DNA of 64,000 nucleotides from Gilliamella apicola (GTDB taxonomy: Bacteria > Pseudomonadota > Gammaproteobacteria > Enterobacterales > Orbaceae), in the NCBI RefSeq assembly GCF_000599985.1, contig NZ_CP007445.1, forward strand, positions 434,001 through 498,000, read 5' to 3'. Position 1 is the first letter of the stretch; each line of letters opens with the position of its first letter. Shown here one piece after another: positions 1-64,000 of the stretch. The notes beneath the pieces are model-generated. The model was not told where the DNA came from. It did no database searches and worked only from the letters and a program-made list of their open reading frames with translations. The translations under genes and the position numbers were made by a program.

Positions 1-1267
1 CTTTATATGGATGACGTTTTTGTAGATCGTTATCAGTTTCTGATGATTGTAAAATACGACCTTCTTCAGTATCAATTACCATCAGTTCGCCTGGGCCAAC
101 GCGTCCTTTAGCGACAACTTCGTCAGGTTGATAATCCCAAATACCAATTTCTGATGCGCAGGTGATGAGCTTATCGGTGGTAATGACATAACGAGCAGGA
201 CGCAAACCATTACGATCTAAATTACAGGCTGCGTAACGTCCGTCAGACATAACAATACCTGCTGGGCCATCCCATGGTTCCATATGCATTGAATTAAAAT
301 CAAAAAAGGCACGTAAGTCTTCGTTCATGTCAGGATTATTTTGCCATGCAGGTGGCACAAGTAGGCGCATAGCACGCACTATATCCATACCGCCTACTAA
401 AAATAGTTCAAGCATATTATCTAATGAACTTGAATCCGAACCCGTAACATTTACGAAAGGTGCAGCATCTTGTAGATCGGGTATCAATGGGGTTTTAAAT
501 TTATAAGAACGTGCTTTTGCCCATTGCCTATTACCTTCAATGGTATTAATTTCACCATTATGGGCTAAATGTCTAAAAGGTTGGGCAAGTGGCCAACGAG
601 GAACTGTATTGGTTGAAAATCGTTGATGGAATAAACAGATTGCTGTTTCCATACGTAGATCCGCCAAATCTAAATAAAATCGAGGTAAATCTTTAGGCAT
701 GCAAAGACCTTTATAGATATTAACCTGATTTGAAAAACTGCATACATAAAAGGTATCATCTTGTACTCGTTTTTCAATGCGGCGACGTACCATATATAAA
801 CGGCGCTCTAAATCAATTTTAGTCCATCCAGCAGGGGCATTGACAAAAACTTGTTCAATTCGTGGTAGTGATGATAAGGCGATTTCGCCTAAAACACTTT
901 TATCGATAGGTACTTCACGCCAACCTAAAATAGATAATGTTTCATTAGCAAGTTCTTCTTCGACAATATCACGGCTAGCTTGTGCTTCTTTTTCGTCTTG
1001 ACTTAAAAATAGCATACCAACAGCATAATTGGTAGCTAAACGCCAGCCAGCTTCTTGTGCAACTAGTCTAAAAAAACGATCAGGTTTTTGTAATAAAAGA
1101 CCACAACCATCACCAGTTTTACCGTCTGATAGAATGGCTCCTCGGTGTTGCATTCTGGCAAGCCCGTGTATTGCAGTACGCACCACTTTATGACTTGGTT
1201 GCCCTTCAATATGAGCAATTAAACCAAATCCGCAGTTATCTTTTTCATGATGCTGGTTATATAACAT
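1..1267 (-). CDS. gltB: Glutamate synthase (NADPH) large subunit, N-terminal part
   Basis: GltB makes glutamate from glutamine and 2-oxoglutarate (GOGAT) with the small subunit GltD. The gene runs off the left edge, so only about 422 N-terminal residues are seen. The start begins MLYNQHHEKDNCGFGLIAHI. Cys12 is the N-terminal nucleophile of the class II glutamine amidotransferase domain after removal of a short propeptide, and the following stretch with MQHRGA and DGKTGDGCG matches enteric GltB closely. An AGAGG ribosome site lies 7 bases before the ATG. A 697-bp gene-free spacer lies upstream, and the next gene is divergent. Identity is secure. Confidence 0.97.
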   Translation of the reverse strand, partial: MLYNQHHEKDNCGFGLIAHIEGQPSHKVVRTAIHGLARMQHRGAILSDGKTGDGCGLLLQKPDRFFRLVAQEAGWRLATNYAVGMLFLSQDEKEAQASRDIVEEELANETLSILGWREVPIDKSVLGEIALSSLPRIEQVFVNAPAGWTKIDLERRLYMVRRRIEKRVQDDTFYVCSFSNQVNIYKGLCMPKDLPRFYLDLADLRMETAICLFHQRFSTNTVPRWPLAQPFRHLAHNGEINTIEGNRQWAKARSYKFKTPLIPDLQDAAPFVNVTGSDSSSLDNMLELFLVGGMDIVRAMRLLVPPAWQNNPDMNEDLRAFFDFNSMHMEPWDGPAGIVMSDGRYAACNLDRNGLRPARYVITTDKLITCASEIGIWDYQPDEVVAKGRVGPGELMVIDTEEGRILQSSETDNDLQKRHPYK

Positions 1268-1964
1268 ATCATTGCCTCTAATTCATCGCTTTTATAATTT
1301 AAGAAAAAATAGGCTTTAATCCCATAATGACTAAGAAATTAAAGAAAAATAGTATTTTGGTCAAATAAATATTACTTATAAGTCAATCTTCTAATAACTT
1401 ATATCAAAGTTATTAATGAAGCTAATAATTGTATTTATTATTATGATTTTTAATTATTTATAAATAAATTAATTTTTTTTATAGCTATATTCAATTTATT
1501 AAGTATAAGTTCTTCTTCTTTTTTGTAGAAAAGTGTCAGGTTAAAGTTACTTTTTTATTAATTTAAATATTAGTTACTTTTCTTAGAATCATTAATATGA
1601 ATATTTTTTAAAAAATAATAATTAGAAAATCATTCTTAAATCTATATAGATAATTATTATTTATCTTTATGGTTTGTTGTATGTAACAAATTACTAAATT
1701 CAGGAAAAAATTAGTAAATAAATGTATAAATTGATCAAACATGGTCTTAGATATGTTTGATATTACTGAACATTATTGATTTGCTTCTAGTAGTGTAATG
1801 CGTTATGAAATATGTTTGGTTTACGAAAATAGACTTGCAAAAGTTGTTAATTAATTGTTTAATCGTTAACTAAATCTTTACATTTAGGTGGGGGAAGTTT
1901 GATTTTTAAACTAATATTAATTAGTAAGTCAATTTATTAAATAATAATTGTATTTTAGGAAAAA
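1268..1964. other. Long AT-rich intergenic region between gltB and the membrane protein pair
   Basis: No credible gene is visible in these 697 bases. The stretch is very AT-rich and must hold the divergent promoters of gltB (minus) and the 1965 gene (plus). The clearest structure is a 9-bp inverted repeat, ATCAAACAT at 1734-1742 and ATGTTTGAT at 1753-1761, with a 10-base spacer; it could be an operator or a hairpin. No intrinsic terminator is evident. Confidence 0.6.
1734..1761. repeat. Inverted repeat, operator-like
   Basis: Two perfect 9-base arms (ATCAAACAT / ATGTTTGAT) are separated by 10 bases, about 200 bp upstream of the 1965 gene and 470 bp upstream of gltB. The centre-to-centre distance of the arms is 19 bases, close to two helical turns, which suits a dimeric regulator. 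No regulator is identified. Confidence 0.4.
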
Positions 1965-3497
1965 ATGATGAAATACTTTGCTTGGTCTATTTCGCTTTTA
2001 GTTGGCCTTATGAGTTTAGGTCAAGAAATGTTATGGTTTAGAGTAATTAGCTTTATGTTAGGAGGTGCTCCTTTCGCTTTTGCACTTGTATTGTTTTTCT
2101 TTCTACTAGGTATTGCTTTTGGAGCGAGTAAAGGTAAGACAATTTGCACCCGTTATTCTAATCTATTTTTTGCTGGTGGAATGGTTTTAATTTTTGCAGG
2201 TTTTATTGATATAGCTATTCCATTTATTATTTTACAAATATCTCAAAATCACGCTATAGAGTTGCCTTTATTTGTCTGTATTATATTAATATTTTTTGTG
2301 GCAGCTTTAAAAGCAATATTATTCCCAATTGTACACCATTTAGGTACGAATATTGCAAATGGTAAAGTAGGAGCATCTGTTTCAAAAGTCTATTTCTTTA
2401 ATATTATTGGTTCGACGCTTGGTAGTTTATTAATTGGTGGTATTCTCCTTGATTATGTCTCTATTTCATCAATGTTTATTTTAATAGGTATCGTTTGTAT
2501 TTTAATAGGTAGTTTGATGGCAGTAAAAAAGTCAGTAAGTTCTATGGCTACTATTGTTATGCTTGGTTGCGGTTGCTTTTATTTAGTAGATAAACATACT
2601 GATTATATTTTCAAAAATGTATATGGAAAAGATGAAATATCTGTGAATACTTATGTTGAAAATCGCTACGGTATAATTCATATTGTCAACGATGATAAAG
2701 AAGGCATGAAAAATATTGTATTAGGTAATAATATTTATGATGGTATGATAAATATAGACCCAGATAATGATATAAATGACCTGAATCGACTTTATTTATT
2801 AGCTGCAGTTCACCCAAATCCTAAAAAAGTACTCGTTATAGGTGTTAGCGCAGGTGCTTGGACTCGTGCTTTATCAAGTTTTCCGACTTTAGAAACCATA
2901 GATGCTATTGAAATCAATAAAGGCTATATAGATATAATTAAACAATATCCTGTTGTTTCACCAATATTAAATGATCCTAAAATTAATATTTATATTGATG
3001 ATGGCCGACGCTGGTTAAAACGAAATAGTAGTAAAAAGTATGATTTGATCATTATGAATACTACTTATCATTGGCGTTCAGGAACATCAAATTTATTATC
3101 CCAAGAGATGATGAAAATCGCGGAAAACTCATTAAATCCTGGTGGTATTTTGGCATTTAATAGTACCCGTTCACCTGATACATTGAAAACAGCACAATCT
3201 GTCTTTAAATATGCTTATTGGGGTAAACTTGGCTTTATTTATGCTTCTGATTCGATGATTAAAATCGATGAAGTGGTAGCAAAAGATCGTCTTGATAAGT
3301 TAATTTTAGACGGTAAACCTTTGTTTAATGAAGAATCCAAACAGCGTGAGAACGGAGCATACAAAGAAACTTTATCGACACAACTATTAACGTTAGATGA
3401 GTTTGAAAAGCTTAAAAATTTGGGACGAGATCTGGAAATCATTACTGATAGCAATATGATAACAGAATATAAATATGGACTTTTGGGAAAAAAATAA
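1965..3497 (+). CDS. Membrane protein with C-terminal spermidine-synthase-like domain
   Basis: The 510-residue protein has two parts. Residues 1 to about 205 form around six hydrophobic segments, and residues from about 215 onward resemble the Rossmann-fold methyltransferase/spermidine synthase domain. In the soluble part, VLVIGVSAGAWTRAL replaces the usual glycine-rich GGGDG-type nucleotide-binding loop, followed by an acidic EIN strand end and IDDGRRWL. The segment where true spermidine synthases carry the catalytic Asp (D-S-x-D-P) reads IIMNTTYHW, so aminopropyltransferase activity is doubtful. AGGA precedes two successive ATGs (1965 and 1968); either may be used. It is followed closely by a second membrane gene with a similar membrane module, so the two probably act together. 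Substrate is unknown. Confidence 0.75.
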   Translation: MMKYFAWSISLLVGLMSLGQEMLWFRVISFMLGGAPFAFALVLFFFLLGIAFGASKGKTICTRYSNLFFAGGMVLIFAGFIDIAIPFIILQISQNHAIELPLFVCIILIFFVAALKAILFPIVHHLGTNIANGKVGASVSKVYFFNIIGSTLGSLLIGGILLDYVSISSMFILIGIVCILIGSLMAVKKSVSSMATIVMLGCGCFYLVDKHTDYIFKNVYGKDEISVNTYVENRYGIIHIVNDDKEGMKNIVLGNNIYDGMINIDPDNDINDLNRLYLLAAVHPNPKKVLVIGVSAGAWTRALSSFPTLETIDAIEINKGYIDIIKQYPVVSPILNDPKINIYIDDGRRWLKRNSSKKYDLIIMNTTYHWRSGTSNLLSQEMMKIAENSLNPGGILAFNSTRSPDTLKTAQSVFKYAYWGKLGFIYASDSMIKIDEVVAKDRLDKLILDGKPLFNEESKQRENGAYKETLSTQLLTLDEFEKLKNLGRDLEIITDSNMITEYKYGLLGKK

Positions 3498-3507
3498 GGA
3501 AAACTTT

Positions 3508-4122
3508 ATGTTAAGCAAAAAACAATTATTTCTATTAAGTACTTTATTTTTTATTTCTGGAATGAGTGGTTTAACTTATCAAGTTGCTTGGCAACGAGCT
3601 CTTTATTCAGCTTTTGGTTCTGATGTAGAATCTGTAGCAATTATTGTATCAGCATTTATGTTGGGGCTAGGTTTTGGAGCCCTTGGAGGAGGTAAAATTG
3701 TTGATAAATACCCAAATAAAGCACTACAGTTTTTTTGTTTTAGTGAATTGGGAATTGGTTTATTTGGGGTAATTAGTTACCAACTTATTTTATTTACCGG
3801 TGATATTTTTGTTGTTTACAATATAATTATTATTGCAATTGTTAATTTCTTATTGGTGCTCATTCCTGCACTTTTGATGGGAGCTACACTTCCAATTTTA
3901 ATTACTTATATTGCGCAATTTTGGAAAAATATTGGTCAAACAACTGGACACCTTTATGCTATCAATACCTTTGGTGCTGCAATTGGAGCTGCTTTAACAG
4001 GATTCATTTTATTTAATTATTTTAATCTTCATATGGTAACGATATTTGCAGCTTTAGGTAATTTTATTGTTGCTACACTTGCTTATCTATTTTTTAATAA
4101 ATCACAAATAAAAAATAGTTGA
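3508..4122 (+). CDS. Six-helix membrane protein, partner of the spermidine-synthase-like protein
   Basis: This 204-residue protein is almost all membrane, about six helices. It shares a pattern with the N-terminal half of the preceding protein: a first helix with GMSGLTYQVAWQRAL (GLMSLGQEMLWFRVI in the neighbour), an F-x-LG-x-x-FGA segment and a late Y-x-x-N-x-x-G-x-x-x-G helix. The two membrane modules therefore look like paralogues. An in-frame ATG at 3475 lies inside the upstream gene; the start at 3508 is preferred because AAGGA sits 7 bases ahead of it. Relatives usually carry membrane and synthase parts in one chain. Function is unknown; transport of a small metabolite is only a guess. 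Confidence 0.7.
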   Translation: MLSKKQLFLLSTLFFISGMSGLTYQVAWQRALYSAFGSDVESVAIIVSAFMLGLGFGALGGGKIVDKYPNKALQFFCFSELGIGLFGVISYQLILFTGDIFVVYNIIIIAIVNFLLVLIPALLMGATLPILITYIAQFWKNIGQTTGHLYAINTFGAAIGAALTGFILFNYFNLHMVTIFAALGNFIVATLAYLFFNKSQIKNS

Positions 4123-4157
4123 TAGAAAATTACATATATATAAATATATTTGCATAA

Positions 4158-4185
4158 TAAATCAGTGATAATTATCGCTGATTTA
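4158..4185 (+). terminator. Hairpin after the membrane protein pair
   Basis: A 12-bp stem (4158-4169 with 4174-4185, one G-T pair, AATT loop) lies 36 bases after the stop. The tail is AT-rich but not a clean T run, so termination may be weak. Confidence 0.55.
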
Positions 4186-4520
4186 TTAATATATTAAAAT
4201 ATTTTTACAAATTTAGTGAGATACAATATTCCTTAATCCAAGTACTTTTAATATCGAGTTTGTCTATGTAATAATTTTTATACTCACAAATCGTATTACG
4301 AGTTTCACCTTAGATAAATTAATAATACTTGACGTCAGAAAAGAAATAAAATTTTTGATTTGTATTTTATGGTAATAAAAATAAAGTAATCTATTAAGAA
4401 AAATATAACGATACAATTTAATTGTTTAAAATAATTCAGGTTATATATAAGTTTCAGTATAATTTTATCAACTTGAAACCATAATGTTATAATTTGTTTT
4501 TAATTATTGATACTAGTATT
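4186..4520. other. AT-rich intergenic region before the YhiN-like gene
   Basis: I see no gene or RNA here. It must contain the promoter of the 4521 gene, but no clear -35/-10 pair stands out in such AT-rich sequence. Confidence 0.4.
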
Positions 4521-5702
4521 ATGCAAACAAAAATTACAATTGTAGGTGCTGGAGCAGCAGGGCTGTTTTGTGCGGGCTTATTAGGACAAAGAGGCTACGA
4601 TGTCACCATAATTGATAATGGTAAAAAAATTGGCCGTAAAATATTAATGTCTGGTGGTGGTAAATGTAATTTTACTAATCTTGCTGTTGACGCAAGTAAT
4701 TATATTTCTCAAAATCCGCATTTTTGTAAATCTGCTTTAAAACGATTCTCCCAATGGGATTTTATTCAATTAGTTAATGAATATAAAATTGCCTATCATG
4801 AAAAAGATCACGGTCAGTTATTTTGTAATAATTCAGCTCAAGATATTGTCGATATGCTTGTACAGGAATGTCAAAAAGGACAAGTTAAATTTATGTTACA
4901 AACACAATTAGAAGAAGTTGAGTCTGTAGATCAAGGATTTAAGTTATACACGTCACAAGGTTGTATTAAAACACAACAGTTAATTGTGGCAACGGGCGGA
5001 CAGTCGATGCCAGCACTTGGCATGACCTCTATCGGATACAAAATAGCTGAAAAATTAGCTATCCCTGTTGTACCAGTAAAAGCGGGACTGGTGCCATTTA
5101 CGTTACATAAACCGTTGTTAGAAGTATTATCCGCGTTATCAGGAATTGCTGTTCCGGTTGAAGTATCTAATGAACGAATCCGTTTTAAAGAAAACTTATT
5201 ATTCACCCATCGTGGATTATCAGGACCAGCAATTTTACAAATTTCCAGTTATTGGCAAGCTGGGGAATCAATCATTATTAACTTATTACCAGATGGGTCA
5301 TTTGAATCAACATTTAAACCATTACTTGAACAAAATCGCAATCAAACCCTAAAAAATTGTTTATCACAGATTTTACCTAAAAGGCTGATTGAGGCATTAA
5401 TACAATTGAATTTGATAACTGACATAACGGTTAAGCAACTTAACCCGAAGCAGCAACAAGACCTTTATAATACATTGACTCAATGGTATATAACGCCAAA
5501 TGGTACGGAAGGATATCGAACGGCTGAAGTGACATTAGGAGGAGTCAGTACTGATGCGTTATCTTCAAAAACGATGGCGGTTAAATCACATCCGAATCTC
5601 TATTTTATTGGTGAAGTTGTTGATGTAGCTGGTTGGTTAGGCGGTTATAATTTTCAATGGGCCTGGAGCAGTGCATTTGCCTGCGCACAAGCCTTTGATT
5701 AA
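4521..5702 (+). CDS. yhiN: HI0933/YhiN-family FAD-dependent oxidoreductase
   Basis: This is a 393-residue flavoprotein of the HI0933/YhiN family, whose substrate is not firmly known. It opens with a dinucleotide-binding motif VGAGAAGLFCAGLL, then IGRKILMSGGGKCNFTN, the family signature. A second FAD contact, ATGGQSMPALG, is in the middle, and the C-terminus has the FIGEVVDVAGWLGGYNFQWA signature. A TTG codon at 4494 would extend the protein by 9 residues, but the ATG at 4521 places the FAD motif at the usual distance from the N-terminus. No strong ribosome site is visible at either start. It converges with the sigma54 activator gene, with only 6 bases between them. Confidence 0.85.
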   Translation: MQTKITIVGAGAAGLFCAGLLGQRGYDVTIIDNGKKIGRKILMSGGGKCNFTNLAVDASNYISQNPHFCKSALKRFSQWDFIQLVNEYKIAYHEKDHGQLFCNNSAQDIVDMLVQECQKGQVKFMLQTQLEEVESVDQGFKLYTSQGCIKTQQLIVATGGQSMPALGMTSIGYKIAEKLAIPVVPVKAGLVPFTLHKPLLEVLSALSGIAVPVEVSNERIRFKENLLFTHRGLSGPAILQISSYWQAGESIIINLLPDGSFESTFKPLLEQNRNQTLKNCLSQILPKRLIEALIQLNLITDITVKQLNPKQQQDLYNTLTQWYITPNGTEGYRTAEVTLGGVSTDALSSKTMAVKSHPNLYFIGEVVDVAGWLGGYNFQWAWSSAFACAQAFD

Positions 5703-5708
5703 CAGAGA

Positions 5709-7145
5709 CTAATTATCTATTACTCCCATTTGAATGTGGTATTTTTTTACCTTATATTGTAATGTAGTCCGTGAAATATTTAATAGTTTTGCAGCAGCAA
5801 TAATTTTACCGTTTGCTTGATTTAATGCATCAATAATAAGTTGTTTTTCATAATTTTCAACTTGTTCGGTTAAATTGTTATTGCTTGCGACTATGCTTGT
5901 ACTTGGTTTTTCAAATTTAGTTTCAGATTGATTTTCTGGGTAAGGGCTGTGAATGTCAAATAGTTCGTCGTCAAGGATAATTTGTTGCAATTCTCCCGGT
6001 TCATTTTGTAAGACTATACTACGTACGATTGCATTTTCAAGCATTCTTACATTTCCCGGCCAAGGAGCAGACATGAGTTGTTGTAATGCGTGTTCGCTAA
6101 TACCTGTTATCACAACATTTACATCGGTTTTATGTTTATCAATAAAGTATCGAGCTAATACAGGAATATCTTCTTTCCTTTCCCGAAGTGCTGGGAGTTT
6201 AATTAAACCTACATTTAATCGATAAAATAGGTCACTTCGCATTTTCCCGGTTTTTAATAACTCTGCAGGTGATTCATTCATGGCGGCAACAATTCTTACA
6301 TCGGCATGTTGCTCTTTATTGCCACCTAAAGGCCAGTAAGTCTTTTCTTGTAAAAATCTAAGTAATTTACTTTGCATATCAAGTGGCATAGCATTAAGTT
6401 CGTCAAGAAATAGTGTTCCCCCGTTAGCCAGTTCTAAATAACCAGGATGATTTTCAGCACCAGTAAACGCACCTTTCACTGTTCCAAATAAGGTACTTTC
6501 AATTAATGTGGTTGGTAAAGCACTACAATTTAACGAAATAAACGCATTATTACGACGATGACTCGTTTGATGTATTAAGTGAGCAAAAAGCTCTTTACCC
6601 GTTCCAGTTTCACCAACAATTAAAACTGGAACATCATTCGCCCCTAAAATATTTGTTTGATCAATAACCTTTTGCATTTTCTGCGAAACAAAAACAATTT
6701 CAGGTAATGGTTGGTCTTTATTTTGATATAACTTACTATTAAGTTTGAATACTTGATCTTGTAATTGTCTAACAGTTGATAAATTTCGTCCTATTTCGAT
6801 CGCACCAATAATATCTTTATGCTTGTTATAAAGTGGTACGGTGGTATGCATATAATCAACAAGTTTACCTACATGATTGTAGTAGCTTTGATAATTATCC
6901 TGATATTCCTTACCTTGTTGTAAAGCTTGTAACATGGTACTATCTTCTTTCCTTAAATTAGGATAAACTTTAAGCATTGGTTTGCCAATGGCTTGTTCCA
7001 TAGGGTAACCATCAAGTTCTGCACTTTCCCGATTATAATAAATATATTTACCTTCTTTATCGATAATAGCCATTGGCTGATGGATTAAATCAAAAAAATG
7101 TTTGAATATTTCTAATGATTGTAATAATTCAGGATCGATTGTCAT
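5709..7145 (-). CDS. PAS-domain sigma54-dependent transcriptional activator of the dok-like operon
   Basis: This 478-residue bacterial enhancer-binding protein has an N-terminal PAS domain (about 15-125) that may sense a ligand, a central AAA+ domain (Walker A GETGTGKELF, sigma54-contacting GAFTGA, Walker B region TLFLDELNAM), and a C-terminal Fis-type HTH (NISRTTLQYKVKKY). It has no receiver domain, so it is not a classical phosphorylated regulator; it resembles RocR-type activators of amino acid catabolism. It is divergent from the decarboxylase operon, which has a sigma54 promoter and two palindromes upstream, so it very likely activates that operon. A comparable regulator flanks the Salmonella D-ornithine/D-lysine decarboxylase cluster as I recall it. 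Confidence 0.9.
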   Translation of the reverse strand: MTIDPELLQSLEIFKHFFDLIHQPMAIIDKEGKYIYYNRESAELDGYPMEQAIGKPMLKVYPNLRKEDSTMLQALQQGKEYQDNYQSYYNHVGKLVDYMHTTVPLYNKHKDIIGAIEIGRNLSTVRQLQDQVFKLNSKLYQNKDQPLPEIVFVSQKMQKVIDQTNILGANDVPVLIVGETGTGKELFAHLIHQTSHRRNNAFISLNCSALPTTLIESTLFGTVKGAFTGAENHPGYLELANGGTLFLDELNAMPLDMQSKLLRFLQEKTYWPLGGNKEQHADVRIVAAMNESPAELLKTGKMRSDLFYRLNVGLIKLPALRERKEDIPVLARYFIDKHKTDVNVVITGISEHALQQLMSAPWPGNVRMLENAIVRSIVLQNEPGELQQIILDDELFDIHSPYPENQSETKFEKPSTSIVASNNNLTEQVENYEKQLIIDALNQANGKIIAAAKLLNISRTTLQYKVKKYHIQMGVIDN

Positions 7146-7224
7146 GATATTAGTACCTTTTTAATTTAGCTTATTAGCTAAGTTTAGCTTACGTTAATTT
7201 AAATACCTTTCAACCATTAATAAA

Positions 7225-7248
7225 TTTATGACAAATTTTTGTCATAAA
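7225..7248. promoter_or_regulatory. Palindrome 1, probable enhancer site for the sigma54 activator
   Basis: A perfect 11-bp inverted repeat (TTTATGACAAA / TTTGTCATAAA, 2-base spacer) lies in the divergent region. It is centred about 118 bp upstream of the expected start of the sigma54 transcript, a typical enhancer distance. Confidence 0.7.
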
Positions 7249-7258
7249 AACAGATTTT

Positions 7259-7281
7259 AAACAATATGACCAATATTGTTT
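7259..7281. promoter_or_regulatory. Palindrome 2, probable enhancer site for the sigma54 activator
   Basis: A second perfect inverted repeat (AAACAATAT / ATATTGTTT, 5-base spacer) is centred 33-34 bp from palindrome 1, about three helical turns, so the two sites face the same side of the DNA. Both contain ATGAC-N-AA. Confidence 0.65.
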
Positions 7282-7327
7282 TTGTAATAATTATTTATAA
7301 TAAATTGATTTTTAATAATTTATAAGT

Positions 7328-7343
7328 TGGCATGCTGATTGCA
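7328..7343 (+). promoter_or_regulatory. Sigma54 (-24/-12) promoter of the dok-like operon
   Basis: TGGCATGCTGATTGCA matches the sigma54 consensus TGGCACG-N4-TTGCA at all but one position with the exact GG-to-GC spacing (GG 7329-7330, GC 7341-7342). Transcription should begin near 7354, leaving a leader of about 58 bases before the decarboxylase ATG. Confidence 0.92.
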
Positions 7344-7411
7344 TTGCAAGTGAAAAGCCATTTTGCTTGTTTTCTTATGTACTTTTTATGTACTAATTAA
7401 CTGGAGGTCTT

Positions 7412-8809
7412 ATGTCCGACAAAATTATGTCAAATTATAACAAATTACGCACAGATCTTATAACCAAAGATCGCCGTTTCAGTGCTCAAAACGGTAAATT
7501 ATGTTTTGATGGCGTAAATTTAGAAGAATTAGCAAAGAAATACCCAACTCCTTTTTACGTATTTTCTGAAAAAGAAATTGACCGTAATATTAAGGAAATC
7601 AAAGATTCGTTTAAAGCTCATCCAAACACTAAGATTTTCTATGCATCAAAAACGTGTTCTGTAATGGGTGTGCTAAAAGCAATTAAAGATGCAGGTATTT
7701 ATGCTGAAGCGAATTCAATGTTTGAAGTGCGTAAATGTCTAGAGATCGGTTTTCCAGGTAGTCAAATTGTATTCAATGGTGTAGTTAAAAAACCGGTTGA
7801 TTTAGAATTTGCTATTCAAAATGATCTTTATATTATCAATGTCGATAGCTTGTATGAACTCGATATAATTGATGAAATTTCTCGTCGTCTCAAGAAAGTA
7901 GCGAATGTATGTGTGCGTGTTGAACCAAATGTACCATCAGCGACTCACGCAGAACTTGTTACGGCATATCATGCTAAATCTGGTATCGACTTAGAACAAG
8001 CGGAAGAAACTTGTCGTCGTATTCTTGAAATGCCATATGTACATTTACGTGGTTTACATATGCACGTAGGGGATCAAGTGCCAGAAGCAGAACCATTTGC
8101 TAAAGCAACGAAAGTTTTAGTCGATGAATCACGCCGTTTAGAAGAAGTCCTTGGTATTAAATTGGATTTAATTAACGTTGGTGGTGGTATTCCAGTTCCA
8201 TATAAATATGACGAAGAAAATGGTAATCCATTACAGGATAATATGTATGCAGGTATTACTGCACAAGATTTTGCTGATGCAGTAATTAGAGAAGTACATA
8301 AATGGCGTACCGATGTTGAGATTTGTATTGAACCTGGTCGTAAAGTAACAGGATCTGCCGCTGTATTATTAACAGAAGTTGCTTGTGAAAAACGTAAAAC
8401 TAATTACGATTTAGACGGAAACATTGAAGAACATGTTGAGTGGAAATTCGTTGATGCGGGTTATAGCGTGTTATCTGATAGCCAGCATTTTGATTGGTTC
8501 TTCTATGTTTATGATGCATCAAGAATTACCGAAGATCACGATCAATACATTAAACTTGCTGGACCTTTATGTGATGGTGGTGACTATTACCATGTTGGTG
8601 TAAAGGGTGAAGAGTTCTTATTACCAAAAGACACTCAAATTGGAGATATCATTGCATTCCTTGATGCTGGAGCTTATACCATCGAAAGTCAAACGGTTTA
8701 TAACAACCGTCCACGTACTGCCGTTGTTATGATCGATAAAGAAGGTAAAGATCGATTGATTCGCCGTGAGGACACTTACGAGGATATGGTTGGATACGAC
8801 GTGTATTAA
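7412..8809 (+). CDS. dokD: PLP-dependent fold-III amino acid decarboxylase, probable D-ornithine/D-lysine decarboxylase
   Basis: The 465-residue enzyme belongs to the diaminopimelate/ornithine decarboxylase (alanine-racemase fold) family. FYASKTCSV carries the PLP lysine (about K80), LHMHVGDQ and VGGGIPVPY line the cofactor phosphate, EPGRKVTG is the conserved arginine loop, and [10 protein letters not shown] holds the cross-subunit active-site Cys. It is first in an operon with a GadC-like antiporter, an ornithine-racemase-like enzyme and a LysP-like permease, under sigma54 control. This matches the Salmonella cluster around DokD (STM2360), so D-ornithine/D-lysine is the best substrate guess. 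A plain L-ornithine, L-lysine or diaminopimelate enzyme cannot be excluded. GGAGG lies 7 bases before the ATG. Confidence 0.78.
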
Positions 8810-8818
8810 TCATGAGTT

Positions 8819-8842
8819 ATCTGAGGCATTTTCGCCTCAGAT
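8819..8842 (+). terminator. Intercistronic hairpin between decarboxylase and antiporter genes
   Basis: A 9-bp stem (ATCTGAGGC / GCCTCAGAT) with a 6-base loop follows the decarboxylase stop. There is no T run after it, so it more likely shields or shapes the decarboxylase mRNA end than ends transcription. Confidence 0.55.
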
Positions 8843-8861
8843 ATTATAATGTGAGGTTATT

Positions 8862-10274
8862 ATGAGTGATTCTAAAGATTCAAGTTTACTTGGTATTAAA
8901 GACATTGTATTTATGAATGTCATTGCCATACTAAGTTTACGTCAAATTCCTAATGTTGCTCCTTACGGAGCGTCAGCAATGGTGCTTTGGCTTCTTGCTG
9001 CATTTTGTTTGTTTTTCCCTTTAGCGATGGTTTGTGGTGAACTTTCTACTGGTTGGCCAAAAGATGGAGGGATTTTTGTTTGGGTAAAAGAAGCGTTTGG
9101 TAAACGAGTTGGCTGGATAGTGGTCGTTTGTTTCCTATTCTCATGCGTTCTATTCTTCCCATTAATGTTACAATTTGGTTTTACTGCAATTGGTTACATG
9201 TTTAGTGCCGAATTAGCCCAAAATCAGGTGTTTATTGGTGTTGGTTCCATGGTGGTATTTTGGATTTTAACATTAATGAATATCAAAGGTATGAAATGGA
9301 CTAAAATTATAAACAGTGTTAGTGCATGGTTAGGGGTATTTATTCCCGCTGGTATCATTGTGTTATTGGCAATTGTCTGGTTGATGACAGGCCACCCAAT
9401 GGCAACTGATTATAGTCATGTTAGTGATTGGATTCCAGATTTAAGTAGCTGGGATACAATTGTATTTTTATCAAGTATGATGTTTGCTTTTGCTGGACTT
9501 GAAGTTGCACCAATGATTGCTGGACGTACTCGTGATCCACAACGTGACTTCCCTAAAGCAATGGCAGTATCTGCAATTGTTATCGTTGGTATCTATATGA
9601 TTGGTACTTGGGCAATTAATACCTTATTACCTGCTGCCGATACTGATATTGTTGCTGGTGTAATGCAAGCAATGGAGGCTGCTGCTAAAGAGCTACATAT
9701 GCCTTGGTTATTACCAGTAATGGCAATTTGTTTATTCTTTGGTGCGTTAGGTCAAATTAACTCATGGTTAGTTGGTCCTATCTATATGTTACAAGAAGCG
9801 TCAAAAGAAGATAATTTACTTGGTGAACGTATTGGTCGTTTACATCCTGTATATCAAACACCAGCATTTGCTTTAGTTATCCAAGCAATCATTGTGACTG
9901 TACTTTGCTTTTCAACGTTCGTATCACCAAGTATTGCTGCTGCATATTGGATGTTAACCGCATTAACAACCATTTGTTATTTTATTCCTTACTTAGTAAT
10001 GTTTATTGCCTATTATCGTTTACGTATTACTCAACCAGATGTACCGCGTAGCTTTAAGATCCCTGGTAAAGTATTACCTATTGTTTTACCTGGCTTAGGC
10101 TTTTTATCTACGCTATTTGCGGTGATCTTAGTGTTTATTCCACCAGCACAAATCGATATGGGTGGTTATGTTGAGTATATCGCTAAAATTGTTGGTGGCG
10201 CAGTGCTTGCAATTGTGTTAGCTGAATGGATATATCATCGCGCACAAAAACGTAATCGCTTGCAACAACAATAA
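8862..10274 (+). CDS. APC-family amino acid antiporter (GadC-like)
   Basis: A 470-residue inner-membrane protein with about twelve hydrophobic segments of the amino acid-polyamine-organocation family, closest in pattern to glutamate/GABA-type antiporters. The N-terminus has a GIKDIVFMNVIAI helix 1 and GELSTGWPKDGGIFVWV, the helix 2-3 signature of this subgroup. GTGAGGT precedes the ATG. Sitting between a decarboxylase and a racemase, it probably exchanges the amino acid substrate for the decarboxylation product (for example ornithine for putrescine, or lysine for cadaverine). The exact substrates are inferred from context. Confidence 0.82.
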   Translation: MSDSKDSSLLGIKDIVFMNVIAILSLRQIPNVAPYGASAMVLWLLAAFCLFFPLAMVCGELSTGWPKDGGIFVWVKEAFGKRVGWIVVVCFLFSCVLFFPLMLQFGFTAIGYMFSAELAQNQVFIGVGSMVVFWILTLMNIKGMKWTKIINSVSAWLGVFIPAGIIVLLAIVWLMTGHPMATDYSHVSDWIPDLSSWDTIVFLSSMMFAFAGLEVAPMIAGRTRDPQRDFPKAMAVSAIVIVGIYMIGTWAINTLLPAADTDIVAGVMQAMEAAAKELHMPWLLPVMAICLFFGALGQINSWLVGPIYMLQEASKEDNLLGERIGRLHPVYQTPAFALVIQAIIVTVLCFSTFVSPSIAAAYWMLTALTTICYFIPYLVMFIAYYRLRITQPDVPRSFKIPGKVLPIVLPGLGFLSTLFAVILVFIPPAQIDMGGYVEYIAKIVGGAVLAIVLAEWIYHRAQKRNRLQQQ

Positions 10275-10293
10275 GATATAGAGGAGTAAATGT

Positions 10294-11400
10294 ATGTACA
10301 AACCTGTATTGGAAATTGATTTAGGAAAATTAAAGGACAATGCACGTGTTGAAAAGGAGCTACTTGCTAAACACGGTATTGAAGTTATGGCAGTTAATAA
10401 AGTGTTTGATGGTTGTGTTGAAACTGCAAAAGCAGTTCTAGATGGCGGTATTGATGTTATTGCTGAATCAAGAACATATAATTTGAAAAAATTAAAAGAT
10501 GCTTTAGGGTGTAAAACTTGCCTGTTACGTAGTCCTTGTTTAAGCGAAATTAGTGAAGTTGTTAAATATGCAGATATTAGCTTAAATAGTGAAAAAGTGG
10601 TGATTCAAGCACTTTCAGAAGAAGCCGTCAAGCAACAAAAAGTTCACCAAGTTTTATTAATGGTTGATATGGGCGATTTACGCGAAGGTATTTGGTTTGA
10701 ACATATCGATGAAATTATTGATACGGTCAAACTTATTTTATCTTTACCGGGTGTTGAGCTTTATGGGCTTGGCACCAATTTTAACTGTTACGGTACTGTG
10801 CTACCAACAGTTAAAAATGGAGTAGACTTTTTAGAAATTGCGCGTAAAGTAGAAAAAGCTTGCAATATTAAAATACAATATTTATCAGCCGGTAATTGTA
10901 CTAGTTATCATTTATTAGACAAGGGTATCTGGCCTGAAGGACTAAATCACATCCGGATTGGTGGTTTACATGAGTTTGGTATTGAGTATGTAGATATGAA
11001 ATATCTTGATGAATTTCATCACTCAAATAAACCTGTAGAAAAAGCTTGTAGTGATATGTATAAATTATATGCACAAATTATTGAGCTTAATAGTAAACCA
11101 ACCGTTCCTGTTGGTGAGTTAGGGGTAGATGCTTTTCTAAATAGTAAAACTTTTGTCGATCATGGCGTACGTAAACGAGCGCTGCTTGCTTTTGGACGTC
11201 AAGATGTACCGGCTGAAAGCTGTGTGCCGATCGATGATAACATTACTGTACTTGGTCAAACCAGTGATCATACATTAGTCGATATTGAAGATGTGACTCA
11301 AACTCTTAAAGTCGGCGACATGATTGGGTTTGAGCTTGATTACACTGCCTTGCTAATGGCTTGTCAAACTAGTGGTGTAGAAAAACGGTTTATCTATTAA
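10294..11400 (+). CDS. Alanine/ornithine racemase-family PLP enzyme
   Basis: This 368-residue enzyme has the alanine-racemase N-terminal barrel fold. It starts PVLEIDLGKLKDNARV, with the PLP lysine in AVNKVFDG (about K36). The body resembles clostridial ornithine racemase (Orr) and related YhfX-type proteins more than Alr. GAGG lies before the ATG. Next to a presumed D-amino-acid decarboxylase, it would convert L-ornithine or L-lysine to the D-isomer, or the reverse. An alanine racemase role is less likely given its place in this operon. Confidence 0.8.
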   Translation: MYKPVLEIDLGKLKDNARVEKELLAKHGIEVMAVNKVFDGCVETAKAVLDGGIDVIAESRTYNLKKLKDALGCKTCLLRSPCLSEISEVVKYADISLNSEKVVIQALSEEAVKQQKVHQVLLMVDMGDLREGIWFEHIDEIIDTVKLILSLPGVELYGLGTNFNCYGTVLPTVKNGVDFLEIARKVEKACNIKIQYLSAGNCTSYHLLDKGIWPEGLNHIRIGGLHEFGIEYVDMKYLDEFHHSNKPVEKACSDMYKLYAQIIELNSKPTVPVGELGVDAFLNSKTFVDHGVRKRALLAFGRQDVPAESCVPIDDNITVLGQTSDHTLVDIEDVTQTLKVGDMIGFELDYTALLMACQTSGVEKRFIY

Positions 11401-11408
11401 TTTGTGTT

Positions 11409-11434
11409 AACTGCTGGGTAACCAGCAGTTTTTA
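11409..11434 (+). terminator. Intrinsic terminator/attenuator inside the dok-like operon
   Basis: A 9-bp GC-rich stem (AACTGCTGG / CCAGCAGTT, 4-base loop) runs directly into a five-T tail. It lies between the racemase stop and the last permease gene, so the permease is probably transcribed at a lower level by readthrough. Confidence 0.75.
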
Positions 11435-11456
11435 TCAATGATTAGGCGGTTTATAC

Positions 11457-12851
11457 ATGGCAACATCAGCATCACAACAAAGCCAAAATCCCAGTAATTT
11501 AAAAAAGAATCTTAAAAATCGTCATCTGCTAATGATTTCGTTAGGAGGATCGATTGGTACAGGTTTATTTATTGGTATCGCTGCACCATTAACAACAGTA
11601 GGACCGTTAGGGACTATCATCGCTTATTTTATGGCCGGTAGTATAATGTTGGCAACAATGTTATGCTTAGGTGAACTTTCTTGTGCATTTCCACATGCTG
11701 GCTCTTTTCAACATTATGCATTAATGTTTATTCCAAATCCGATTTGGAGTTATACCATTGGTTGGTTATATTGGCTTAGTTGGGTTCTGTCTATGGCAGC
11801 AGATTTAACAGCCGCTTCTATGATTGCCCACCAATTTTTTCCTGCTATTCCTATTTATCTTTTTAGCTTATTGATTTTAGTTGTTATAACTTCAGTTCAT
11901 TTAACTTCTGTGCGTGCTTTTGGTGAAAGTGAGTATTGGTTTTCAACCATTAAAGTGCTGGCAATTATTGCCTTTATTGGTATTGGCATTTATCTTCTGT
12001 ATCAACAATATACTCAAACCCATGTATTACCTACCTTTAAAACAGAACATGGCTGGTTTCCTAATGGTTTTTTATCGATTTTTGTATGTATGACCATTGT
12101 GACTTATTCATTTCAAGGTGTTGAATTAATTGGTAGTGCAGCAGGTGAAGCTGAGTCACCCCAAACAGTGTTACCTAAAATTATTACAGGTGTCGCATTT
12201 AGAATTATTCTGTTTTATGTATTAGCCATTGCCGTTTTAGCATTAGTTTACCCATATGGAACCGTGCATGATGAAATTAGCCCCTTTGTGTGGGTATTTA
12301 ATAAAGCTGGTATTACTTTTGCTTCTTACATGATGTTGTTTGTTATTTTTTGTGCTGCAATATCGGCAGCCAACTCGGCTATTTATGCAAGTTCACGTAT
12401 GTTATGGTCTATGGCACAGGATAATTTAGCACCTAAATATTTTTCAGATGTCAATAAAAGAGGTGTTCCTACTAAAGGTATCTTATTTATTGCAATTATT
12501 GCTTTAGTTTCATTATTTTCTAAATATATTGCAGCGGAAAAGCTTTATCTCTACTTAGTTGCAGGTACGGGGCAAGTAGGTTGTTTTGCGTGGATTATTA
12601 TAGCTTGGTGTCAGTATCAATTCCGTAAAGGAGTTAATAGTGGTAAATACTCTAAGGAGATGGTTAAATTTAAATCACCGTTATTTCCATGGTTAGCTGC
12701 TATTTCAATTATTGTTAATATTGTGATTATTGTTGGTGTATGGTTTGGTGAATCGGGGCATTTTATTTTATTGTCAGAAGTTGTCTTAATTATCATTATT
12801 CTAGCTTCTTATTATTACAATAAAAAACGCAATTTAATTCTCAATAACTAA
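11457..12851 (+). CDS. LysP-like amino acid permease
   Basis: A 464-residue APC-superfamily permease of the amino acid transporter (AAT) group, about twelve helices. After a polar, Ser/Asn-rich N-tail it reads LKNRHLLMISLGGSIGTGLFIG, the helix 1 signature with the unwound GSIGTGLF substrate site. Relatives include the lysine permease LysP. As the last gene of the decarboxylase/racemase operon it probably brings in ornithine or lysine by proton symport. A terminator-like hairpin lies just upstream and its ribosome site (AGGCGG) is about 12 bases from the ATG, suggesting lower expression. Confidence 0.8.
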   Translation: MATSASQQSQNPSNLKKNLKNRHLLMISLGGSIGTGLFIGIAAPLTTVGPLGTIIAYFMAGSIMLATMLCLGELSCAFPHAGSFQHYALMFIPNPIWSYTIGWLYWLSWVLSMAADLTAASMIAHQFFPAIPIYLFSLLILVVITSVHLTSVRAFGESEYWFSTIKVLAIIAFIGIGIYLLYQQYTQTHVLPTFKTEHGWFPNGFLSIFVCMTIVTYSFQGVELIGSAAGEAESPQTVLPKIITGVAFRIILFYVLAIAVLALVYPYGTVHDEISPFVWVFNKAGITFASYMMLFVIFCAAISAANSAIYASSRMLWSMAQDNLAPKYFSDVNKRGVPTKGILFIAIIALVSLFSKYIAAEKLYLYLVAGTGQVGCFAWIIIAWCQYQFRKGVNSGKYSKEMVKFKSPLFPWLAAISIIVNIVIIVGVWFGESGHFILLSEVVLIIIILASYYYNKKRNLILNN

Positions 12852-12968
12852 GATTATTTATATTCAATTAATAGATAAATACTCATAAATTAATCTTAAA
12901 TAAGATATCAAATTCAATTGTTACGCTATGTTACATAATAACGTAACAAATTTGTCAATAATGCTTAA

Positions 12969-13571
12969 CTATTTTAGAAAAGCCGATATACCAGTAAATA
13001 CTACTTGTGCAGCAATTGCTGATATTAGTAGCCCAGTTAATTTTGATAAAATAGCAATACCAGTATTTTTTAATACTTTCGCAATACTTTTTGCGCATAA
13101 AAGCATAGCATAAATGCCCGAAGAAGCAACAAACAATGAAACTGCACCAACCATATTGGCAGCAAAACCCACCGAACTTGTTCCCATAACAATAATAGTA
13201 CCGATAGAAGCAGGGCCCATGCAAAGAGGAATTGCAAGCGGTACAACACTAATATCTTCATCACTGCTAATTTTATTTTTATCTGGAGAATCATTCATCA
13301 GTGCTACCGCAGTGATAAACAGTAATGCGCCAGAACCGATACGGAAGGCATCAAGTGTAAAACCGAAAACGCTAAACATAGTATTACCAAAAAAGAACAA
13401 TACAATACCAATAATAAACACTGCACACGATGTTTTAAGTGCAGTTTTTCGGCGTTGTGGCTCTTCATATTGTTTAGTACCACTTAAGAATGCACTTAGC
13501 ACTGCTGGTGGTGTCATTAATGCGAATAACTTGGTTGTAGTGGCAAGAATCGCAACAAGATAGTTATCCAT
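12969..13571 (-). CDS. MarC-family integral membrane protein
   Basis: A 200-residue protein with about six membrane helices of the MarC/YhgN family. The family's role is unsettled; the old link to multiple antibiotic resistance was not upheld. The start at 13571 (MDNYLVAILATTTKLF) gives the usual family length and has AAAGGT 7 bases upstream. A longer in-frame reading to 13814 would pass through the rplS terminator and into rplS, and is rejected. It follows rplS on the same strand but is separated by a terminator, so it should have its own promoter. Confidence 0.8.
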   Translation of the reverse strand: MDNYLVAILATTTKLFALMTPPAVLSAFLSGTKQYEEPQRRKTALKTSCAVFIIGIVLFFFGNTMFSVFGFTLDAFRIGSGALLFITAVALMNDSPDKNKISSDEDISVVPLAIPLCMGPASIGTIIVMGTSSVGFAANMVGAVSLFVASSGIYAMLLCAKSIAKVLKNTGIAILSKLTGLLISAIAAQVVFTGISAFLK

Positions 13572-13655
13572 AATGTTACCTTTATTTGATCTAGATATTA
13601 CTTGAACTTTGTCAACGATTGTTTGTTGGCGGGAATGAACTTTTACTATATACAT

Positions 13656-13681
13656 AAAAACGGTCACCATAAAGGTGACCA
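13656..13681 (-). terminator. Intrinsic terminator of the rpsP-rplS operon
   Basis: The stem GGTCACC (13662-13668) pairs with GGTGACC (13674-13680). Read on the minus strand it is followed by G and five T, about 50 bases after the rplS stop. Confidence 0.88.
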
Positions 13682-13731
13682 TATTTAATTGGATATATTT
13701 AATTAGTTTATTAAATATTAACCAATTTGAA

Positions 13732-14082
13732 TTAGTTAAGGCGTTCTTTGATACGCGCAGCTTTACCACGAAGTTCGCGTAAGTAGTAAAGTTTAGCTTG
13801 ACGTACTTGACCACGACGTTTCACAGTAATTGAATCAACAATTGGTGAGTGAGTTTGGAATACTCGTTCAACACCTTCGCCATTCGAAATTTTACGTACT
13901 GTAAATGCAGAATGTAAACCACGATTACGAATTGCTACAACTACACCTTCATAAGCTTGAAGACGTTTTTTGTTACCTTCAACAACCCATACTTTTACTT
14001 CAACCGTATCACCCGGACGAAAAGACGGGATGTCTTTTTTCATTTGTTCTTGTTCTAATTGCTGAATAATTGCATTTTTCAT
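13732..14082 (-). CDS. rplS: 50S ribosomal protein L19
   Basis: L19 sits at the 30S-50S interface of the ribosome. The 116-residue length is standard, and [25 protein letters not shown] and [17 protein letters not shown] are hallmark segments. It is the last gene of rpsP-rimM-trmD-rplS, 31 bases after trmD, and is followed by a strong terminator. Confidence 0.98.
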
Positions 14083-14113
14083 AATTTTGTCTCTTACTAG
14101 TTATACTGAAATA

Positions 14114-14866
14114 TTAATGGCCTTGTTCATCACGATATTCTCGTTGGAATTCAGTGAGTAAACGTTGCTCTTCATCAGTCAGAGCTAGATTTTCAAGAAG
14201 ATCTTCTCTTCTTAACCAAGTTCGTCCTAGTGATTGTTTTAATCGCCAGCGACGAATCGCTTCATGGTGACCAGACATTAATATGTCAGGCACCGCCATT
14301 CCATCTAACACCTCAGGTCGAGTATAATGTGGGCAATCAAGTAAACCGTTAGCAAAAGAGTCTTCTTCTGCTGATGATTCATGATTTAATACGCCAGGAA
14401 TAAACCTTGCTAATGCATCAATCATCGTCATCGCCGGTAATTCACCGCCACTTAACACGTAATCCCCAATTGACCATTCTTCATCAATTTCGGTTTGGAT
14501 AACGCGTTCATCTATACCTTCGTATCGACCACAAATCAAAATCAATTTTTGATATTGCGACAATTCGCAAACACCTTGTTGGCTTAATTTGCGCCCTTGT
14601 GGGGAAAGATAGATTACTTTTGTATCTTTACCTGCTACTGTTTTTGCTGCATGAATTGCATCGCGAAGTGGTTGTACCATCATTAACATGCCGGGACCAC
14701 CGCCATAAGGCCTATCATCGACCGTCTTATGCTTATCATGCGCAAAGTCGCGCGGGTTCCAATATTCTACTGTTAACAGTCCGTTTTTTACGGCTCGACC
14801 AGTTACACCATAACAGGTAATTGCTTGGAACATTTCGGGAAAAAGGCTAATAACGCCAATCCACAT
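14114..14866 (-). CDS. trmD: tRNA (guanine-37-N1)-methyltransferase
   Basis: TrmD methylates G37 next to the anticodon using S-adenosylmethionine and prevents +1 frameshifting. The 250-residue protein shows the deep-trefoil-knot (SPOUT) signatures: [25 protein letters not shown] and [15 protein letters not shown], with [11 protein letters not shown] near the substrate loop. The order after rimM and before rplS is the conserved one. Confidence 0.98.
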
Positions 14867-14882
14867 ATTCTTACCTTACCAA

Positions 14883-15413
14883 TTAAAAAGCGGGATCCCA
14901 ATCGACCACAATTATTTTTGCTGTTAAATCAACTTGTTTTATAAATTGATCATCAACAAACGGAATTAAACGTTCTGTTGCTCCAAATGCATCTTTTAGA
15001 TTTGCTTTTACCACCAACACATCATTTGAGCCAGTTTCCATTAAGTCAGTCACCTGACCCAAATCATAATCGTTAATTGTTTTTACTCGACAGCCAATCA
15101 AATCCTTCCAATAAAAATCACCATTGTTAAGCTCTGGAAATTTTTCAGCATCAACAAATACTTCAAAATTAGTTAATGCATTGGCTTGATCACGATCGTC
15201 AATGCCTTTGAGTTTTACAATCATATCTTGATTATGGGGCTTGAAGCTTTCTACGATTACCTCTTGCCATTTACCAGCACGCTGAATATACCAAGGTGTG
15301 TAATCAAAAATACTATCTGGAAATTCTGTAAACGAAAAAATTCTGAGCCAACCACGAATGCCGTAGCTAGAACCAAGTTTACCTACAACAATGAGATTCT
15401 CAGTATTCATCAT
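14883..15413 (-). CDS. rimM: 16S rRNA processing/30S maturation factor RimM
   Basis: RimM binds S19 and helps mature the 30S head. The 176-residue protein starts [20 protein letters not shown], the family N-terminus, and has a PRC-barrel-like C-terminal half ([31 protein letters not shown]). Two successive ATGs open the gene and either may be used. It lies 23 bases after rpsP and 16 bases before trmD. Confidence 0.96.
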
Positions 15414-15436
15414 TACAGTTACTATTTATTACTCAA

Positions 15437-15685
15437 TTAAGCAGCTTTTTGTGCTTGTTTGATCAATGTATTTACACGATCAGAAACTGTTGCACCTAAA
15501 CCTACCCAATGATTTACGCGATCAAGATCTAAACGTAATTCTTCTGCTTTACCTTGTGCAATTGGATTAAAAAAGCCAACGCGTTCAATAAAACGACCAT
15601 CACGTGGGTTACGGCTATCAGTGACAACTACTTGATAAAAAGGGCGCTTTTTAGAGCCACCACGAGCTAAACGAATAGTTACCAT
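15437..15685 (-). CDS. rpsP: 30S ribosomal protein S16
   Basis: The 82-residue S16 begins [20 protein letters not shown] and contains [13 protein letters not shown], both diagnostic. It is the first gene of the operon. AGAGGA is the ribosome site, and the leader carries a promoter and a 5' hairpin. Confidence 0.98.
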
Positions 15686-15716
15686 AACATCCTCTTAAAT
15701 TAAAAAATTATCTTTC

Positions 15717-15737
15717 TTTTGCCCAACATGGGCAAAA
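15717..15737 (-). promoter_or_regulatory. Hairpin at the 5' end of the rpsP leader
   Basis: A perfect 9-bp stem (TTTTGCCCA / TGGGCAAAA) with a 3-base loop begins about 7 bases after the predicted transcription start and ends 31 bases before the S16 start codon. It could protect the mRNA 5' end or take part in autogenous control; it is not a terminator because no T run follows directly. Confidence 0.5.
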
Positions 15738-15750
15738 TTAAAGCCACGAA

Positions 15751-15778
15751 ATTATACTCTTTCTGGAAAAAAGTGCAA
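15751..15778 (-). promoter_or_regulatory. Sigma70 promoter of the rpsP operon
   Basis: On the minus strand TTGCAC (15773-15778) and TATAAT (15751-15756) are separated by 16 bases, giving a start near 15744. Confidence 0.75.
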
Positions 15779-15909
15779 TGGCTGTTTGTTGAAGCTAGGT
15801 GTGATATTGCTTGCTTTGGACTTATTTAGTCATGAATGGATAAAAATAATACTAATGATGTTTTATTTTCCAGTTTAATGCGTTCTAATATCTTTAGGTA
15901 CGACGACTA

Positions 15910-16281
15910 TTATTTCTTTTTTGGGCGAATAAAAGCCCGTTTTAAAACATCAAAAAAACCTAATGACCTTACCATTTTTTGCCCATCAATATAAACGCGA
16001 ATTGCTTTTAATGTCTTTTTGGGATCTTCGGAGGCAAAGGTGAAAGTACCGTCTTTTTTTGTTTGGATTGAATAACGAGGAATCCATCTACCACCAAATA
16101 ATACGGAAGCAATAACATAATCTACTTCATCCCAAGGAATTTGGATATATTTACGAGGGTCGCGCCGATGATAAAATTCAAATGCTTTATCACCAATCAT
16201 TATATTGCCATATTCAGATAAACCAGTAAAAGCAGTTGCTTTCACGGTCAAATCAATTTTTGTGTTTAATGATTGAACCAT
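15910..16281 (-). CDS. DUF956 family protein associated with mannose-type PTS
   Basis: The 123-residue protein matches DUF956 (ManO in lactic acid bacteria), a small soluble family encoded downstream of mannose-family PTS genes. Visible features are a central WDEVDYVIASVLFGGRWIPRY segment, TFTFASEDPKKTLKAIR and a lysine-rich end RPKKK. It lies after manZ on the same strand but 167 bases away, behind two hairpins, so it is probably made at a reduced level. A regulatory role for the transporter has been suggested in Gram-positives; nothing here proves it. AGG lies 8 bases before the ATG. Confidence 0.8.
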   Translation of the reverse strand: MVQSLNTKIDLTVKATAFTGLSEYGNIMIGDKAFEFYHRRDPRKYIQIPWDEVDYVIASVLFGGRWIPRYSIQTKKDGTFTFASEDPKKTLKAIRVYIDGQKMVRSLGFFDVLKRAFIRPKKK

Positions 16282-16320
16282 CTATTACCTATCCATAACT
16301 AAGGTTGAATTGATAAAACT

Positions 16321-16371
16321 ATCCTTTTCATACACATCGTGTTTTTGGTCACATTGTGTGATGAAAAGGAT
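16321..16371 (-). terminator. Long hairpin between manZ and DUF956 gene
   Basis: An 11-bp stem (16321-16331 with 16361-16371) extends, after a bulged base, by 5 more pairs (ACACA / TGTGT). On the minus strand it is followed by AGTTTT, so partial termination is likely. Confidence 0.55.
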
Positions 16372-16386
16372 AATGATTGTTTAATA

Positions 16387-16421
16387 GAAAGCATAATTTT
16401 ATACTGAAACGTTATGCTTTC
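16387..16421 (-). terminator. Hairpin just downstream of manZ
   Basis: A 10-bp stem, GAAAGCATAA with TTATGCTTTC, lies 28 bases after the manZ stop. The loop is 15 bases and there is no T run. It may stabilise the manXYZ mRNA end. Confidence 0.5.
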
Positions 16422-16448
16422 CTGAAACATTTTTACAAAAGTACTGGT

Positions 16449-17360
16449 TTATAAAAGACCTACTAAATGACCAGCGATACCTACTAAAAATAATCCAACA
16501 ATGATAATGATTGGAGATACTTTTTTACGTAATAACCACATACAGAAGAATGTTAAAAGTAACGGAACAAGCCCTGGTATCAATTGATCTAAGTTATTTT
16601 GTAATGTAGTGACTTTTTCTTGAGTGAGAGATAATCCACCTTGCATTTGTTGTAATGCTTGTTGGATACCTTGAGCACCCGCAGGTAATGAATTCCAGTC
16701 AATAAATGCGCCATTGTCTAGTTTGACTGTTGATACAATAGGCTGGAATTTTATTGATACCCACCTTTGTACCAAAGCAGCAAGTACAAACATCCCTAAT
16801 ATAGATGCACCCTTAGTGATTTTTTGTAGCAAACCACCAGATAGGTTATCTGTAATTTTCGATCCAGTACGATAACCAAATTCTTGGGTGTACCACATAA
16901 AGCTCCAACGAATAATATTCCATAACATAAAGAATAAAATAGGTCCCATAATATTACCACTAAGCGCTAATGAAGCACCAAGAGCACCAAGCATTGGTCG
17001 TACCGTAAACCAAAACACTGGATCACCCACGCCAGCTAAAGGACCCATCATCCCAACTTTTACCCCTTGAATGGCAACATCATCAACAGCGGCACCGTTG
17101 GCGCGTTCTTCTTCTAAAGCAAGTGTTACACCTAAAACAGGTGATGCTAAATATGGATGTGTATTAAAAAACTCTAAATGACGTTTTAGCGCTGCTGAGC
17201 GGTCTTCTTTCGTGGTATATAGTTTTTTGATAGCAGGAATCATAGAGTAGACCCAACCACCATTTTGCATACGTTCATAGTTCCAAGAACCTTGAAGGAA
17301 AGTTGAACGCCAAGCAACAGCTAAACGATCTTTTTTGCTTAATTGAATTCTATCTGTCAT
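16449..17360 (-). CDS. manZ: PTS mannose-family EIID component
   Basis: EIID forms the membrane channel with EIIC and moves the sugar while EIIAB phosphorylates it. The 303-residue protein has the family signature region GVKVGMMGPLAGVGDPVFWFTVRP, long hydrophobic segments and a C-terminal membrane anchor. The start at 17360 (MTDRIQLSKKDR) is chosen over a codon at 17387 that lies inside manY, because GGAG sits 6 bases ahead of it. It follows manY at a 16-base gap. Sugar specificity (mannose, glucose, glucosamine or other) cannot be read from sequence. Confidence 0.9.
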   Translation of the reverse strand: MTDRIQLSKKDRLAVAWRSTFLQGSWNYERMQNGGWVYSMIPAIKKLYTTKEDRSAALKRHLEFFNTHPYLASPVLGVTLALEEERANGAAVDDVAIQGVKVGMMGPLAGVGDPVFWFTVRPMLGALGASLALSGNIMGPILFFMLWNIIRWSFMWYTQEFGYRTGSKITDNLSGGLLQKITKGASILGMFVLAALVQRWVSIKFQPIVSTVKLDNGAFIDWNSLPAGAQGIQQALQQMQGGLSLTQEKVTTLQNNLDQLIPGLVPLLLTFFCMWLLRKKVSPIIIIVGLFLVGIAGHLVGLL

Positions 17361-17376
17361 TTTCTTCTCCAAGTTC

Positions 17377-18177
17377 TTAGTAATCATTCAAAATATCATC
17401 AAGCGGATCGCCTTTACTACCGCCATTTGATGAATTGCCACGTTCTGAAAGACTGAGATATATCAGTGCTAATGCGATGCCTAACGCACCAAGGGCAATT
17501 AATGTTAATTGTGATATAGCGGCAACAACAAAGCCAATAATGAAAAATGGCCATACTTCACGGTTTGCCATCATGTTTATTACCATTGCATAACCAACTG
17601 CAACAACCATACCACCGCCGATAGCCATACCGGTTGTTAACCATTCAGGCATTGCATTTAAAGCTTCTTTTACAGTTTCTGCAGGAATGAATAGTAACGC
17701 TGCTGCAGGAATCGCAATACGTAGACCTTGCAAGCAGATACCTAGAATTTGCAACCATTCGATTTTACGAATATTACCTTCTTCCGCTGCGGCATCCATC
17801 ATATGAACTAATGGAACAGCAATAGTTCGCACAATCATGGTTAAAAATAATCCAGCAACCGCAAGTGGAATAGCTACTGCAATAGCTGTTGATACACCTG
17901 CAATGCCTTGACCACCTAAAACTAAAATAATTGATGATGCAACAGCGGCTAGTGCGGCATCAGGTGCTACTGCTGCCCCAATATTTGCCCAACCTAAAGC
18001 AATCATTTGTAACGATCCGCCTAATACTACACCTGCTTCTAAATTGCCAGTTACAAGCCCAATTAATGAACATGCAACAAGTGGCTGGTGGAATTGGAAT
18101 TGATCTAAAATACCTTCCATACCAGCTAGAAAGGCAACAGCTATCACTAATATGATAGCAACGATTGATAATGTCAT
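17377..18177 (-). CDS. manY: PTS mannose-family EIIC component
   Basis: The 266-residue EIIC forms the membrane channel with EIID. It shows EGILDQFQFHQPLVACSLIGLVTGN near the N-terminus, then the GGSLQMIALGWANIGAAVAPD segment typical of ManY/AgaW/SorA proteins. The gene lies 23 bases after manX and 16 before manZ in one operon. The C-terminus ends in a short acidic tail (GDPLDDILNDY). Confidence 0.92.
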   Translation of the reverse strand: MTLSIVAIILVIAVAFLAGMEGILDQFQFHQPLVACSLIGLVTGNLEAGVVLGGSLQMIALGWANIGAAVAPDAALAAVASSIILVLGGQGIAGVSTAIAVAIPLAVAGLFLTMIVRTIAVPLVHMMDAAAEEGNIRKIEWLQILGICLQGLRIAIPAAALLFIPAETVKEALNAMPEWLTTGMAIGGGMVVAVGYAMVINMMANREVWPFFIIGFVVAAISQLTLIALGALGIALALIYLSLSERGNSSNGGSKGDPLDDILNDY

Positions 18178-18200
18178 AATATATAACCTCTTAAATAAAA

Positions 18201-19175
18201 CTAATTCTTTTGTTCAGCTAATTCTTCTTTCGCTTTTTTCAATAAATCATCCATATTACTATTGGAATCATTTGGCACTTTGCGAACATCAAATTTAACG
18301 TTTTTAGCCTTCAACTTTTCAAATGCATCAACATCATCAGCATTCATTGAAAGCACTTTATTAACCATGACTTTACCAACAGAATGTGCCATTGAACCAA
18401 TATTAACAACATCAATATCGACGCCACCTTCTATTGTACGTAAAACATCTTGTGGGTTCTCAAATAAGAGCAAGGCTTTAGTATTGCCAAATCGAGGGTC
18501 ACGTGATACTTCAATAATTTTTTTAATTGGTACAACGTTTGCTTTAACCCCAGGAGGCGCAGCTTCTTGAATAAGTTTTTTTCTTAACTCATCTTTGGCG
18601 ACGGAATCAGAAACCACAATTATACGATTAGGATTAGTTGATTTAGTCCAAGCTGTTGCAACTTGTCCATGTAATAATCGTGAATCAACTCGCGCTAAGA
18701 CAATTTTCATCTTGCCATTACCAAGTACTGTACCTTCTGGTATTGTATTAGATACTTGTGTTGCTGGTTTATTTTGAACTGGTGCATCAACAGTTGCTTT
18801 GACACCTTCTCTTGCTGGCTCAATAATTGCAGTAGCAATCTCTTTGGCGGTCTCCATTGAAAAACGTGAAGAGTAAGCTTCAATAAGCATTGGAAGATTT
18901 AAACCTGCGACGATAGCCCAATTACTGTGCTCGCCACATAAATTATTAGCCTGATTAAAAGGTGTGCCACCCCATAAATCTACTAAAAATAATACTTCAT
19001 CTTGATTGTCAAATGTTGCGATTGCTTCTTGCATTCGTTCTTTTAAACTTTCTGGACTATCACTTGGATGCAAGGTAATTGCTTTAACATTTTCCTGCTC
19101 TCCAAAGATCATCGATCCTGATTGTAGAATACCTTCAGCAAACTCACCATGAGTAGCTAGGATAATTCCTACCAT
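18201..19175 (-). CDS. manX: PTS mannose-family EIIAB component
   Basis: The cytoplasmic 324-residue protein fuses EIIA and EIIB, as in enteric ManX. EIIA (1 to about 130) has the phospho-His in ATHGEFAEG (His9) and LWGGTPFNQA. A Pro/Ala/Thr-rich linker (about 125-150) leads to EIIB, with VLARVDSRLLHGQVATAW carrying the second phospho-His (about His169). GGAGG lies 7 bases before the ATG. It is the first gene of the operon; 21-bp tandem repeats are found about 155-195 bp upstream. Confidence 0.95.
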   Translation of the reverse strand: MVGIILATHGEFAEGILQSGSMIFGEQENVKAITLHPSDSPESLKERMQEAIATFDNQDEVLFLVDLWGGTPFNQANNLCGEHSNWAIVAGLNLPMLIEAYSSRFSMETAKEIATAIIEPAREGVKATVDAPVQNKPATQVSNTIPEGTVLGNGKMKIVLARVDSRLLHGQVATAWTKSTNPNRIIVVSDSVAKDELRKKLIQEAAPPGVKANVVPIKKIIEVSRDPRFGNTKALLLFENPQDVLRTIEGGVDIDVVNIGSMAHSVGKVMVNKVLSMNADDVDAFEKLKAKNVKFDVRKVPNDSNSNMDDLLKKAKEELAEQKN

Positions 19176-19328
19176 ATAATTTCCTCCGGATTTTTATATT
19201 ATTGAATAATATAAACGTGTTATAAAAATGAACTTAAAAATTATTACTAATTCAGTTATTTTCTAAAATAAAAAAAGTCTCTTTTTTACTACGAAAAAAA
19301 GCAAAGGTTTTTAGTGTAAATCTGACTC

Positions 19329-19370
19329 TATATTTATTCCATTAAAGAATATATTTATTCCATCAAAGAA
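19329..19370. repeat. Two 21-bp tandem direct repeats upstream of manX
   Basis: The unit TATATTTATTCCATTAAAGAA (19329-19349) is followed immediately by a copy with one change (19350-19370) and then a partial third copy starting TATATTCATTA. The 21-base period equals two helical turns, which suits cooperative binding of a regulator upstream of the PTS operon. Confidence 0.75.
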
Positions 19371-19633
19371 TATATTCATTATATTATAAATTTTATTATT
19401 AAATCATTGCATTTGTTAAAAGTGTGTGACACAGATTATAGAATTTGTTATAAAAAACATTTTTTTGTAATCGAAAAAATCATTATAGCCAAAAATAAAA
19501 AATTTATTTTTATTTAATAAAATAATGATGTTACTGTTGTTAGGGTGGATTCTATAAGTTTTTTAAAAAACATTTAGATTATTGGTTATTCGATTTTATT
19601 TTATCGATTTGTAAACTTTTTATGATCTTTATC

Positions 19634-19681
19634 ATGCACAATATATTGTTATCAAATGATAATACAAAGTATATTGTGCAT
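19634..19681. repeat. Nested inverted repeat downstream of the carboxylesterase gene
   Basis: Outer arms of 12 bases (ATGCACAATATA / TATATTGTGCAT) enclose an inner palindrome (TTATC-AAAT-GATAA). It begins 13 bases after the esterase stop. Without a T tail it may act as an mRNA 3'-end structure or as a DNA site. Confidence 0.6.
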
Positions 19682-19693
19682 AAATTATTTAAC

Positions 19694-21445
19694 TTATTTA
19701 ATCCATAATGATTTATTTTTATATCGTTGATCAAGTTCAGCACTAAACCACCGACCGTTTAACACTTCAGAAATGATGATATTTTTTGATTCTTGATTAA
19801 TTGATTGATCATTATCCATTTCATTAAGAACATCGCTGTAAGTAAAATTTTTACCTCCCATATACGCAATGGCTTTTACTTTATCTGCGTTCATGTATAA
19901 ATAGGCATTATTTGCCTTACTATGGTCAGCTGTCCAATTATTCCAGTAAACTAAATCAGTTCCATTAGGATCACCTGAATGGATAAAATTATTAAGGTAT
20001 TTTTTGAATGTCATACTTAATTGTTTGGCGCCTTGAGTTTTGTATGCATTACCAATGAAACCATCATAATTTTGTGAATTAGCGTCCAATAATGGTAAGA
20101 ATACTCCATGAAAAGCACCAAATAATGCCATTTTGGAACCAACATTATTGGCGTCTTGACCAAATTCTATTTCTAACCCATAAATTTTGGCTTTATAAAA
20201 GGGAGCCATTTTCTGCGCAGAATCTGCTACATTAAATAGGTCATATAAACGACTTCCATATCTATTGGTAAAATTAAATTCGTTAAGTTTTTTGCCTGTT
20301 GGTAAACCATTGTTGAAAGCATCACTAAAATAAGTGGATGTTTGGGCGAATAATGAAAATTCGCAGGTACCAGTTAACATAATCAATGGCACAGAATTAT
20401 ATTCATGAGTATTAAAACCGTCTTTAGGAATGACATATCCATCATTGTATAAATGTGGAAAAACGCTCATTCTTATTCCAGCATTTCCCATAAGTGATAC
20501 TAGTCGTTGTGAAGATAAACTATAAAGATAATTTCTTACATCCGATTGATTGGTTAATAGCCAATCATAAGCTTCTTCTTGGGTTGGTTTTATTTTATCT
20601 TCAACAACAAGTGGAGCGATAGCCTTAGCAAATACTTTTACGCTATCTTGTTTATCCGCAATAGTCATGCCACCACTAAAAGATATTGCTTTTTGAAATT
20701 TGTCTTTGAAAATAGGCGAGATTAACATTGCCATTACATCTCGTCCACCAGCAGAAAAACCAGACACGGTTATGTTATTAGCGTCTCCACCAAAATTAGC
20801 TATATTTTCTTTTATCCAATCTAAGGATTTTGCAATATCAAGTAGAGCATAATTTCCAGAATCTTCAAGTTTATCTCCAGTTTGTAAGGCAGGAAGTGGG
20901 TTGAATCCCAATGGTCCTAAACGATAATTAATTGAGATAAAAATACCGTCAATGTCATTTACCATGGTGTTTCCTGTCATTTCCTCCGCTTTACCATTTT
21001 GATTATTGCCACCGTGAATATAAACCAGTACTGGTAAATTATTCGATTTATTATTAGGTCGATATATATTGAGATTTAAACTATCTTCTGATCCAATAAC
21101 TTTATTTTCTTTAAATTGAAATGCAACTTTGCTTGCTTGGGTTGCATCTAATACACCTTTCCAGGGTTCAGGATCAACGGTTTTTTTCCATCTGAGTTGA
21201 CCTGCTGGTGGTTTGGCATAAGGTATGCCCGTCCAAACAATAACATTATTTATTTTATCTAATTGACCTTTTACCATACCATATTGGGTATGAACCAAAG
21301 TGGCATCAGTAGTTTGGTTGATATTGGCTTGATGATTATCAACGTTATGTGAATTATTTTGGTTACTCGCAAATGTTGAAGGAGATAGAGCTAATAGACC
21401 AAATAAAACTACGGCAATATTAAGTTTTAGTAATGATTTTTTCAT
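19694..21445 (-). CDS. Secreted type-B carboxylesterase
   Basis: The 583-residue protein has a signal peptide (residues 1 to about 26, ending STFA) and the alpha/beta-hydrolase fold of PnbA-type carboxylesterases. Family marks are VWTGIPYAKPPAGQLRW, SEDSLNLNIYRP, an oxyanion-hole GGNNQNG, INYRLGPLGF and the nucleophile GFSAGGRD, with a His in GAFHG near the end. The nucleophile motif is GFSAG rather than the common GESAG. It stands alone, with terminator-like structures on both sides. It would act in the periplasm or outside on esters from diet or host; the substrate is unknown. Confidence 0.85.
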   Translation of the reverse strand: MKKSLLKLNIAVVLFGLLALSPSTFASNQNNSHNVDNHQANINQTTDATLVHTQYGMVKGQLDKINNVIVWTGIPYAKPPAGQLRWKKTVDPEPWKGVLDATQASKVAFQFKENKVIGSEDSLNLNIYRPNNKSNNLPVLVYIHGGNNQNGKAEEMTGNTMVNDIDGIFISINYRLGPLGFNPLPALQTGDKLEDSGNYALLDIAKSLDWIKENIANFGGDANNITVSGFSAGGRDVMAMLISPIFKDKFQKAISFSGGMTIADKQDSVKVFAKAIAPLVVEDKIKPTQEEAYDWLLTNQSDVRNYLYSLSSQRLVSLMGNAGIRMSVFPHLYNDGYVIPKDGFNTHEYNSVPLIMLTGTCEFSLFAQTSTYFSDAFNNGLPTGKKLNEFNFTNRYGSRLYDLFNVADSAQKMAPFYKAKIYGLEIEFGQDANNVGSKMALFGAFHGVFLPLLDANSQNYDGFIGNAYKTQGAKQLSMTFKKYLNNFIHSGDPNGTDLVYWNNWTADHSKANNAYLYMNADKVKAIAYMGGKNFTYSDVLNEMDNDQSINQESKNIIISEVLNGRWFSAELDQRYKNKSLWIK

Positions 21446-21603
21446 AGATTTTCCTTTTATAAAATAAAACTTAAATAGAATTTGAATTAGGTTTTAAAAA
21501 AATCCATCAATTAATGAACATGGTAATATTAACAATTAGAGTAAAATTATTGTTTTTATAAATAGTTATTTCAAATATTGTGAATGAAAAATTAGACTTG
21601 AAT

Positions 21604-21628
21604 CACAAATTGGGTATACCAATTTGTG
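21604..21628 (-). terminator. Palindrome after murQ
   Basis: A perfect 10-bp stem (CACAAATTGG / CCAATTTGTG, 5-base loop) lies 13 bases after the murQ stop. The T run on the minus strand is delayed, so it is a modest terminator at best. Confidence 0.55.
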
Positions 21629-21640
21629 TTATTTAACAAT

Positions 21641-22552
21641 TTATGCAGGGTGGTTGTTTATTGCTTTGCGAATAGAATCATTATTTTGTAATAATATTTC
21701 TTTTGCTTGTAACTCATCAATATCCGCAAGAATCATTAATATTGCTGTTTTACAATGTTTATTGCATTTATTCAACGTAGCTATTGCTTTTTCACGACTG
21801 CAATCGGTAGCTTGCATAACGATTGATATTTGTCGTTCAATAAGCTTGGCATTAGTTGCTTCAACATCAACCATTAAATTTCCGTAAACTTTGCCAATTT
21901 TGATCATGCTTGCGGTAGTTAGCATATTGAGTACTAGCTTTTGTGCTGTGCCAGCTTTCATTCTTGATGAACCTGTGATCACTTCAGCCCCAACAATTGG
22001 GGTAATAGCAATGTCAGCTAGTTTAATCATTGGAGCCTTGGGATTACAACATAAACTAATAACTGTTGCTCCCAGTGATTTAGCATATTGCATACCACCT
22101 ATTACATAAGGTGTGCGCCCACTAGCTGCAATACCAACTAAAATATCGTTAGTGCCAAAATCAATATTGGCTAAATCATTGATAGCTTGATTAGGATTAT
22201 CTTCAGCGTTTTCAACTGCTTTAAAAATAGCTGGTGTGCCACCAGCTATTAAGCCAATGACCTGTTGCGGTGGTGAGCCATAAGTAGGTGGGCATTCACT
22301 GGCATCTAAAATACCTAACCTACCAGATGTACCGGCACCAAGATAAATTAATCGACCTTGTTTTAAAAAAGCTTGGCTGATAGCATCAACAGCTTGAGCT
22401 ATGTTATAAAGTTCCTTTTCAACAGCTAATGCCACTTGTTTATCTTCATTATTGATAATTTTAAGTATCTCTAATGTTGAACAGTTATCAATATGTTCGC
22501 TATTAGAATTGCGACTTTCGGTTATCATCTCTGAAAGATTAATTTTTTGCAT
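21641..22552 (-). CDS. murQ: N-acetylmuramic acid 6-phosphate etherase
   Basis: MurQ removes the lactyl ether from MurNAc-6-phosphate to give GlcNAc-6-phosphate, recycling cell-wall sugar. The 303-residue protein has the SIS-domain motif [25 protein letters not shown], with the catalytic Glu in ASECPP, then [14 protein letters not shown] and [15 protein letters not shown]. The start overlaps the last 14 bases of lplT, so translation is probably coupled. No MurP transporter gene or MurR regulator is next to it here, so the substrate must come from another transporter or from AnmK. Confidence 0.96.
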
Positions 22553-23726
22553 GTTTTTTTAATCCTAGCCACAACAATAAAATTACAACAGCAAATAAAC
22601 CGCCAAAACCAACACCGATTGCTATAACAGGTAAATCCATAGCAACGGCTAAAGTGTAAAGCCCTAACATGACCATCATGGCGGTGTATTCACTTAAATT
22701 TTGTACCGAAATCACACTGCCCGCGCCAACAAGCTCTTTACCTATTTTTTGAATAAAGGCATTTAAAGGTACCAAAAAGAAACCACCTAAAGCCCCAATG
22801 ACAACTAATAAAATATAAGATGAAATAATATTACCTTGCAATGTAAAAGCAATTACCATAATTCCCATCATAATTCCTGCTGGAATACAACGTAATGTGT
22901 TATTTATTGAAATAAATGTACTAGCCAGCCCAGCACCAATCACAATACCAATAGCAACAACAGCATTAAGGTTGGTCGGTGTTGCATTATCATGAATATC
23001 TAAAACGACAGGAACCCAGCTAATCAACAGAAAACGTAAAGTAATACCTGCCCCCCAAAATAAACTTGTGCCTAATAATGTGAACAGTACTTGCCTGTTG
23101 GTAAATATTATTTTAACTGTGTTAGCAAAATCTTTGACCATACTTAAAAATTGCCATTGAATATTTTGTCTTGCAGAAGGTAATTTAGGAATAAAAAAGT
23201 TAGCAATAACTGCAAGTCCATACATAAATACACAAGCAAATAACGCCGCTGTTACATTAAGATCGGCAATATGTCCACCCGCTAATGACCCAAGCAAAAT
23301 AGCAGCAATCGTTGATGCTTCAATTAATCCATTAGCTTTTACTAAATTATCACCACTTGTTAGTTCCCCCAAAATTCCGTATTTTGCTGGAGAATATGCT
23401 GCCGCACCAATACCTACTAGAAAATAGCCAGCAAATGGACTCAAGTTTAAACAGATACAACCAGCACCTAATAATTTTATGCCGTTTGAAATCATCATAA
23501 CTTTTCCTTTGGACATGCTATCAGCAAATTGACCTACAAAAGGTGAAAGTATAATAAAAGGCACAACAAAACCAATCTGTAATGCTGACTGGCTCCATTC
23601 TGGATAATGTAAATTTTTAATGTATGCCAATATGGCAAAGAAGATTGCATTATCAGCAAAGGCTGAAAAAAATTGCGCTAGCATGGTCGCAACCATACCT
23701 TTGCTTAATAGTGACAGCTGTTTCAT
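22539..23726 (-). CDS. lplT: Lysophospholipid transporter
   Basis: LplT flips 2-acyl-glycerophosphoethanolamine across the inner membrane for re-acylation by Aas. The 395-residue major-facilitator protein has about twelve helices and the family start [21 protein letters not shown]. It lies 14 bases after aas, as in enterics, and its end overlaps murQ. The C-terminus is short and basic (KKHAKN). Confidence 0.95.
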
Positions 23727-23740
23727 ATGATATCCTTAAG

Positions 23741-25882
23741 TTATTGGTCAGCCATTTTTCTCAAGGTAATAAAATCAATTTTACCTGTACCAAGAAGTGG
23801 TAACTCTTTAACAACACGAATATCACGCGGTATAGCTAATGCTGGAATACCCAATTCTTGAGCTGCTTGATTAAGTTGTTCTCGATTTAACTCAGACGAA
23901 GTAGTAAATAATACAATAGCTTCCCCTTTTGCTGCATCACTTTTTACTGTTGCGCCGTGCATAGCTTCAGAATCGACTTTTTTAGCAAGAGCTTCAACAC
24001 TTTCTAATGAAACCATTTCACCTGCAATTTTAGCGAATCGTTTTAACCGTCCTTTGATCGTTAAAAAACCTTGCTTATCAATAGAAACAATGTCGCCAGT
24101 ATCATACCAACCTTTTTCGGATTGGCCTTGTTCATTGGTTGCGATTGGTTCTTCCAGTTTACCTGGGTTTTCTACTCGTAAGTAACCTTTCATAACATTA
24201 GGTCCTTTAACGAGTAATTCTCCACCATCAGAAATACCTGGAATTGGGATTAATTTTGAGGTCATACCCGGTAATAATCGACCTACCGTGCCAGCTTTAA
24301 ATGCCATTGGAACATTTAGCGACACAACCGGTCCGCATTCAGTAACACCATAGCCCTCTAGAATACGAATACCATATTTATCTTTCCATTGCTCTCGTAC
24401 TGCGTCAGATAGTTTTTCTGCACCAGCAACCACATAACGTAAACGCATAAAATCATAAGGGTGGGCATAACGAGCATAATTGGCTAAGAAAGTAGGCGTA
24501 CCAAATAAAACGGTACAGTTTTGGTCATAAATTATTTCAGGCACCATACGATAATGTAAAGGATTTGGATATAAGAAAGTACGACTACCAGAAAATATTG
24601 GTAAAAATAGCCCAGCGGTGATACCAAAAGCATGGAATAACGGTAATGCAGACATAAAGCGGTCAGCTGGTGTTGGGTCAATAACCGTTCGAATTTGCTC
24701 GACATTGGCAAGCAAGCTACCATGGCTATGCACAACACCTTTAGGGTTACCTTCAGAGCCGGATGTAAATAATACCAATGCTTCGTCATCACTGGTTTGA
24801 GCTTGTTTAACTAAACGTGGTATAAACTGATGAACGGCAATATGAAGTTTGTCAGTAAATGTTAAACTACTGCGTAAATCTTCTAAGAAACACCATTTAA
24901 CATCTTTGATTTCTTCAAGTAGATAGTCGAGTTTTCCTTTTTGGATAAATTTACGTGAAGTGATAATAGTTTTAATTTCAGCCGCAGTAATTGCGCAAGT
25001 TAAACCTTTTGTTCCTGCAGTATAATTAAGCATTGCTGGAATACGGTTTTTAACTGATAAACCAAAAATGGTAGCAACGGTAATAGTTGCATTGGGTAAT
25101 AGAACCCCAACCCGCTCTTTTTTCTGAGTAAATTTAGAAAGAATGCAACTTATACCAATAATTTGTTTTATTAAATTGCGATAAGATGCCTCGTTAGTTG
25201 TGGGATCTTGCACCATTCGTGATTTTACACCGTAGCGTACTTGAGCTTCAAGCAGTGCTTCAAAAAGAGTTAATTTAGGACGACTTCCCATGCGAGCATT
25301 CATCATTATTTGGTGAAGTTTTTCACCGGCAATATAGCGTCTTTCGCTAGCTTTAGGTGCATCCGGCATAGGAATGGATGTTGGTTCAAGCACATGAATA
25401 GTTATTTTAGGGAATAAGTGACGTTTAAATAATCCTTTTAAGCGGCTGGTTATAGTAAATTCGGCACCTTCAATCCAGACAGGTACAATAGTTGCTTGTG
25501 ATCGAGCTGCAACAAAAGCAGCACCGTCATAAACTTTCATTAATGAGCCAGTTACAGTAATTCTTCCTTCAGGAAAAATAACAATTGGACGACCTTTTTC
25601 GATTTCGCGAACTAAACGCTTAATAGCCATTGGGCTAATTGGATCCATTGGCACAAAATCTACGTAATGTTTGGCTAGGCGTACTAACCAATGATTGATA
25701 TAACCTGCGTAGATAGCAAAAACAGGTCTTACTGGTAAAAAAACGCCGATTAGAATACCGTCAAGGAAAGAAACGTGGTTTGGTGTGATAAGCAATCTGT
25801 CTTGTTTTAAGTTGTTAAGATTACCATAAACTTTTACATGGAATAACATCTTTAAAAAAAATTTTAATATTTTAAATAGCAT
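23741..25882 (-). CDS. aas: Bifunctional acyl-ACP synthetase / 2-acyl-GPE acyltransferase
   Basis: Aas activates fatty acids on bound ACP and re-acylates lysophosphatidylethanolamine at the inner membrane. The 713-residue protein starts [14 protein letters not shown] and aligns with E. coli Aas from this point. Residues 1 to about 200 are the PlsC-type acyltransferase (NHVSFLDG, then FPEGRIT). The remainder is the AMP-forming synthetase ([37 protein letters not shown]). An in-frame extension to 25948 is rejected because it adds residues absent from the family. It is the first gene of aas-lplT-murQ. Confidence 0.96.
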
Positions 25883-26080
25883 CTGATTTCTCAAGTATCG
25901 TGTAAAATTGCACCATGTAATAATAGTGAAAATAATTAAAATATACAAGAAATGTCAAAATCAAAAAATAACCAAAAATAAAACAAATTGTTATACTTTA
26001 AGATGATGTTGCTTGATTTTAAAAATAGATTATAGTTACTAAAAAGGTAAATAAATAGAAAAGACTAAGAAGGAATCAAA

Positions 26081-27055
26081 ATGCTAATTTTAACTGCTAA
26101 AGATATTGAAAAATTCTATACCATGCCAGAGGCAATAGCTGCAGATAAACAAGCCTTAAAAATTTATACTCAAGGAAAAAGTGATGTACCGTTACGTATC
26201 AATTTCGATATGCAAAAAGGACAATGTTTGTTTATGCCTGCTCATATAAAAGGTAAAGATATTGTAGGAATTAAAATAGTTTCAGTATTTCCAGATAATC
26301 CTAAATTAGGCAAACCTTCTGTACCGGCTCAAGTCATGATGATAGATCCACAAACAGGTGAAGTCTGTGCGATGTTGGATGGAACTTTTGTAACCCAACT
26401 TAGAACAGGGGCTGTGCAAGGTGCTGCAACCGATCTTTTAGCTCGTAAAGATTCTAAGCGAGCCGTGTTGATAGGTACAGGTGGACAAGCTGCTTCACAA
26501 TTGGAGGCAATGTTAACCGTTCGTCCATTAACTGATGTGGCAATCTTTGGGCTTGATGCTAATAAAGGTAAGCAATTTACCGAGTTAATGAAGAAACGAT
26601 TTGAACATTTTTCTGCTAATCTTTATTTTTCTGAAAATTTAGATGAAGATATTTATCAAGCGGATATCATTACCTCTGTTACCACTTCAAAAGAAGTGAC
26701 TTTTAATGGTGATTTAGTTAAACCTGGAGCCCATATCAATGGCGTTGGGGCATATATGCCAGATATGCACGAAATCCCAAGTAATATTGTTGAAAAAGCC
26801 GATATTCGAGTGCTTGATACAAAAGACGGTGTATTTTCCGAAGCGGGTGATATCATTGATCCAATTGAACAAAAACTTGTATCAAAAGATGATTTTTTAG
26901 AATTAGGTGATTTAGTTTTAAATCCACAACTTTGTCGTCAAAATGAACAGCAGATTACTTTATTTAAAACAGTTGGAACCGCAGTACTTGATGTCTATGT
27001 TGGTTATGATATTTACCTCAAAGCAAAAGAAAAAGGTATTGGCTTAAATATCTAA
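26081..27055 (+). CDS. Ornithine cyclodeaminase/mu-crystallin family protein
   Basis: A 324-residue NAD(P)-dependent protein of the ornithine cyclodeaminase / mu-crystallin / ketimine reductase family. The substrate-side region is VGIKIVSVFPDNP and TQLRTGAVQGAATDLLA; the Rossmann motif is VLIGTGGQAA; the nicotinamide side includes NGVGAYMPDMHEI. Members include ornithine cyclodeaminase, alanine dehydrogenase and imine reductases, and sequence alone does not separate them here. AAGGA precedes the ATG. It is a single gene, divergent from aas and converging on gpsA. Confidence 0.85.
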   Translation: MLILTAKDIEKFYTMPEAIAADKQALKIYTQGKSDVPLRINFDMQKGQCLFMPAHIKGKDIVGIKIVSVFPDNPKLGKPSVPAQVMMIDPQTGEVCAMLDGTFVTQLRTGAVQGAATDLLARKDSKRAVLIGTGGQAASQLEAMLTVRPLTDVAIFGLDANKGKQFTELMKKRFEHFSANLYFSENLDEDIYQADIITSVTTSKEVTFNGDLVKPGAHINGVGAYMPDMHEIPSNIVEKADIRVLDTKDGVFSEAGDIIDPIEQKLVSKDDFLELGDLVLNPQLCRQNEQQITLFKTVGTAVLDVYVGYDIYLKAKEKGIGLNI

Positions 27056-27063
27056 TAAAGTAA

Positions 27064-27095
27064 TAACCTGAAATTTGTAAAAAAGTTTCAGGTTA
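27064..27095. terminator. Hairpin between the converging cyclodeaminase-family gene and gpsA
   Basis: A perfect 10-bp stem (TAACCTGAAA / TTTCAGGTTA) with a 12-base loop lies between two convergent genes and could serve both strands. T runs are weak. Confidence 0.6.
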
Positions 27096-27116
27096 ACTAT
27101 ACGTTTAAGTAGAAAA

Positions 27117-28130
27117 CTAACTTTTTAACTCTTCTTTTTTGGATCGTCCAAGCAATTCCATCGCTGCTTGTTTGGGATCTTTATGTTCATATAAAATTCT
27201 ATAAATCTGTTCAGTAATAGGCATATCAACATGGTGTTTTTGTGCAAGTGACCAAACTTCTTTGGTGTTTTTACAACCTTCGACAACTTGGGCAATAATA
27301 TCTTGAGCCTCTTGAATAGATTTATTTTGACCAAGTAATATTCCAAAGCGACGGTTACGAGATTGATTGTCTGTGCAAGTTAAAACTAGATCACCAAGTC
27401 CTGCCATTCCCATAAAAGTTGCAGGATCAGCACCTAATACTGCACCTAGACGCATCATTTCGGCAAGCCCTCGGGTGATTAACGCGGTTCTGGCATTAGC
27501 TCCAAAGCCTAAACCGTCGGACAGGCCTGCACCAATAGCAATAACATTTTTTATTGCGCCACCAAGTTGTACTCCAATAAAGTCTTTACTGCTATAAACA
27601 CGAAAACTTTTACTACAGTGAAATAGACTTTGTAATTCAGTTAAAAATTCCTCATTAGTTGATGCGACAGTTACTGCAGTTGGTGAGCCAGATGCCACCT
27701 CTTTGGCAAATGTTGGTCCAGAGATAACCGCTAATGGGATTTTATCACCTAGAATTTCTCTAGCTACATCTTGTAACAACCTGCCAGTATCAACTTCAAG
27801 CCCTTTAGTTGCCCAAACAATTTTGCTATCTTGACGTAAGAAAGGTTTAATTTGTGTTAGGATACTAGCAAAAGCATGACTTGGTACGACAATTAGTAAA
27901 ATAGGTGCAGCTAATACGGCTGTTTGTAAATTACTTTCAATTTGTAACAAATCAGGAAAAGGTATATCTGGCAAAAACTGCCTATTTTGCCTGTCATGCT
28001 GCAAAACAGTCATTTTATCTGGGTTATGTCCCCACAATAATGTAGAGTGACCATTTCGAGCTAGTAAGATAGCTAAAGACGTTCCATAAGAACCCGCTCC
28101 AATAACTGTCACAGCAGCATTTTTTTTCAT
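27117..28130 (-). CDS. gpsA: Glycerol-3-phosphate dehydrogenase [NAD(P)+]
   Basis: GpsA reduces dihydroxyacetone phosphate to sn-glycerol-3-phosphate for phospholipid synthesis. The 337-residue protein has [19 protein letters not shown] (NAD binding), [29 protein letters not shown] with the catalytic Lys, and [17 protein letters not shown]. The start is set at the ATG at 28130. A TTG at 28139 adds three residues and sits closer to the AAGG ribosome site, so it remains possible. It is the last gene of yibN-secB-gpsA. Confidence 0.97.
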
Positions 28131-28166
28131 AATAATCAAAAAACCTTTTATTAATTAATACTAAAA

Positions 28167-28640
28167 CTATTGCAATGTTTCAGTTGATTCAGCTTCTGCC
28201 TGTTGCTGGATATAATTCATATACAATGCTTCAAAATTTACTGGTTCTAAATTCACTTGCGGGAATGAGCCTTTATTTACTAAACTTGAAATCACTTCAC
28301 GTGCGTAAGGGAATAAAATATTTGGACAATAAGAGCCAACACAATGTTGAACTTGGCTTTCATCAAATCCGATAAGTGAAAAAATACCTGCTTGAGTCAC
28401 TTCACAAATATAAACAATTTCTTCTTGTTGTTTTACTGTTACAGTAACACGTAGTGCAACTTCATAAACGCCTTCATTTAAGATTTGTGAAGATGAATTT
28501 AATTCCAAATTCATGTCTGGTTGCCACTGTTTAGTAAAGATTTCAGGTACATTATTGGTTTCAAATGAAACATCTTTAGTATAAATACGTTGAATTGCAA
28601 ATTGTGTTTCAGGTTGTTGAGTATTATTTTGTTCTGTCAT
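28167..28640 (-). CDS. secB: Protein-export chaperone SecB
   Basis: SecB holds precursor proteins unfolded and passes them to SecA. The 157-residue protein shows [31 protein letters not shown] and the conserved [28 protein letters not shown] split over the second half. It lies 25 bases after yibN and 36 before gpsA. The enteric order is yibN-grxC-secB-gpsA; no grxC is present between yibN and secB here. Confidence 0.97.
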
Positions 28641-28665
28641 GATAAAACCTTATTTTTGAATAATA

Positions 28666-29106
28666 TTATTTTTTAACAAGTGGTAAATTTTCGCCATTCC
28701 AACCAGCAATGCCATCTTTCAACACAGATACATTTAAAAAGCCTTGTTTGATAAGTGTTTCACCAATGCTAGCAGATGATAAACCATTTTCGTCGATCAA
28801 AATGATGGAATTTTCTTTAAATTTTTCAATTAATTTTGAACTGGAATTTTTAATATCGATAGGCAAAATATTATGAGCGTCGGTGATATGCCCCTTTTTA
28901 AAATTATCTGCCGATCTAATATCAATAATAATAGCATTTTCTTTGTTAATCATATGGATTGCTTGAGCATTATCAATAACTTTAACCTTAGATAGTTTAC
29001 TTTTAACAGTTAGTACGATGATTGCGATAAATAGCCCAACCCAACCTAATGAAAGCAAATGATGATTTTTTACAAAAGGTAGAATTTCGAGTGTTATAAA
29101 GTCCAT
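28666..29106 (-). CDS. yibN: Membrane-anchored rhodanese-like protein YibN
   Basis: The 146-residue protein has one N-terminal membrane helix (about 17-36) and a rhodanese-like domain (IIIDIRSADNFKKGHI ... GIAGWNGENLPLVKK), matching E. coli YibN in layout. The active-site loop reads LIDENGLSSAS and the whole protein contains no cysteine, so sulfur transfer is not possible by the usual route. It is the first gene of the secB-gpsA operon. A structural or binding role at the membrane is more likely. Confidence 0.85.
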   Translation of the reverse strand: MDFITLEILPFVKNHHLLSLGWVGLFIAIIVLTVKSKLSKVKVIDNAQAIHMINKENAIIIDIRSADNFKKGHITDAHNILPIDIKNSSSKLIEKFKENSIILIDENGLSSASIGETLIKQGFLNVSVLKDGIAGWNGENLPLVKK

Positions 29107-29495
29107 ACTTATATAATTACCTAATTTTTTAATAATAAGACAAGATTATAACGGTATTATGCATTGAAATACAGTGCTTAAAGGAGAAAACTTAATTTAC
29201 ATGAAACTGTATTAGTTTAATTTTAGATTTGAGTTACATATAATTTTAATAGGTTATTTTAATTTTATGTTTTTTTATAAGTCTATTTTATTTATGTACT
29301 TTAGATCCCAAATCTAGTTACTTCATTATTTTCTATTATTCATAATGTTATTTGTTCGTGATTAGATGGTCATAAATTAAGGAAAAACGTCAATTTAAAA
29401 ATCAGAAATGAATCTTGCTTAGTGATTAATATAGTGAAATTTCTCTATTTTAGGGCATTAAAAACGATCATTTCTAGACAGATGAATGATTTTGG

Positions 29496-29512
29496 TGCGT
29501 TGATTTGGTGCT
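29496..29512. promoter_or_regulatory. NtrC-binding site 1
   Basis: TGCGTTGATTTGGTGCT fits the NtrC pattern TGCACY-N5-GGTGCA at 9 of 12 defined positions. Its centre is about 116 bp upstream of the predicted glnA start. Confidence 0.7.
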
Positions 29513-29515
29513 TAT

Positions 29516-29532
29516 TGCTTTAAATTGGTGCA
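29516..29532. promoter_or_regulatory. NtrC-binding site 2
   Basis: TGCTTTAAATTGGTGCA fits the NtrC pattern at 10 of 12 defined positions. It lies 20 bp from site 1, centre to centre, near two helical turns, and about 96 bp upstream of the predicted start. Confidence 0.78.
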
Positions 29533-29593
29533 AATTGTACATTTATGTTAATCTTATTGGAGATAAATTCACTAAAATAGTGTGGTCAAAAAA

Positions 29594-29609
29594 TGGCATC
29601 ATATTTGCA
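29594..29609 (+). promoter_or_regulatory. Sigma54 promoter of glnA
   Basis: TGGCATCATATTTGCA has the -24 GG (29595-29596) and -12 GC (29607-29608) at exact sigma54 spacing. The start would be near 29620, giving a leader of about 59 bases. It corresponds to glnAp2 of enterics. Confidence 0.92.
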
Positions 29610-29678
29610 TAATAATATACAACTCGGCAAGAATGCCTTTTAAACTGAACAATTATTTGTCCTCAATGGAGAAGATAC

Positions 29679-31088
29679 ATGTCTATACAAAGAGTTTTAA
29701 CGCTAATTAAAGAAAATGATGTGGAATTTGTTGATTTACGTTTTACTGATACTAAAGGTAAAGAACAACATGTTACTATTCCAGTTAGTCAAATTGATGA
29801 TGATTTTTTTGAAGATGGTAAGATGTTTGATGGCTCATCAATTGCTGGTTGGAAAGGTATTAATGAATCAGATATGGTATTAATGCCAGATGCATCAAGC
29901 GCTGTTATTGATCCGTTTTTTGAAAGCAAGACACTTAATATACGTTGTGATGTTTTAGAACCAGCTACATTGCAAGGTTATGATCGTGATCCTCGTTCAA
30001 TAGCTAAACGAGCAGAAGATTTCTTAAAATCATCTGGTATTGCTGACACCGTCATTTTTGGACCAGAACCAGAGTTCTTTTTATTTGATGATGTACGTTT
30101 TGGTTCACCGATGTCCGGTAGCTTTGTTCATATCGATGATATTGAGGCTGCATGGAATTCAGGCACTAAATATGAAGAAGGTAACAAAGGGCACCGTCCT
30201 GGAGTGAAAGGTGGTTATTTTCCACTTCCACCAGTTGATTCATCACAAGATATTCGTTCTGAAATGTGCTTAATTATGGAACAACTTGGTTTAATCGTTG
30301 AAGCACATCACCATGAAGTAGCTACTGCTGGTCAAAACGAAATTGCTTGTCGTTTTAACACATTAACTAAAAAAGCTGATGAAGTTCAAATTTATAAATA
30401 CGTTGTTCAAAATGTTGCTCACGCTTATGGTAAGACAGCAACGTTTATGCCAAAACCAATATTTGGTGATAATGGTTCGGGTATGCACTGTCACCAATCA
30501 CTAGCTAAAGATGGCGTAAATCTTTTTGCGGGTGATAAATATGCAGGTCTTTCCGAAATGGCACTGTTTTATATTGGTGGGATTATTAAACATGCTAAAG
30601 CAATCAATGCATTTACTAACCCAGCCACTAACTCTTATAAACGTTTAGTACCAGGTTATGAAGCCCCAGTTATGCTTGCTTATTCAGCGCGTAACCGTTC
30701 AGCCTCAATTCGTATCCCTGTTGTTACAAGCCCTAAAGCTCGTCGCATTGAAGTTCGTTTCCCAGATCCAGCAGCGAATCCATACTTAGCATTTGCAGCA
30801 CAGTTAATGGCTGGTTTAGATGGTATTATCAATAAAATTCATCCTGGTGATGCAATGGATAAGAATTTATATGATTTACCTCCAGAAGAATCTAAATTAA
30901 TTCCACAAGTAGCGGGCTCACTTGAAGAGGCATTACAAGCATTAAATTCCGATCGTGAATTCTTAACTCGTGGTAACGTATTTACTAATGATACCATTGA
31001 TGCTTATATCGATTTAAAACGTCAAGATGTTGATCGTGTTCGTATGACGCCACATCCAGTTGAATTCGAATTGTACTATAGTCTATAA
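29679..31088 (+). CDS. glnA: Glutamine synthetase
   Basis: GlnA joins ammonia and glutamate to glutamine; it is a type I dodecamer. The 469-residue enzyme shows [39 protein letters not shown] (metal site), [11 protein letters not shown] and the adenylylation site [10 protein letters not shown] with its tyrosine, so activity is probably controlled by GlnE. GGAG is the ribosome site. With GltB at the left edge the cell has the GS-GOGAT route. Confidence 0.99.
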
Positions 31089-31108
31089 GTAAACACTTTA
31101 TGCCTTAG

Positions 31109-31130
31109 CCACCACTATATTTAGTGGTGG
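31109..31130 (+). terminator. Terminator/attenuator between glnA and glnL
   Basis: A 9-bp GC-rich stem (CCACCACTA / TAGTGGTGG, 4-base loop) is followed by TTTCT, 20 bases after the glnA stop. It would reduce glnLG expression relative to glnA, as in enterics. Confidence 0.7.
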
Positions 31131-31156
31131 TTTCTAAAGGGGACGGAAATCCAACG

Positions 31157-32206
31157 ATGACATTTGATAATGAATCTGATGCTAATCTTGTTCTCGATTC
31201 GATGATCACAAGTATTTTGTTATTAGATAAAAAACTCAATATTTTTTATGCTAATACTGCTGCGCAACAATTACTGGCGCAAAGTTCTAAGAAATTATTA
31301 GAAAGTTATTTTCCAGATTTATTGAGTTATTTTTCCTTAGATGTTGAATTGATGCTGAGCGCATTAGAAAAAAATCAAGGTTTTACGGATAATGAAGTTA
31401 ATTTAGTTGTTAATAATGAATTACATATCTTATCGTTAACGGCACAATTATTAACAAACGGTCATGTATTGATCGAAATGGCACCATTAAATAATCATAA
31501 GCGGTTAAGTCAAGAGCAATTACAACAAGCCCAACAAAGTGCAGCACGTGAATTAGTAAGAGGGCTTGCTCATGAAATTAAAAACCCTCTTGGCGGTCTT
31601 AGAGGCGCTGCTCAGTTATTATCACGCGAACTACCTAAAAATGAATTGCAAGATTATACGCAAATAATTATTGAACAAGCAGATAGATTAAGGAATCTTG
31701 TAGATAGGTTACTTGGCCCCCAACAGCGATTGCAGCAAAAAGAACAGAATATTCATAAAGCAATTGAACGAATATATGCATTGCTTTGTTTGGAAAAGCC
31801 AATCAATGTTGTAATTTTACGTGATTATGATCCCAGCTTGCCTGAATTCATTCACGATTCAGAGCAGATTGAACAGGTGATTTTAAATATTGCTCGTAAT
31901 GCCTTACAAGCTATTGGTACTAAAAGCGGAACTATTACAATTAGAACGAGAACAGCATTTCAGGTAACTTTACATGGACAGCGTTATCGTCTCTGTACGC
32001 GCATAGATATTGAAGACAATGGACCAGGTGTTCCTGTCCATATCCAAGATACTCTGTTTTATCCAATGGTAAGTGGCTATGAAGGCGGTACTGGTATAGG
32101 ACTTTCTATTGCACATAATATTGTCGATCAACATCATGGTAAAATTGAATTTAATAGTTGGCCTGGGCATACAGAATTTTCTGTCTATTTGCCAATTAAG
32201 CAGTGA
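31157..32206 (+). CDS. glnL: Nitrogen regulation sensor kinase NtrB
   Basis: NtrB phosphorylates NtrC under nitrogen limitation and dephosphorylates it with PII. The 349-residue cytoplasmic kinase has a PAS domain (about 10-115), a phospho-His H-box [15 protein letters not shown], and ATP-binding motifs [20 protein letters not shown] and [10 protein letters not shown]. The ATG at 31157 is chosen over a GTG at 31124 that would begin inside the intercistronic hairpin; the ribosome site (GGGGAC) is rather far, consistent with low expression. It is the middle gene of glnALG. Confidence 0.95.
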
Positions 32207-32217
32207 GGTAAATTAAA

Positions 32218-33657
32218 ATGAATGTTTGGATTGTTGATGATGATAGTTCTATTCGTTGGGTATTAGAAAAAGCATTAACCAATGCTCATTTTAACTGCAT
32301 TAGTTTTGCAAGTGGTCAAGAAGTGATAGATGCTTTAGTTACTAATCCTCAAAAACCGGCAGTTTTAATCTCAGATATAAAAATGCCAGGCATGGATGGC
32401 TTTACATTGCTTCATCATGTTAAAGAACAATATCCTGATTTACCTGTTATTATTATGACAGCTCATTCAGATCTTGATGCTGCAGTCAATGCATATCAAA
32501 GAGGAGCTTATGATTATATTCCTAAGCCTTTTGATGTCGATGAAGTCATTCAACTCGTAGAGCGAGCTATAATTCAAACTCAAAGTAAAAAAAATAGTAA
32601 TAATACGACCGCTAAAGCATCTACTGGTATTATTGGCGAAGCGCCTTCTATGCAAGAAGTGTTTCGCATCATTGGTCGTTTATCTAAATCATCGATAAGT
32701 GTTTTGATTAATGGAGAGTCGGGAACTGGTAAGGAACTGGTTGCTAAGGCACTGCATACTCATAGTCCTCGTTCACAATCACCGTTTATTGCACTTAATA
32801 TGGCTGCAATTCCCAAAGACCTTATTGAATCAGAACTATTTGGCCATGAAAAAGGTGCCTTTACAGGAGCAGCACAAATTCGTCATGGACGATTTGAACA
32901 GGCTAATGGAGGAACATTATTTTTAGATGAAATTGGTGATATGCCACTTGATGTGCAAACAAGATTATTAAGAGTGTTAGCTGATGGGCAGTTTTATCGT
33001 ATTGGTGGATATTCACCTGTCAAAGTTGATGTACGTATTATCGCTGCAACTCATCAAGATTTAGAAGCAAGAGTTAGAGAAGGAAAATTTAGAGATGATC
33101 TGTTTCATCGCCTAAATGTAATTCGTATTTTATTACCTCCACTACGCGATAGGGCTCAAGATATTCCAAAACTGGCAGAGCATTTTTTAAATACCACAGC
33201 GAAAGAATTGGGTGTAGAAAGTAAAGTATTTAGTGTTGAATCGTTAGAGGTATTATGTAAGTTTAATTGGCCAGGTAATGTTCGTCAGCTTGAAAACACT
33301 TGCCGCTGGGTTACAGTTATGTCTTCTAGTAAAGAAATACTTGTACAAGATTTACCACCAGAGTTATTGCAATTAACTGTACCTAAAAACATCACACGTC
33401 AGGAAATTAGCATTCAAGATAGTAATCAAATGCAAAAAAACATTGATTGGCAATATCAGCTTGAACAATGGGCCAAAGAAGCCTTGCTTGCAGGCAAGGT
33501 TGGCATTTTAACCGAGGCGGTAGCTGATGTTGAGCGAATTTTATTAAATTGTGCATTGAATTTTACTCGTGGACATAAACAAGATGCTGCTCATTTATTA
33601 GGTTGGGGACGTAATACATTAACTAGAAAGCTTAAAGAGTTATCTGATAATAAGTAA
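32218..33657 (+). CDS. glnG: Nitrogen regulator NtrC
   Basis: NtrC activates sigma54 promoters, first of all glnA upstream. The 479-residue protein has a receiver domain (about 1-120) with the phospho-Asp in [12 protein letters not shown] (about D53), an AAA+ domain with [14 protein letters not shown] and [12 protein letters not shown], and a Fis-type HTH at the end ([19 protein letters not shown]). GAGG lies 11 bases before the ATG and 12 bases separate it from glnL. Confidence 0.98.
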
Positions 33658-33794
33658 TTATTAATAGTACGCTGTTTTTGTAAAATTCATTGTTTCAGCT
33701 TAAAAAATTACTGTTTTTATCAGTTTCTTTGGTATTATTTTGCTGTTTGCTTAAAGTTCATTGAACACTTATTTATTTTTAGTTACAATTTGGT

Positions 33795-33813
33795 GTAAAT
33801 GATAATTATTCTA
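33795..33813. promoter_or_regulatory. Fur-like operator
   Basis: GTAAATGATAATTATTCTA matches the 19-base Fur consensus at 14 positions and extends into a TATCATTT half on its right side. It lies 48 bp before the binding-protein gene, a typical place for iron repression. Confidence 0.65.
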
Positions 33814-33860
33814 TTTATCATTTATGCGCTTTTGAACTAAGCTAATAATTAGGAGTTACA

Positions 33861-34817
33861 ATGTATTCATCTATCAAAGTAAAATTTTTAGTATTACTAA
33901 CCGCTTTATTTGCATTGGTTGGTTGTGACGATAAAAAAGATGCACCTGCTGATAATAAAACATCAATCGTTATTGAACATGCTCAAGGTAAAACCGAGGT
34001 ACCTGAAAATCCGAAAAAAGTGGTGGTATTTAATACCGCGACATTAGATATTATCGATGCATTAAATATTCCTGTCACGGCAGTTCCTCAATCGGATGTA
34101 CATTTTCCAGATTTCTTATCAAAATATGCTGATAAAACCTATACTAATGTAGGTACACTATTTGAGCCAAATTATGAAGTGTTAAGTACTCTTCAACCTG
34201 ATGTAATTATTGCTGGTGGACGTGCAAATGATGTCTATAAAAAATTAAGTGATATTGCACCAACAATCTCGCTTGATCTAGATCCTAATAATTTCTTAGC
34301 TAGCTTAACGGAGCGTACTGAACAATTAGGTAACATTTTTGGCAAACAAGAAGAAGCAAAAAAATTACTTGCTGATTTTAATCAAAAAATTGAACAGTTA
34401 AATCCAAAAGCAAGTACAGCTGGAACCGCTTTAGTTATTATGATTAATGGTGGCAAAATGTCTGCTTATGGACCAAAATCACGTTTTGGCTTTATTTTTG
34501 ATGTACTAGGTTTTAAACCTGCAACAATATTCCAAGAAGCGGGACGTCATGGTAATGCGGTAACTTCTGAATTTGTATTAAGTGTTAATCCTCAATGGTT
34601 ATTTGTCCTAGATAGAGACAACGCAATTGGTAATAAAGAAGCTCAATCAGCACAGCAAGTTTTGGATAATGAATTAATTCAGAAAACGGATGCATGGCAA
34701 CAAAACCATATTGTTTATTTAGATTCTACATCAATGTATATTTCTGGTGGTATCCAAACTTATAGTCGTTTAATGGACCAAATAAGTGATGTTTTACAAA
34801 AAACATCAACAAACTAA
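33861..34817 (+). CDS. Iron-siderophore ABC transporter, substrate-binding lipoprotein
   Basis: The 318-residue protein has a lipoprotein signal (cleavage before Cys22 in ALVGC) and a type III periplasmic-binding fold typical of the FatB/CeuE/YclQ/VctP group. VVVFNTATLDIIDALNIPV, LQPDVIIAGGRANDVY, and SRFGFIFDVLGF are family-like. It is anchored at the inner membrane facing the periplasm and hands ferric siderophore, probably catecholate, to the permease encoded next. GGAG precedes the ATG and a Fur-like box is upstream. The actual ligand is unknown, and no outer-membrane receptor is nearby. Confidence 0.88.
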   Translation: MYSSIKVKFLVLLTALFALVGCDDKKDAPADNKTSIVIEHAQGKTEVPENPKKVVVFNTATLDIIDALNIPVTAVPQSDVHFPDFLSKYADKTYTNVGTLFEPNYEVLSTLQPDVIIAGGRANDVYKKLSDIAPTISLDLDPNNFLASLTERTEQLGNIFGKQEEAKKLLADFNQKIEQLNPKASTAGTALVIMINGGKMSAYGPKSRFGFIFDVLGFKPATIFQEAGRHGNAVTSEFVLSVNPQWLFVLDRDNAIGNKEAQSAQQVLDNELIQKTDAWQQNHIVYLDSTSMYISGGIQTYSRLMDQISDVLQKTSTN

Positions 34818-34824
34818 ATAAACC

Positions 34825-35784
34825 ATGACTAAAACAGTTTACTTTATTGCAGGCATTGTTTTTTTATTAGCAATGGCTGTATTAAGCTTGTTTATTGGTG
34901 CAGGGCATGTAACTTTATTCGATCTTTGGTCTGACAGTAATATGCGACAAATCTTTTTTGTTAGCCGTGTTCCTAGAACAGTGGCTTTACTCTTAGCTGG
35001 TAGTGCCATGAGTGTTGCAGGTTTAATTATGCAACTACTTACCCAAAATCGATTTGTCGAACCTTCTCTAGTAGGAACTACCCAATCAGCTAGTTTAGGA
35101 TTATTAGTGATGATGGTACTTGCTCCCGGCGCAAGTGTTATGATGAAAATGGTTGTAGCGAGTTTATTTGCTATGGCTGGCACTGTATTATTCATGTTTA
35201 TTTCTCGCAAAATTATTTTTAAATCTGCACTTATGGTACCACTTGTTGGGATAATGCTTGGTGCAGTGATTAGTGCAATTTGTACTTTTTTTGCTATGTA
35301 TTTTGATTTACTGCAATCACTTGGAGGCTGGGAGTCAGGTGATTTTTCAGGTATTTTACAAGGTCGCTACGAGCTATTGTGGCTTGTTGGAGGCATTACT
35401 TTAATTGCGTGTTGGAGCGCAGATCGTTTTACTGTTGCAGGATTAGGCCGTGACTTTTCTGTCAATGTTGGACTTAATTATAATCAAGTGATGTTAACAG
35501 GGCTTATTGTCATAGCTCTTATTGGTGGCATTGTCGTTGTCGTTGTTGGTGTATTACCATTTTTAGGATTAATTGTTCCTAACATTGTCAGTTTAATATT
35601 TGGTGATAATGTCCGTAAAACCATACCTTGGATATGTTTATTCGGTAGTGGGTTGGTTTTACTTTGCGATATTATTGGGCGAGTTATTCGCTATCCGTTT
35701 GAAATTCCCGTTAGTGTCATTCTTGGTGTGGTAGGGGCTATTATTTTTTTAGTATTGTTGAGTAAAAAACGTCATGCTAGTTAA
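34825..35784 (+). CDS. Iron-siderophore ABC transporter permease 1
   Basis: The 319-residue FecCD-family permease has eight to ten helices. Signatures are FFVSRVPRTVALLLAGSAMSVAG near the N-terminus, GLGRDFSVNVGLNY before the coupling region, and FLGLIVPNIVSL. It lies 7 bases after the binding-protein gene, and its end overlaps the next permease gene by 11 bases. It forms a heterodimer with permease 2 (FatD/CeuB/VctD type). Confidence 0.9.
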   Translation: MTKTVYFIAGIVFLLAMAVLSLFIGAGHVTLFDLWSDSNMRQIFFVSRVPRTVALLLAGSAMSVAGLIMQLLTQNRFVEPSLVGTTQSASLGLLVMMVLAPGASVMMKMVVASLFAMAGTVLFMFISRKIIFKSALMVPLVGIMLGAVISAICTFFAMYFDLLQSLGGWESGDFSGILQGRYELLWLVGGITLIACWSADRFTVAGLGRDFSVNVGLNYNQVMLTGLIVIALIGGIVVVVVGVLPFLGLIVPNIVSLIFGDNVRKTIPWICLFGSGLVLLCDIIGRVIRYPFEIPVSVILGVVGAIIFLVLLSKKRHAS

Positions 35785-36742
35785 TCAAAAACGCCTTATT
35801 TCAAGTCGAAGAACAATATTATTACTAGGTATTGCCGTTTTTTGTATTGTTTTTTTTATGACATTTAATTTAAAAGGCAATATTAGTTATATTTTAAGTC
35901 ATCGAGCTTGGATTGTCTTAACCATGATTTTAGTGGCTTTTTCTGCTGCAACTTCTACTCTGCTTTTCCAAACTGTTACCAATAATCGAATTTTGACTCC
36001 CTCTATAATGGGATTTGAATCTTTGTTTGTGTTGATTCAAACGGTGGTTGTCTTTTTTATTGATGCTCAAGGCATTCCTTATATTGGAATTATTGGTAAA
36101 TTTATCTTTGAATCATTGCTACTAATTTTATTTTCTCTATTTTTGTATCGAGGATTATTTACCAAGCTCAAACAGAATCTTCATTTAGTTTTATTAATTG
36201 GAATCATTTTAGGCACGCTATTTCGTAGTTTTTCTAATTTGTTACAGAGACTAATGACACCAACTGAATTTGCTGTTTTACAAAGCCGAATTTTTGCAAC
36301 ATTTACTCGAGCTGAACCTATTTTGATTATCTTTTCATTAATCATTGCCACAGTTATAGGACTTTTTTTATGGCGCATGCGGTTTAGATTCGATGTATTA
36401 GCGTTAGGGCGTGATAATGCTATTAATTTGGGCGTCGATTATCAAAAAAGTGTCACCATTATTTTATTACTTGTTTCGGTATTAGTTGCAATATCAACGG
36501 CACTGGTCGGTCCTTTTACTTTTCTTGGTCTGCTTATTGCCAACTTAGCTTATAGTATTAGTGGTTCAAGCCAGCATCGTTTTTTATTACCAACTGCTTT
36601 TTTATTAGGTGTAATTTTTCTTGTTGGTGGACAGATGTTTTTAGAACATATCTTAAACATGGTAGGTGCATTATCTATTGTAATTGAATTTATTGGTGGT
36701 TCATTGTTTATCTTCTTATTATTGAAAAAGGTTCCAATGTGA
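35774..36742 (+). CDS. Iron-siderophore ABC transporter permease 2
   Basis: The 322-residue FecCD-family membrane protein pairs with the preceding permease. It shows HRAWIVLTMILVAFSAATSTLLFQT, ALGRDNAINLGVDY and GPFTFLGLLIANLAYS. Overlaps with both neighbours (11 and 4 bases) point to translational coupling. It is of the FatC/CeuC/VctG type. Confidence 0.9.
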   Translation: MLVNQKRLISSRRTILLLGIAVFCIVFFMTFNLKGNISYILSHRAWIVLTMILVAFSAATSTLLFQTVTNNRILTPSIMGFESLFVLIQTVVVFFIDAQGIPYIGIIGKFIFESLLLILFSLFLYRGLFTKLKQNLHLVLLIGIILGTLFRSFSNLLQRLMTPTEFAVLQSRIFATFTRAEPILIIFSLIIATVIGLFLWRMRFRFDVLALGRDNAINLGVDYQKSVTIILLLVSVLVAISTALVGPFTFLGLLIANLAYSISGSSQHRFLLPTAFLLGVIFLVGGQMFLEHILNMVGALSIVIEFIGGSLFIFLLLKKVPM

Positions 36743-37494
36743 TAGAAATTGATAATATTAGTAAAAAATATCAAACTATACAGGTATTAAAAAATGTGAG
36801 TGCAACAATATCACAAGGTGGTATTACAGCGATTATTGGCCCAAACGGTGCAGGTAAATCGACACTATTATCAATTATTAGTCGTTTATTGCTTGCTGAT
36901 GAAGGGCTAGTAAAGATTCAAAATATGGATGTTGTTAATACGCCAAGCGATAAACTTGCAACCTATCTTTCAGTATTAAGGCAAGAAAATCGTTTTACCA
37001 GCAGACTTACTGTTTTTGAATTAGTTGGATTTGGTCGTTATCCTTATAGCAAAGGGCGATTAAATAAAGATGATTTAATGCATATTAATCGTGCTCTTGA
37101 ATTTTTGAATCTAACTGAATATAAAGATCGTTTTTTAGATGAACTTTCTGGAGGACAACGTCAACGTGCTTATGTTGCAATGGTACTTTGTCAAGACACA
37201 GAATATGTATTACTTGATGAACCATTAAATAACCTTGATATGAAGCATGCGGTTGCGATGATGAAACAGTTACGTCGCGCTGCTGATGAATTAGGTAAAA
37301 CGATTGTTATCGTCATTCATGATATTAATTTTGCTTCAGTCTATTCCAACTATATTTTAGCAATGAAAAATGGAGAATTAATTTATCAAGGAAATCCAGA
37401 TCAGATAATGGACTCTACTATTTTAGAAGATATTTTCGATACTCCTGTTCAGATAGAAAAAGTTCATGATCAAAATATTGCAATCTATTATTGA
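36739..37494 (+). CDS. Iron-siderophore ABC transporter ATPase
   Basis: The 251-residue cytoplasmic ATPase carries Walker A GPNGAGKSTLLSII, Q-loop SVLRQEN, signature LSGGQRQRAYVAM, Walker B YVLLDEPLNNLDM and the switch His in VIHDINFA. It starts with GTG, overlapping the preceding permease by 4 bases, and ends the four-gene Fur-type importer operon (CeuD/FatE/VctC type). Confidence 0.93.
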   Translation: MIEIDNISKKYQTIQVLKNVSATISQGGITAIIGPNGAGKSTLLSIISRLLLADEGLVKIQNMDVVNTPSDKLATYLSVLRQENRFTSRLTVFELVGFGRYPYSKGRLNKDDLMHINRALEFLNLTEYKDRFLDELSGGQRQRAYVAMVLCQDTEYVLLDEPLNNLDMKHAVAMMKQLRRAADELGKTIVIVIHDINFASVYSNYILAMKNGELIYQGNPDQIMDSTILEDIFDTPVQIEKVHDQNIAIYY

Positions 37495-37616
37495 TAGATA
37501 TTTAACTGTTAGTAATAAAAATATTAAATATGTTCAATCAAATAGAGAAACGATTGTTTACTATTTTCTCTTATTCATGTTAAATAAATGACAATACTTT
37601 TGCCGAGATAATAATA

Positions 37617-38648
37617 ATGAAATTAGAGGAAATCGCACTGATAGCTGGCGTTTCAAAAACAACGGCTAGTTATGTTATAAATGGAAAAGCAAAAAAATAT
37701 CGCGTTAGTGATCAAACAATTGAAAAAGTAATGTCAGTTGTTAAAGAGCATGATTATCAGCCCAATGCGGTTGCTGCAGGATTAAGAGCGGGTAAAACCC
37801 ACACTATTGGCATTATTATTCCTGATTTAGAAAATATTAGTTATACTCGAATTGCCAATTATTTAGAGCAATTGATAAGAAAAGAAGGTTATCAAGTACT
37901 GCTTTCATGTTCAGAAGACGATCCCAAAATCGAAAAAGAGTGCGTTAAGCATCTTCAACAAAGGCGAGTTGATGCGTTAGTGATTTCTTCATCATTTGTT
38001 TCTGTCGACGATTATGTTTTTTATGATGATTGGCAAAATACCAAAATTCCATTATTTGCTCTTGATAGAATTTTACCCATTTCTAAATTTAGGAATATAG
38101 TGGGTGCGGATAAACAAGATTCTAAAACCTTGGCTCAAGCATTTAATGATGTTGTTCAGGGATCTATGGTTTATCTTGGCGCATCGCCTAACTTATCAGT
38201 CAGTCAACTTCGCCTAGATGGGTTTAACGATATTAGATTTGATAATTATAACCATGATAACTGTAATAAAGTTGATTTTTTATATGCAACTAATTATAGT
38301 CGTCATGATGCTGATATCGCTTTTAGTCAATGGTTAGAAAATCATGAATTGCCAGACGGTATTTTTACTACGTCTTTTTCTTTGCTTCAAGGGGCTATTG
38401 ATGCAATCTTAAGAAAGTTCGGTCATTTACCTGAAACATTAACAATTGCTACTTTTGGTGATAATGAGTTATTGGATTTCTTGCCTTGTAAAGTTATATC
38501 ACTTTGTCAAGATCATAAAGAAGTTGCTAAAATGACAATAAAAATGTTATTAAACAGCTTGCAAAATGAAAGCTATCAACCGGGTATTACCGTTATTCCT
38601 AGGCGACTAATTTATCGTGGTAGTTTAAGCAGAAATCGAACTTTATAA
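37617..38648 (+). CDS. cra: Catabolite repressor/activator Cra (FruR)
   Basis: Cra is the LacI-family regulator that senses fructose-1-phosphate (or fructose-1,6-bisphosphate) and controls glycolysis, gluconeogenesis and fruBKA. The 343-residue protein aligns along its whole length with E. coli Cra: HTH MKLEEIALIAGVSKTTASYVINGKAK (given across the family start), hinge NAVAAGLRAGKTHTIG, LALD-type core ALDRILP, and TTSFSLLQG with FGDNELLDFL near the end. It lies just upstream of fruB in the same direction, with a Cra operator between them. Few changes in the HTH suggest normal operator recognition. Confidence 0.96.
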   Translation: MKLEEIALIAGVSKTTASYVINGKAKKYRVSDQTIEKVMSVVKEHDYQPNAVAAGLRAGKTHTIGIIIPDLENISYTRIANYLEQLIRKEGYQVLLSCSEDDPKIEKECVKHLQQRRVDALVISSSFVSVDDYVFYDDWQNTKIPLFALDRILPISKFRNIVGADKQDSKTLAQAFNDVVQGSMVYLGASPNLSVSQLRLDGFNDIRFDNYNHDNCNKVDFLYATNYSRHDADIAFSQWLENHELPDGIFTTSFSLLQGAIDAILRKFGHLPETLTIATFGDNELLDFLPCKVISLCQDHKEVAKMTIKMLLNSLQNESYQPGITVIPRRLIYRGSLSRNRTL

Positions 38649-38769
38649 AACAGATTGTTTTTTTAACAAAATTTTTAGTTGAATTTTATACAAAAAGAAG
38701 ATCCAGATCACATATTTTCTATTAATAGAGATAATTTATTTGATAATTAATATAATTTTCGTCATTATT

Positions 38770-38785
38770 GCTGAAACGATTCAAT
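38770..38785. promoter_or_regulatory. Cra operator upstream of fruB
   Basis: GCTGAAACGATTCAAT matches the Cra consensus GCTGAAWCGWTTCAGC at 14 of 16 positions. It lies 70 bp before the fruB start, so Cra probably represses the fructose operon until fructose-1-phosphate accumulates. Confidence 0.88.
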
Positions 38786-38855
38786 AAATTATTTAAGCAA
38801 AATAATATGAATTATGTTAGATGATTTAATATAGCAACCCAGAGGTATTTATTAT

Positions 38856-40055
38856 ATGTTTCATTTAGTTAAAGAAGATATCCATTTAAATGAACAAGCC
38901 ACTAACAAAACTGAGGCCATAAAAAAGGTAGCTGCTGCTTTAACCAGTGCAGGATTTGTTGAGGAAGGATATGTAGATGGAATGCTCGAACGCGAAGCTC
39001 AAGCAGCAACTTATCTGGGTATTGGTCTTGCTATCCCTCATGGTACAACTAAAACTCGTCATTTGGTTAAAAAAACAGGTGTGCAAGTTTTTTGCTTTCC
39101 TAACGGAGTTGAATGGGGCGATGATGGCGAAAAAGCTTATCTAGCCATTGGTATTGCAGCTAGTTCTGATGAGCATTTAGAGTTACTTCGTCAATTAACA
39201 CATGTGCTTAGCGCTGATGGTATTGAAGAACGTATTAAAAACATTAAATCAACAGATGAAGCAATTGCCATTTTAACTGGAAAACCAAGCATAGAAGATA
39301 GCCAATTTAGTATAAATGAATCTTCATTATTATTGGATATCCCAGCTGATAGTTTAGGAACTTTACAAGCCTTAAATGCTTCTCGTTTAAAACGACAAAA
39401 TGCAGTAAATACCAATTTTATTGCTTGTGTACTAGAAAATAAACCAAACTATTTGGGTAGTGGAGTTTGGTTTAATGATAGTAAAGAAGGTAATTTAAAA
39501 AATGCGATAGCGATCAGTCGTACAATAAGTGATTTAAATGAAGATGGTAAACCAGTTAAATTGCTTATCACTATGTCGATGATTAATGATGCTATTGCCG
39601 ATGTTGTAAATAATTTGGCCTCTTTAGTATTTAATAAAAAATTAGATCTCTTATTGTCAGCCAATATCGAGAAAATTATTGATTTACTGCTATCTAACCA
39701 TGAATCTCCAGTATCAAATTTGCTTGAGACTGAATCATCCACTAGAAATCAAACTTCAGATACAAATAACCAAGTATTAACTCGTGAATTTATTGTTCCG
39801 AATGTAAATGGTTTACATACTCGCCCATCATCAGTATTAGTTAAATTAGTGAAAGAATTTAAAAGTAAAGTCACTGTTGCAAATCTTGATAGTAAAGCAG
39901 AGCCAGTTAGTGCAACAAGCTTAATGAAAATTGTTGCCCTTGGTGCTAAAAAAGGTAGTCGATTACAGTTTACTGCTGTAGGTGATGATGCCACTCAAGC
40001 ACTATATGCAATTGGGAAAGCTATTGAAAGTGGCTTAGGTGAGGGAACTGAATAA
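38856..40055 (+). CDS. fruB: PTS fructose EIIA-HPr fusion (FPr)
   Basis: FruB is the cytoplasmic phosphate carrier of the fructose PTS. The 399-residue protein has EIIA (about 1-145, phospho-His62 in LAIPHGTTKT), a middle region (about 155-275) and an HPr domain at the end with phospho-His about 321 in NGLHTRPSSVLVKL. Length and order match enteric FPr. AGAGG precedes the ATG. Its stop overlaps the fruK start by one base (TAATG). Confidence 0.96.
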   Translation: MFHLVKEDIHLNEQATNKTEAIKKVAAALTSAGFVEEGYVDGMLEREAQAATYLGIGLAIPHGTTKTRHLVKKTGVQVFCFPNGVEWGDDGEKAYLAIGIAASSDEHLELLRQLTHVLSADGIEERIKNIKSTDEAIAILTGKPSIEDSQFSINESSLLLDIPADSLGTLQALNASRLKRQNAVNTNFIACVLENKPNYLGSGVWFNDSKEGNLKNAIAISRTISDLNEDGKPVKLLITMSMINDAIADVVNNLASLVFNKKLDLLLSANIEKIIDLLLSNHESPVSNLLETESSTRNQTSDTNNQVLTREFIVPNVNGLHTRPSSVLVKLVKEFKSKVTVANLDSKAEPVSATSLMKIVALGAKKGSRLQFTAVGDDATQALYAIGKAIESGLGEGTE

Positions 40056-40990
40056 TGAATTGTCGCGTTGCAACCATTACTTTGAATCCAGCTTATGACC
40101 TTTTAGGATTTTGTCCTAAAGTAGAGCTTGGCGATGTTAACTTAGTTCATACTAATGCATTACTAGCCGCTGGTAAAGGAATTAATGTCGCTAAAGTATT
40201 ATCAGATTTAGATGTTAAATTAACGCTAGGTGGATTTTTAGGTAAAGAAAATCGTGATGGTTTTAATTTATTATTTGATTCACTTAATGTTGAAGATAAA
40301 TTTCAAACTGTGGAAGGTCGTACCCGGATTAATGTTAAATTAACAGAGGAAAATAGCGAAGTAACGGATCTAAACTTTTCTGGTTTTACTATTACTGAAC
40401 AAGATTGGCAAAGTTTTGTTACAGATTCTCTCGAATGGTTAAAACATTTTGACATGATCGCTATTAGCGGTAGTTTACCAGCAGGAGTGTCACTCGACAA
40501 ATTCACCACATGGATAAAACAAGTTAAAACAATTTGTCCAAAAGTTGTCTTTGATAGTAGTCGTGATGCATTAGTTGCAGGATTGAAAGCAAAACCATGG
40601 TTAATAAAACCTAATGACAAAGAGCTTGAAATGTATGTGGGACGCAAGTTATCGACGTTAGCTGAAATAAAAGTGGCTGCTATGGAACTTATTAATAATG
40701 GCATAGAAAACGTTGTTATTTCACTCGGTAGCAAAGGTGCTTTGTGGGTAACTAAACATGAAGCATGGTTAGCAAAACCACCAAAATGTAATGTAGTAAG
40801 TACTGTTGGTGCAGGTGATTCAATGGTTGGTGGATTAATGTATGGTCTGATGACCAATCAATCAATTAAAGATACCTTAGTTTTCGCGTCAAGTGTTGCT
40901 GCGTTATCTGTTGGACAAGCCGGAGTTGGTATTGCTGATCGTCAGGCTGTAACCAATATGTTGGATAAAATTGAAATCATTGCTGGATAG
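40055..40990 (+). CDS. fruK: 1-phosphofructokinase
   Basis: FruK phosphorylates fructose-1-phosphate to fructose-1,6-bisphosphate. The 311-residue PfkB-family kinase shows VATITLNPAYDL at the start, AAGKGINVAKVLSDL, and the catalytic end motif VGAGDSMVGGLMYG. It is coupled to fruB by a one-base overlap and is 8 bases before fruA. Confidence 0.97.
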   Translation: MNCRVATITLNPAYDLLGFCPKVELGDVNLVHTNALLAAGKGINVAKVLSDLDVKLTLGGFLGKENRDGFNLLFDSLNVEDKFQTVEGRTRINVKLTEENSEVTDLNFSGFTITEQDWQSFVTDSLEWLKHFDMIAISGSLPAGVSLDKFTTWIKQVKTICPKVVFDSSRDALVAGLKAKPWLIKPNDKELEMYVGRKLSTLAEIKVAAMELINNGIENVVISLGSKGALWVTKHEAWLAKPPKCNVVSTVGAGDSMVGGLMYGLMTNQSIKDTLVFASSVAALSVGQAGVGIADRQAVTNMLDKIEIIAG

Positions 40991-40998
40991 GAGTATTC

Positions 40999-42696
40999 AT
41001 GAATATTTACATAATTGAGGGTAGCAATGCAGGCCCTGTTAATGGACGTTTGGCTAAAGCTGAATTGGTTTTAGCTGCTAATTCATTAAATTTAAATATA
41101 GTCGATAGTGCTGTATCTGCAGAAGTAACTGTTGTCATCGGCTCAGGTGAAGTCAGTGATAAAACAGTTATCGGTAAAAAGGTTTATATAGTTAGTGATC
41201 TTAACGATATTTTTGCTGATCCTAACCAAGTACTTACTGATGCACAAAGTAAAGCATCTATTTTCGAACAATCTGCACAAATTAATACAAGTTCTGTATC
41301 TGGCAGTGGTGTAAAACGTATTGTTGCTGTTACCGCTTGTCCAACGGGTGTTGCTCATACATTTATGGCAGCTGAAGCGATTGAAGAAGAAGCGAAAAAA
41401 CGCGGCTGGTGGTGTAAAGTTGAAACGCGTGGTTCGGTTGGTGTTGGTAATGAATTAACGCCAGAAGAGGTGGCTTCGGCTGATGTAGTGATTGTAGCAT
41501 GTGATATAGATGTCAATTTAAGTAAGTTTGCAGGTAAAAAGATGTACCGAACTAAAACCGGTCCAGCTCTTAAAAAAACTGCACAAGAATTAGATAGGGC
41601 TTTTGAAGAAGCTACAATCTATCAACCAACTAGTTCTGCTTCAACAACAAAATCAAGTAACGAGAAGAAAGGTATTTATAAGCATTTATTAACTGGTGTA
41701 TCTTACATGTTACCAATGGTTGTTGCTGGTGGATTAATCATCGCTTTATCATTTGCTTTTGGTTCATTTGAAATGGTTGATGGTGTACAAAAACTGGTAG
41801 GTGAATCTCATTTAGCAGAAATTGGTGGGCTTGCATTCTCACTGATGGTACCTTTACTTGCTGGTTATATTGCTTATTCTATTGCTGATAGACCCGGTTT
41901 AGCCCCAGGGCTTGTAGGTGGTTTACTTGCTGTTTCTACTGGTGCGGGCTTCTTAGGTGGTATTGTCATTGGTTATTTTGCTGGTTATTTAGCAATGTTA
42001 ATTGCTAAGTATTTACCATTACCGAAAACACTTGAAGCATTAAAACCAATTCTTATTGTGCCATTACTTGCGACATTAGCTACAGGCTTAGTTATGCAGT
42101 TTATTGTTGGTACGCCGATCGCATGGCTAATGGGCGCTTTAACTGAGTGGTTGAAATCAATGGGAACTGCCAATGCAGTTCTGTTAGGTGTAGTTTTAGG
42201 TGGTATGATGTGCACTGATATGGGTGGACCAATCAATAAAGTTGCTTATGCATTTGGTACAGGCTTAATTTCGGCTCAAGTATACGCACCAATGGCAGCA
42301 GTTATGGCTGGCGGAATGGTTCCTCCTTTGGCCATGGGTATTGCTACATTAATTGCTCGTAAAAAATTTGCTAAAGCTGAACAAGAAAGTGGTAAGGCTT
42401 CATTAGTATTAGGTTTATGTTTTATCTCTGAAGGGGCTATCCCTTTTGCTGCGCGTGATCCATTACGTGTTATTCCTTGCTGTATTATTGGTGGTGCAAT
42501 TACAGGTGGTTTAGCGTTAGCATTTGGTTCACAACTTATGACGCCGCATGGTGGGTTATTCGCTTTAGCAATCCCAGGAGTTGTTAAACCTGTTGGCGGT
42601 TATTTATTATCTATTTTAATTGGTTCTCTTGTGGCCGGTGTTGGTTATGCAGTTCTAAAACAGCCAGAATCAACAGCAGAAACGGCTTCTGCTTAA
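40999..42696 (+). CDS. fruA: PTS fructose EIIB'BC component
   Basis: FruA takes up fructose and phosphorylates it at C1. The 565-residue protein has a degenerate IIB' (1 to about 95), active IIB (about 105-205) with phospho-Cys114 in VTACPTGVAHTFMAAE, and the IIC membrane part from about 225 to the end (GVSYMLPMVVAGGLIIALSF, GMMCTDMGGPINK, FISEGAIPFAARDP). It is the last gene of fruBKA and is followed by a strong palindromic terminator. Confidence 0.97.
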   Translation: MNIYIIEGSNAGPVNGRLAKAELVLAANSLNLNIVDSAVSAEVTVVIGSGEVSDKTVIGKKVYIVSDLNDIFADPNQVLTDAQSKASIFEQSAQINTSSVSGSGVKRIVAVTACPTGVAHTFMAAEAIEEEAKKRGWWCKVETRGSVGVGNELTPEEVASADVVIVACDIDVNLSKFAGKKMYRTKTGPALKKTAQELDRAFEEATIYQPTSSASTTKSSNEKKGIYKHLLTGVSYMLPMVVAGGLIIALSFAFGSFEMVDGVQKLVGESHLAEIGGLAFSLMVPLLAGYIAYSIADRPGLAPGLVGGLLAVSTGAGFLGGIVIGYFAGYLAMLIAKYLPLPKTLEALKPILIVPLLATLATGLVMQFIVGTPIAWLMGALTEWLKSMGTANAVLLGVVLGGMMCTDMGGPINKVAYAFGTGLISAQVYAPMAAVMAGGMVPPLAMGIATLIARKKFAKAEQESGKASLVLGLCFISEGAIPFAARDPLRVIPCCIIGGAITGGLALAFGSQLMTPHGGLFALAIPGVVKPVGGYLLSILIGSLVAGVGYAVLKQPESTAETASA

Positions 42697-42714
42697 AATT
42701 ACTTATTTAAATGC

Positions 42715-42745
42715 AAAATGCCATCAATTGATGGCATTTTTTATT
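42715..42745. terminator. Bidirectional terminator between fruA and the LOG-family gene
   Basis: A perfect 26-base palindrome (42715-42740, core ATGCCATCAATTGATGGCAT) is flanked by A and T runs, so it can end transcription from both convergent sides. Confidence 0.9.
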
Positions 42746-42751
42746 TTTGAA

Positions 42752-43327
42752 TTATTTTTTTACCCAACGTTGCAAATCTTTAGGAATAAAATCATCTATT
42801 TTTTGTAGAATCGATTGTGGCTCATCAGACACAATTAAAGTTTTATAAAAACTGTCTCTAACAAATCCTTCATCAACAGTATGTTGTAAAAAATCTAGCA
42901 TAGGTTGCCAAAATTTGGCTGGATTATACAATGCAACTGGTTTTTCATGATAACCAATTTGCATACCTGTCCATACCTCAAAAAGCTCTTCTAATGTGCC
43001 AGTTCCGCCTGGCATAGCAATAAACCCGTCAGCAAGTTCAGTAAGTCTTGCTTTACGTTGATGCATATTTTCAACAATTTCTAATTGGGTAAGTCCATGA
43101 TGTGCAGTTTCGGCTTTAACCAATCTTTCTGGAATAATACCAATAACCTCTCCACCATGTGCTAAAACAGCATTAGCAATAACGCCCATTAAACCTTTAT
43201 TTCCTCCGCCATAAATTAATCGTCTACTTTGCTTTGCAATTAACTCGCCTAATTGTTCTGCAGTCGAATGATATTCTGGACGAATTCCTTCGCTGGCACC
43301 ACAAAAAACACAAATATTCTTTTTCAT
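42752..43327 (-). CDS. LOG-family nucleoside 5'-monophosphate phosphoribohydrolase
   Basis: The 191-residue protein belongs to the TIGR00730/LOG family. It has the lysine-decarboxylase-like motif FIAMPGGTGTLEELFEVW (PGGxGTxxE) and GGGNKGLMGVIANA. Family enzymes cleave nucleoside 5'-monophosphates to base and ribose-5-phosphate; the old label 'lysine decarboxylase' is misleading. It is a single gene converging on fruA. It is the short YvdD-like type, not the long PpnN type of E. coli. Confidence 0.88.
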   Translation of the reverse strand: MKKNICVFCGASEGIRPEYHSTAEQLGELIAKQSRRLIYGGGNKGLMGVIANAVLAHGGEVIGIIPERLVKAETAHHGLTQLEIVENMHQRKARLTELADGFIAMPGGTGTLEELFEVWTGMQIGYHEKPVALYNPAKFWQPMLDFLQHTVDEGFVRDSFYKTLIVSDEPQSILQKIDDFIPKDLQRWVKK

Positions 43328-43429
43328 AACTATTTATTTACCTTAGATATATAATTTTATCTATTCTAGCATGTAATTATCGAATTTGATTACAAGCTGA
43401 GCAATTAAGTTTAATTAATGTTTTTCACA

Positions 43430-43458
43430 TTGACATAATCATTATAGAACGTTACTAT
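43430..43458 (+). promoter_or_regulatory. Sigma70 promoter of tRNA-Asn
   Basis: A perfect -35 TTGACA (43430-43435) and TACTAT (43453-43458) are 17 bases apart, with the tRNA beginning 15 bases later. Confidence 0.85.
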
Positions 43459-43472
43459 CTTACTCCAAGTGT

Positions 43473-43548
43473 TCCTCCATAGTTCAGTCGGTAGAACGGC
43501 GGACTGTTAATCCGTATGTCACAGGTTCAAGTCCTGTTGGAGGAGCCA
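43473..43548 (+). tRNA. tRNA-Asn (GTT)
   Basis: A 76-base tRNA with encoded CCA. The acceptor TCCTCCA pairs with TGGAGGA, the anticodon loop is CTGTTAA with anticodon GTT, and the T arm includes GGTTCAAGTCC. It is nearly identical to E. coli tRNA-Asn over the D and anticodon arms. Confidence 0.97.
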
Positions 43549-43818
43549 ATTTTACATAATTCCTTTCTTTTTATCGTTTAGCTTTCAAGCTTATATATAA
43601 ACGTTTTAGTTGCTACCTTTCCCCCCCTTTGTAAAAATTTTTTTTGATTTTTGATTAAAGTTTACTTTAAAGAAGTTGTTATATAATTATATGTTTAATA
43701 TGAATAAGCTTATAAAAAATATAGGGTTATTTTTATTGAACTTTATTATTTGCTAGTTTAAACTCGACAAGTCGATTGAATAGCATAAAAGTAATTTAAA
43801 AGGAAAAGGATTTAAAAT

Positions 43819-44547
43819 ATGAAAAAAACACTTGTCGTTTTGGCAACTATCGCATGTTTCCCTGCTTTGGCTCAAACTGATGCAAGAGGATTTTATTTAG
43901 GCGGTCAATTAGGTGCGAGTATTTTAAAAGCAAACAATATTAAAGATACAGTATCTTATTATAATTACTCGGAAGATTTTAAAATAGAATCTTTCAAAAA
44001 TGGGAGAGTCGCGGGTGCATTAAATATTGGTTATAATTTCAAATATGATTATGACCTTCCTTTACGTGCTGAGTTATCTTATACGGTGCGCGGTAATTCA
44101 GATAAGAAGTATAATTATAGCTATGATAATGTTGTTAGGAAAGGCGATCATCTTCAAACTAATGATGAACATAAAGTTCGTATGAACACTTTAATGTTCA
44201 ACGTATATTATGATATTGAAACTAATCGTTCAATTACTCCTTTTGTTGGCGCAGGATTAGGTGTTGCTTTCACTAAATTGGATCAGACATATTCAGCACA
44301 ATATGAAAGCATTTATTATGATGTATCTGGTTCAGCTGGTATGTCAGATACAAAAACAAAGTTTGCTTGGAATGTAGCTACTGGTGTAACTTATAATATT
44401 GATGAAAATTTAGATATAGATTTTACTGCGCGTTATGTTAATGCGGGTAAAACTTCTGTAAAAACAAATATTCAAGGGATTAATGTAAAAGGTGAAGCTA
44501 AACTAAGTTCAATTGATTTATTAGCAGGTATTCGTTATACTTTCTAG
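43819..44547 (+). CDS. Outer-membrane beta-barrel protein (OmpA-like/opacity type)
   Basis: The 242-residue protein has a signal peptide (cleavage near ALAQ, residue 19) and a small barrel with alternating patterns, such as FYLGGQLGAS, AGALNIGYNF, FVGAGLGVAF and AWNVATGVTYN. The C-terminus IRYTF ends in phenylalanine, the signal for BAM assembly. It probably forms an eight-stranded barrel, as in OmpX or opacity proteins. AAGGAAAAGGA precedes the ATG. It is a single gene with its own terminator; a 7-C tract lies 190 bp upstream. Function (adhesion, stress, structure) is unknown. Confidence 0.82.
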   Translation: MKKTLVVLATIACFPALAQTDARGFYLGGQLGASILKANNIKDTVSYYNYSEDFKIESFKNGRVAGALNIGYNFKYDYDLPLRAELSYTVRGNSDKKYNYSYDNVVRKGDHLQTNDEHKVRMNTLMFNVYYDIETNRSITPFVGAGLGVAFTKLDQTYSAQYESIYYDVSGSAGMSDTKTKFAWNVATGVTYNIDENLDIDFTARYVNAGKTSVKTNIQGINVKGEAKLSSIDLLAGIRYTF

Positions 44548-44563
44548 TATTTTATTTAAACAA

Positions 44564-44590
44564 TAAAGGGCTTTTTTGCCCTTTTTTATT
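44564..44590 (+). terminator. Terminator of the beta-barrel gene
   Basis: The short stem AAGGGC / GCCCTT with a T-rich loop is followed by a run of T, about 17 bases after the stop. Confidence 0.85.
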
Positions 44591-44937
44591 TTTTCTGTTT
44601 TTTTCCGAACTCAAGGCAAATTATACTACAAACTCATTATTTATATCTTTAGCAACAGATCATTATTTTTTATAACGCCAGATGAGTTCTCCTCCTTAAT
44701 TTATAATCCTATGTTTCATTATTATAAAAAGTCAATTTATTGATTTATAATCAATATTATAAACTATAACTGTAAGTAAAATAACTAGATGGATGATTTA
44801 TTGATTTGAAATTACTTTACCCAACAATAAAATAATTAACAAAAAAAAGAAAAAATTATGTTAATCGTATGTAGTAAGGTTATTTTTTGTGGCGTATAAT
44901 TTAAATCTCTTTTTTAATATTTTAGTGTAAATTAAAA
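44591..44937. other. AT-rich gap before the carbonic anhydrase gene
   Basis: No gene, RNA or strong repeat is visible. It probably contains the carbonic anhydrase promoter, but I could not single out one. Confidence 0.4.
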
Positions 44938-45675
44938 ATGAAACGAAACTTAATAATTGCAGCACTAATGTTAACTAGTCTATCTTGTGTGGCAGAAGAA
45001 CATACTTCTCATTGGGGATATGAAGGTCAAGAAAAGCCAGAAAATTGGGGTAAGTTATCACCTGAATATTCTACATGTGAAAATGGTAAAAACCAGTCAC
45101 CTATTAATATCGACCATGTGTTAAAAACACAGCATGAGAATTTAACGTTTTCTTTTGAAACAGGTAAACAAGAAATTGTTAACAACGGACACACTATTCA
45201 GGTTAATGTTACTGGTAATAATCAGTTAACATTAGATGAGCAAATCTTTACGTTACAACAATTTCATTTTCATACACCAAGTGAAAATACTATTAAAGAT
45301 AAACATTATCCAATGGAAGCCCACTTTGTTTACAAAAATAAAGCTGGTGAACTTACTGTTGTTGCATTAATGTTTAATAGCGGTGAAGCAAATTCTGAAA
45401 TTGAGAAGGCTTGGCAACAAATGCCAACAGAAGTGAATAATAAAACAATTTTAAACAAAACTGTTGATATCAACACATTATTTCCTAAAAAATTAGATTA
45501 TTACCGCTTTAGTGGATCATTAACAACACCGCCGTGTACTGAAGGTGTAAGATGGATTGTATTAGAACAAGCGACTACTGCTTCCGATGAACAAATTCAA
45601 AAATTCCATTCAATCATGCATCATGACAACAATCGACCTGTTCAGCCATTGAATGGTAGGGTTATTGTTGATTGA
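44938..45675 (+). CDS. Periplasmic alpha-type carbonic anhydrase
   Basis: The 245-residue enzyme interconverts CO2 and bicarbonate in the periplasm. It has a signal peptide (about 1-18) and the alpha-class signatures: HWGYEG, NGKNQSPINI, the zinc histidines in FHFHTPSENT and MEAHFVY, and SGSLTTPPCTEGVRW. The length is typical. It is a single gene between the barrel protein and an unknown gene. Alpha enzymes are patchy among gammaproteobacteria and fit a CO2-rich host gut. Confidence 0.95.
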   Translation: MKRNLIIAALMLTSLSCVAEEHTSHWGYEGQEKPENWGKLSPEYSTCENGKNQSPINIDHVLKTQHENLTFSFETGKQEIVNNGHTIQVNVTGNNQLTLDEQIFTLQQFHFHTPSENTIKDKHYPMEAHFVYKNKAGELTVVALMFNSGEANSEIEKAWQQMPTEVNNKTILNKTVDINTLFPKKLDYYRFSGSLTTPPCTEGVRWIVLEQATTASDEQIQKFHSIMHHDNNRPVQPLNGRVIVD

Positions 45676-45691
45676 TTTATTTATTTATTTG

Positions 45692-45724
45692 ACTGGCTTT
45701 GTAATAAATATGTATAAAGCCAGT
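45692..45724 (+). terminator. Hairpin after the carbonic anhydrase gene
   Basis: A 9-bp stem (ACTGGCTTT / AAAGCCAGT) lies 16 bases after the stop; the tail is TATAATAAGTTTT, so termination is moderate. Confidence 0.6.
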
Positions 45725-45852
45725 TATAATAAGTTTTAAAATTGACAAATTTATTAAATGTAAAAGTTAAATATAAAGATTTTCACAACAAAATTCATTT
45801 ATAATTTGAATATTAATATGTTAATTGATTCTTACATGTATTTATTGTAGTA

Positions 45853-46479
45853 TTAATCTGAAAATATTAGTTCTGAGTAAAGGATATCGGACATTTCTTT
45901 GTTTCCTAAATCACGATCAAAGAGATCTTGTAATTGTTTATCAAATTCCAGATAATACTTTTTAAATTTTTCTCTATGATAAAGCCTTTTATATAAATAT
46001 TTTCTAGCGTAAAGACCATGATAAATATCTTCATAAGAATATTGCTTTTTTTCCCAATCTTTTAATGTGAATAATTGAATTTTTTCTTCAAATGAAAGCT
46101 TATTTGCTTTTTTAATTAGTACACATCGCGAAGCAGTTATGCCATGAAGAATTTGTCGCGTATCACTTTCCCTGTTTATATTAACCAAGAAAGAGCTTTC
46201 TATTATAGTTCGTTTAGCAAATATCGCTATACAATAGCGATGAGGTCTTTTCCAATCAATCGGCTTATTCAGTTCCATTATAAATTTTTTAGCTTCATTA
46301 ACCCATTTATTTTGGTCTAATCCATTTATACAAAGTGTTTTATACGTCTCATTTGTATCTCGTCGAAAAATAACTACAAAAGCACCAGTATAAGGCTCAG
46401 TTTGGTCTATGAGTAAGACTCGAGCATCGAAATAACTATTTTTTATTAAAGATATGTTTACTCTTTTCCTATTTCCCAT
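45853..46479 (-). CDS. Hypothetical protein near the integrase
   Basis: I do not recognise this 208-residue protein. It has no signal peptide or membrane helix. The N-terminal two thirds has beta-strand-like segments (VLLIDQTEP, GAFVVIFRRDT, RYCIAIFAKRT); the last third is helical and rich in Tyr, Lys and Arg (GLYARKYLYKRLYHREKFKKYY), ending in an acidic tail. The ATG at 46479 has AAGG 8 bases ahead and is preferred over a GTG three codons earlier. It lies on the same strand as the integrase, 384 bases downstream of it, and may be cargo of a small integrated element. Confidence 0.6.
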   Translation of the reverse strand: MGNRKRVNISLIKNSYFDARVLLIDQTEPYTGAFVVIFRRDTNETYKTLCINGLDQNKWVNEAKKFIMELNKPIDWKRPHRYCIAIFAKRTIIESSFLVNINRESDTRQILHGITASRCVLIKKANKLSFEEKIQLFTLKDWEKKQYSYEDIYHGLYARKYLYKRLYHREKFKKYYLEFDKQLQDLFDRDLGNKEMSDILYSELIFSD

Positions 46480-46863
46480 TTTAATCACCTTATAACATAT
46501 AAACTGATATTCATTACATTTACCAAATATTAAACTAAGACAGTGTTAATTGTTTTATTCATTTTAATAACGATAATACAATAAAAAATAATTTAATTCA
46601 TTATGTTATGAAGTAATTATTTGATTATAAGTTGTAATAATTAAAAAGCTAAAATGTATATAAATTATCAGACATCAAATCAACAATAACTGTTATAAAA
46701 CAACATATGATTAATGTTATTATCTAAATATTATTGGAAAATGTTATGTACTAACTGAAGGATGACATTTGAAAAAGCCCCCCTCAGATATGAGGAGTGG
46801 TTATTATGGAGAATTGAAGTGTGTAACCCAAATATGAGGCACGGTATGAATAGCGCGATAGGG
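46480..46863. other. Gap between the unknown gene and the integrase
   Basis: I see no gene. The right part holds short G/C-rich bits, with ATATGAGG occurring twice (near 46785 and 46838). I searched for a copy of the tRNA-Leu 3' end that would mark the far attachment site and found none. Confidence 0.5.
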
Positions 46864-48114
46864 TTAATGATTAACTAGCTTTAAATTGCGGTTACCTGAT
46901 AGTGAGACATTTCCTTGGCTTGCTTGCTCGACAAAGTCACCCCACCAGTCAAGCATAATACGCTTTTGATGTTCATATTCTGCTTTGTTGTAGGCTCGCC
47001 TTACTGCGTTTTTATCTACATGCGATAACGCGCTTTCAATGACATCATAATTAAAGCCTTGTTCGTTTAAAGCGGTACTAGCTAAAGCTCTTAATCCATG
47101 CGCAACTAACTTATCTTTGTATCCCATGCGCTTTATTGCCATGTTAGCGGTTTGGTTACTCATTGGCTTGTTATAAGGCGGTCTTACTGTTGGGAAAACA
47201 AACTCACTTTTATTATTAATAGTTTTCATTATCTCAAGGATAGCTAATGCCTGTGATGATAAAGGTATATTGTGTGGTCTATCCATTTTCATGCGTTCGG
47301 CAGGAATACTCCATAATTTTCTATCAAAGTTTATCTCGTCCCACTTAGCCCCTACGGCTTCACTTGGTCGCGTTAAAGTTAGCAATTGCCATTCAATAAC
47401 GCATCGAGTTTGTAGTTCAATATTTGCCATAGCCAGTGCTTGCATAAATTCGGGTAATTCAGTAGGGGGAATAGTTGGCTGATTTTTAACTTTTGGGCTA
47501 TTAAAAACATCGGTGATTTTGGCTAGAGGATTATTATCGATAATTCCCATATTGACAGCATAATACATTATTTCATTAATTCGCCGACAAACTCGCTTAA
47601 CTGTTTCGTATTTATTGTTGTTATTTAATGGCTGTAGTGCATTAATTGCTTTAATAGCTGTTACTTGGTTAATGAGAATGTCTTTTATATATGGAAAAAC
47701 ATGATTCTCTAATGAGCGCCAAGCTTTTTTTAAGGTTTGTTCTTCTAATCCTTGTTCGGTTTTGAATTTAAACCATTTTTGAGCCATAGCATAAAAAGTA
47801 TTATTGCTAGCTTCTTGTTGTAGTTGCTCTTGTTCTGCCTTATGTTCTTGAGGATCTCTGCCTTGTTTAATTAATTCGCGCGCTTCGTCCCGTTGTTTTC
47901 GCGCTTGTTGTAGCGAAACTTCCGGATAACTGCCAAAACTTATTAATGCCCCTTTTTTGGTATACGGGCGCGTATACTTAAAACGCCAAATTTTAGAGTT
48001 ATTCGCTTTGATTAAAAGATACATACCACCACCATCAAATAAAGAATAATCCTTATCTCTTGGTTTGGCTGCTTTTATTTGTGTGTCGGTTAATGGTAGA
48101 GTCTTTCTTGCCAT
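46864..48114 (-). CDS. Tyrosine recombinase (P4-type integrase)
   Basis: The 416-residue integrase has the N-terminal DUF4102 arm-binding domain (LTDTQIKAAKPRDKDYSLFDGGGMYLLI), a SAM-like core-binding domain (about 105-190) and a catalytic domain with the R in LLTLTRPSEAVGAKW, the H-x-x-R in VAHGLRALAS, the H in ALSHVD and the nucleophile Tyr in AYNKAEY. All catalytic residues are present, so it is probably functional. It lies 168 bases from the 3' end of tRNA-Leu(GAG), the usual target type. No excisionase gene and no matching far end are visible. Confidence 0.93.
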   Translation of the reverse strand: MARKTLPLTDTQIKAAKPRDKDYSLFDGGGMYLLIKANNSKIWRFKYTRPYTKKGALISFGSYPEVSLQQARKQRDEARELIKQGRDPQEHKAEQEQLQQEASNNTFYAMAQKWFKFKTEQGLEEQTLKKAWRSLENHVFPYIKDILINQVTAIKAINALQPLNNNNKYETVKRVCRRINEIMYYAVNMGIIDNNPLAKITDVFNSPKVKNQPTIPPTELPEFMQALAMANIELQTRCVIEWQLLTLTRPSEAVGAKWDEINFDRKLWSIPAERMKMDRPHNIPLSSQALAILEIMKTINNKSEFVFPTVRPPYNKPMSNQTANMAIKRMGYKDKLVAHGLRALASTALNEQGFNYDVIESALSHVDKNAVRRAYNKAEYEHQKRIMLDWWGDFVEQASQGNVSLSGNRNLKLVNH

Positions 48115-48121
48115 AATGATT

Positions 48122-48160
48122 TTAGGTATATTGTGTTCGTATACCTAAGCATATACCTAA
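48122..48160. promoter_or_regulatory. Triple TTAGGTATA sites upstream of the integrase
   Basis: TTAGGTATA (48122-48130) is followed by two inverted copies TATACCTAA (48140-48148 and 48152-48160), the latter two 12 bases apart. They lie just before the integrase start and could be arm-type integrase sites or an operator for its promoter. Confidence 0.55.
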
Positions 48161-48282
48161 AAATTCTGGCTGTAAATGTATCTTACTGATGCTTAATTAA
48201 TAACAAAATAGGCTTTAAGCCTTATGTTTGTTAGTTTTGATGTGTTTTAAAGGATTTAAAAGAATGTTAATGAATATTGAAT

Positions 48283-48368
48283 TGGTGCCGTGGGCGGGAC
48301 TTGAACCCGCATGCTCTTAGAGCACTACCCCCTCAAGATAGCGTGTCTACCAATTTCACCACCACGGC
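48283..48368 (-). tRNA. leuU: tRNA-Leu (GAG)
   Basis: An 86-base class II tRNA with encoded CCA. The acceptor GCCGTGG pairs with CCACGGC, the anticodon is GAG within CTTGAGG, and a variable arm (GTGCTCTAAGAGCAT) is present. It lies 7 bases after secG, as leuU does in E. coli. Its 3' end faces the integrase gene, so it is the likely integration site. Confidence 0.96.
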
Positions 48369-48375
48369 GCCGTTT

Positions 48376-48750
48376 TTATTCAGGAATATCTGATGTTGGA
48401 TTTACTTGTCCAGGTTGAACAACGGGATCTGCTGTCGAAGTAATGCTACCCCCGTTTTGCTGAGTTGTTACTGGAGCAGTATCTTCAAGATTGTCAAATT
48501 CACCAGTTGAGGTAATGTGAGCGCGACTACCTAAATTAGATAAAACAATACTTATCACAAAAAATAATATACCTAATAAAGTTGTTGTGCGAGTCAAAAA
48601 GTTCCCACTTCCTGATGAACCAAATAAAGTTGCTGACGCACCCGCACCAAAAGAAGACCCCATATCGGCGCCTTTTCCTCGCTGAATTAAAACTAATACG
48701 ATTATTGCAAGTGCAATGATCAAATAACTTATAATTAAAAGTCCGTACAT
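48376..48750 (-). CDS. secG: Protein translocase subunit SecG
   Basis: SecG is a small SecYEG partner. The 124-residue protein has two membrane helices (about 3-22 and 53-72) with the conserved loop VLIQRGKGADMGSSFGAGAS between them. A Thr/Gln/Pro-rich tail completes it. It is followed by tRNA-Leu, the enteric order. Confidence 0.95.
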   Translation of the reverse strand: MYGLLIISYLIIALAIIVLVLIQRGKGADMGSSFGAGASATLFGSSGSGNFLTRTTTLLGILFFVISIVLSNLGSRAHITSTGEFDNLEDTAPVTTQQNGGSITSTADPVVQPGQVNPTSDIPE

Positions 48751-49176
48751 TTCAACCTGTCAATTTTATGTTTTATACAACAGAATTTATTGAAGCGAAA
48801 TATTAACGAAAGACAGACCAACAAGCAAGTAAAATTTAAGGTATTGTTGGCATAATTTGAGTTTTGACACTTTAAAACTATTATCAATATTAATTTTTAT
48901 ACTAAAAAAATTATATTCGTTTGTTGTTTTTAATCGGTAGGGTTGTTAATTTATAGCAATTATTTATTTTTAGATACAAAATAGAACTTTATTATGCCAT
49001 TTATGATGAAGTTACAGTAATAAATATCATTTTAAATTAACATTTTCAAATGATTTGATCTAACAAATTATTTTTCTAATCCATTTCAGATTCAATATTT
49101 GTTAGATTAAATTGTATGTTTTTTTCGAAAAACAGTATAATGACCGCCATTTTTATTTAGATCACGCCTTAGTTTT
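48751..49176. other. Divergent region between secG and thiI
   Basis: No gene is seen. An 11-bp inverted repeat, ATCTAACAAAT (49058-49068) and ATTTGTTAGAT (49097-49107), lies 70-119 bp before thiI. The rest is AT-rich. No thiamine riboswitch is recognisable. Confidence 0.5.
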
Positions 49177-50628
49177 ATGAAATTTATTGTTAAACTCTTT
49201 CCTGAAATCACGATTAAAAGTGATTCCGTCCGTTTACGTTTTATCAAAATATTGACTAGCAATATTCGTAATATATTAAAACATCATATAGAAGATGTTG
49301 CTGTTATTCGTCATTGGGATTTTATTGAAGTTCGTCCAAAAATAGCAAATAGTGAAACATTGATTCTAGAGCTATTAACTCGAATCCCTGGTATTCATCA
49401 CATTTTAGCCGTCGATGAACTTATTTATGTCGATATGCATGATATTTTCGAAAAAGCTTTAAATTACTATGCCCCATTAATTGAAAATAAAACTTTTTGT
49501 GTAAGGGTTAAACGCAGAGGAAAGCATGATTTTACTTCAATTGATGTTGAACGTTACGTTGGTGGTGGACTTAATAAATATGTGCCTTCAGCTAAGGTAA
49601 AGCTAACACGCCCTGAGGTTACGGTTAATTTAGAAATTGACAATGATAAGTTATTGCTAGTTAAAGGTCGACATGACGGTATTGGTGGTTTTCCAACTGG
49701 TACTCAAGAAGATGTTATCTCACTTATTTCTGGTGGATTTGACTCAGGTGTATCAAGTTATATGTTGATGCGACGAGGTAGTAGAGTTCATTATTGTTTT
49801 TTTAATCTTGGCGGGAAAACTCACGAAATTGGTGTAAAACAGATGGCTCACTATTTGTGGGAACGTTTTGGAAGTTCACATAAAGTACGTTTTATTGCTA
49901 TCAATTTTTCGGATGTTGTCGGTGAGATTTTGGAAAAAATTGATGATGGGCAAATGGGCGTAATCTTAAAAAGAATGATGATACGTGCTGCATCTAAAAT
50001 AGCTGAGCGTTATAATGTACAAGCTCTTGTAACTGGTGAAGCTCTTGGTCAAGTATCAAGCCAAACATTAACTAATTTACGCTTAATTGATAATGTTAGT
50101 GATACATTGATTTTACGCCCACTAATCACTCACGATAAAGAAACCATTATCAATCTTGCTCGACAAATCGGCACTGAAGATATTGCTAAAACCATGCCTG
50201 AATTTTGTGGTGTAATATCTAAAAGTCCTACTGTTAAAGCCATTAAAGAAAAAATTGAAGCAGAAGAGTTGAATTTTGATTTTTCAATACTTAATAAAGC
50301 TATAGAAGATGCAGAAAACATTGATATTCGTGAAATAGCTAAACAATCAGACACAACAATTCAACAGGTTGAAACTGTATCTACTCTTAATAACGATCAT
50401 ATTATTATTGATATTCGTCCTTCAGATGAACAAGAGGATGATCCTTTACTATTTGACGATAATGTTGAAATTAAATTAATTCCGTTTTATAAATTAGCTT
50501 CCCAGTTTGGTGATTTGGATCAAAGCAAGCAGTATTTGCTTTATTGCAACCGCGGAGTGATGAGTAAATTACAAGCTCTTTATCTTATTGATCAAGGTTT
50601 TTCTAATGTTAAAGTATTAAAATTGTAG
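49177..50628 (+). CDS. thiI: tRNA 4-thiouridine synthase / thiamine sulfurtransferase
   Basis: ThiI makes 4-thiouridine at tRNA position 8 and passes sulfur to thiamine synthesis. The 483-residue protein has a ferredoxin-like/THUMP part (about 1-165), a PP-loop ATPase ([14 protein letters not shown]), the conserved Cys in [12 protein letters not shown], and a C-terminal rhodanese domain with the active Cys in [11 protein letters not shown]. The domain set matches E. coli ThiI. Confidence 0.97.
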
Positions 50629-50759
50629 AACTTAACAATTATTTACTATATTGTTAGTATTGATAGTATTTTTTGCATATATAATAACTTGGTAAAGTGT
50701 GAAATCTTGATGTAATTCGATAAAAATAAATATGATAAATGAGTAAACAGAGGATTGTA

Positions 50760-51473
50760 ATGAATAAATTACTTGTAGTGGATGATGATCCAGAAATTGC
50801 CTCGTTGTTATCCGAACTTCTTGAGCTAGAGGGGTTTGAAGTTGAAACGGCGAATAATGGCATGCAAGCTTTAGAAAAGTTTGACATGTCATTTGATTTG
50901 ATTCTGCTCGATATAATGATGCCTGAAATGAATGGGTTAAATGTATTATCTCAACTTAGAAGCAAATTTACTGTCCCTGTTATTTTTTTAACGGCTAAAG
51001 ATAATGAATATGATAAAATTATTGGTCTTGAACTTGGCGCTGATGATTATATTTTAAAACCTTTCAATGATAGAGAACTTATAGCTAGAATCAACGCACT
51101 ATTACGTAGGACGCGCTGGGATAATTTAGTTAATGAAACAGATGATCTTCCTCAGCAGTATACAGTTGATAAATTGTTATTAAATCGAAAACAGCAGTCA
51201 GTTTATTATGATAATAAATATATAGAATTAACTGGTACGGAATTTCAAGTTTTACTTAAATTTCTCGAAAATGGTGGTAAAATCATATCTCGAGATACAT
51301 TGAGTGAAACTGTTTTAGGTAAGGAATTTATTCCACTTGCTCGTTCAATTGATGTACATGTATCTAATTTAAGAAAAAAACTTCCTCCGCGTAGTGATGG
51401 TTTACCGTGGATTAAAACATTACGTTCTAAGGGATATTTATTTGTTATTGATAGTAGCAATGATGATGTATAA
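50760..51473 (+). CDS. cpxR: Envelope-stress response regulator CpxR
   Basis: CpxR is an OmpR-family regulator of envelope stress genes. The 237-residue protein has a receiver domain with phospho-Asp51 in LILLDIMMPEMNG and GADDYILKPFNDRELIARI, then a winged-helix DNA-binding domain with ELTGTEFQVLL and SIDVHVSNLRKKLPPR. The ATG at 50760 is chosen because AGAGG lies 6 bases before it; an upstream in-frame ATG adds seven residues absent from relatives. It is followed by cpxA 35 bases later. No cpxP is seen. Confidence 0.95.
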   Translation: MNKLLVVDDDPEIASLLSELLELEGFEVETANNGMQALEKFDMSFDLILLDIMMPEMNGLNVLSQLRSKFTVPVIFLTAKDNEYDKIIGLELGADDYILKPFNDRELIARINALLRRTRWDNLVNETDDLPQQYTVDKLLLNRKQQSVYYDNKYIELTGTEFQVLLKFLENGGKIISRDTLSETVLGKEFIPLARSIDVHVSNLRKKLPPRSDGLPWIKTLRSKGYLFVIDSSNDDV

Positions 51474-51508
51474 CAACATCAATATAGTTTTAAATTAGGT
51501 GTGGTGAT

Positions 51509-52894
51509 ATGTGGATTTTTGATCGTTTAACTGTTCGAATTTTCACTATCTTCCTTCTAACAATAGCCTTTTTTTTGGCATTAATCATTTTATTACCAAA
51601 TTTAGATTCTAGGAACTTAACTTATATTGCAAATAAAGAACGTGAAACAGGTAACGAATTAGCTAAACAAATAGAAAAAGATCTATCTAATGTTCCTAAA
51701 GATAGCTTTCGTTGGTGGATGCGTTTTATCGTTGTAATGGACAGTTACCAAAAATCTGGTCAATTTTTATTTATTGTAACTCCAAATGGGCAGTATATTA
51801 CTGCCGATACCAAGAATATTGATTTAGTTAAAAACTTTAGCGAAATATCACATAATATTTCAGATCCTGCTAAAAAGATTTATGATTTCCAAGAGATTAT
51901 AGGACCCTTTTTGGTCCATTATGCTGATGAACCATATCAATTATACGTTTTACAACCAGCATCCGATGTTCAATCTCAATTTGTTAGTTTAATTTTTGAT
52001 CATCCACTATTGTTATTAACACTAATGATGTTAATAAGTTCTCCTTTTTTATTATGGTTGTCATGGAGTATTGCTAAACCTGCACGAAGATTAAAAAAAG
52101 CTGCAGATCAAGTTGCTAAAGGTAATTTACAAGAGTGGCCAGAGCTAGAAAAAATAGGTTCTACAGAATACAAAGCAACTGGTGCTAGCTTTAACCATAT
52201 GTTGAGAGAACTTAAACGGATGCAAGAAGTACAACAACGCTTATTTTCCGATATTTCCCATGAACTTCGTACTCCTTTAACACGTTTACAACTTGCAACT
52301 TCTTTATTACGACATAAACAAGGTGAAAGTAATGAAGTTATACGTATCAATAATGAAGCATTAAAGCTTGATTCTATGATTGGTGATTTATTGTCATTAG
52401 CAAGACAACAATATGATAATAATGAAATTCGTCAATTTAAGAAAATTAATCTATTATTCAAACAAGTACTAGAAAATGCTACATTTGAAGCAGAACAAAT
52501 AGGGAAAAAGTTTTTAGTGACTAATCCTCCAACTAGTCATACTATTTTATGTTATCCTATGGCTTTATGTAGTGCGCTTGAAAATGTTATACGCAATGCA
52601 TTCCGCTATTCTAATCATGAAATCATTGTTAATTTTATTGCGCAGCAAAATCAGATAATAATTAGTATTGACGATGATGGAATTGGTGTAGCTGATAAGG
52701 AGCTTGAGCAAATTTTTAGACCATTTTATCGTACTAGTGAAGCACGAGATCGTCAATCAGGAGGAACTGGTTTAGGACTTGCTATTGTTGCTAATGCTAT
52801 CATGAGAGATCATGGCAATGTTAAAGCAGAGAAAAGTCATCTTGGAGGACTTAGAATTGTGATAGTATTACCAATTCAGAAATATAAACAATAG
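51509..52894 (+). CDS. cpxA: Envelope-stress sensor kinase CpxA
   Basis: The 461-residue inner-membrane kinase has a helix (about 10-30), a periplasmic sensor domain (about 31-165), a second helix (about 168-188), a HAMP linker ([18 protein letters not shown]), the phospho-His in [18 protein letters not shown], and ATP-binding motifs [21 protein letters not shown] and [10 protein letters not shown]. It matches E. coli CpxA from end to end. Confidence 0.95.
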
Positions 52895-52907
52895 AAGAGA
52901 AAGTATT

Positions 52908-53393
52908 GTGTCAAACATTGCCTTAAATATCGTTTTATTTGAGCCAGAAATTCCAGCTAATACAGGTAATATTATCCGTCTTTGTGCTAATACAGGTTTT
53001 AATTTGCATATTATAGAACCCATGGGATTTTTTTGGGATGATAAAAAGCTGAGAAGAGCAGGCCTTGATTATCAAGAATTTGTCAACGTAACGCGTTATA
53101 AAAATCTTACTCATTTTTTAGAGGTAAACCAACTTGACCTAATTACACAAGTTTATGCATTAACGACTAAAGGTCAAAAATCTCATAGTGAAGTGAATTT
53201 TAATTATAATGATTTTTTGATGTTTGGCCCTGAAACTCGTGGTTTACCTTCATCAGTTCTTGATGCATTACCACAAGATAAAAAGATCCGTATCCCTATG
53301 TTAGCTAATAGTCGAAGTATGAATTTATCTAACTCTGTTGCGGTTGTGGTTTATGAATCATGGCGCCAATTAAATTATTTTGGTGCAAAATAA
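52908..53393 (+). CDS. trmL: tRNA (cytidine/uridine-34-2'-O)-methyltransferase
   Basis: TrmL methylates the wobble base of two tRNA-Leu species. The 161-residue SPOUT protein shows [24 protein letters not shown], shortened here to the family start, [11 protein letters not shown] and [15 protein letters not shown]. It starts with GTG 13 bases after cpxA, so it may be read from the cpx transcript. A strong terminator follows. Confidence 0.95.
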
Positions 53394-53491
53394 TTTAACT
53401 GATTATTAACAATAAATTTATCATAATGAATATAAATGATAAATTTGTTGTTATTGAATTAAATATAAGCCAATTGAAAACTACTTTAAAC

Positions 53492-53525
53492 AAAAAAAGA
53501 GGTTAATGTAACCTCTTTTTTATTT
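53492..53525. terminator. Bidirectional terminator between trmL and efp
   Basis: The stem AGAGGTTA / TAACCTCT with loop ATG is flanked by A and T runs of six or more bases, ending both convergent genes. Confidence 0.92.
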
Positions 53526-53556
53526 AATATAATATAGCGGTATAAAACGACCATAA

Positions 53557-54123
53557 TTATTTAACACGTGATACATATTCACCTGAACGAGTATCCACTC
53601 TAAGCACTTCACCAATTTGCACGAATAATGGTACACGAACAACTGCACCAGTTGATAAAGTTGCTGGTTTTCCGCCGGTTCCCGCTGTGTCGCCTTTTAA
53701 ACCCGGATCAGTTTCAATAACTTCTAGTTCAACAAAATTTGGAGGTGTAACAGCGATAGGCTGACCATTCCACAATGTTAAGATACATTCAGCTTGATCA
53801 ACTAACCATTTTGCATTATCACCAACGGCTTTAGCATCGGCCGATAGTTGTTCAAAAGTATCATTATTCATAAAATGCCAGAATTCACCATCAGTGTATA
53901 AATATGTTAAATTCATATCAACAACGTCAGCAGCTTCAACTGATTCACCTGATTTAAAAGTTTTATCAACTGTTTTGCCTGAAAGTAGTTTTTTAATTTT
54001 TACTCGGTTAATTGCTTGTCCTTTACCTGGCTTATAAAATTCATTTTCAACAATTACACAAGGCTCGCCATCTTGCATTATTTTAAGACCAGCTTTAAAC
54101 TCATTTGTACTATAAGATGCCAT
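53557..54123 (-). CDS. efp: Elongation factor P
   Basis: EF-P rescues ribosomes stalled at proline runs. The 188-residue protein starts [15 protein letters not shown] with the modified lysine at K34 in YKPGKGQAI, the residue that EpmA and EpmB beta-lysylate. GGAG lies 6 bases before the ATG at 54123; an earlier codon at 54141 is rejected. It is divergent from epmB with 32 bases between the start codons. Confidence 0.98.
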
Positions 54124-54155
54124 AAAAGCTCCAACTATCATTCTGAATTACAAAA

Positions 54156-55184
54156 ATGAGCCATATTATACAGCAAAAAATTGAACTACCAAATAATAAA
54201 GATGAATGGATATTAGATCTAAACAATGTCGTGACAGATATCAAGGAACTTTATTCTTATTTAGAATTAGATCCTAATTCCATTTCAATTCCTATGTTAC
54301 AAGCGAAAAAACAATTTCCGCTTCGTGTTCCTATGGCTTTTATAAATCGAATGAAAAAGGGAGATTATAAAGATCCATTGTTATTACAAGTCCTTTGCGA
54401 TGATCGTGAAATGATTCATGTAGATGGATATAGTAATGATCCTTTGGAGGAACAACAAAATACTATTCCAGGATTACTACATAAATATCATAATCGTGCT
54501 TTATTAATTACTAAAACAGCTTGTGCGATAAATTGCCGTTATTGTTTTAGGCGACATTTTCCTTACCATGAAAACCAAGGAAATAAAAAGAATCTTAGTA
54601 TTGCGCTTGATTATATCGCTAATCATTCAGAACTTGATGAAATTATTCTTTCTGGAGGAGATCCTTTAATGGCTAAAGATCATGAGATTGAATTTTTGAT
54701 AAAAGAATTAGAAAAGATACCTTACATCAAACGGTTACGAATTCATACTCGTTTAGCTGTTATGATACCATCAAGAATTACATCAAAGCTATGTCAGCTA
54801 TTTGCTAAAAGTCGATTACAAATTATCATGGTTACTCATATCAATCATCCAAATGAAATTGATGAAAATGTAGCTAAAGCTATTTCACTATTAAAATATC
54901 AGGGTGTAACTGTGTTTAATCAAAGCGTTTTATTAAAAAATGTTAACGATAAAGCCGAAACATTAGCGCAATTAAGTAATAAGCTATTTGATATTGGCAT
55001 TTTGCCTTATTACATCCATTTACTTGATAAGGTGCAGGGGGCTGCTCACTTTATGGTAAATGATGAAAAAGCCAAACAAATAATGAAACAACTAGCAGCT
55101 CAAGTTTCAGGGTATTTAGTGCCTAAATTAGCACGTGAAATAGGTGGTGAAAAAAGTAAGCGTGTCATTGCATTTAGTGATTAA
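54156..55184 (+). CDS. epmB: EF-P beta-lysylation protein EpmB (lysine 2,3-aminomutase)
   Basis: EpmB is a radical-SAM/PLP enzyme that makes beta-lysine for EF-P. The 342-residue protein has the iron-sulfur cluster motif CAINCRYCFRRHFPY, ILSGGDPLM, and the PLP-lysine region near GGEKSKR at the C-terminus. The divergent pairing with efp matches the functional link. EpmA is not in this window. Confidence 0.96.
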   Translation: MSHIIQQKIELPNNKDEWILDLNNVVTDIKELYSYLELDPNSISIPMLQAKKQFPLRVPMAFINRMKKGDYKDPLLLQVLCDDREMIHVDGYSNDPLEEQQNTIPGLLHKYHNRALLITKTACAINCRYCFRRHFPYHENQGNKKNLSIALDYIANHSELDEIILSGGDPLMAKDHEIEFLIKELEKIPYIKRLRIHTRLAVMIPSRITSKLCQLFAKSRLQIIMVTHINHPNEIDENVAKAISLLKYQGVTVFNQSVLLKNVNDKAETLAQLSNKLFDIGILPYYIHLLDKVQGAAHFMVNDEKAKQIMKQLAAQVSGYLVPKLAREIGGEKSKRVIAFSD

Positions 55185-55654
<470 letters not shown>

Positions 55655-55665
55655 TTTAAAGTTGA

Positions 55666-56022
55666 GTGATTAAATTCACTTATCCTCGGGAGTTGCGATT
55701 GTTAACTCCCTTTGATTTCAATTATGTTTTCCAAGAATCCATCAGGGCTGGATCTCCTTTTATTACGCTTGTCTCCCGTAAAAATAATTTAACACATGCT
55801 CGTTTGGGATTTGCCATAGCTAAAAAGCAAGTAAAGCGAGCCCATGAACGTAACCGTATCAAACGACTTGTGAAAGAATATTTTCGTTATCATCAACATC
55901 AATTTCCTAATATTGATTTTATTCTGATGGCTAAATCTCCTGTCACTGACTTAGAAAATCAACAAATAGTCGAGATATTTGATAAACTATGCCAACGAAT
56001 CATAACCAAGCAAAAAATTTAA
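55666..56022 (+). CDS. rnpA: Ribonuclease P protein component
   Basis: RnpA assists the RNase P RNA in trimming tRNA 5' ends. The 118-residue basic protein has the signature [20 protein letters not shown], shown in part, followed by [10 protein letters not shown]. It starts with GTG, as in many relatives. The last 34 bases overlap yidD. Confidence 0.96.
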
Positions 56023-56312
56023 ATAAATTAAAATTAATAATAAAAAGGCATGTTTATGCATTTAATTCATTGATAATTAATATTTTTATTTTTTTTATTC
56101 GTATATATCAACGTATCCTTAGTCCCTTATTAGGTCCTAAATGTCGTTTTACACCATCATGTTCACAATATGCTGTAATTGCATTAAGACGCTTTGGATT
56201 AATAAAAGGTAGTTGGCTAATGGTTAAACGTGTATTAAAATGTCACCCTTTACATGAAGGAGGAGAAGATTTTGTTCCTCCAAAAATTAAAACCAATAGA
56301 GAAAAACACTAA
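55989..56312 (+). CDS. yidD: Membrane protein insertion efficiency factor YidD
   Basis: The 107-residue protein has an N-terminal hydrophobic segment and the family core [19 protein letters not shown] and [13 protein letters not shown]. It overlaps rnpA by 34 bases and its stop codon overlaps the yidC start by one base, so the three are coupled. The first about 25 residues are longer and more polar than in many relatives; a later start is possible. Confidence 0.93.
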
Positions 56313-57928
56313 TGGGATCTCAACGTAATATTTTAGTCATTGCTTTACTTTTTGTATCTTTTTTAATTTGGAAAGCATGGGAAGAAGATCATGCTCCTAA
56401 GCCGCCTGTGATTAACCAGTTAACACAACAGCTAGGTGAAGATAGTACCGTGGTTGGTAAAACAATCACTGTAAAGTCAGATGTATTATCACTTACTATC
56501 AATACTTATGGCGGCGATGTGCAAGCTGCTCAATTATTAAAATATGATCAGACACTTCATTCTGGTACGCCTTTCCAATTATTAAAATCAACTCCTAATT
56601 TTGTTTATATTGCTGAAAGCGGTCTAACTGGTAAAGATGGTCCTGATAATGCAATTCAAGGATCAAAACGACCAGTATATCAAACAGAACAAACCGAATA
56701 CGTATTGGCTGATGGACAAGATGAATTGCGCGTACCATTGACTTATCAGGTTAGTGGTGTTAGCTATACTAAATATTATGTATTGCACCGCGGTAATTAT
56801 GCTATTGATGTTCAATATGATATAAATAACCAAAGTGAAAATCCTATTGATGTTTCGATGTACGGTCAATTAAAACAAACTATAGAGTTACCTGAAGATA
56901 CTGTGACTGAAGGTGGCAGAGGATTAGGTCTAAATATTTTTCGTGGTGCAGCTTATTCTAGTTCTAATACTAATTATAGTAAATATAGTTTTGATGAGGT
57001 AAAAGATAAAGCTTTAGATGTGAGTACCCAAACGGGTTGGGTTGCAATGCTACAACACTATTTTGTAACAGCATGGGTACCAGCTCAGGATCAAAATAAT
57101 TTATTTTATACTCGGGCTACAGCTAACGAATCTCAAGCAACAATTGGTTTCAAAGGTGAATCAACTATTATTCAACCAGGTAATAGTCAAACTATTAGTG
57201 CAAAATTATGGTTGGGACCAGAAATTCAAAACCAATTGAAAGAGACAGCCAATCATCTTGATTTAACCGTTGATTATGGTTGGTTATGGTTCTTATCACA
57301 ACCACTATTTTATTTATTAAAATTTATTCATAGTCTTGTTGGTAATTGGGGCATCGCAATTATTATTATTACTTTTATTGTCCGTGGTATTTTATTTCCA
57401 TTAACTCGTGCACAATATCGATCAATGGCAAAAATGAAGTTATTACAACCTCGTATAGAAGCATTGAAAGAACGTTATGGTGATGATAAACAAAAAATGA
57501 GTGCTGAAACCATGGCGATTTATAAACAAGAAAAAGTAAATCCAATAGGTGGTTGTTTGCTAATATTTAGTCAAATGCCAATTTTTATATCACTATTCTA
57601 TGTGTTAGGTAATGCTGTAGAGCTACGTCATGCTCCATTTGCGCTTTGGATTTATGACCTATCCGCACAAGATCCTTATTATATTTTTCCTTTATTAATG
57701 GGCGGTACCATGTTGTTAATTCAGATGATGTCTCCAACACCAGCGGCTGACCCATTACAAAAAGGCTTAATGACTGCTATGCCTATGTTTTTTACGGCAT
57801 TTTTCTTATGGTTTCCAGCAGGTTTAGTTTTATACTATATTGTAAGTAATTTATTTACAATTGCCCAGCAACGTATCATTTATTGGGAACTTGAGAAAAA
57901 TGGACTTCACGAGAAGAAAAAGAAATAA
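56312..57928 (+). CDS. yidC: Membrane protein insertase YidC
   Basis: YidC inserts proteins into the inner membrane alone or with SecYEG. The 538-residue protein has an N-terminal helix ([20 protein letters not shown]), a large periplasmic domain (about 30-330) and a C-terminal insertase core with five helices ([34 protein letters not shown] region with the conserved Arg). The C-tail is basic (EKKKK-like). A terminator follows. Confidence 0.97.
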
Positions 57929-57935
57929 TATTGAT

Positions 57936-57965
57936 AAAAGGAGGTTAAAACCCTCCTTTTTAGTT
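57936..57965 (+). terminator. Terminator after yidC
   Basis: The 9-bp stem AAAAGGAGG / CCTCCTTTT is followed by more T residues, 8 bases after the yidC stop and 19 bases before the nudC start. Confidence 0.82.
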
Positions 57966-57983
57966 GTTTTTTGGTAAATTAAT

Positions 57984-58787
57984 ATGAATATACAGCAACA
58001 AATAAATTTGAACGGTAATGAAACAGGTTATTGGTTTGTCAGTAAAAATGGACGACTATGGTTACCAAATGGTGAAGTCCCTGTTGGAAATGCTAGCCAA
58101 TTGGGTTTTACAAATCTACTTGCTCAATCTATTGGTGAGTGGAATGGGCAAACGGCTTGGCTTATTTGCCATGAAATGAAAACAGCAATGAGTTCAATTC
58201 GATCTTTGCTTGATAATACTGAACAATCATTATTTTATATGGCTGGACGAGCCGTTCAATTATCAGAGTTCTATCGTTCTCATAAATATTGTGGTTATTG
58301 TGGCCACGAAATGCATATTAGTACAACAGAGTGGTGTTGTATGTGCCACAACTGTAATGAACGCTATTATCCACAAATTTCGCCATCTATAATTGTCGCT
58401 ATTCGCAATAAAAATAAAATATTATTGGCAAAACATGTTAGACATAATCAAGATAATTTATATACTGTTTTAGCCGGTTTCACTGAAATTGGTGAAACGA
58501 TGGAAATGGCTGTTAAGAGAGAAGTATTTGAAGAAGCAAAAATAACAATTAAAAATATTCGTTATGTAGGTTCGCAGCCTTGGCCGTTTCCTAATTCATT
58601 GATGATGGCTTATTTGGCAGACTATGAAAGTGGTGAAATTCATGTAGATACTAGCGAGTTAGTTGAAGCAAATTGGTATCATTACTCTCAGTTGCCTAAA
58701 ATTCCAGAATATGGGACTATTGCTCGGCGCTTAATTGAAGATACCATTATACTTTGTCGGGAATATGAAGAGTATTGTCATGATTAA
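57984..58787 (+). CDS. nudC: NAD-capped RNA hydrolase / NADH pyrophosphatase
   Basis: NudC hydrolyses NADH and removes NAD caps from RNA. The 267-residue Nudix enzyme has a zinc ribbon (CGYCGHEM ... CCMCHNC), the Nudix box GFTEIGETMEMAVKREVFEE and the NudC-specific SQPWPFPNSLM. It begins just after the yidC terminator, so it depends on readthrough or an internal promoter. In enterics the gene after yidC is mnmE; it is replaced here. Confidence 0.96.
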   Translation: MNIQQQINLNGNETGYWFVSKNGRLWLPNGEVPVGNASQLGFTNLLAQSIGEWNGQTAWLICHEMKTAMSSIRSLLDNTEQSLFYMAGRAVQLSEFYRSHKYCGYCGHEMHISTTEWCCMCHNCNERYYPQISPSIIVAIRNKNKILLAKHVRHNQDNLYTVLAGFTEIGETMEMAVKREVFEEAKITIKNIRYVGSQPWPFPNSLMMAYLADYESGEIHVDTSELVEANWYHYSQLPKIPEYGTIARRLIEDTIILCREYEEYCHD

Positions 58788-58824
58788 TCATATTTTCTTT
58801 ATTATTAAAAGGTAATAAATAAAC

Positions 58825-59625
58825 CTATTGATATTCAATGGTTCTTATTAAATTAACGGTTTTTGACTCATTGCCAGTAGTTATACAGATTGCCTTTGTC
58901 CAATCTTGGTTTTCATTATAATCAGAATAAGTACAAGTTTCAGTTATTTCAACTTCTTGTTCATTTTTATTATTAATTATGATGTCACCATTCGATGATA
59001 GTTTAAATGACTTAGTGATAGTTTTTTCTAATTGATAATTATCATTGTAAATAATATCTTTTTCTTGTACTAATACAGGAAATTTGGTTTTTTCATCAAC
59101 TGGAATATAAGCATTATATAAAACCATCTCAACTCGATCTTGTTCATAAATTATTTTACTATTAAAAATAATATTATTTTCTGCAAAGTGAGATAAAGTT
59201 GTTTCAACTAAATGGCCTTGCTCGTCAAATTCAGAAATAGCAACAATATCTCCATTACTATTTTTCATGCCAAGAATGTTTCTTGCATTGTCAAAAGTAA
59301 TTCCATATTCATTTCTAGTTTCTTTCATTCCGTAAATATATTTGGCATTATCATAATTGATTTCACCATATAGTCCTTCTAAATTATAATTAGCTACATA
59401 ACCTAGATTATCGTAGTTAATTAGTTTATTTGATGAACCTTCAATTTTTTGCTGTTTAAATAATTTGTTATTAGGTAATAATTCTGGTTCCGTATGAAAA
59501 AGATAACTGTTAATAACCGAAATTTGAGTTGAGCCTGTATTAGTTGTTTTTTTGTCATCACAACCACTAATTAATAATATACTGCTGTATAAACTTATAT
59601 ATAAAAGAGAGATATATTTTTTCAT
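58825..59625 (-). CDS. Lipoprotein with internal repeats
   Basis: I do not recognise this family. The 266-residue protein has a lipoprotein signal with lipobox ISGC (Cys22) and Asp at +2 (CDDKK), an inner-membrane retention signal in E. coli. The first half has about 20-residue repeats (LINYDNLGYVANY, EINYDNAKYIYGMK, GITFDNARNILGMK, AISEFDEQGHLVET) that recall YD/RHS-type beta repeats; the second half is beta-rich with CTYSDYNENQDW near the end. The ATG at 59625 gives the best signal peptide. It is followed by nudC convergently, with no operon partner. Confidence 0.7.
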   Translation of the reverse strand: MKKYISLLYISLYSSILLISGCDDKKTTNTGSTQISVINSYLFHTEPELLPNNKLFKQQKIEGSSNKLINYDNLGYVANYNLEGLYGEINYDNAKYIYGMKETRNEYGITFDNARNILGMKNSNGDIVAISEFDEQGHLVETTLSHFAENNIIFNSKIIYEQDRVEMVLYNAYIPVDEKTKFPVLVQEKDIIYNDNYQLEKTITKSFKLSSNGDIIINNKNEQEVEITETCTYSDYNENQDWTKAICITTGNESKTVNLIRTIEYQ

Positions 59626-59710
59626 AACATTATTTTCCATTATTAACATTATTGTTTAAAAATATTTGGAGTAAAATATGAGACAGTAATTCATCAGGCT
59701 ATGTTTACGT

Positions 59711-60481
59711 TTAATGGCCTTTACACCAAATAGAGAGAGCTTCACAATCCCAATTTATCATCATTTCACACCATACCGCTCGCCATCGCTTTACGGTATT
59801 GCTCGTCAATTTTAGTTTTTTTTCTATTTGTGTATTGTTTTCGCCTGCTATAAGTAAATTAATAAAGCTTAACCATAATTCAGGTTTGGGTAAACGGTTT
59901 AGTTTAGTATTGCTTAAAAGATTAAAACTATGTCGACATCGTTTACATCTGTAACATGTGCGTTTGCCTATTTTGACCGTTTCAGTTGAGTTACAGTGTA
60001 AACAAATCGGTGTTTGCATATTTAGTAAAGTATTTATTTTTGATTTAATATAATTATGTTGTTCAATCAAGATTGGATTTAAGGTTGTCTGTTGTTTGTT
60101 GATGTACCATTTATATAATGATGAATAATGTAGTTTTAAGTAATTAATTATAGCATGGTCACGGCGCATTATTTTCTCAATTGAGCAGTCAAATACATTT
60201 GCTATTGCTTTATAACTATAGTTTTTTATACGACTAACAAAAATGGTTTCCAACCAGTTAAAAGGCGTTAGACGGTTAAAAGATGTATTGGTTGCTGCCG
60301 TAAAATATTTATAGCAAGTTTTACAATGGTAAGTGGTAATTGGTTTTGAACGGATTAAATGAAAATGATTTTTATCACAAAAAGGACAAACTTCAACATG
60401 TTGCGAAGCTATTCTCTCTAAATCATTACGAAAATCATTAAGCTCTTTATGTAATTCTATCGGTATGAGTTCATAAATCAT
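59711..60481 (-). CDS. Duplicated zinc-ribbon/HTH protein, transposase-like
   Basis: The 256-residue protein contains two copies of one module: zinc ribbon then helix-turn-helix. Copy 1 has Cys32/35 and Cys53/56 with HTH about 87-107; copy 2 has Cys160/163 and Cys179/182 with HTH about 215-235. Both ribbons read C-x2-C ... Y-x-C-K-x-C and are followed by NT-x-x-NRL-x-P. Such ribbons occur at the N-terminus of IS1/IS1595-type transposases and in DUF746-like proteins, but no DDE catalytic domain is present. A DNA-binding role, perhaps derived from a transposase, is inferred. It may be related to DUF746 proteins. Confidence 0.65.
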   Translation of the reverse strand: MIYELIPIELHKELNDFRNDLERIASQHVEVCPFCDKNHFHLIRSKPITTYHCKTCYKYFTAATNTSFNRLTPFNWLETIFVSRIKNYSYKAIANVFDCSIEKIMRRDHAIINYLKLHYSSLYKWYINKQQTTLNPILIEQHNYIKSKINTLLNMQTPICLHCNSTETVKIGKRTCYRCKRCRHSFNLLSNTKLNRLPKPELWLSFINLLIAGENNTQIEKKLKLTSNTVKRWRAVWCEMMINWDCEALSIWCKGH

Positions 60482-60860
60482 TTTTCATTCCCTTGTCACT
60501 AATCAGCTGAAATATTAACAGATTTTTATATAAACATATAGTTTTCCTTAAACTTTTTTACACGCTTAATTAAATACAGGTTGTTAATTTTATGTTGGCA
60601 TAAAATCATTTTAATTATTAATTTTTTGAAATTGATGGAAAAATAAATATTGAATGGATCATGCTTTAAAATTAAAACACTAAAATAAAATCGAAATAGT
60701 GTTAGACACATTGGGAATGTTTGAAGAGTTTTTAAAAATTAACTGCTAATTTTTTAAAAAACAGAATGAACAAATTCAGTAAAATAAATGAAGTCTTTTA
60801 CTTATTAAATAAATATCCCCACTATATAAACATGGGGACTTTATTATGAGTTAATAAATC
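60482..60860. other. AT-rich gap between hemB and the zinc-ribbon gene
   Basis: Both flanking genes are on the minus strand. No convincing gene is present; a 61-codon reading frame on the minus strand looks like AT-rich chance sequence. The left part must hold the zinc-ribbon gene promoter; the right end holds the hemB terminator. Confidence 0.5.
60815..60840 (-). terminator. Terminator of hemB
   Basis: TCCCCA and TGGGGA arms (60816-60821 region with 60833-60838) form a GC stem followed on the minus strand by an AT-rich ATATTTATTT tail, about 20 bases after the hemB stop. Confidence 0.65.
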
Positions 60861-61886
<1,026 letters not shown>

Positions 61887-62046
61887 CTATTTTAATAAAA
61901 ATGGTTTTATTATCTAATTGAGTAGGGAGATTAGCAAATTAATTTGTTATGATACAATAATTGGATATTTTACTTTACAACATATATCTATTAGAGGTAA
62001 AATTGCGCACTAATTTTTAGTCCTTTGTGATATTAAACAAATTTGA

Positions 62047-62274
<228 letters not shown>

Positions 62275-62341
62275 TATTTATACTAAAAGTTTAAATTGAT
62301 ATAACAAGTCAATTTTATCTATTTTTTATAAAAAACTTTTT

Positions 62342-62376
62342 ACAAGCCGTACATATACATACGGCTTGTCGTTTTT
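62342..62376 (+). terminator. Terminator between rpsU and dnaG
   Basis: A 10-bp stem (ACAAGCCGTA / TACGGCTTGT, 8-base loop) is followed by CGTTTTTG, 67 bases after rpsU. An internal terminator at this place also limits dnaG expression in E. coli. Confidence 0.88.
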
Positions 62377-62406
62377 GCATATAGTGCCAATATCGGTTGA
62401 ATTATC

Positions 62407-64000
62407 ATGAAAGGTCTTATTCCTCGCGATTTTATTTTGGACTTGATTGCTCGCGCAAGTATACTTGATGTGATCAGCAAACGTGTCAAAATGAAAAAAA
62501 AGGGGAATAACTATTTTGGTTGTTGCCCTTTTCATGATGAAAAAACTGCCTCTTTTTCATTGAATGAAAAAAAACAGATCTATTATTGTTTTGGTTGTGG
62601 GGCATCTGGTTCAGTTGTGAACTTTTTAATGCAATATGAACGTTTGTCTTTTCCTGAAGCCATTGAAGAATTAGCTAGTATGCAAGGAATTCAAGTTCCT
62701 TATACGGATAATGATAATAACCAATTGGCTCAATCAAAACAGATTGAATCTCGAAATATTCGCCGTGATCTGTATACTTTAATGGCTAAAATAACCAATT
62801 TTTACCAACAGCAATTAGCATTATCAACCTCGATTGATGCACATAAATATCTGGAACAACGTGGGCTAAATACAGAAATTATAGCTAGGTATAAAATTGG
62901 TTACGCACCTAGTTCGAGCCAATTAACTTTTCAAAATATTGTAAAGACCAAAAACGAAGCAGAATTATATGATAAAGCAGGGATGTCAGTTAATAGTGAT
63001 AGAGGTAATCGATTCGATCGCTTTCGCGGGCGAATAATGTTCCCAATTCGTGATAGACAAGGTAATGTGATCGCCTTTGGTGGAAGAACTATCATTAATG
63101 ACTCGGCAAAATATTTAAACTCACCAGAAACGCCTATTTTTCATAAAGGTTTTCAGTTATATGGACTTTATGAAGCTTTAGAAACTAACCGCAATCCGAA
63201 ACAATTAATAATTGTAGAGGGTTATATGGATGTTGTATCTCTAGCTCAATATGGTATTGATTATGCGGTGGCAGCTCTGGGGACAGCAACATCAGAAGAA
63301 CATATTAAACTTCTGTTTAGAGCTACAGATTCTGTAATCTTTTGTTATGATGGAGATAATGCAGGAAGGAATGCTGCTTGGCGAGCACTAAATGTTTTAT
63401 TACCCTGCTTGATTGATGGTAAAGAGATAATATTTACCTTTTTACCTCAAGATGAAGATCCAGATAGTTTTGTACGTAAAGTCGGTAAAACTGGTTTTGA
63501 AGACTACTTGAAAACGGCACCAAACCTATCTAAATTTTTATTTGATGAATTATTAAAGCAAGTTGATTTGAAAACACCTGAAGGAAAAGCTAAATTAAGT
63601 TCATTGGCGCTTCCTTTACTTGAACAAATAAAAGCAAAAGCTTTCCGATTAAACTTATTACAACAACTTGGGCGTTATTTAGGATTACTTGATTTGTCTC
63701 AAATAGAACAATTAATGCAATCAAATCGCCAAAAATATGAAAGTAAGATTTCTAAAACTGTACCAATAGCACAAATGAAGTTAACAACAATGCGTATTTT
63801 GATTGGTTTATTGCTTCAATATCCTAATCTTGCGCAACTTGTGTCTGATATTAATGCTATTGGTCAAGTGAAGATGGCTGGTATTGATATTTTTATTGAA
63901 CTACTTGAATTATGTCAGCGCTATCCTAATATAACTACTGCACAAATATTAACAGAGTGTTTAGAAAGACCGTTTTATAAACAACTTAGTCGTTTAGCAA
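62407..64000 (+). CDS. dnaG: DNA primase, 5' part
   Basis: DnaG makes RNA primers at the replication fork. About 531 residues are seen before the window ends, so only the C-terminal end of the helicase-binding domain is missing. The N-terminus MKGLIPRDFILDLIARASIL leads to the CHC2 zinc domain (CCPFHDEKTASFSL ... CFGCGASGSVVNF), then the RNA-polymerase core (GRIMFPIRD, FGGRTI), TOPRIM (IVEGYMDVVSL, DGDNAGRNAAWRAL, with Asp residues for metal) and DEDPDSFVRKVG. Confidence 0.97.
   Translation, partial: MKGLIPRDFILDLIARASILDVISKRVKMKKKGNNYFGCCPFHDEKTASFSLNEKKQIYYCFGCGASGSVVNFLMQYERLSFPEAIEELASMQGIQVPYTDNDNNQLAQSKQIESRNIRRDLYTLMAKITNFYQQQLALSTSIDAHKYLEQRGLNTEIIARYKIGYAPSSSQLTFQNIVKTKNEAELYDKAGMSVNSDRGNRFDRFRGRIMFPIRDRQGNVIAFGGRTIINDSAKYLNSPETPIFHKGFQLYGLYEALETNRNPKQLIIVEGYMDVVSLAQYGIDYAVAALGTATSEEHIKLLFRATDSVIFCYDGDNAGRNAAWRALNVLLPCLIDGKEIIFTFLPQDEDPDSFVRKVGKTGFEDYLKTAPNLSKFLFDELLKQVDLKTPEGKAKLSSLALPLLEQIKAKAFRLNLLQQLGRYLGLLDLSQIEQLMQSNRQKYESKISKTVPIAQMKLTTMRILIGLLLQYPNLAQLVSDINAIGQVKMAGIDIFIELLELCQRYPNITTAQILTECLERPFYKQLSRLA

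Follow-up and report, generated by a model that had tools for sequence, protein, structure and literature searches.

The five-gene cluster of Gilliamella apicola described here is, judged by its sequence, a copy of the Salmonella-type dok operon, that is, a known kind of operon in a further lineage. It very probably also works as a Salmonella-type operon, in which DokR and sigma54 would drive uptake, racemisation, decarboxylation of the D-form, and exchange, with support of pH as the likely benefit. As shown in Table 1, all five open reading frames lie within 5709–12851 of the window, which is the whole 64-kb stretch of contig NZ_CP007445.1 that was analysed, at the positions assigned to them in an earlier note on this DNA. 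That note had described an activator divergent from a decarboxylase, an antiporter, a racemase, and a permease, and the five reading frames and the families named for them were all found. The likeness to the Salmonella dok cluster that the note had pointed out is right and covers all five genes.

Table 1. Features of the dok locus, with positions counted from the first nucleotide of the window.
Feature	Position	Strand	Basis
dokR, PAS-AAA+-Fis-type sigma54 activator, counterpart of Salmonella STM2361	5709..7145	-	ORF, domain and curated-model matches
predicted dokR enhancer (UAS), 24-bp inverted repeat	7225..7248	.	holds TGACAAATTTTTGTCA at 7229-7244
possible second half-site ACAATATGACCAA (consensus of relatives ACTNANTGACNAA)	7261..7273	.	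alignments A1, A2
sigma54 promoter -24/-12, TGGCATGCTGATTGCA (TGGCAT-N5-TTGCA)	7328..7343	+	pattern scan, alignments
likely dokD ribosome binding site GGAGG	7403..7407	+	invariant in alignment A1
dokD, PLP D-ornithine/D-lysine decarboxylase (by orthology)	7412..8809	+	NF052544, PDB, motif, tree
intercistronic RNA hairpin dokD-gadC	8818..8843	+	120/120 cells paired, 12 distinct rows
GadC-type APC transporter, predicted diamine/amino acid exchanger	8862..10274	+	family matches
orr, fold-III amino acid racemase, predicted ornithine/lysine racemase	10294..11400	+	NF040742 below cut-off, K36
terminator-like hairpin, orr-permease gap	11409..11430	+	conserved; missing from terminator-scan list
amino acid permease	11457..12851	+	nearest solved structure is lysine-specific permease 9eyd

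With 889.9 bits against a cut-off of 700, the decarboxylase is recognised by the curated equivalog model NF052544, and it is 84% identical to the DokD of Salmonella (S. diarizonae), which is itself identical to PDB entry 6n2h at 464 of 465 positions. Six distinct PDB sequences, 6n2h among them, match the window protein over its full length (residues 1–465); five of these are named D-ornithine/D-lysine decarboxylase, and one (10li) is named diaminopimelate decarboxylase. In the alignment, the window protein and all 22 DokD-type rows have C387 and Y430. Because both residues are present in LysA too, they mark an intact site and not D-specificity; the alanine variant of C387 in the Salmonella enzyme is reported to retain ~1% activity (PMC13294871). 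The DokD-type rows carry a CDGGD motif, whereas all six LysA rows carry CESSD. In the tree, which consists of rows from 22 of the 52 loci, six LysA proteins, and one SpeA-like protein, DokD forms a clade apart from LysA with a support of 100/99, where the root is placed at the midpoint, 8 of the 26 inner branches are open, and the SpeA-like row is very long. That DokD would decarboxylate D-ornithine and D-lysine to putrescine and cadaverine is strongly supported by orthology.

Of the 52 loci fetched, 34 have these five genes in this order, 23 of them from Gilliamella and 11 from Salmonella, Citrobacter, Kluyvera, Edwardsiella, Mixta, Yokenella, and Syntrophomonadaceae. In S. diarizonae and S. 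arizonae, the five genes of Salmonella dok (STM2361/STM2360-2356) are arranged as in Gilliamella, and the Gilliamella proteins are 82% (antiporter), 76–77% (racemase), 59–60% (permease), and 55–56% (activator) identical to those of these two. The -24/-12 core and the predicted upstream activating sequence (UAS) are also shared, with nearly equal spacing. The host lineage differs, as Gilliamella belongs to the Orbaceae and lives in the bee gut. The two also differ at the far end: the Salmonella operon as tabulated extends to ubiX (STM2356), and locus L027 points to STM2357 as the permease, whereas in Gilliamella a MarC-type gene follows the permease on the opposite strand.

Horizontal gain of the operon was also considered. 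The DokD tree departs from the order of species, in that Photobacterium, Veillonellaceae, Sutterella, Syntrophomonadaceae, and Desulfobacterium are placed together with Gilliamella. The neighbours of the dokD-like gene at three loci (L031, L038, and L042) were scanned over nine open reading frames. Six genomes without dok were also examined; an HI0933-like gene adjoins rplS in one of them (G037), the two genes are ~5.7 kb apart in another (G042), and rplS was not found within the ~19-kb stretch in the other four. The GC3 values of the four dok genes on the forward strand are 22.8–25.5, compared with 24.4 for the HI0933-like gene and 29.9 for trmD, and so do not demonstrate a recent import.

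The product of dokR has PAS, Sigma54_activat, and HTH_8 domains with Walker A and GAFTGA motifs, and can be classed from these as a sigma54 activator (bEBP) with a Fis-type HTH. Its top curated match is the activator PrdR (NF041552), with 361.9 bits against a cut-off of 795. The gene rpoN is present in the genome. The promoter pattern has three matches in the 64 kb, where 0.29 are expected, and when the 300 bp in front of dokD were shuffled 100 times, no shuffle matched the sigma54 element as well. The exact -24/-12 element occurs at all 25 dokR-adjacent Gilliamella loci including the window, at 7 of 9 in Enterobacterales, and at 2 of 2 in Syntrophomonadaceae. In Salmonella, the STM2360 promoter is given as TGGCATGCCTTTTGCTTT, and the STM2360-56 operon was measured to depend on rpoN (PMC3844500); those measurements used a promiscuous activator other than STM2361, and the same source predicts that the operon is driven by STM2361.

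The predicted enhancer TGACRAATTTTYGTCR lies 96–99 bp upstream of the -24 element (start to start) at all 34 dokR-adjacent loci of Orbaceae and Enterobacterales, although the UAS was derived from alignments that hold most of the loci counted. It has 0–1 mismatches at 29 of these loci and 2–3 at five (L018, L024, L025, L026, and L028), and it is absent from the two Syntrophomonadaceae loci (5 and 6 mismatches). In the genome of the window, the site at dok is the sole match at up to one mismatch. Across 16 genomes, 8 of the 10 exact matches are at dok, and one lies in a genome of another genus without DokD (G001). The genome-wide count at up to one mismatch in the 16 genomes shows no excess, with 19 matches compared with 36 for the backward control, and thus only position and conservation favour the UAS. 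The inverted repeat is put forward as a predicted DokR enhancer. The second half-site is degenerate in the window, whose copy is not the best match within its own upstream stretch.

In one Gilliamella species (locus L020), dokR is reduced to a relic of ~200 bp and no recognisable sigma54 promoter was found upstream of dokD, while dokD, the gadC-like gene, orr, and the permease gene all stay open. The dN/dS values are 0.015–0.071 for the five dok genes in four pairs and 0.027–0.086 for the four genes left in L020; these values, from five pairs in all, are rough, as many dS values exceed 1. The joint loss of dokR and the promoter lends indirect support to control by RpoN and DokR. The sigma54 control proposed in the earlier note is supported, at the level of sequence, by the promoter, the conserved upstream site, and this joint loss, together with the rpoN dependence published for the Salmonella operon (PMC3844500).

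The best curated match of the racemase is the ornithine racemase model Orr (NF040742); since its 367.6 bits do not reach the cut-off of 480, the protein is filed as Orr-type only and not as NF040742. Orr and PrdR belong to clostridial ornithine and D-proline fermentation, a pathway unlike dok. K36 is invariant in an alignment of 11 sequences. A PDB search with the racemase sequence alone gave no match at E up to 0.001, and a search with the alignment gave weak matches to fold-III racemases, the best of which was lysine racemase 4dza (E = 0.0012). The structure nearest to the antiporter is GadC, and the antiporter remains below all GadC cut-offs (324.5 of 650 bits with the Gln/GABA model, 297.4 of 640, and 192.8 of 673.5). 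The permease passes no curated permease model and scores 301.7 of 735 bits with PRK10836, presumably the LysP model. No curated transporter model, whether L- or D-specific, was over its cut-off for either protein, so that "GadC-like" and "LysP-like" are superfamily labels. These two labels and "Orr-like", as used in the earlier note, name the right families, but all three proteins fall below the curated cut-offs. The lysine-binding residues of LysP, examined in an alignment as evidence on the substrate, were set aside because they are widely shared in that permease family.

In the proposed cycle, DokR would bind the conserved inverted repeat ~98 bp upstream of the -24 element and drive dokD and the antiporter, orr, and permease genes. 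The permease would import L-ornithine or L-lysine, Orr, judged by orthology, would convert it to the D-form, DokD would decarboxylate the D-form to putrescine or cadaverine, and the antiporter would exchange the diamine for further substrate. Since the cycle would consume one proton per turn, support of pH or of the proton gradient, argued by analogy, is the most likely purpose, and the diamine would be a by-product or a local product. The dok operon would resemble CadBA, SpeF-PotE, and AdiA-AdiC in coupling the decarboxylation of basic amino acids to exchange, although its decarboxylase is a fold-III enzyme that would act on D-substrates supplied by a racemase. With the glutamate system GadBC it shares an antiporter of the GadC-type APC family, and the GadBC decarboxylase is presumably unrelated to DokD. 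The further purpose in the earlier note, polyamine for the host or community, found no support here; in a published bee dropout experiment, Gilliamella was not indicated as the main source of gut cadaverine.

Alternatively, the operon may serve to provide the cell with putrescine or cadaverine, the DokD route being the genus's own diamine supply. No OKR decarboxylase was over the cut-off in 35 genomes of the genus, including that of the window (five of the 35 are 59–86% complete), the PF02784 proteins in them are LysA and DokD only, and no pyruvoyl-type PvlArgDC was found in 44 genomes; among the families searched, no SpeA-, SpeC/SpeF-, CadA-, or pyruvoyl-type decarboxylase was found, as this purpose would have it. 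However, seven genomes with a completeness of 91% or more (two of the same genus, G028 and G029, as well as G001, G002, G040, G041, and G043) have neither the searched routes nor DokD, which indicates that diamine synthesis by these routes is dispensable in the family. SpeD is absent from all 44 family genomes, so there is no SpeD-type spermidine route, and PotA-type uptake is encoded; when the genome of the window was searched with PF01564, two proteins exceeded the family cut-off (59.1 and 25 bits). Inducible control by sigma54 and the presence of an antiporter suit export better, and a 2020 discussion in J Biol Chem regards D-ODC as unlikely to serve spermidine or homospermidine metabolism (PMC7857480). 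Provision for the cell is accordingly an unlikely purpose. It is conceivable, though somewhat doubtful, that all diamine synthesis in Gilliamella runs by way of a D-amino acid, with L-ornithine or L-lysine racemised by Orr and then decarboxylated by DokD, for want of the usual L-decarboxylases. If so, the D-route, which is accessory elsewhere, would be the only putrescine and cadaverine source that this genus itself has in the bee gut.

Still less likely is that the operon scavenges or removes D-lysine and D-ornithine from peptidoglycan or the diet; Orr would then mainly convert D-forms to L-forms, and DokD would drain the excess. A racemase can work in both directions and the Salmonella enzyme works on free D-amino acids (PMC13294871), but the solved transporters nearest to those of the operon are a lysine-specific permease and GadC. 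That the decarboxylase is a misnamed second LysA or an L-ornithine decarboxylase is refuted on sequence grounds and has a negligible chance of being right: the LysA model gives 298.0 bits, marginally at its cut-off of 297.9, against the far higher DokD score, the CESSD motif is lacking, Gilliamella's own LysA is a separate gene (G000:C1:926887-928107) whose product is 29.5% identical to DokD, and the grouping with LysA that the earlier note had named as grounds for refutation is not seen in the tree.

The literature that we found on natural D-ornithine/D-lysine decarboxylation concerns the enzyme of Salmonella, and a Thermotoga variant obtained by engineering is on record too. To the known dok system, the present analysis adds the predicted enhancer, the loss of dokR and its promoter in one species, and a genus in which the decarboxylase families searched gave only LysA and DokD in 35 genomes. 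As no competing L-decarboxylase was found in this gut symbiont, its predicted enhancer is defined, and a sister species lacks activator and promoter, the purpose and control of dok can be tested directly in a bee symbiont.

Scans of the cluster for terminator-like sites (7, where 4.4 are expected) and sigma70-type sites (29, where 32.5 are expected) carried no information. The RNA hairpins in Table 1 were counted in 13 rows, 12 of them distinct; in the dokD-gadC hairpin, 2 of the 10 pairs have changes on both sides. The hairpin upstream of the permease gene may uncouple the permease from the operon.

The dok operon in the window is real, complete and conserved; its kind is already known, here in a bee symbiont, and the main additions made by the analysis are the prediction of an enhancer and a naturally occurring loss of regulation. 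The earlier note had claimed a sigma54-controlled D-ornithine/D-lysine decarboxylation operon like that of Salmonella, and its five gene kinds were borne out as five open reading frames with agreeing family matches, in a genome of 3.14 Mb on a single contig, the closest named loci being those of Gilliamella (Orbaceae). The decarboxylase scored 889.9 bits against the curated DokD equivalog (cut-off 700), and the NCBIfam DokD model already permits automatic naming of the gene. Its residues 1-465 match six distinct PDB sequences; five of these carry the name D-ornithine/D-lysine decarboxylase, and the sixth, 10li, is named diaminopimelate decarboxylase. The DokD of S. enterica diarizonae (locus L027) is 84% identical to the window protein and is identical to 6n2h at 464 of 465 positions.

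In the phylogeny, which the earlier note had proposed as a check, 23 DokD-type rows separate from LysA with support of 100/99, and the distinguishing motif is CDGGD in DokD versus CESSD in LysA. C387 and Y430 are conserved in the window DokD, in all 22 DokD-type rows drawn from the 52 loci and in six LysA rows (own genome and five other Orbaceae); because LysA also has them, these residues indicate an intact site rather than stereospecificity. According to PMC13294871, the Salmonella enzyme retains about 1% activity as C387A and accepts D-arginine as a very slow substrate, and one of its references states in its title that Y430F changes stereospecificity. By orthology, the window DokD is very likely D-specific. 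Gene content, DokD identity, the promoter and the conserved upstream site are established at the level of sequence.

Features located in the window
Feature	Position	Strand	Observation
Membrane protein with spermine-synthase-type domain and MFS-type partner	1965-4122		between gltB and HI0933-like gene
Five dok open reading frames	5709-12851
Counterpart of the L020 dokR relic	6938-7145		first part of dokR
-24/-12 element of dokD	7328-7343
Hairpin dokD-gadC	8818-8843		120/120 cells paired; 2/10 pairs changed both sides
Hairpin orr-permease	11409-11430		99.1% of 107 cells paired; 1/9 pairs changed both sides
Further exact sigma54 -24/-12 consensus match	29594-29609	+
Further exact sigma54 -24/-12 consensus match	30437-30452	-

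A pattern scan, which is not a full census, gave 52 loci, and all five genes stand in the same order in 23 loci of Gilliamella and in 11 from elsewhere (Mixta, Citrobacter, two Kluyvera, two Edwardsiella, two Salmonella, Yokenella and two Syntrophomonadaceae). Three of the 52 (two Sutterella, Photobacterium) carry the five genes with dokR on the 3' side, one Gilliamella locus lacks dokR, one (L030) has the set gadC-orr-dokD, 11 show dokD alone within the available stretch, and L046 and L052 are the halves of a single split MAG. In Kluyvera L033 (CP022114), dokD, gadC, orr and the permease match in pieces only, a frameshift-like pattern that looks like sequencing error. The DokD-like genes of Brenneria and Aquitalea (L031:7164-9398, L042:8010-10291) directly adjoin a gene for a solute-binding protein of family 3 (PF00497), and these stretches gave no match to dokR, antiporter, racemase or permease; such pairs possibly represent a different D-amino acid system.

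The order gltB, HI0933-like, dok, marC was found in all 24 Gilliamella loci unsplit at dok (23 with dokR and one without), six of which have two extra genes before the HI0933-like gene, and rplS-trmD-rimM comes next in 23 of them, the L016 stretch ending earlier. Among six dok-less genomes, G037, of another genus, has the HI0933-like gene about 130 bp from rplS (between match ends), and this place near rplS-trmD-rimM (L101:7261-10265) is a candidate empty site. The corresponding distance is about 5.7 kb in G042, marC lies about 4.8 kb away in G028, and neither was seen within the stretch in G001, G029 and G043.

The -24/-12 element departs from that of Salmonella, TGGCATGCCTTTTGCTTT (PMC3844500), in nothing but the spacer and tail. 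An exact match is present in all 25 dokR-adjacent Gilliamella loci, window counted, in seven of nine Enterobacterales (two mismatches in L021, one in L023) and in both Syntrophomonadaceae. Where dokR is located elsewhere, the element is exact in L034 and has one mismatch in L040 and two in L032; L030, a stretch without dokR, has three, and the best matches in ten dokD-only loci with sufficient upstream sequence have three to four. Two further exact consensus matches occur in the window.

The intergenic alignments of Gilliamella (A1, 18 rows) and Enterobacterales (A2, nine rows) share one inverted repeat, TGACRAATTTTYGTCR; in 34/34 loci of both groups, 96-99 bp separate its start from that of the downstream -24 element. 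DokR would bind this repeat, the predicted enhancer (UAS); a 2016 review enters the binding site and signal of STM2361, the Salmonella counterpart, as not known (PMC4987338). The repeat has at most one mismatch in 23/25 Gilliamella and 6/9 Enterobacterales loci and two to three in L018, L024, L025, L026 and L028, the pattern being derived from A1 and A2 themselves; seven Gilliamella loci outside A1 (L003, L004, L006, L011, L014, L017, L052) also have zero to one. It was unrecognisable in the two Syntrophomonadaceae loci (five and six mismatches). Across 16 genomes, 19 matches with at most one mismatch were found versus 36 for a backward-read control pattern (11 of them in G001), so that the bare genome-wide count is no evidence. 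Eight of the ten exact matches are at dok (own genome, L002, L008, L015, L021, L022, L027, L029); the others lie elsewhere in the genome of L022 (G049) and in G001, which belongs to another genus and lacks DokD. Allowing one mismatch, the own genome has a single match, the dok site.

Gilliamella sp. Choc4-2 (L020) represents a natural regulatory loss and a natural control for the pairing of dokR and promoter. Between its HI0933-like gene and dokD (region L020:7388-8000), a dokR remnant of about 200 bp and a diverged intergenic region are all that is left. The sigma54 promoter is unrecognisable there (best match three mismatches, equalled in 73/100 shuffles), the best UAS match has three mismatches (4/100 shuffles equal), and a genome-wide UAS search allowing one mismatch gave zero matches. 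All four remaining genes are open, with dN/dS against the window of 0.040 (dokD), 0.027 (gadC), 0.057 (orr) and 0.086 (permease), at dS of about 1 or above. The joint loss of activator and promoter with the enzymes retained, observed in one strain of one species, indicates that activator and promoter are tied together.

An alignment of 13 rows from Gilliamella, 12 of them distinct, shows two conserved intercistronic hairpins. Covariation support is moderate for the dokD-gadC hairpin, whose two-sided changes were reached by 8/500 shuffles, and weak for the orr-permease hairpin, whose count was reached by 240/500 and for which a slide of +3 columns yields an equal score. With these hairpins, dokD could become more abundant than gadC, and the permease could be uncoupled in part.

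The D-centre of meso-DAP is the site attacked by DAP decarboxylases; an enzyme derived from their fold therefore needs a D-substrate, and a racemase in the operon makes sense. Orr would racemise L-ornithine or L-lysine, and the Salmonella operon racemase, STM2358, is said in a 2017 abstract by Phillips and co-workers to show ornithine racemase activity. The transport roles of the antiporter and permease, like the purpose of the operon, are putative. A literature search on Gilliamella with D-amino acid decarboxylase, putrescine, cadaverine, polyamine/ornithine and diaminopimelate decarboxylase, most subscription journals lying outside its coverage, found no account of the dok cluster. In gnotobiotic bees, according to PMC13214017, gut cadaverine is associated with learning success; Bombilactobacillus was the only member whose absence lowered it significantly, and leaving out Gilliamella, whose colonisation success was variable, did not. 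Under the conditions of that experiment, this argues against Gilliamella being the main source in the gut.

The family survey covered 44 genomes, 35 of the window's genus and nine from four other genera. DokD was above the cut-off in 31/35 and in 0/9, respectively; in the window's genus, it is split across two contigs in G032, gave no match in G033 (59% complete), and G028 and G029 have LysA only. In this genus, PF02784 is represented by LysA and DokD and nothing else, and the other genera add one SpeA-like protein (G042). OKR decarboxylases exceeded the cut-off in three of the 44 genomes, all of genus g3, with 15 more matches of 17-21 bits under it; PvlArgDC was found in 0/44, and all the routes searched are missing from seven genomes of at least 91% completeness. 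SpeD was likewise found in 0/44, so the DokD diamine cannot feed a SpeD-type spermidine route; PotA is above its cut-off in the own genome. Before the HI0933-like gene, the window holds a membrane protein with a PF01564 domain which, as the own genome has no SpeD, is probably not a classical spermidine synthase; the pair with its MFS-type partner occurs at that place in six of 25 other Gilliamella loci covering the region.
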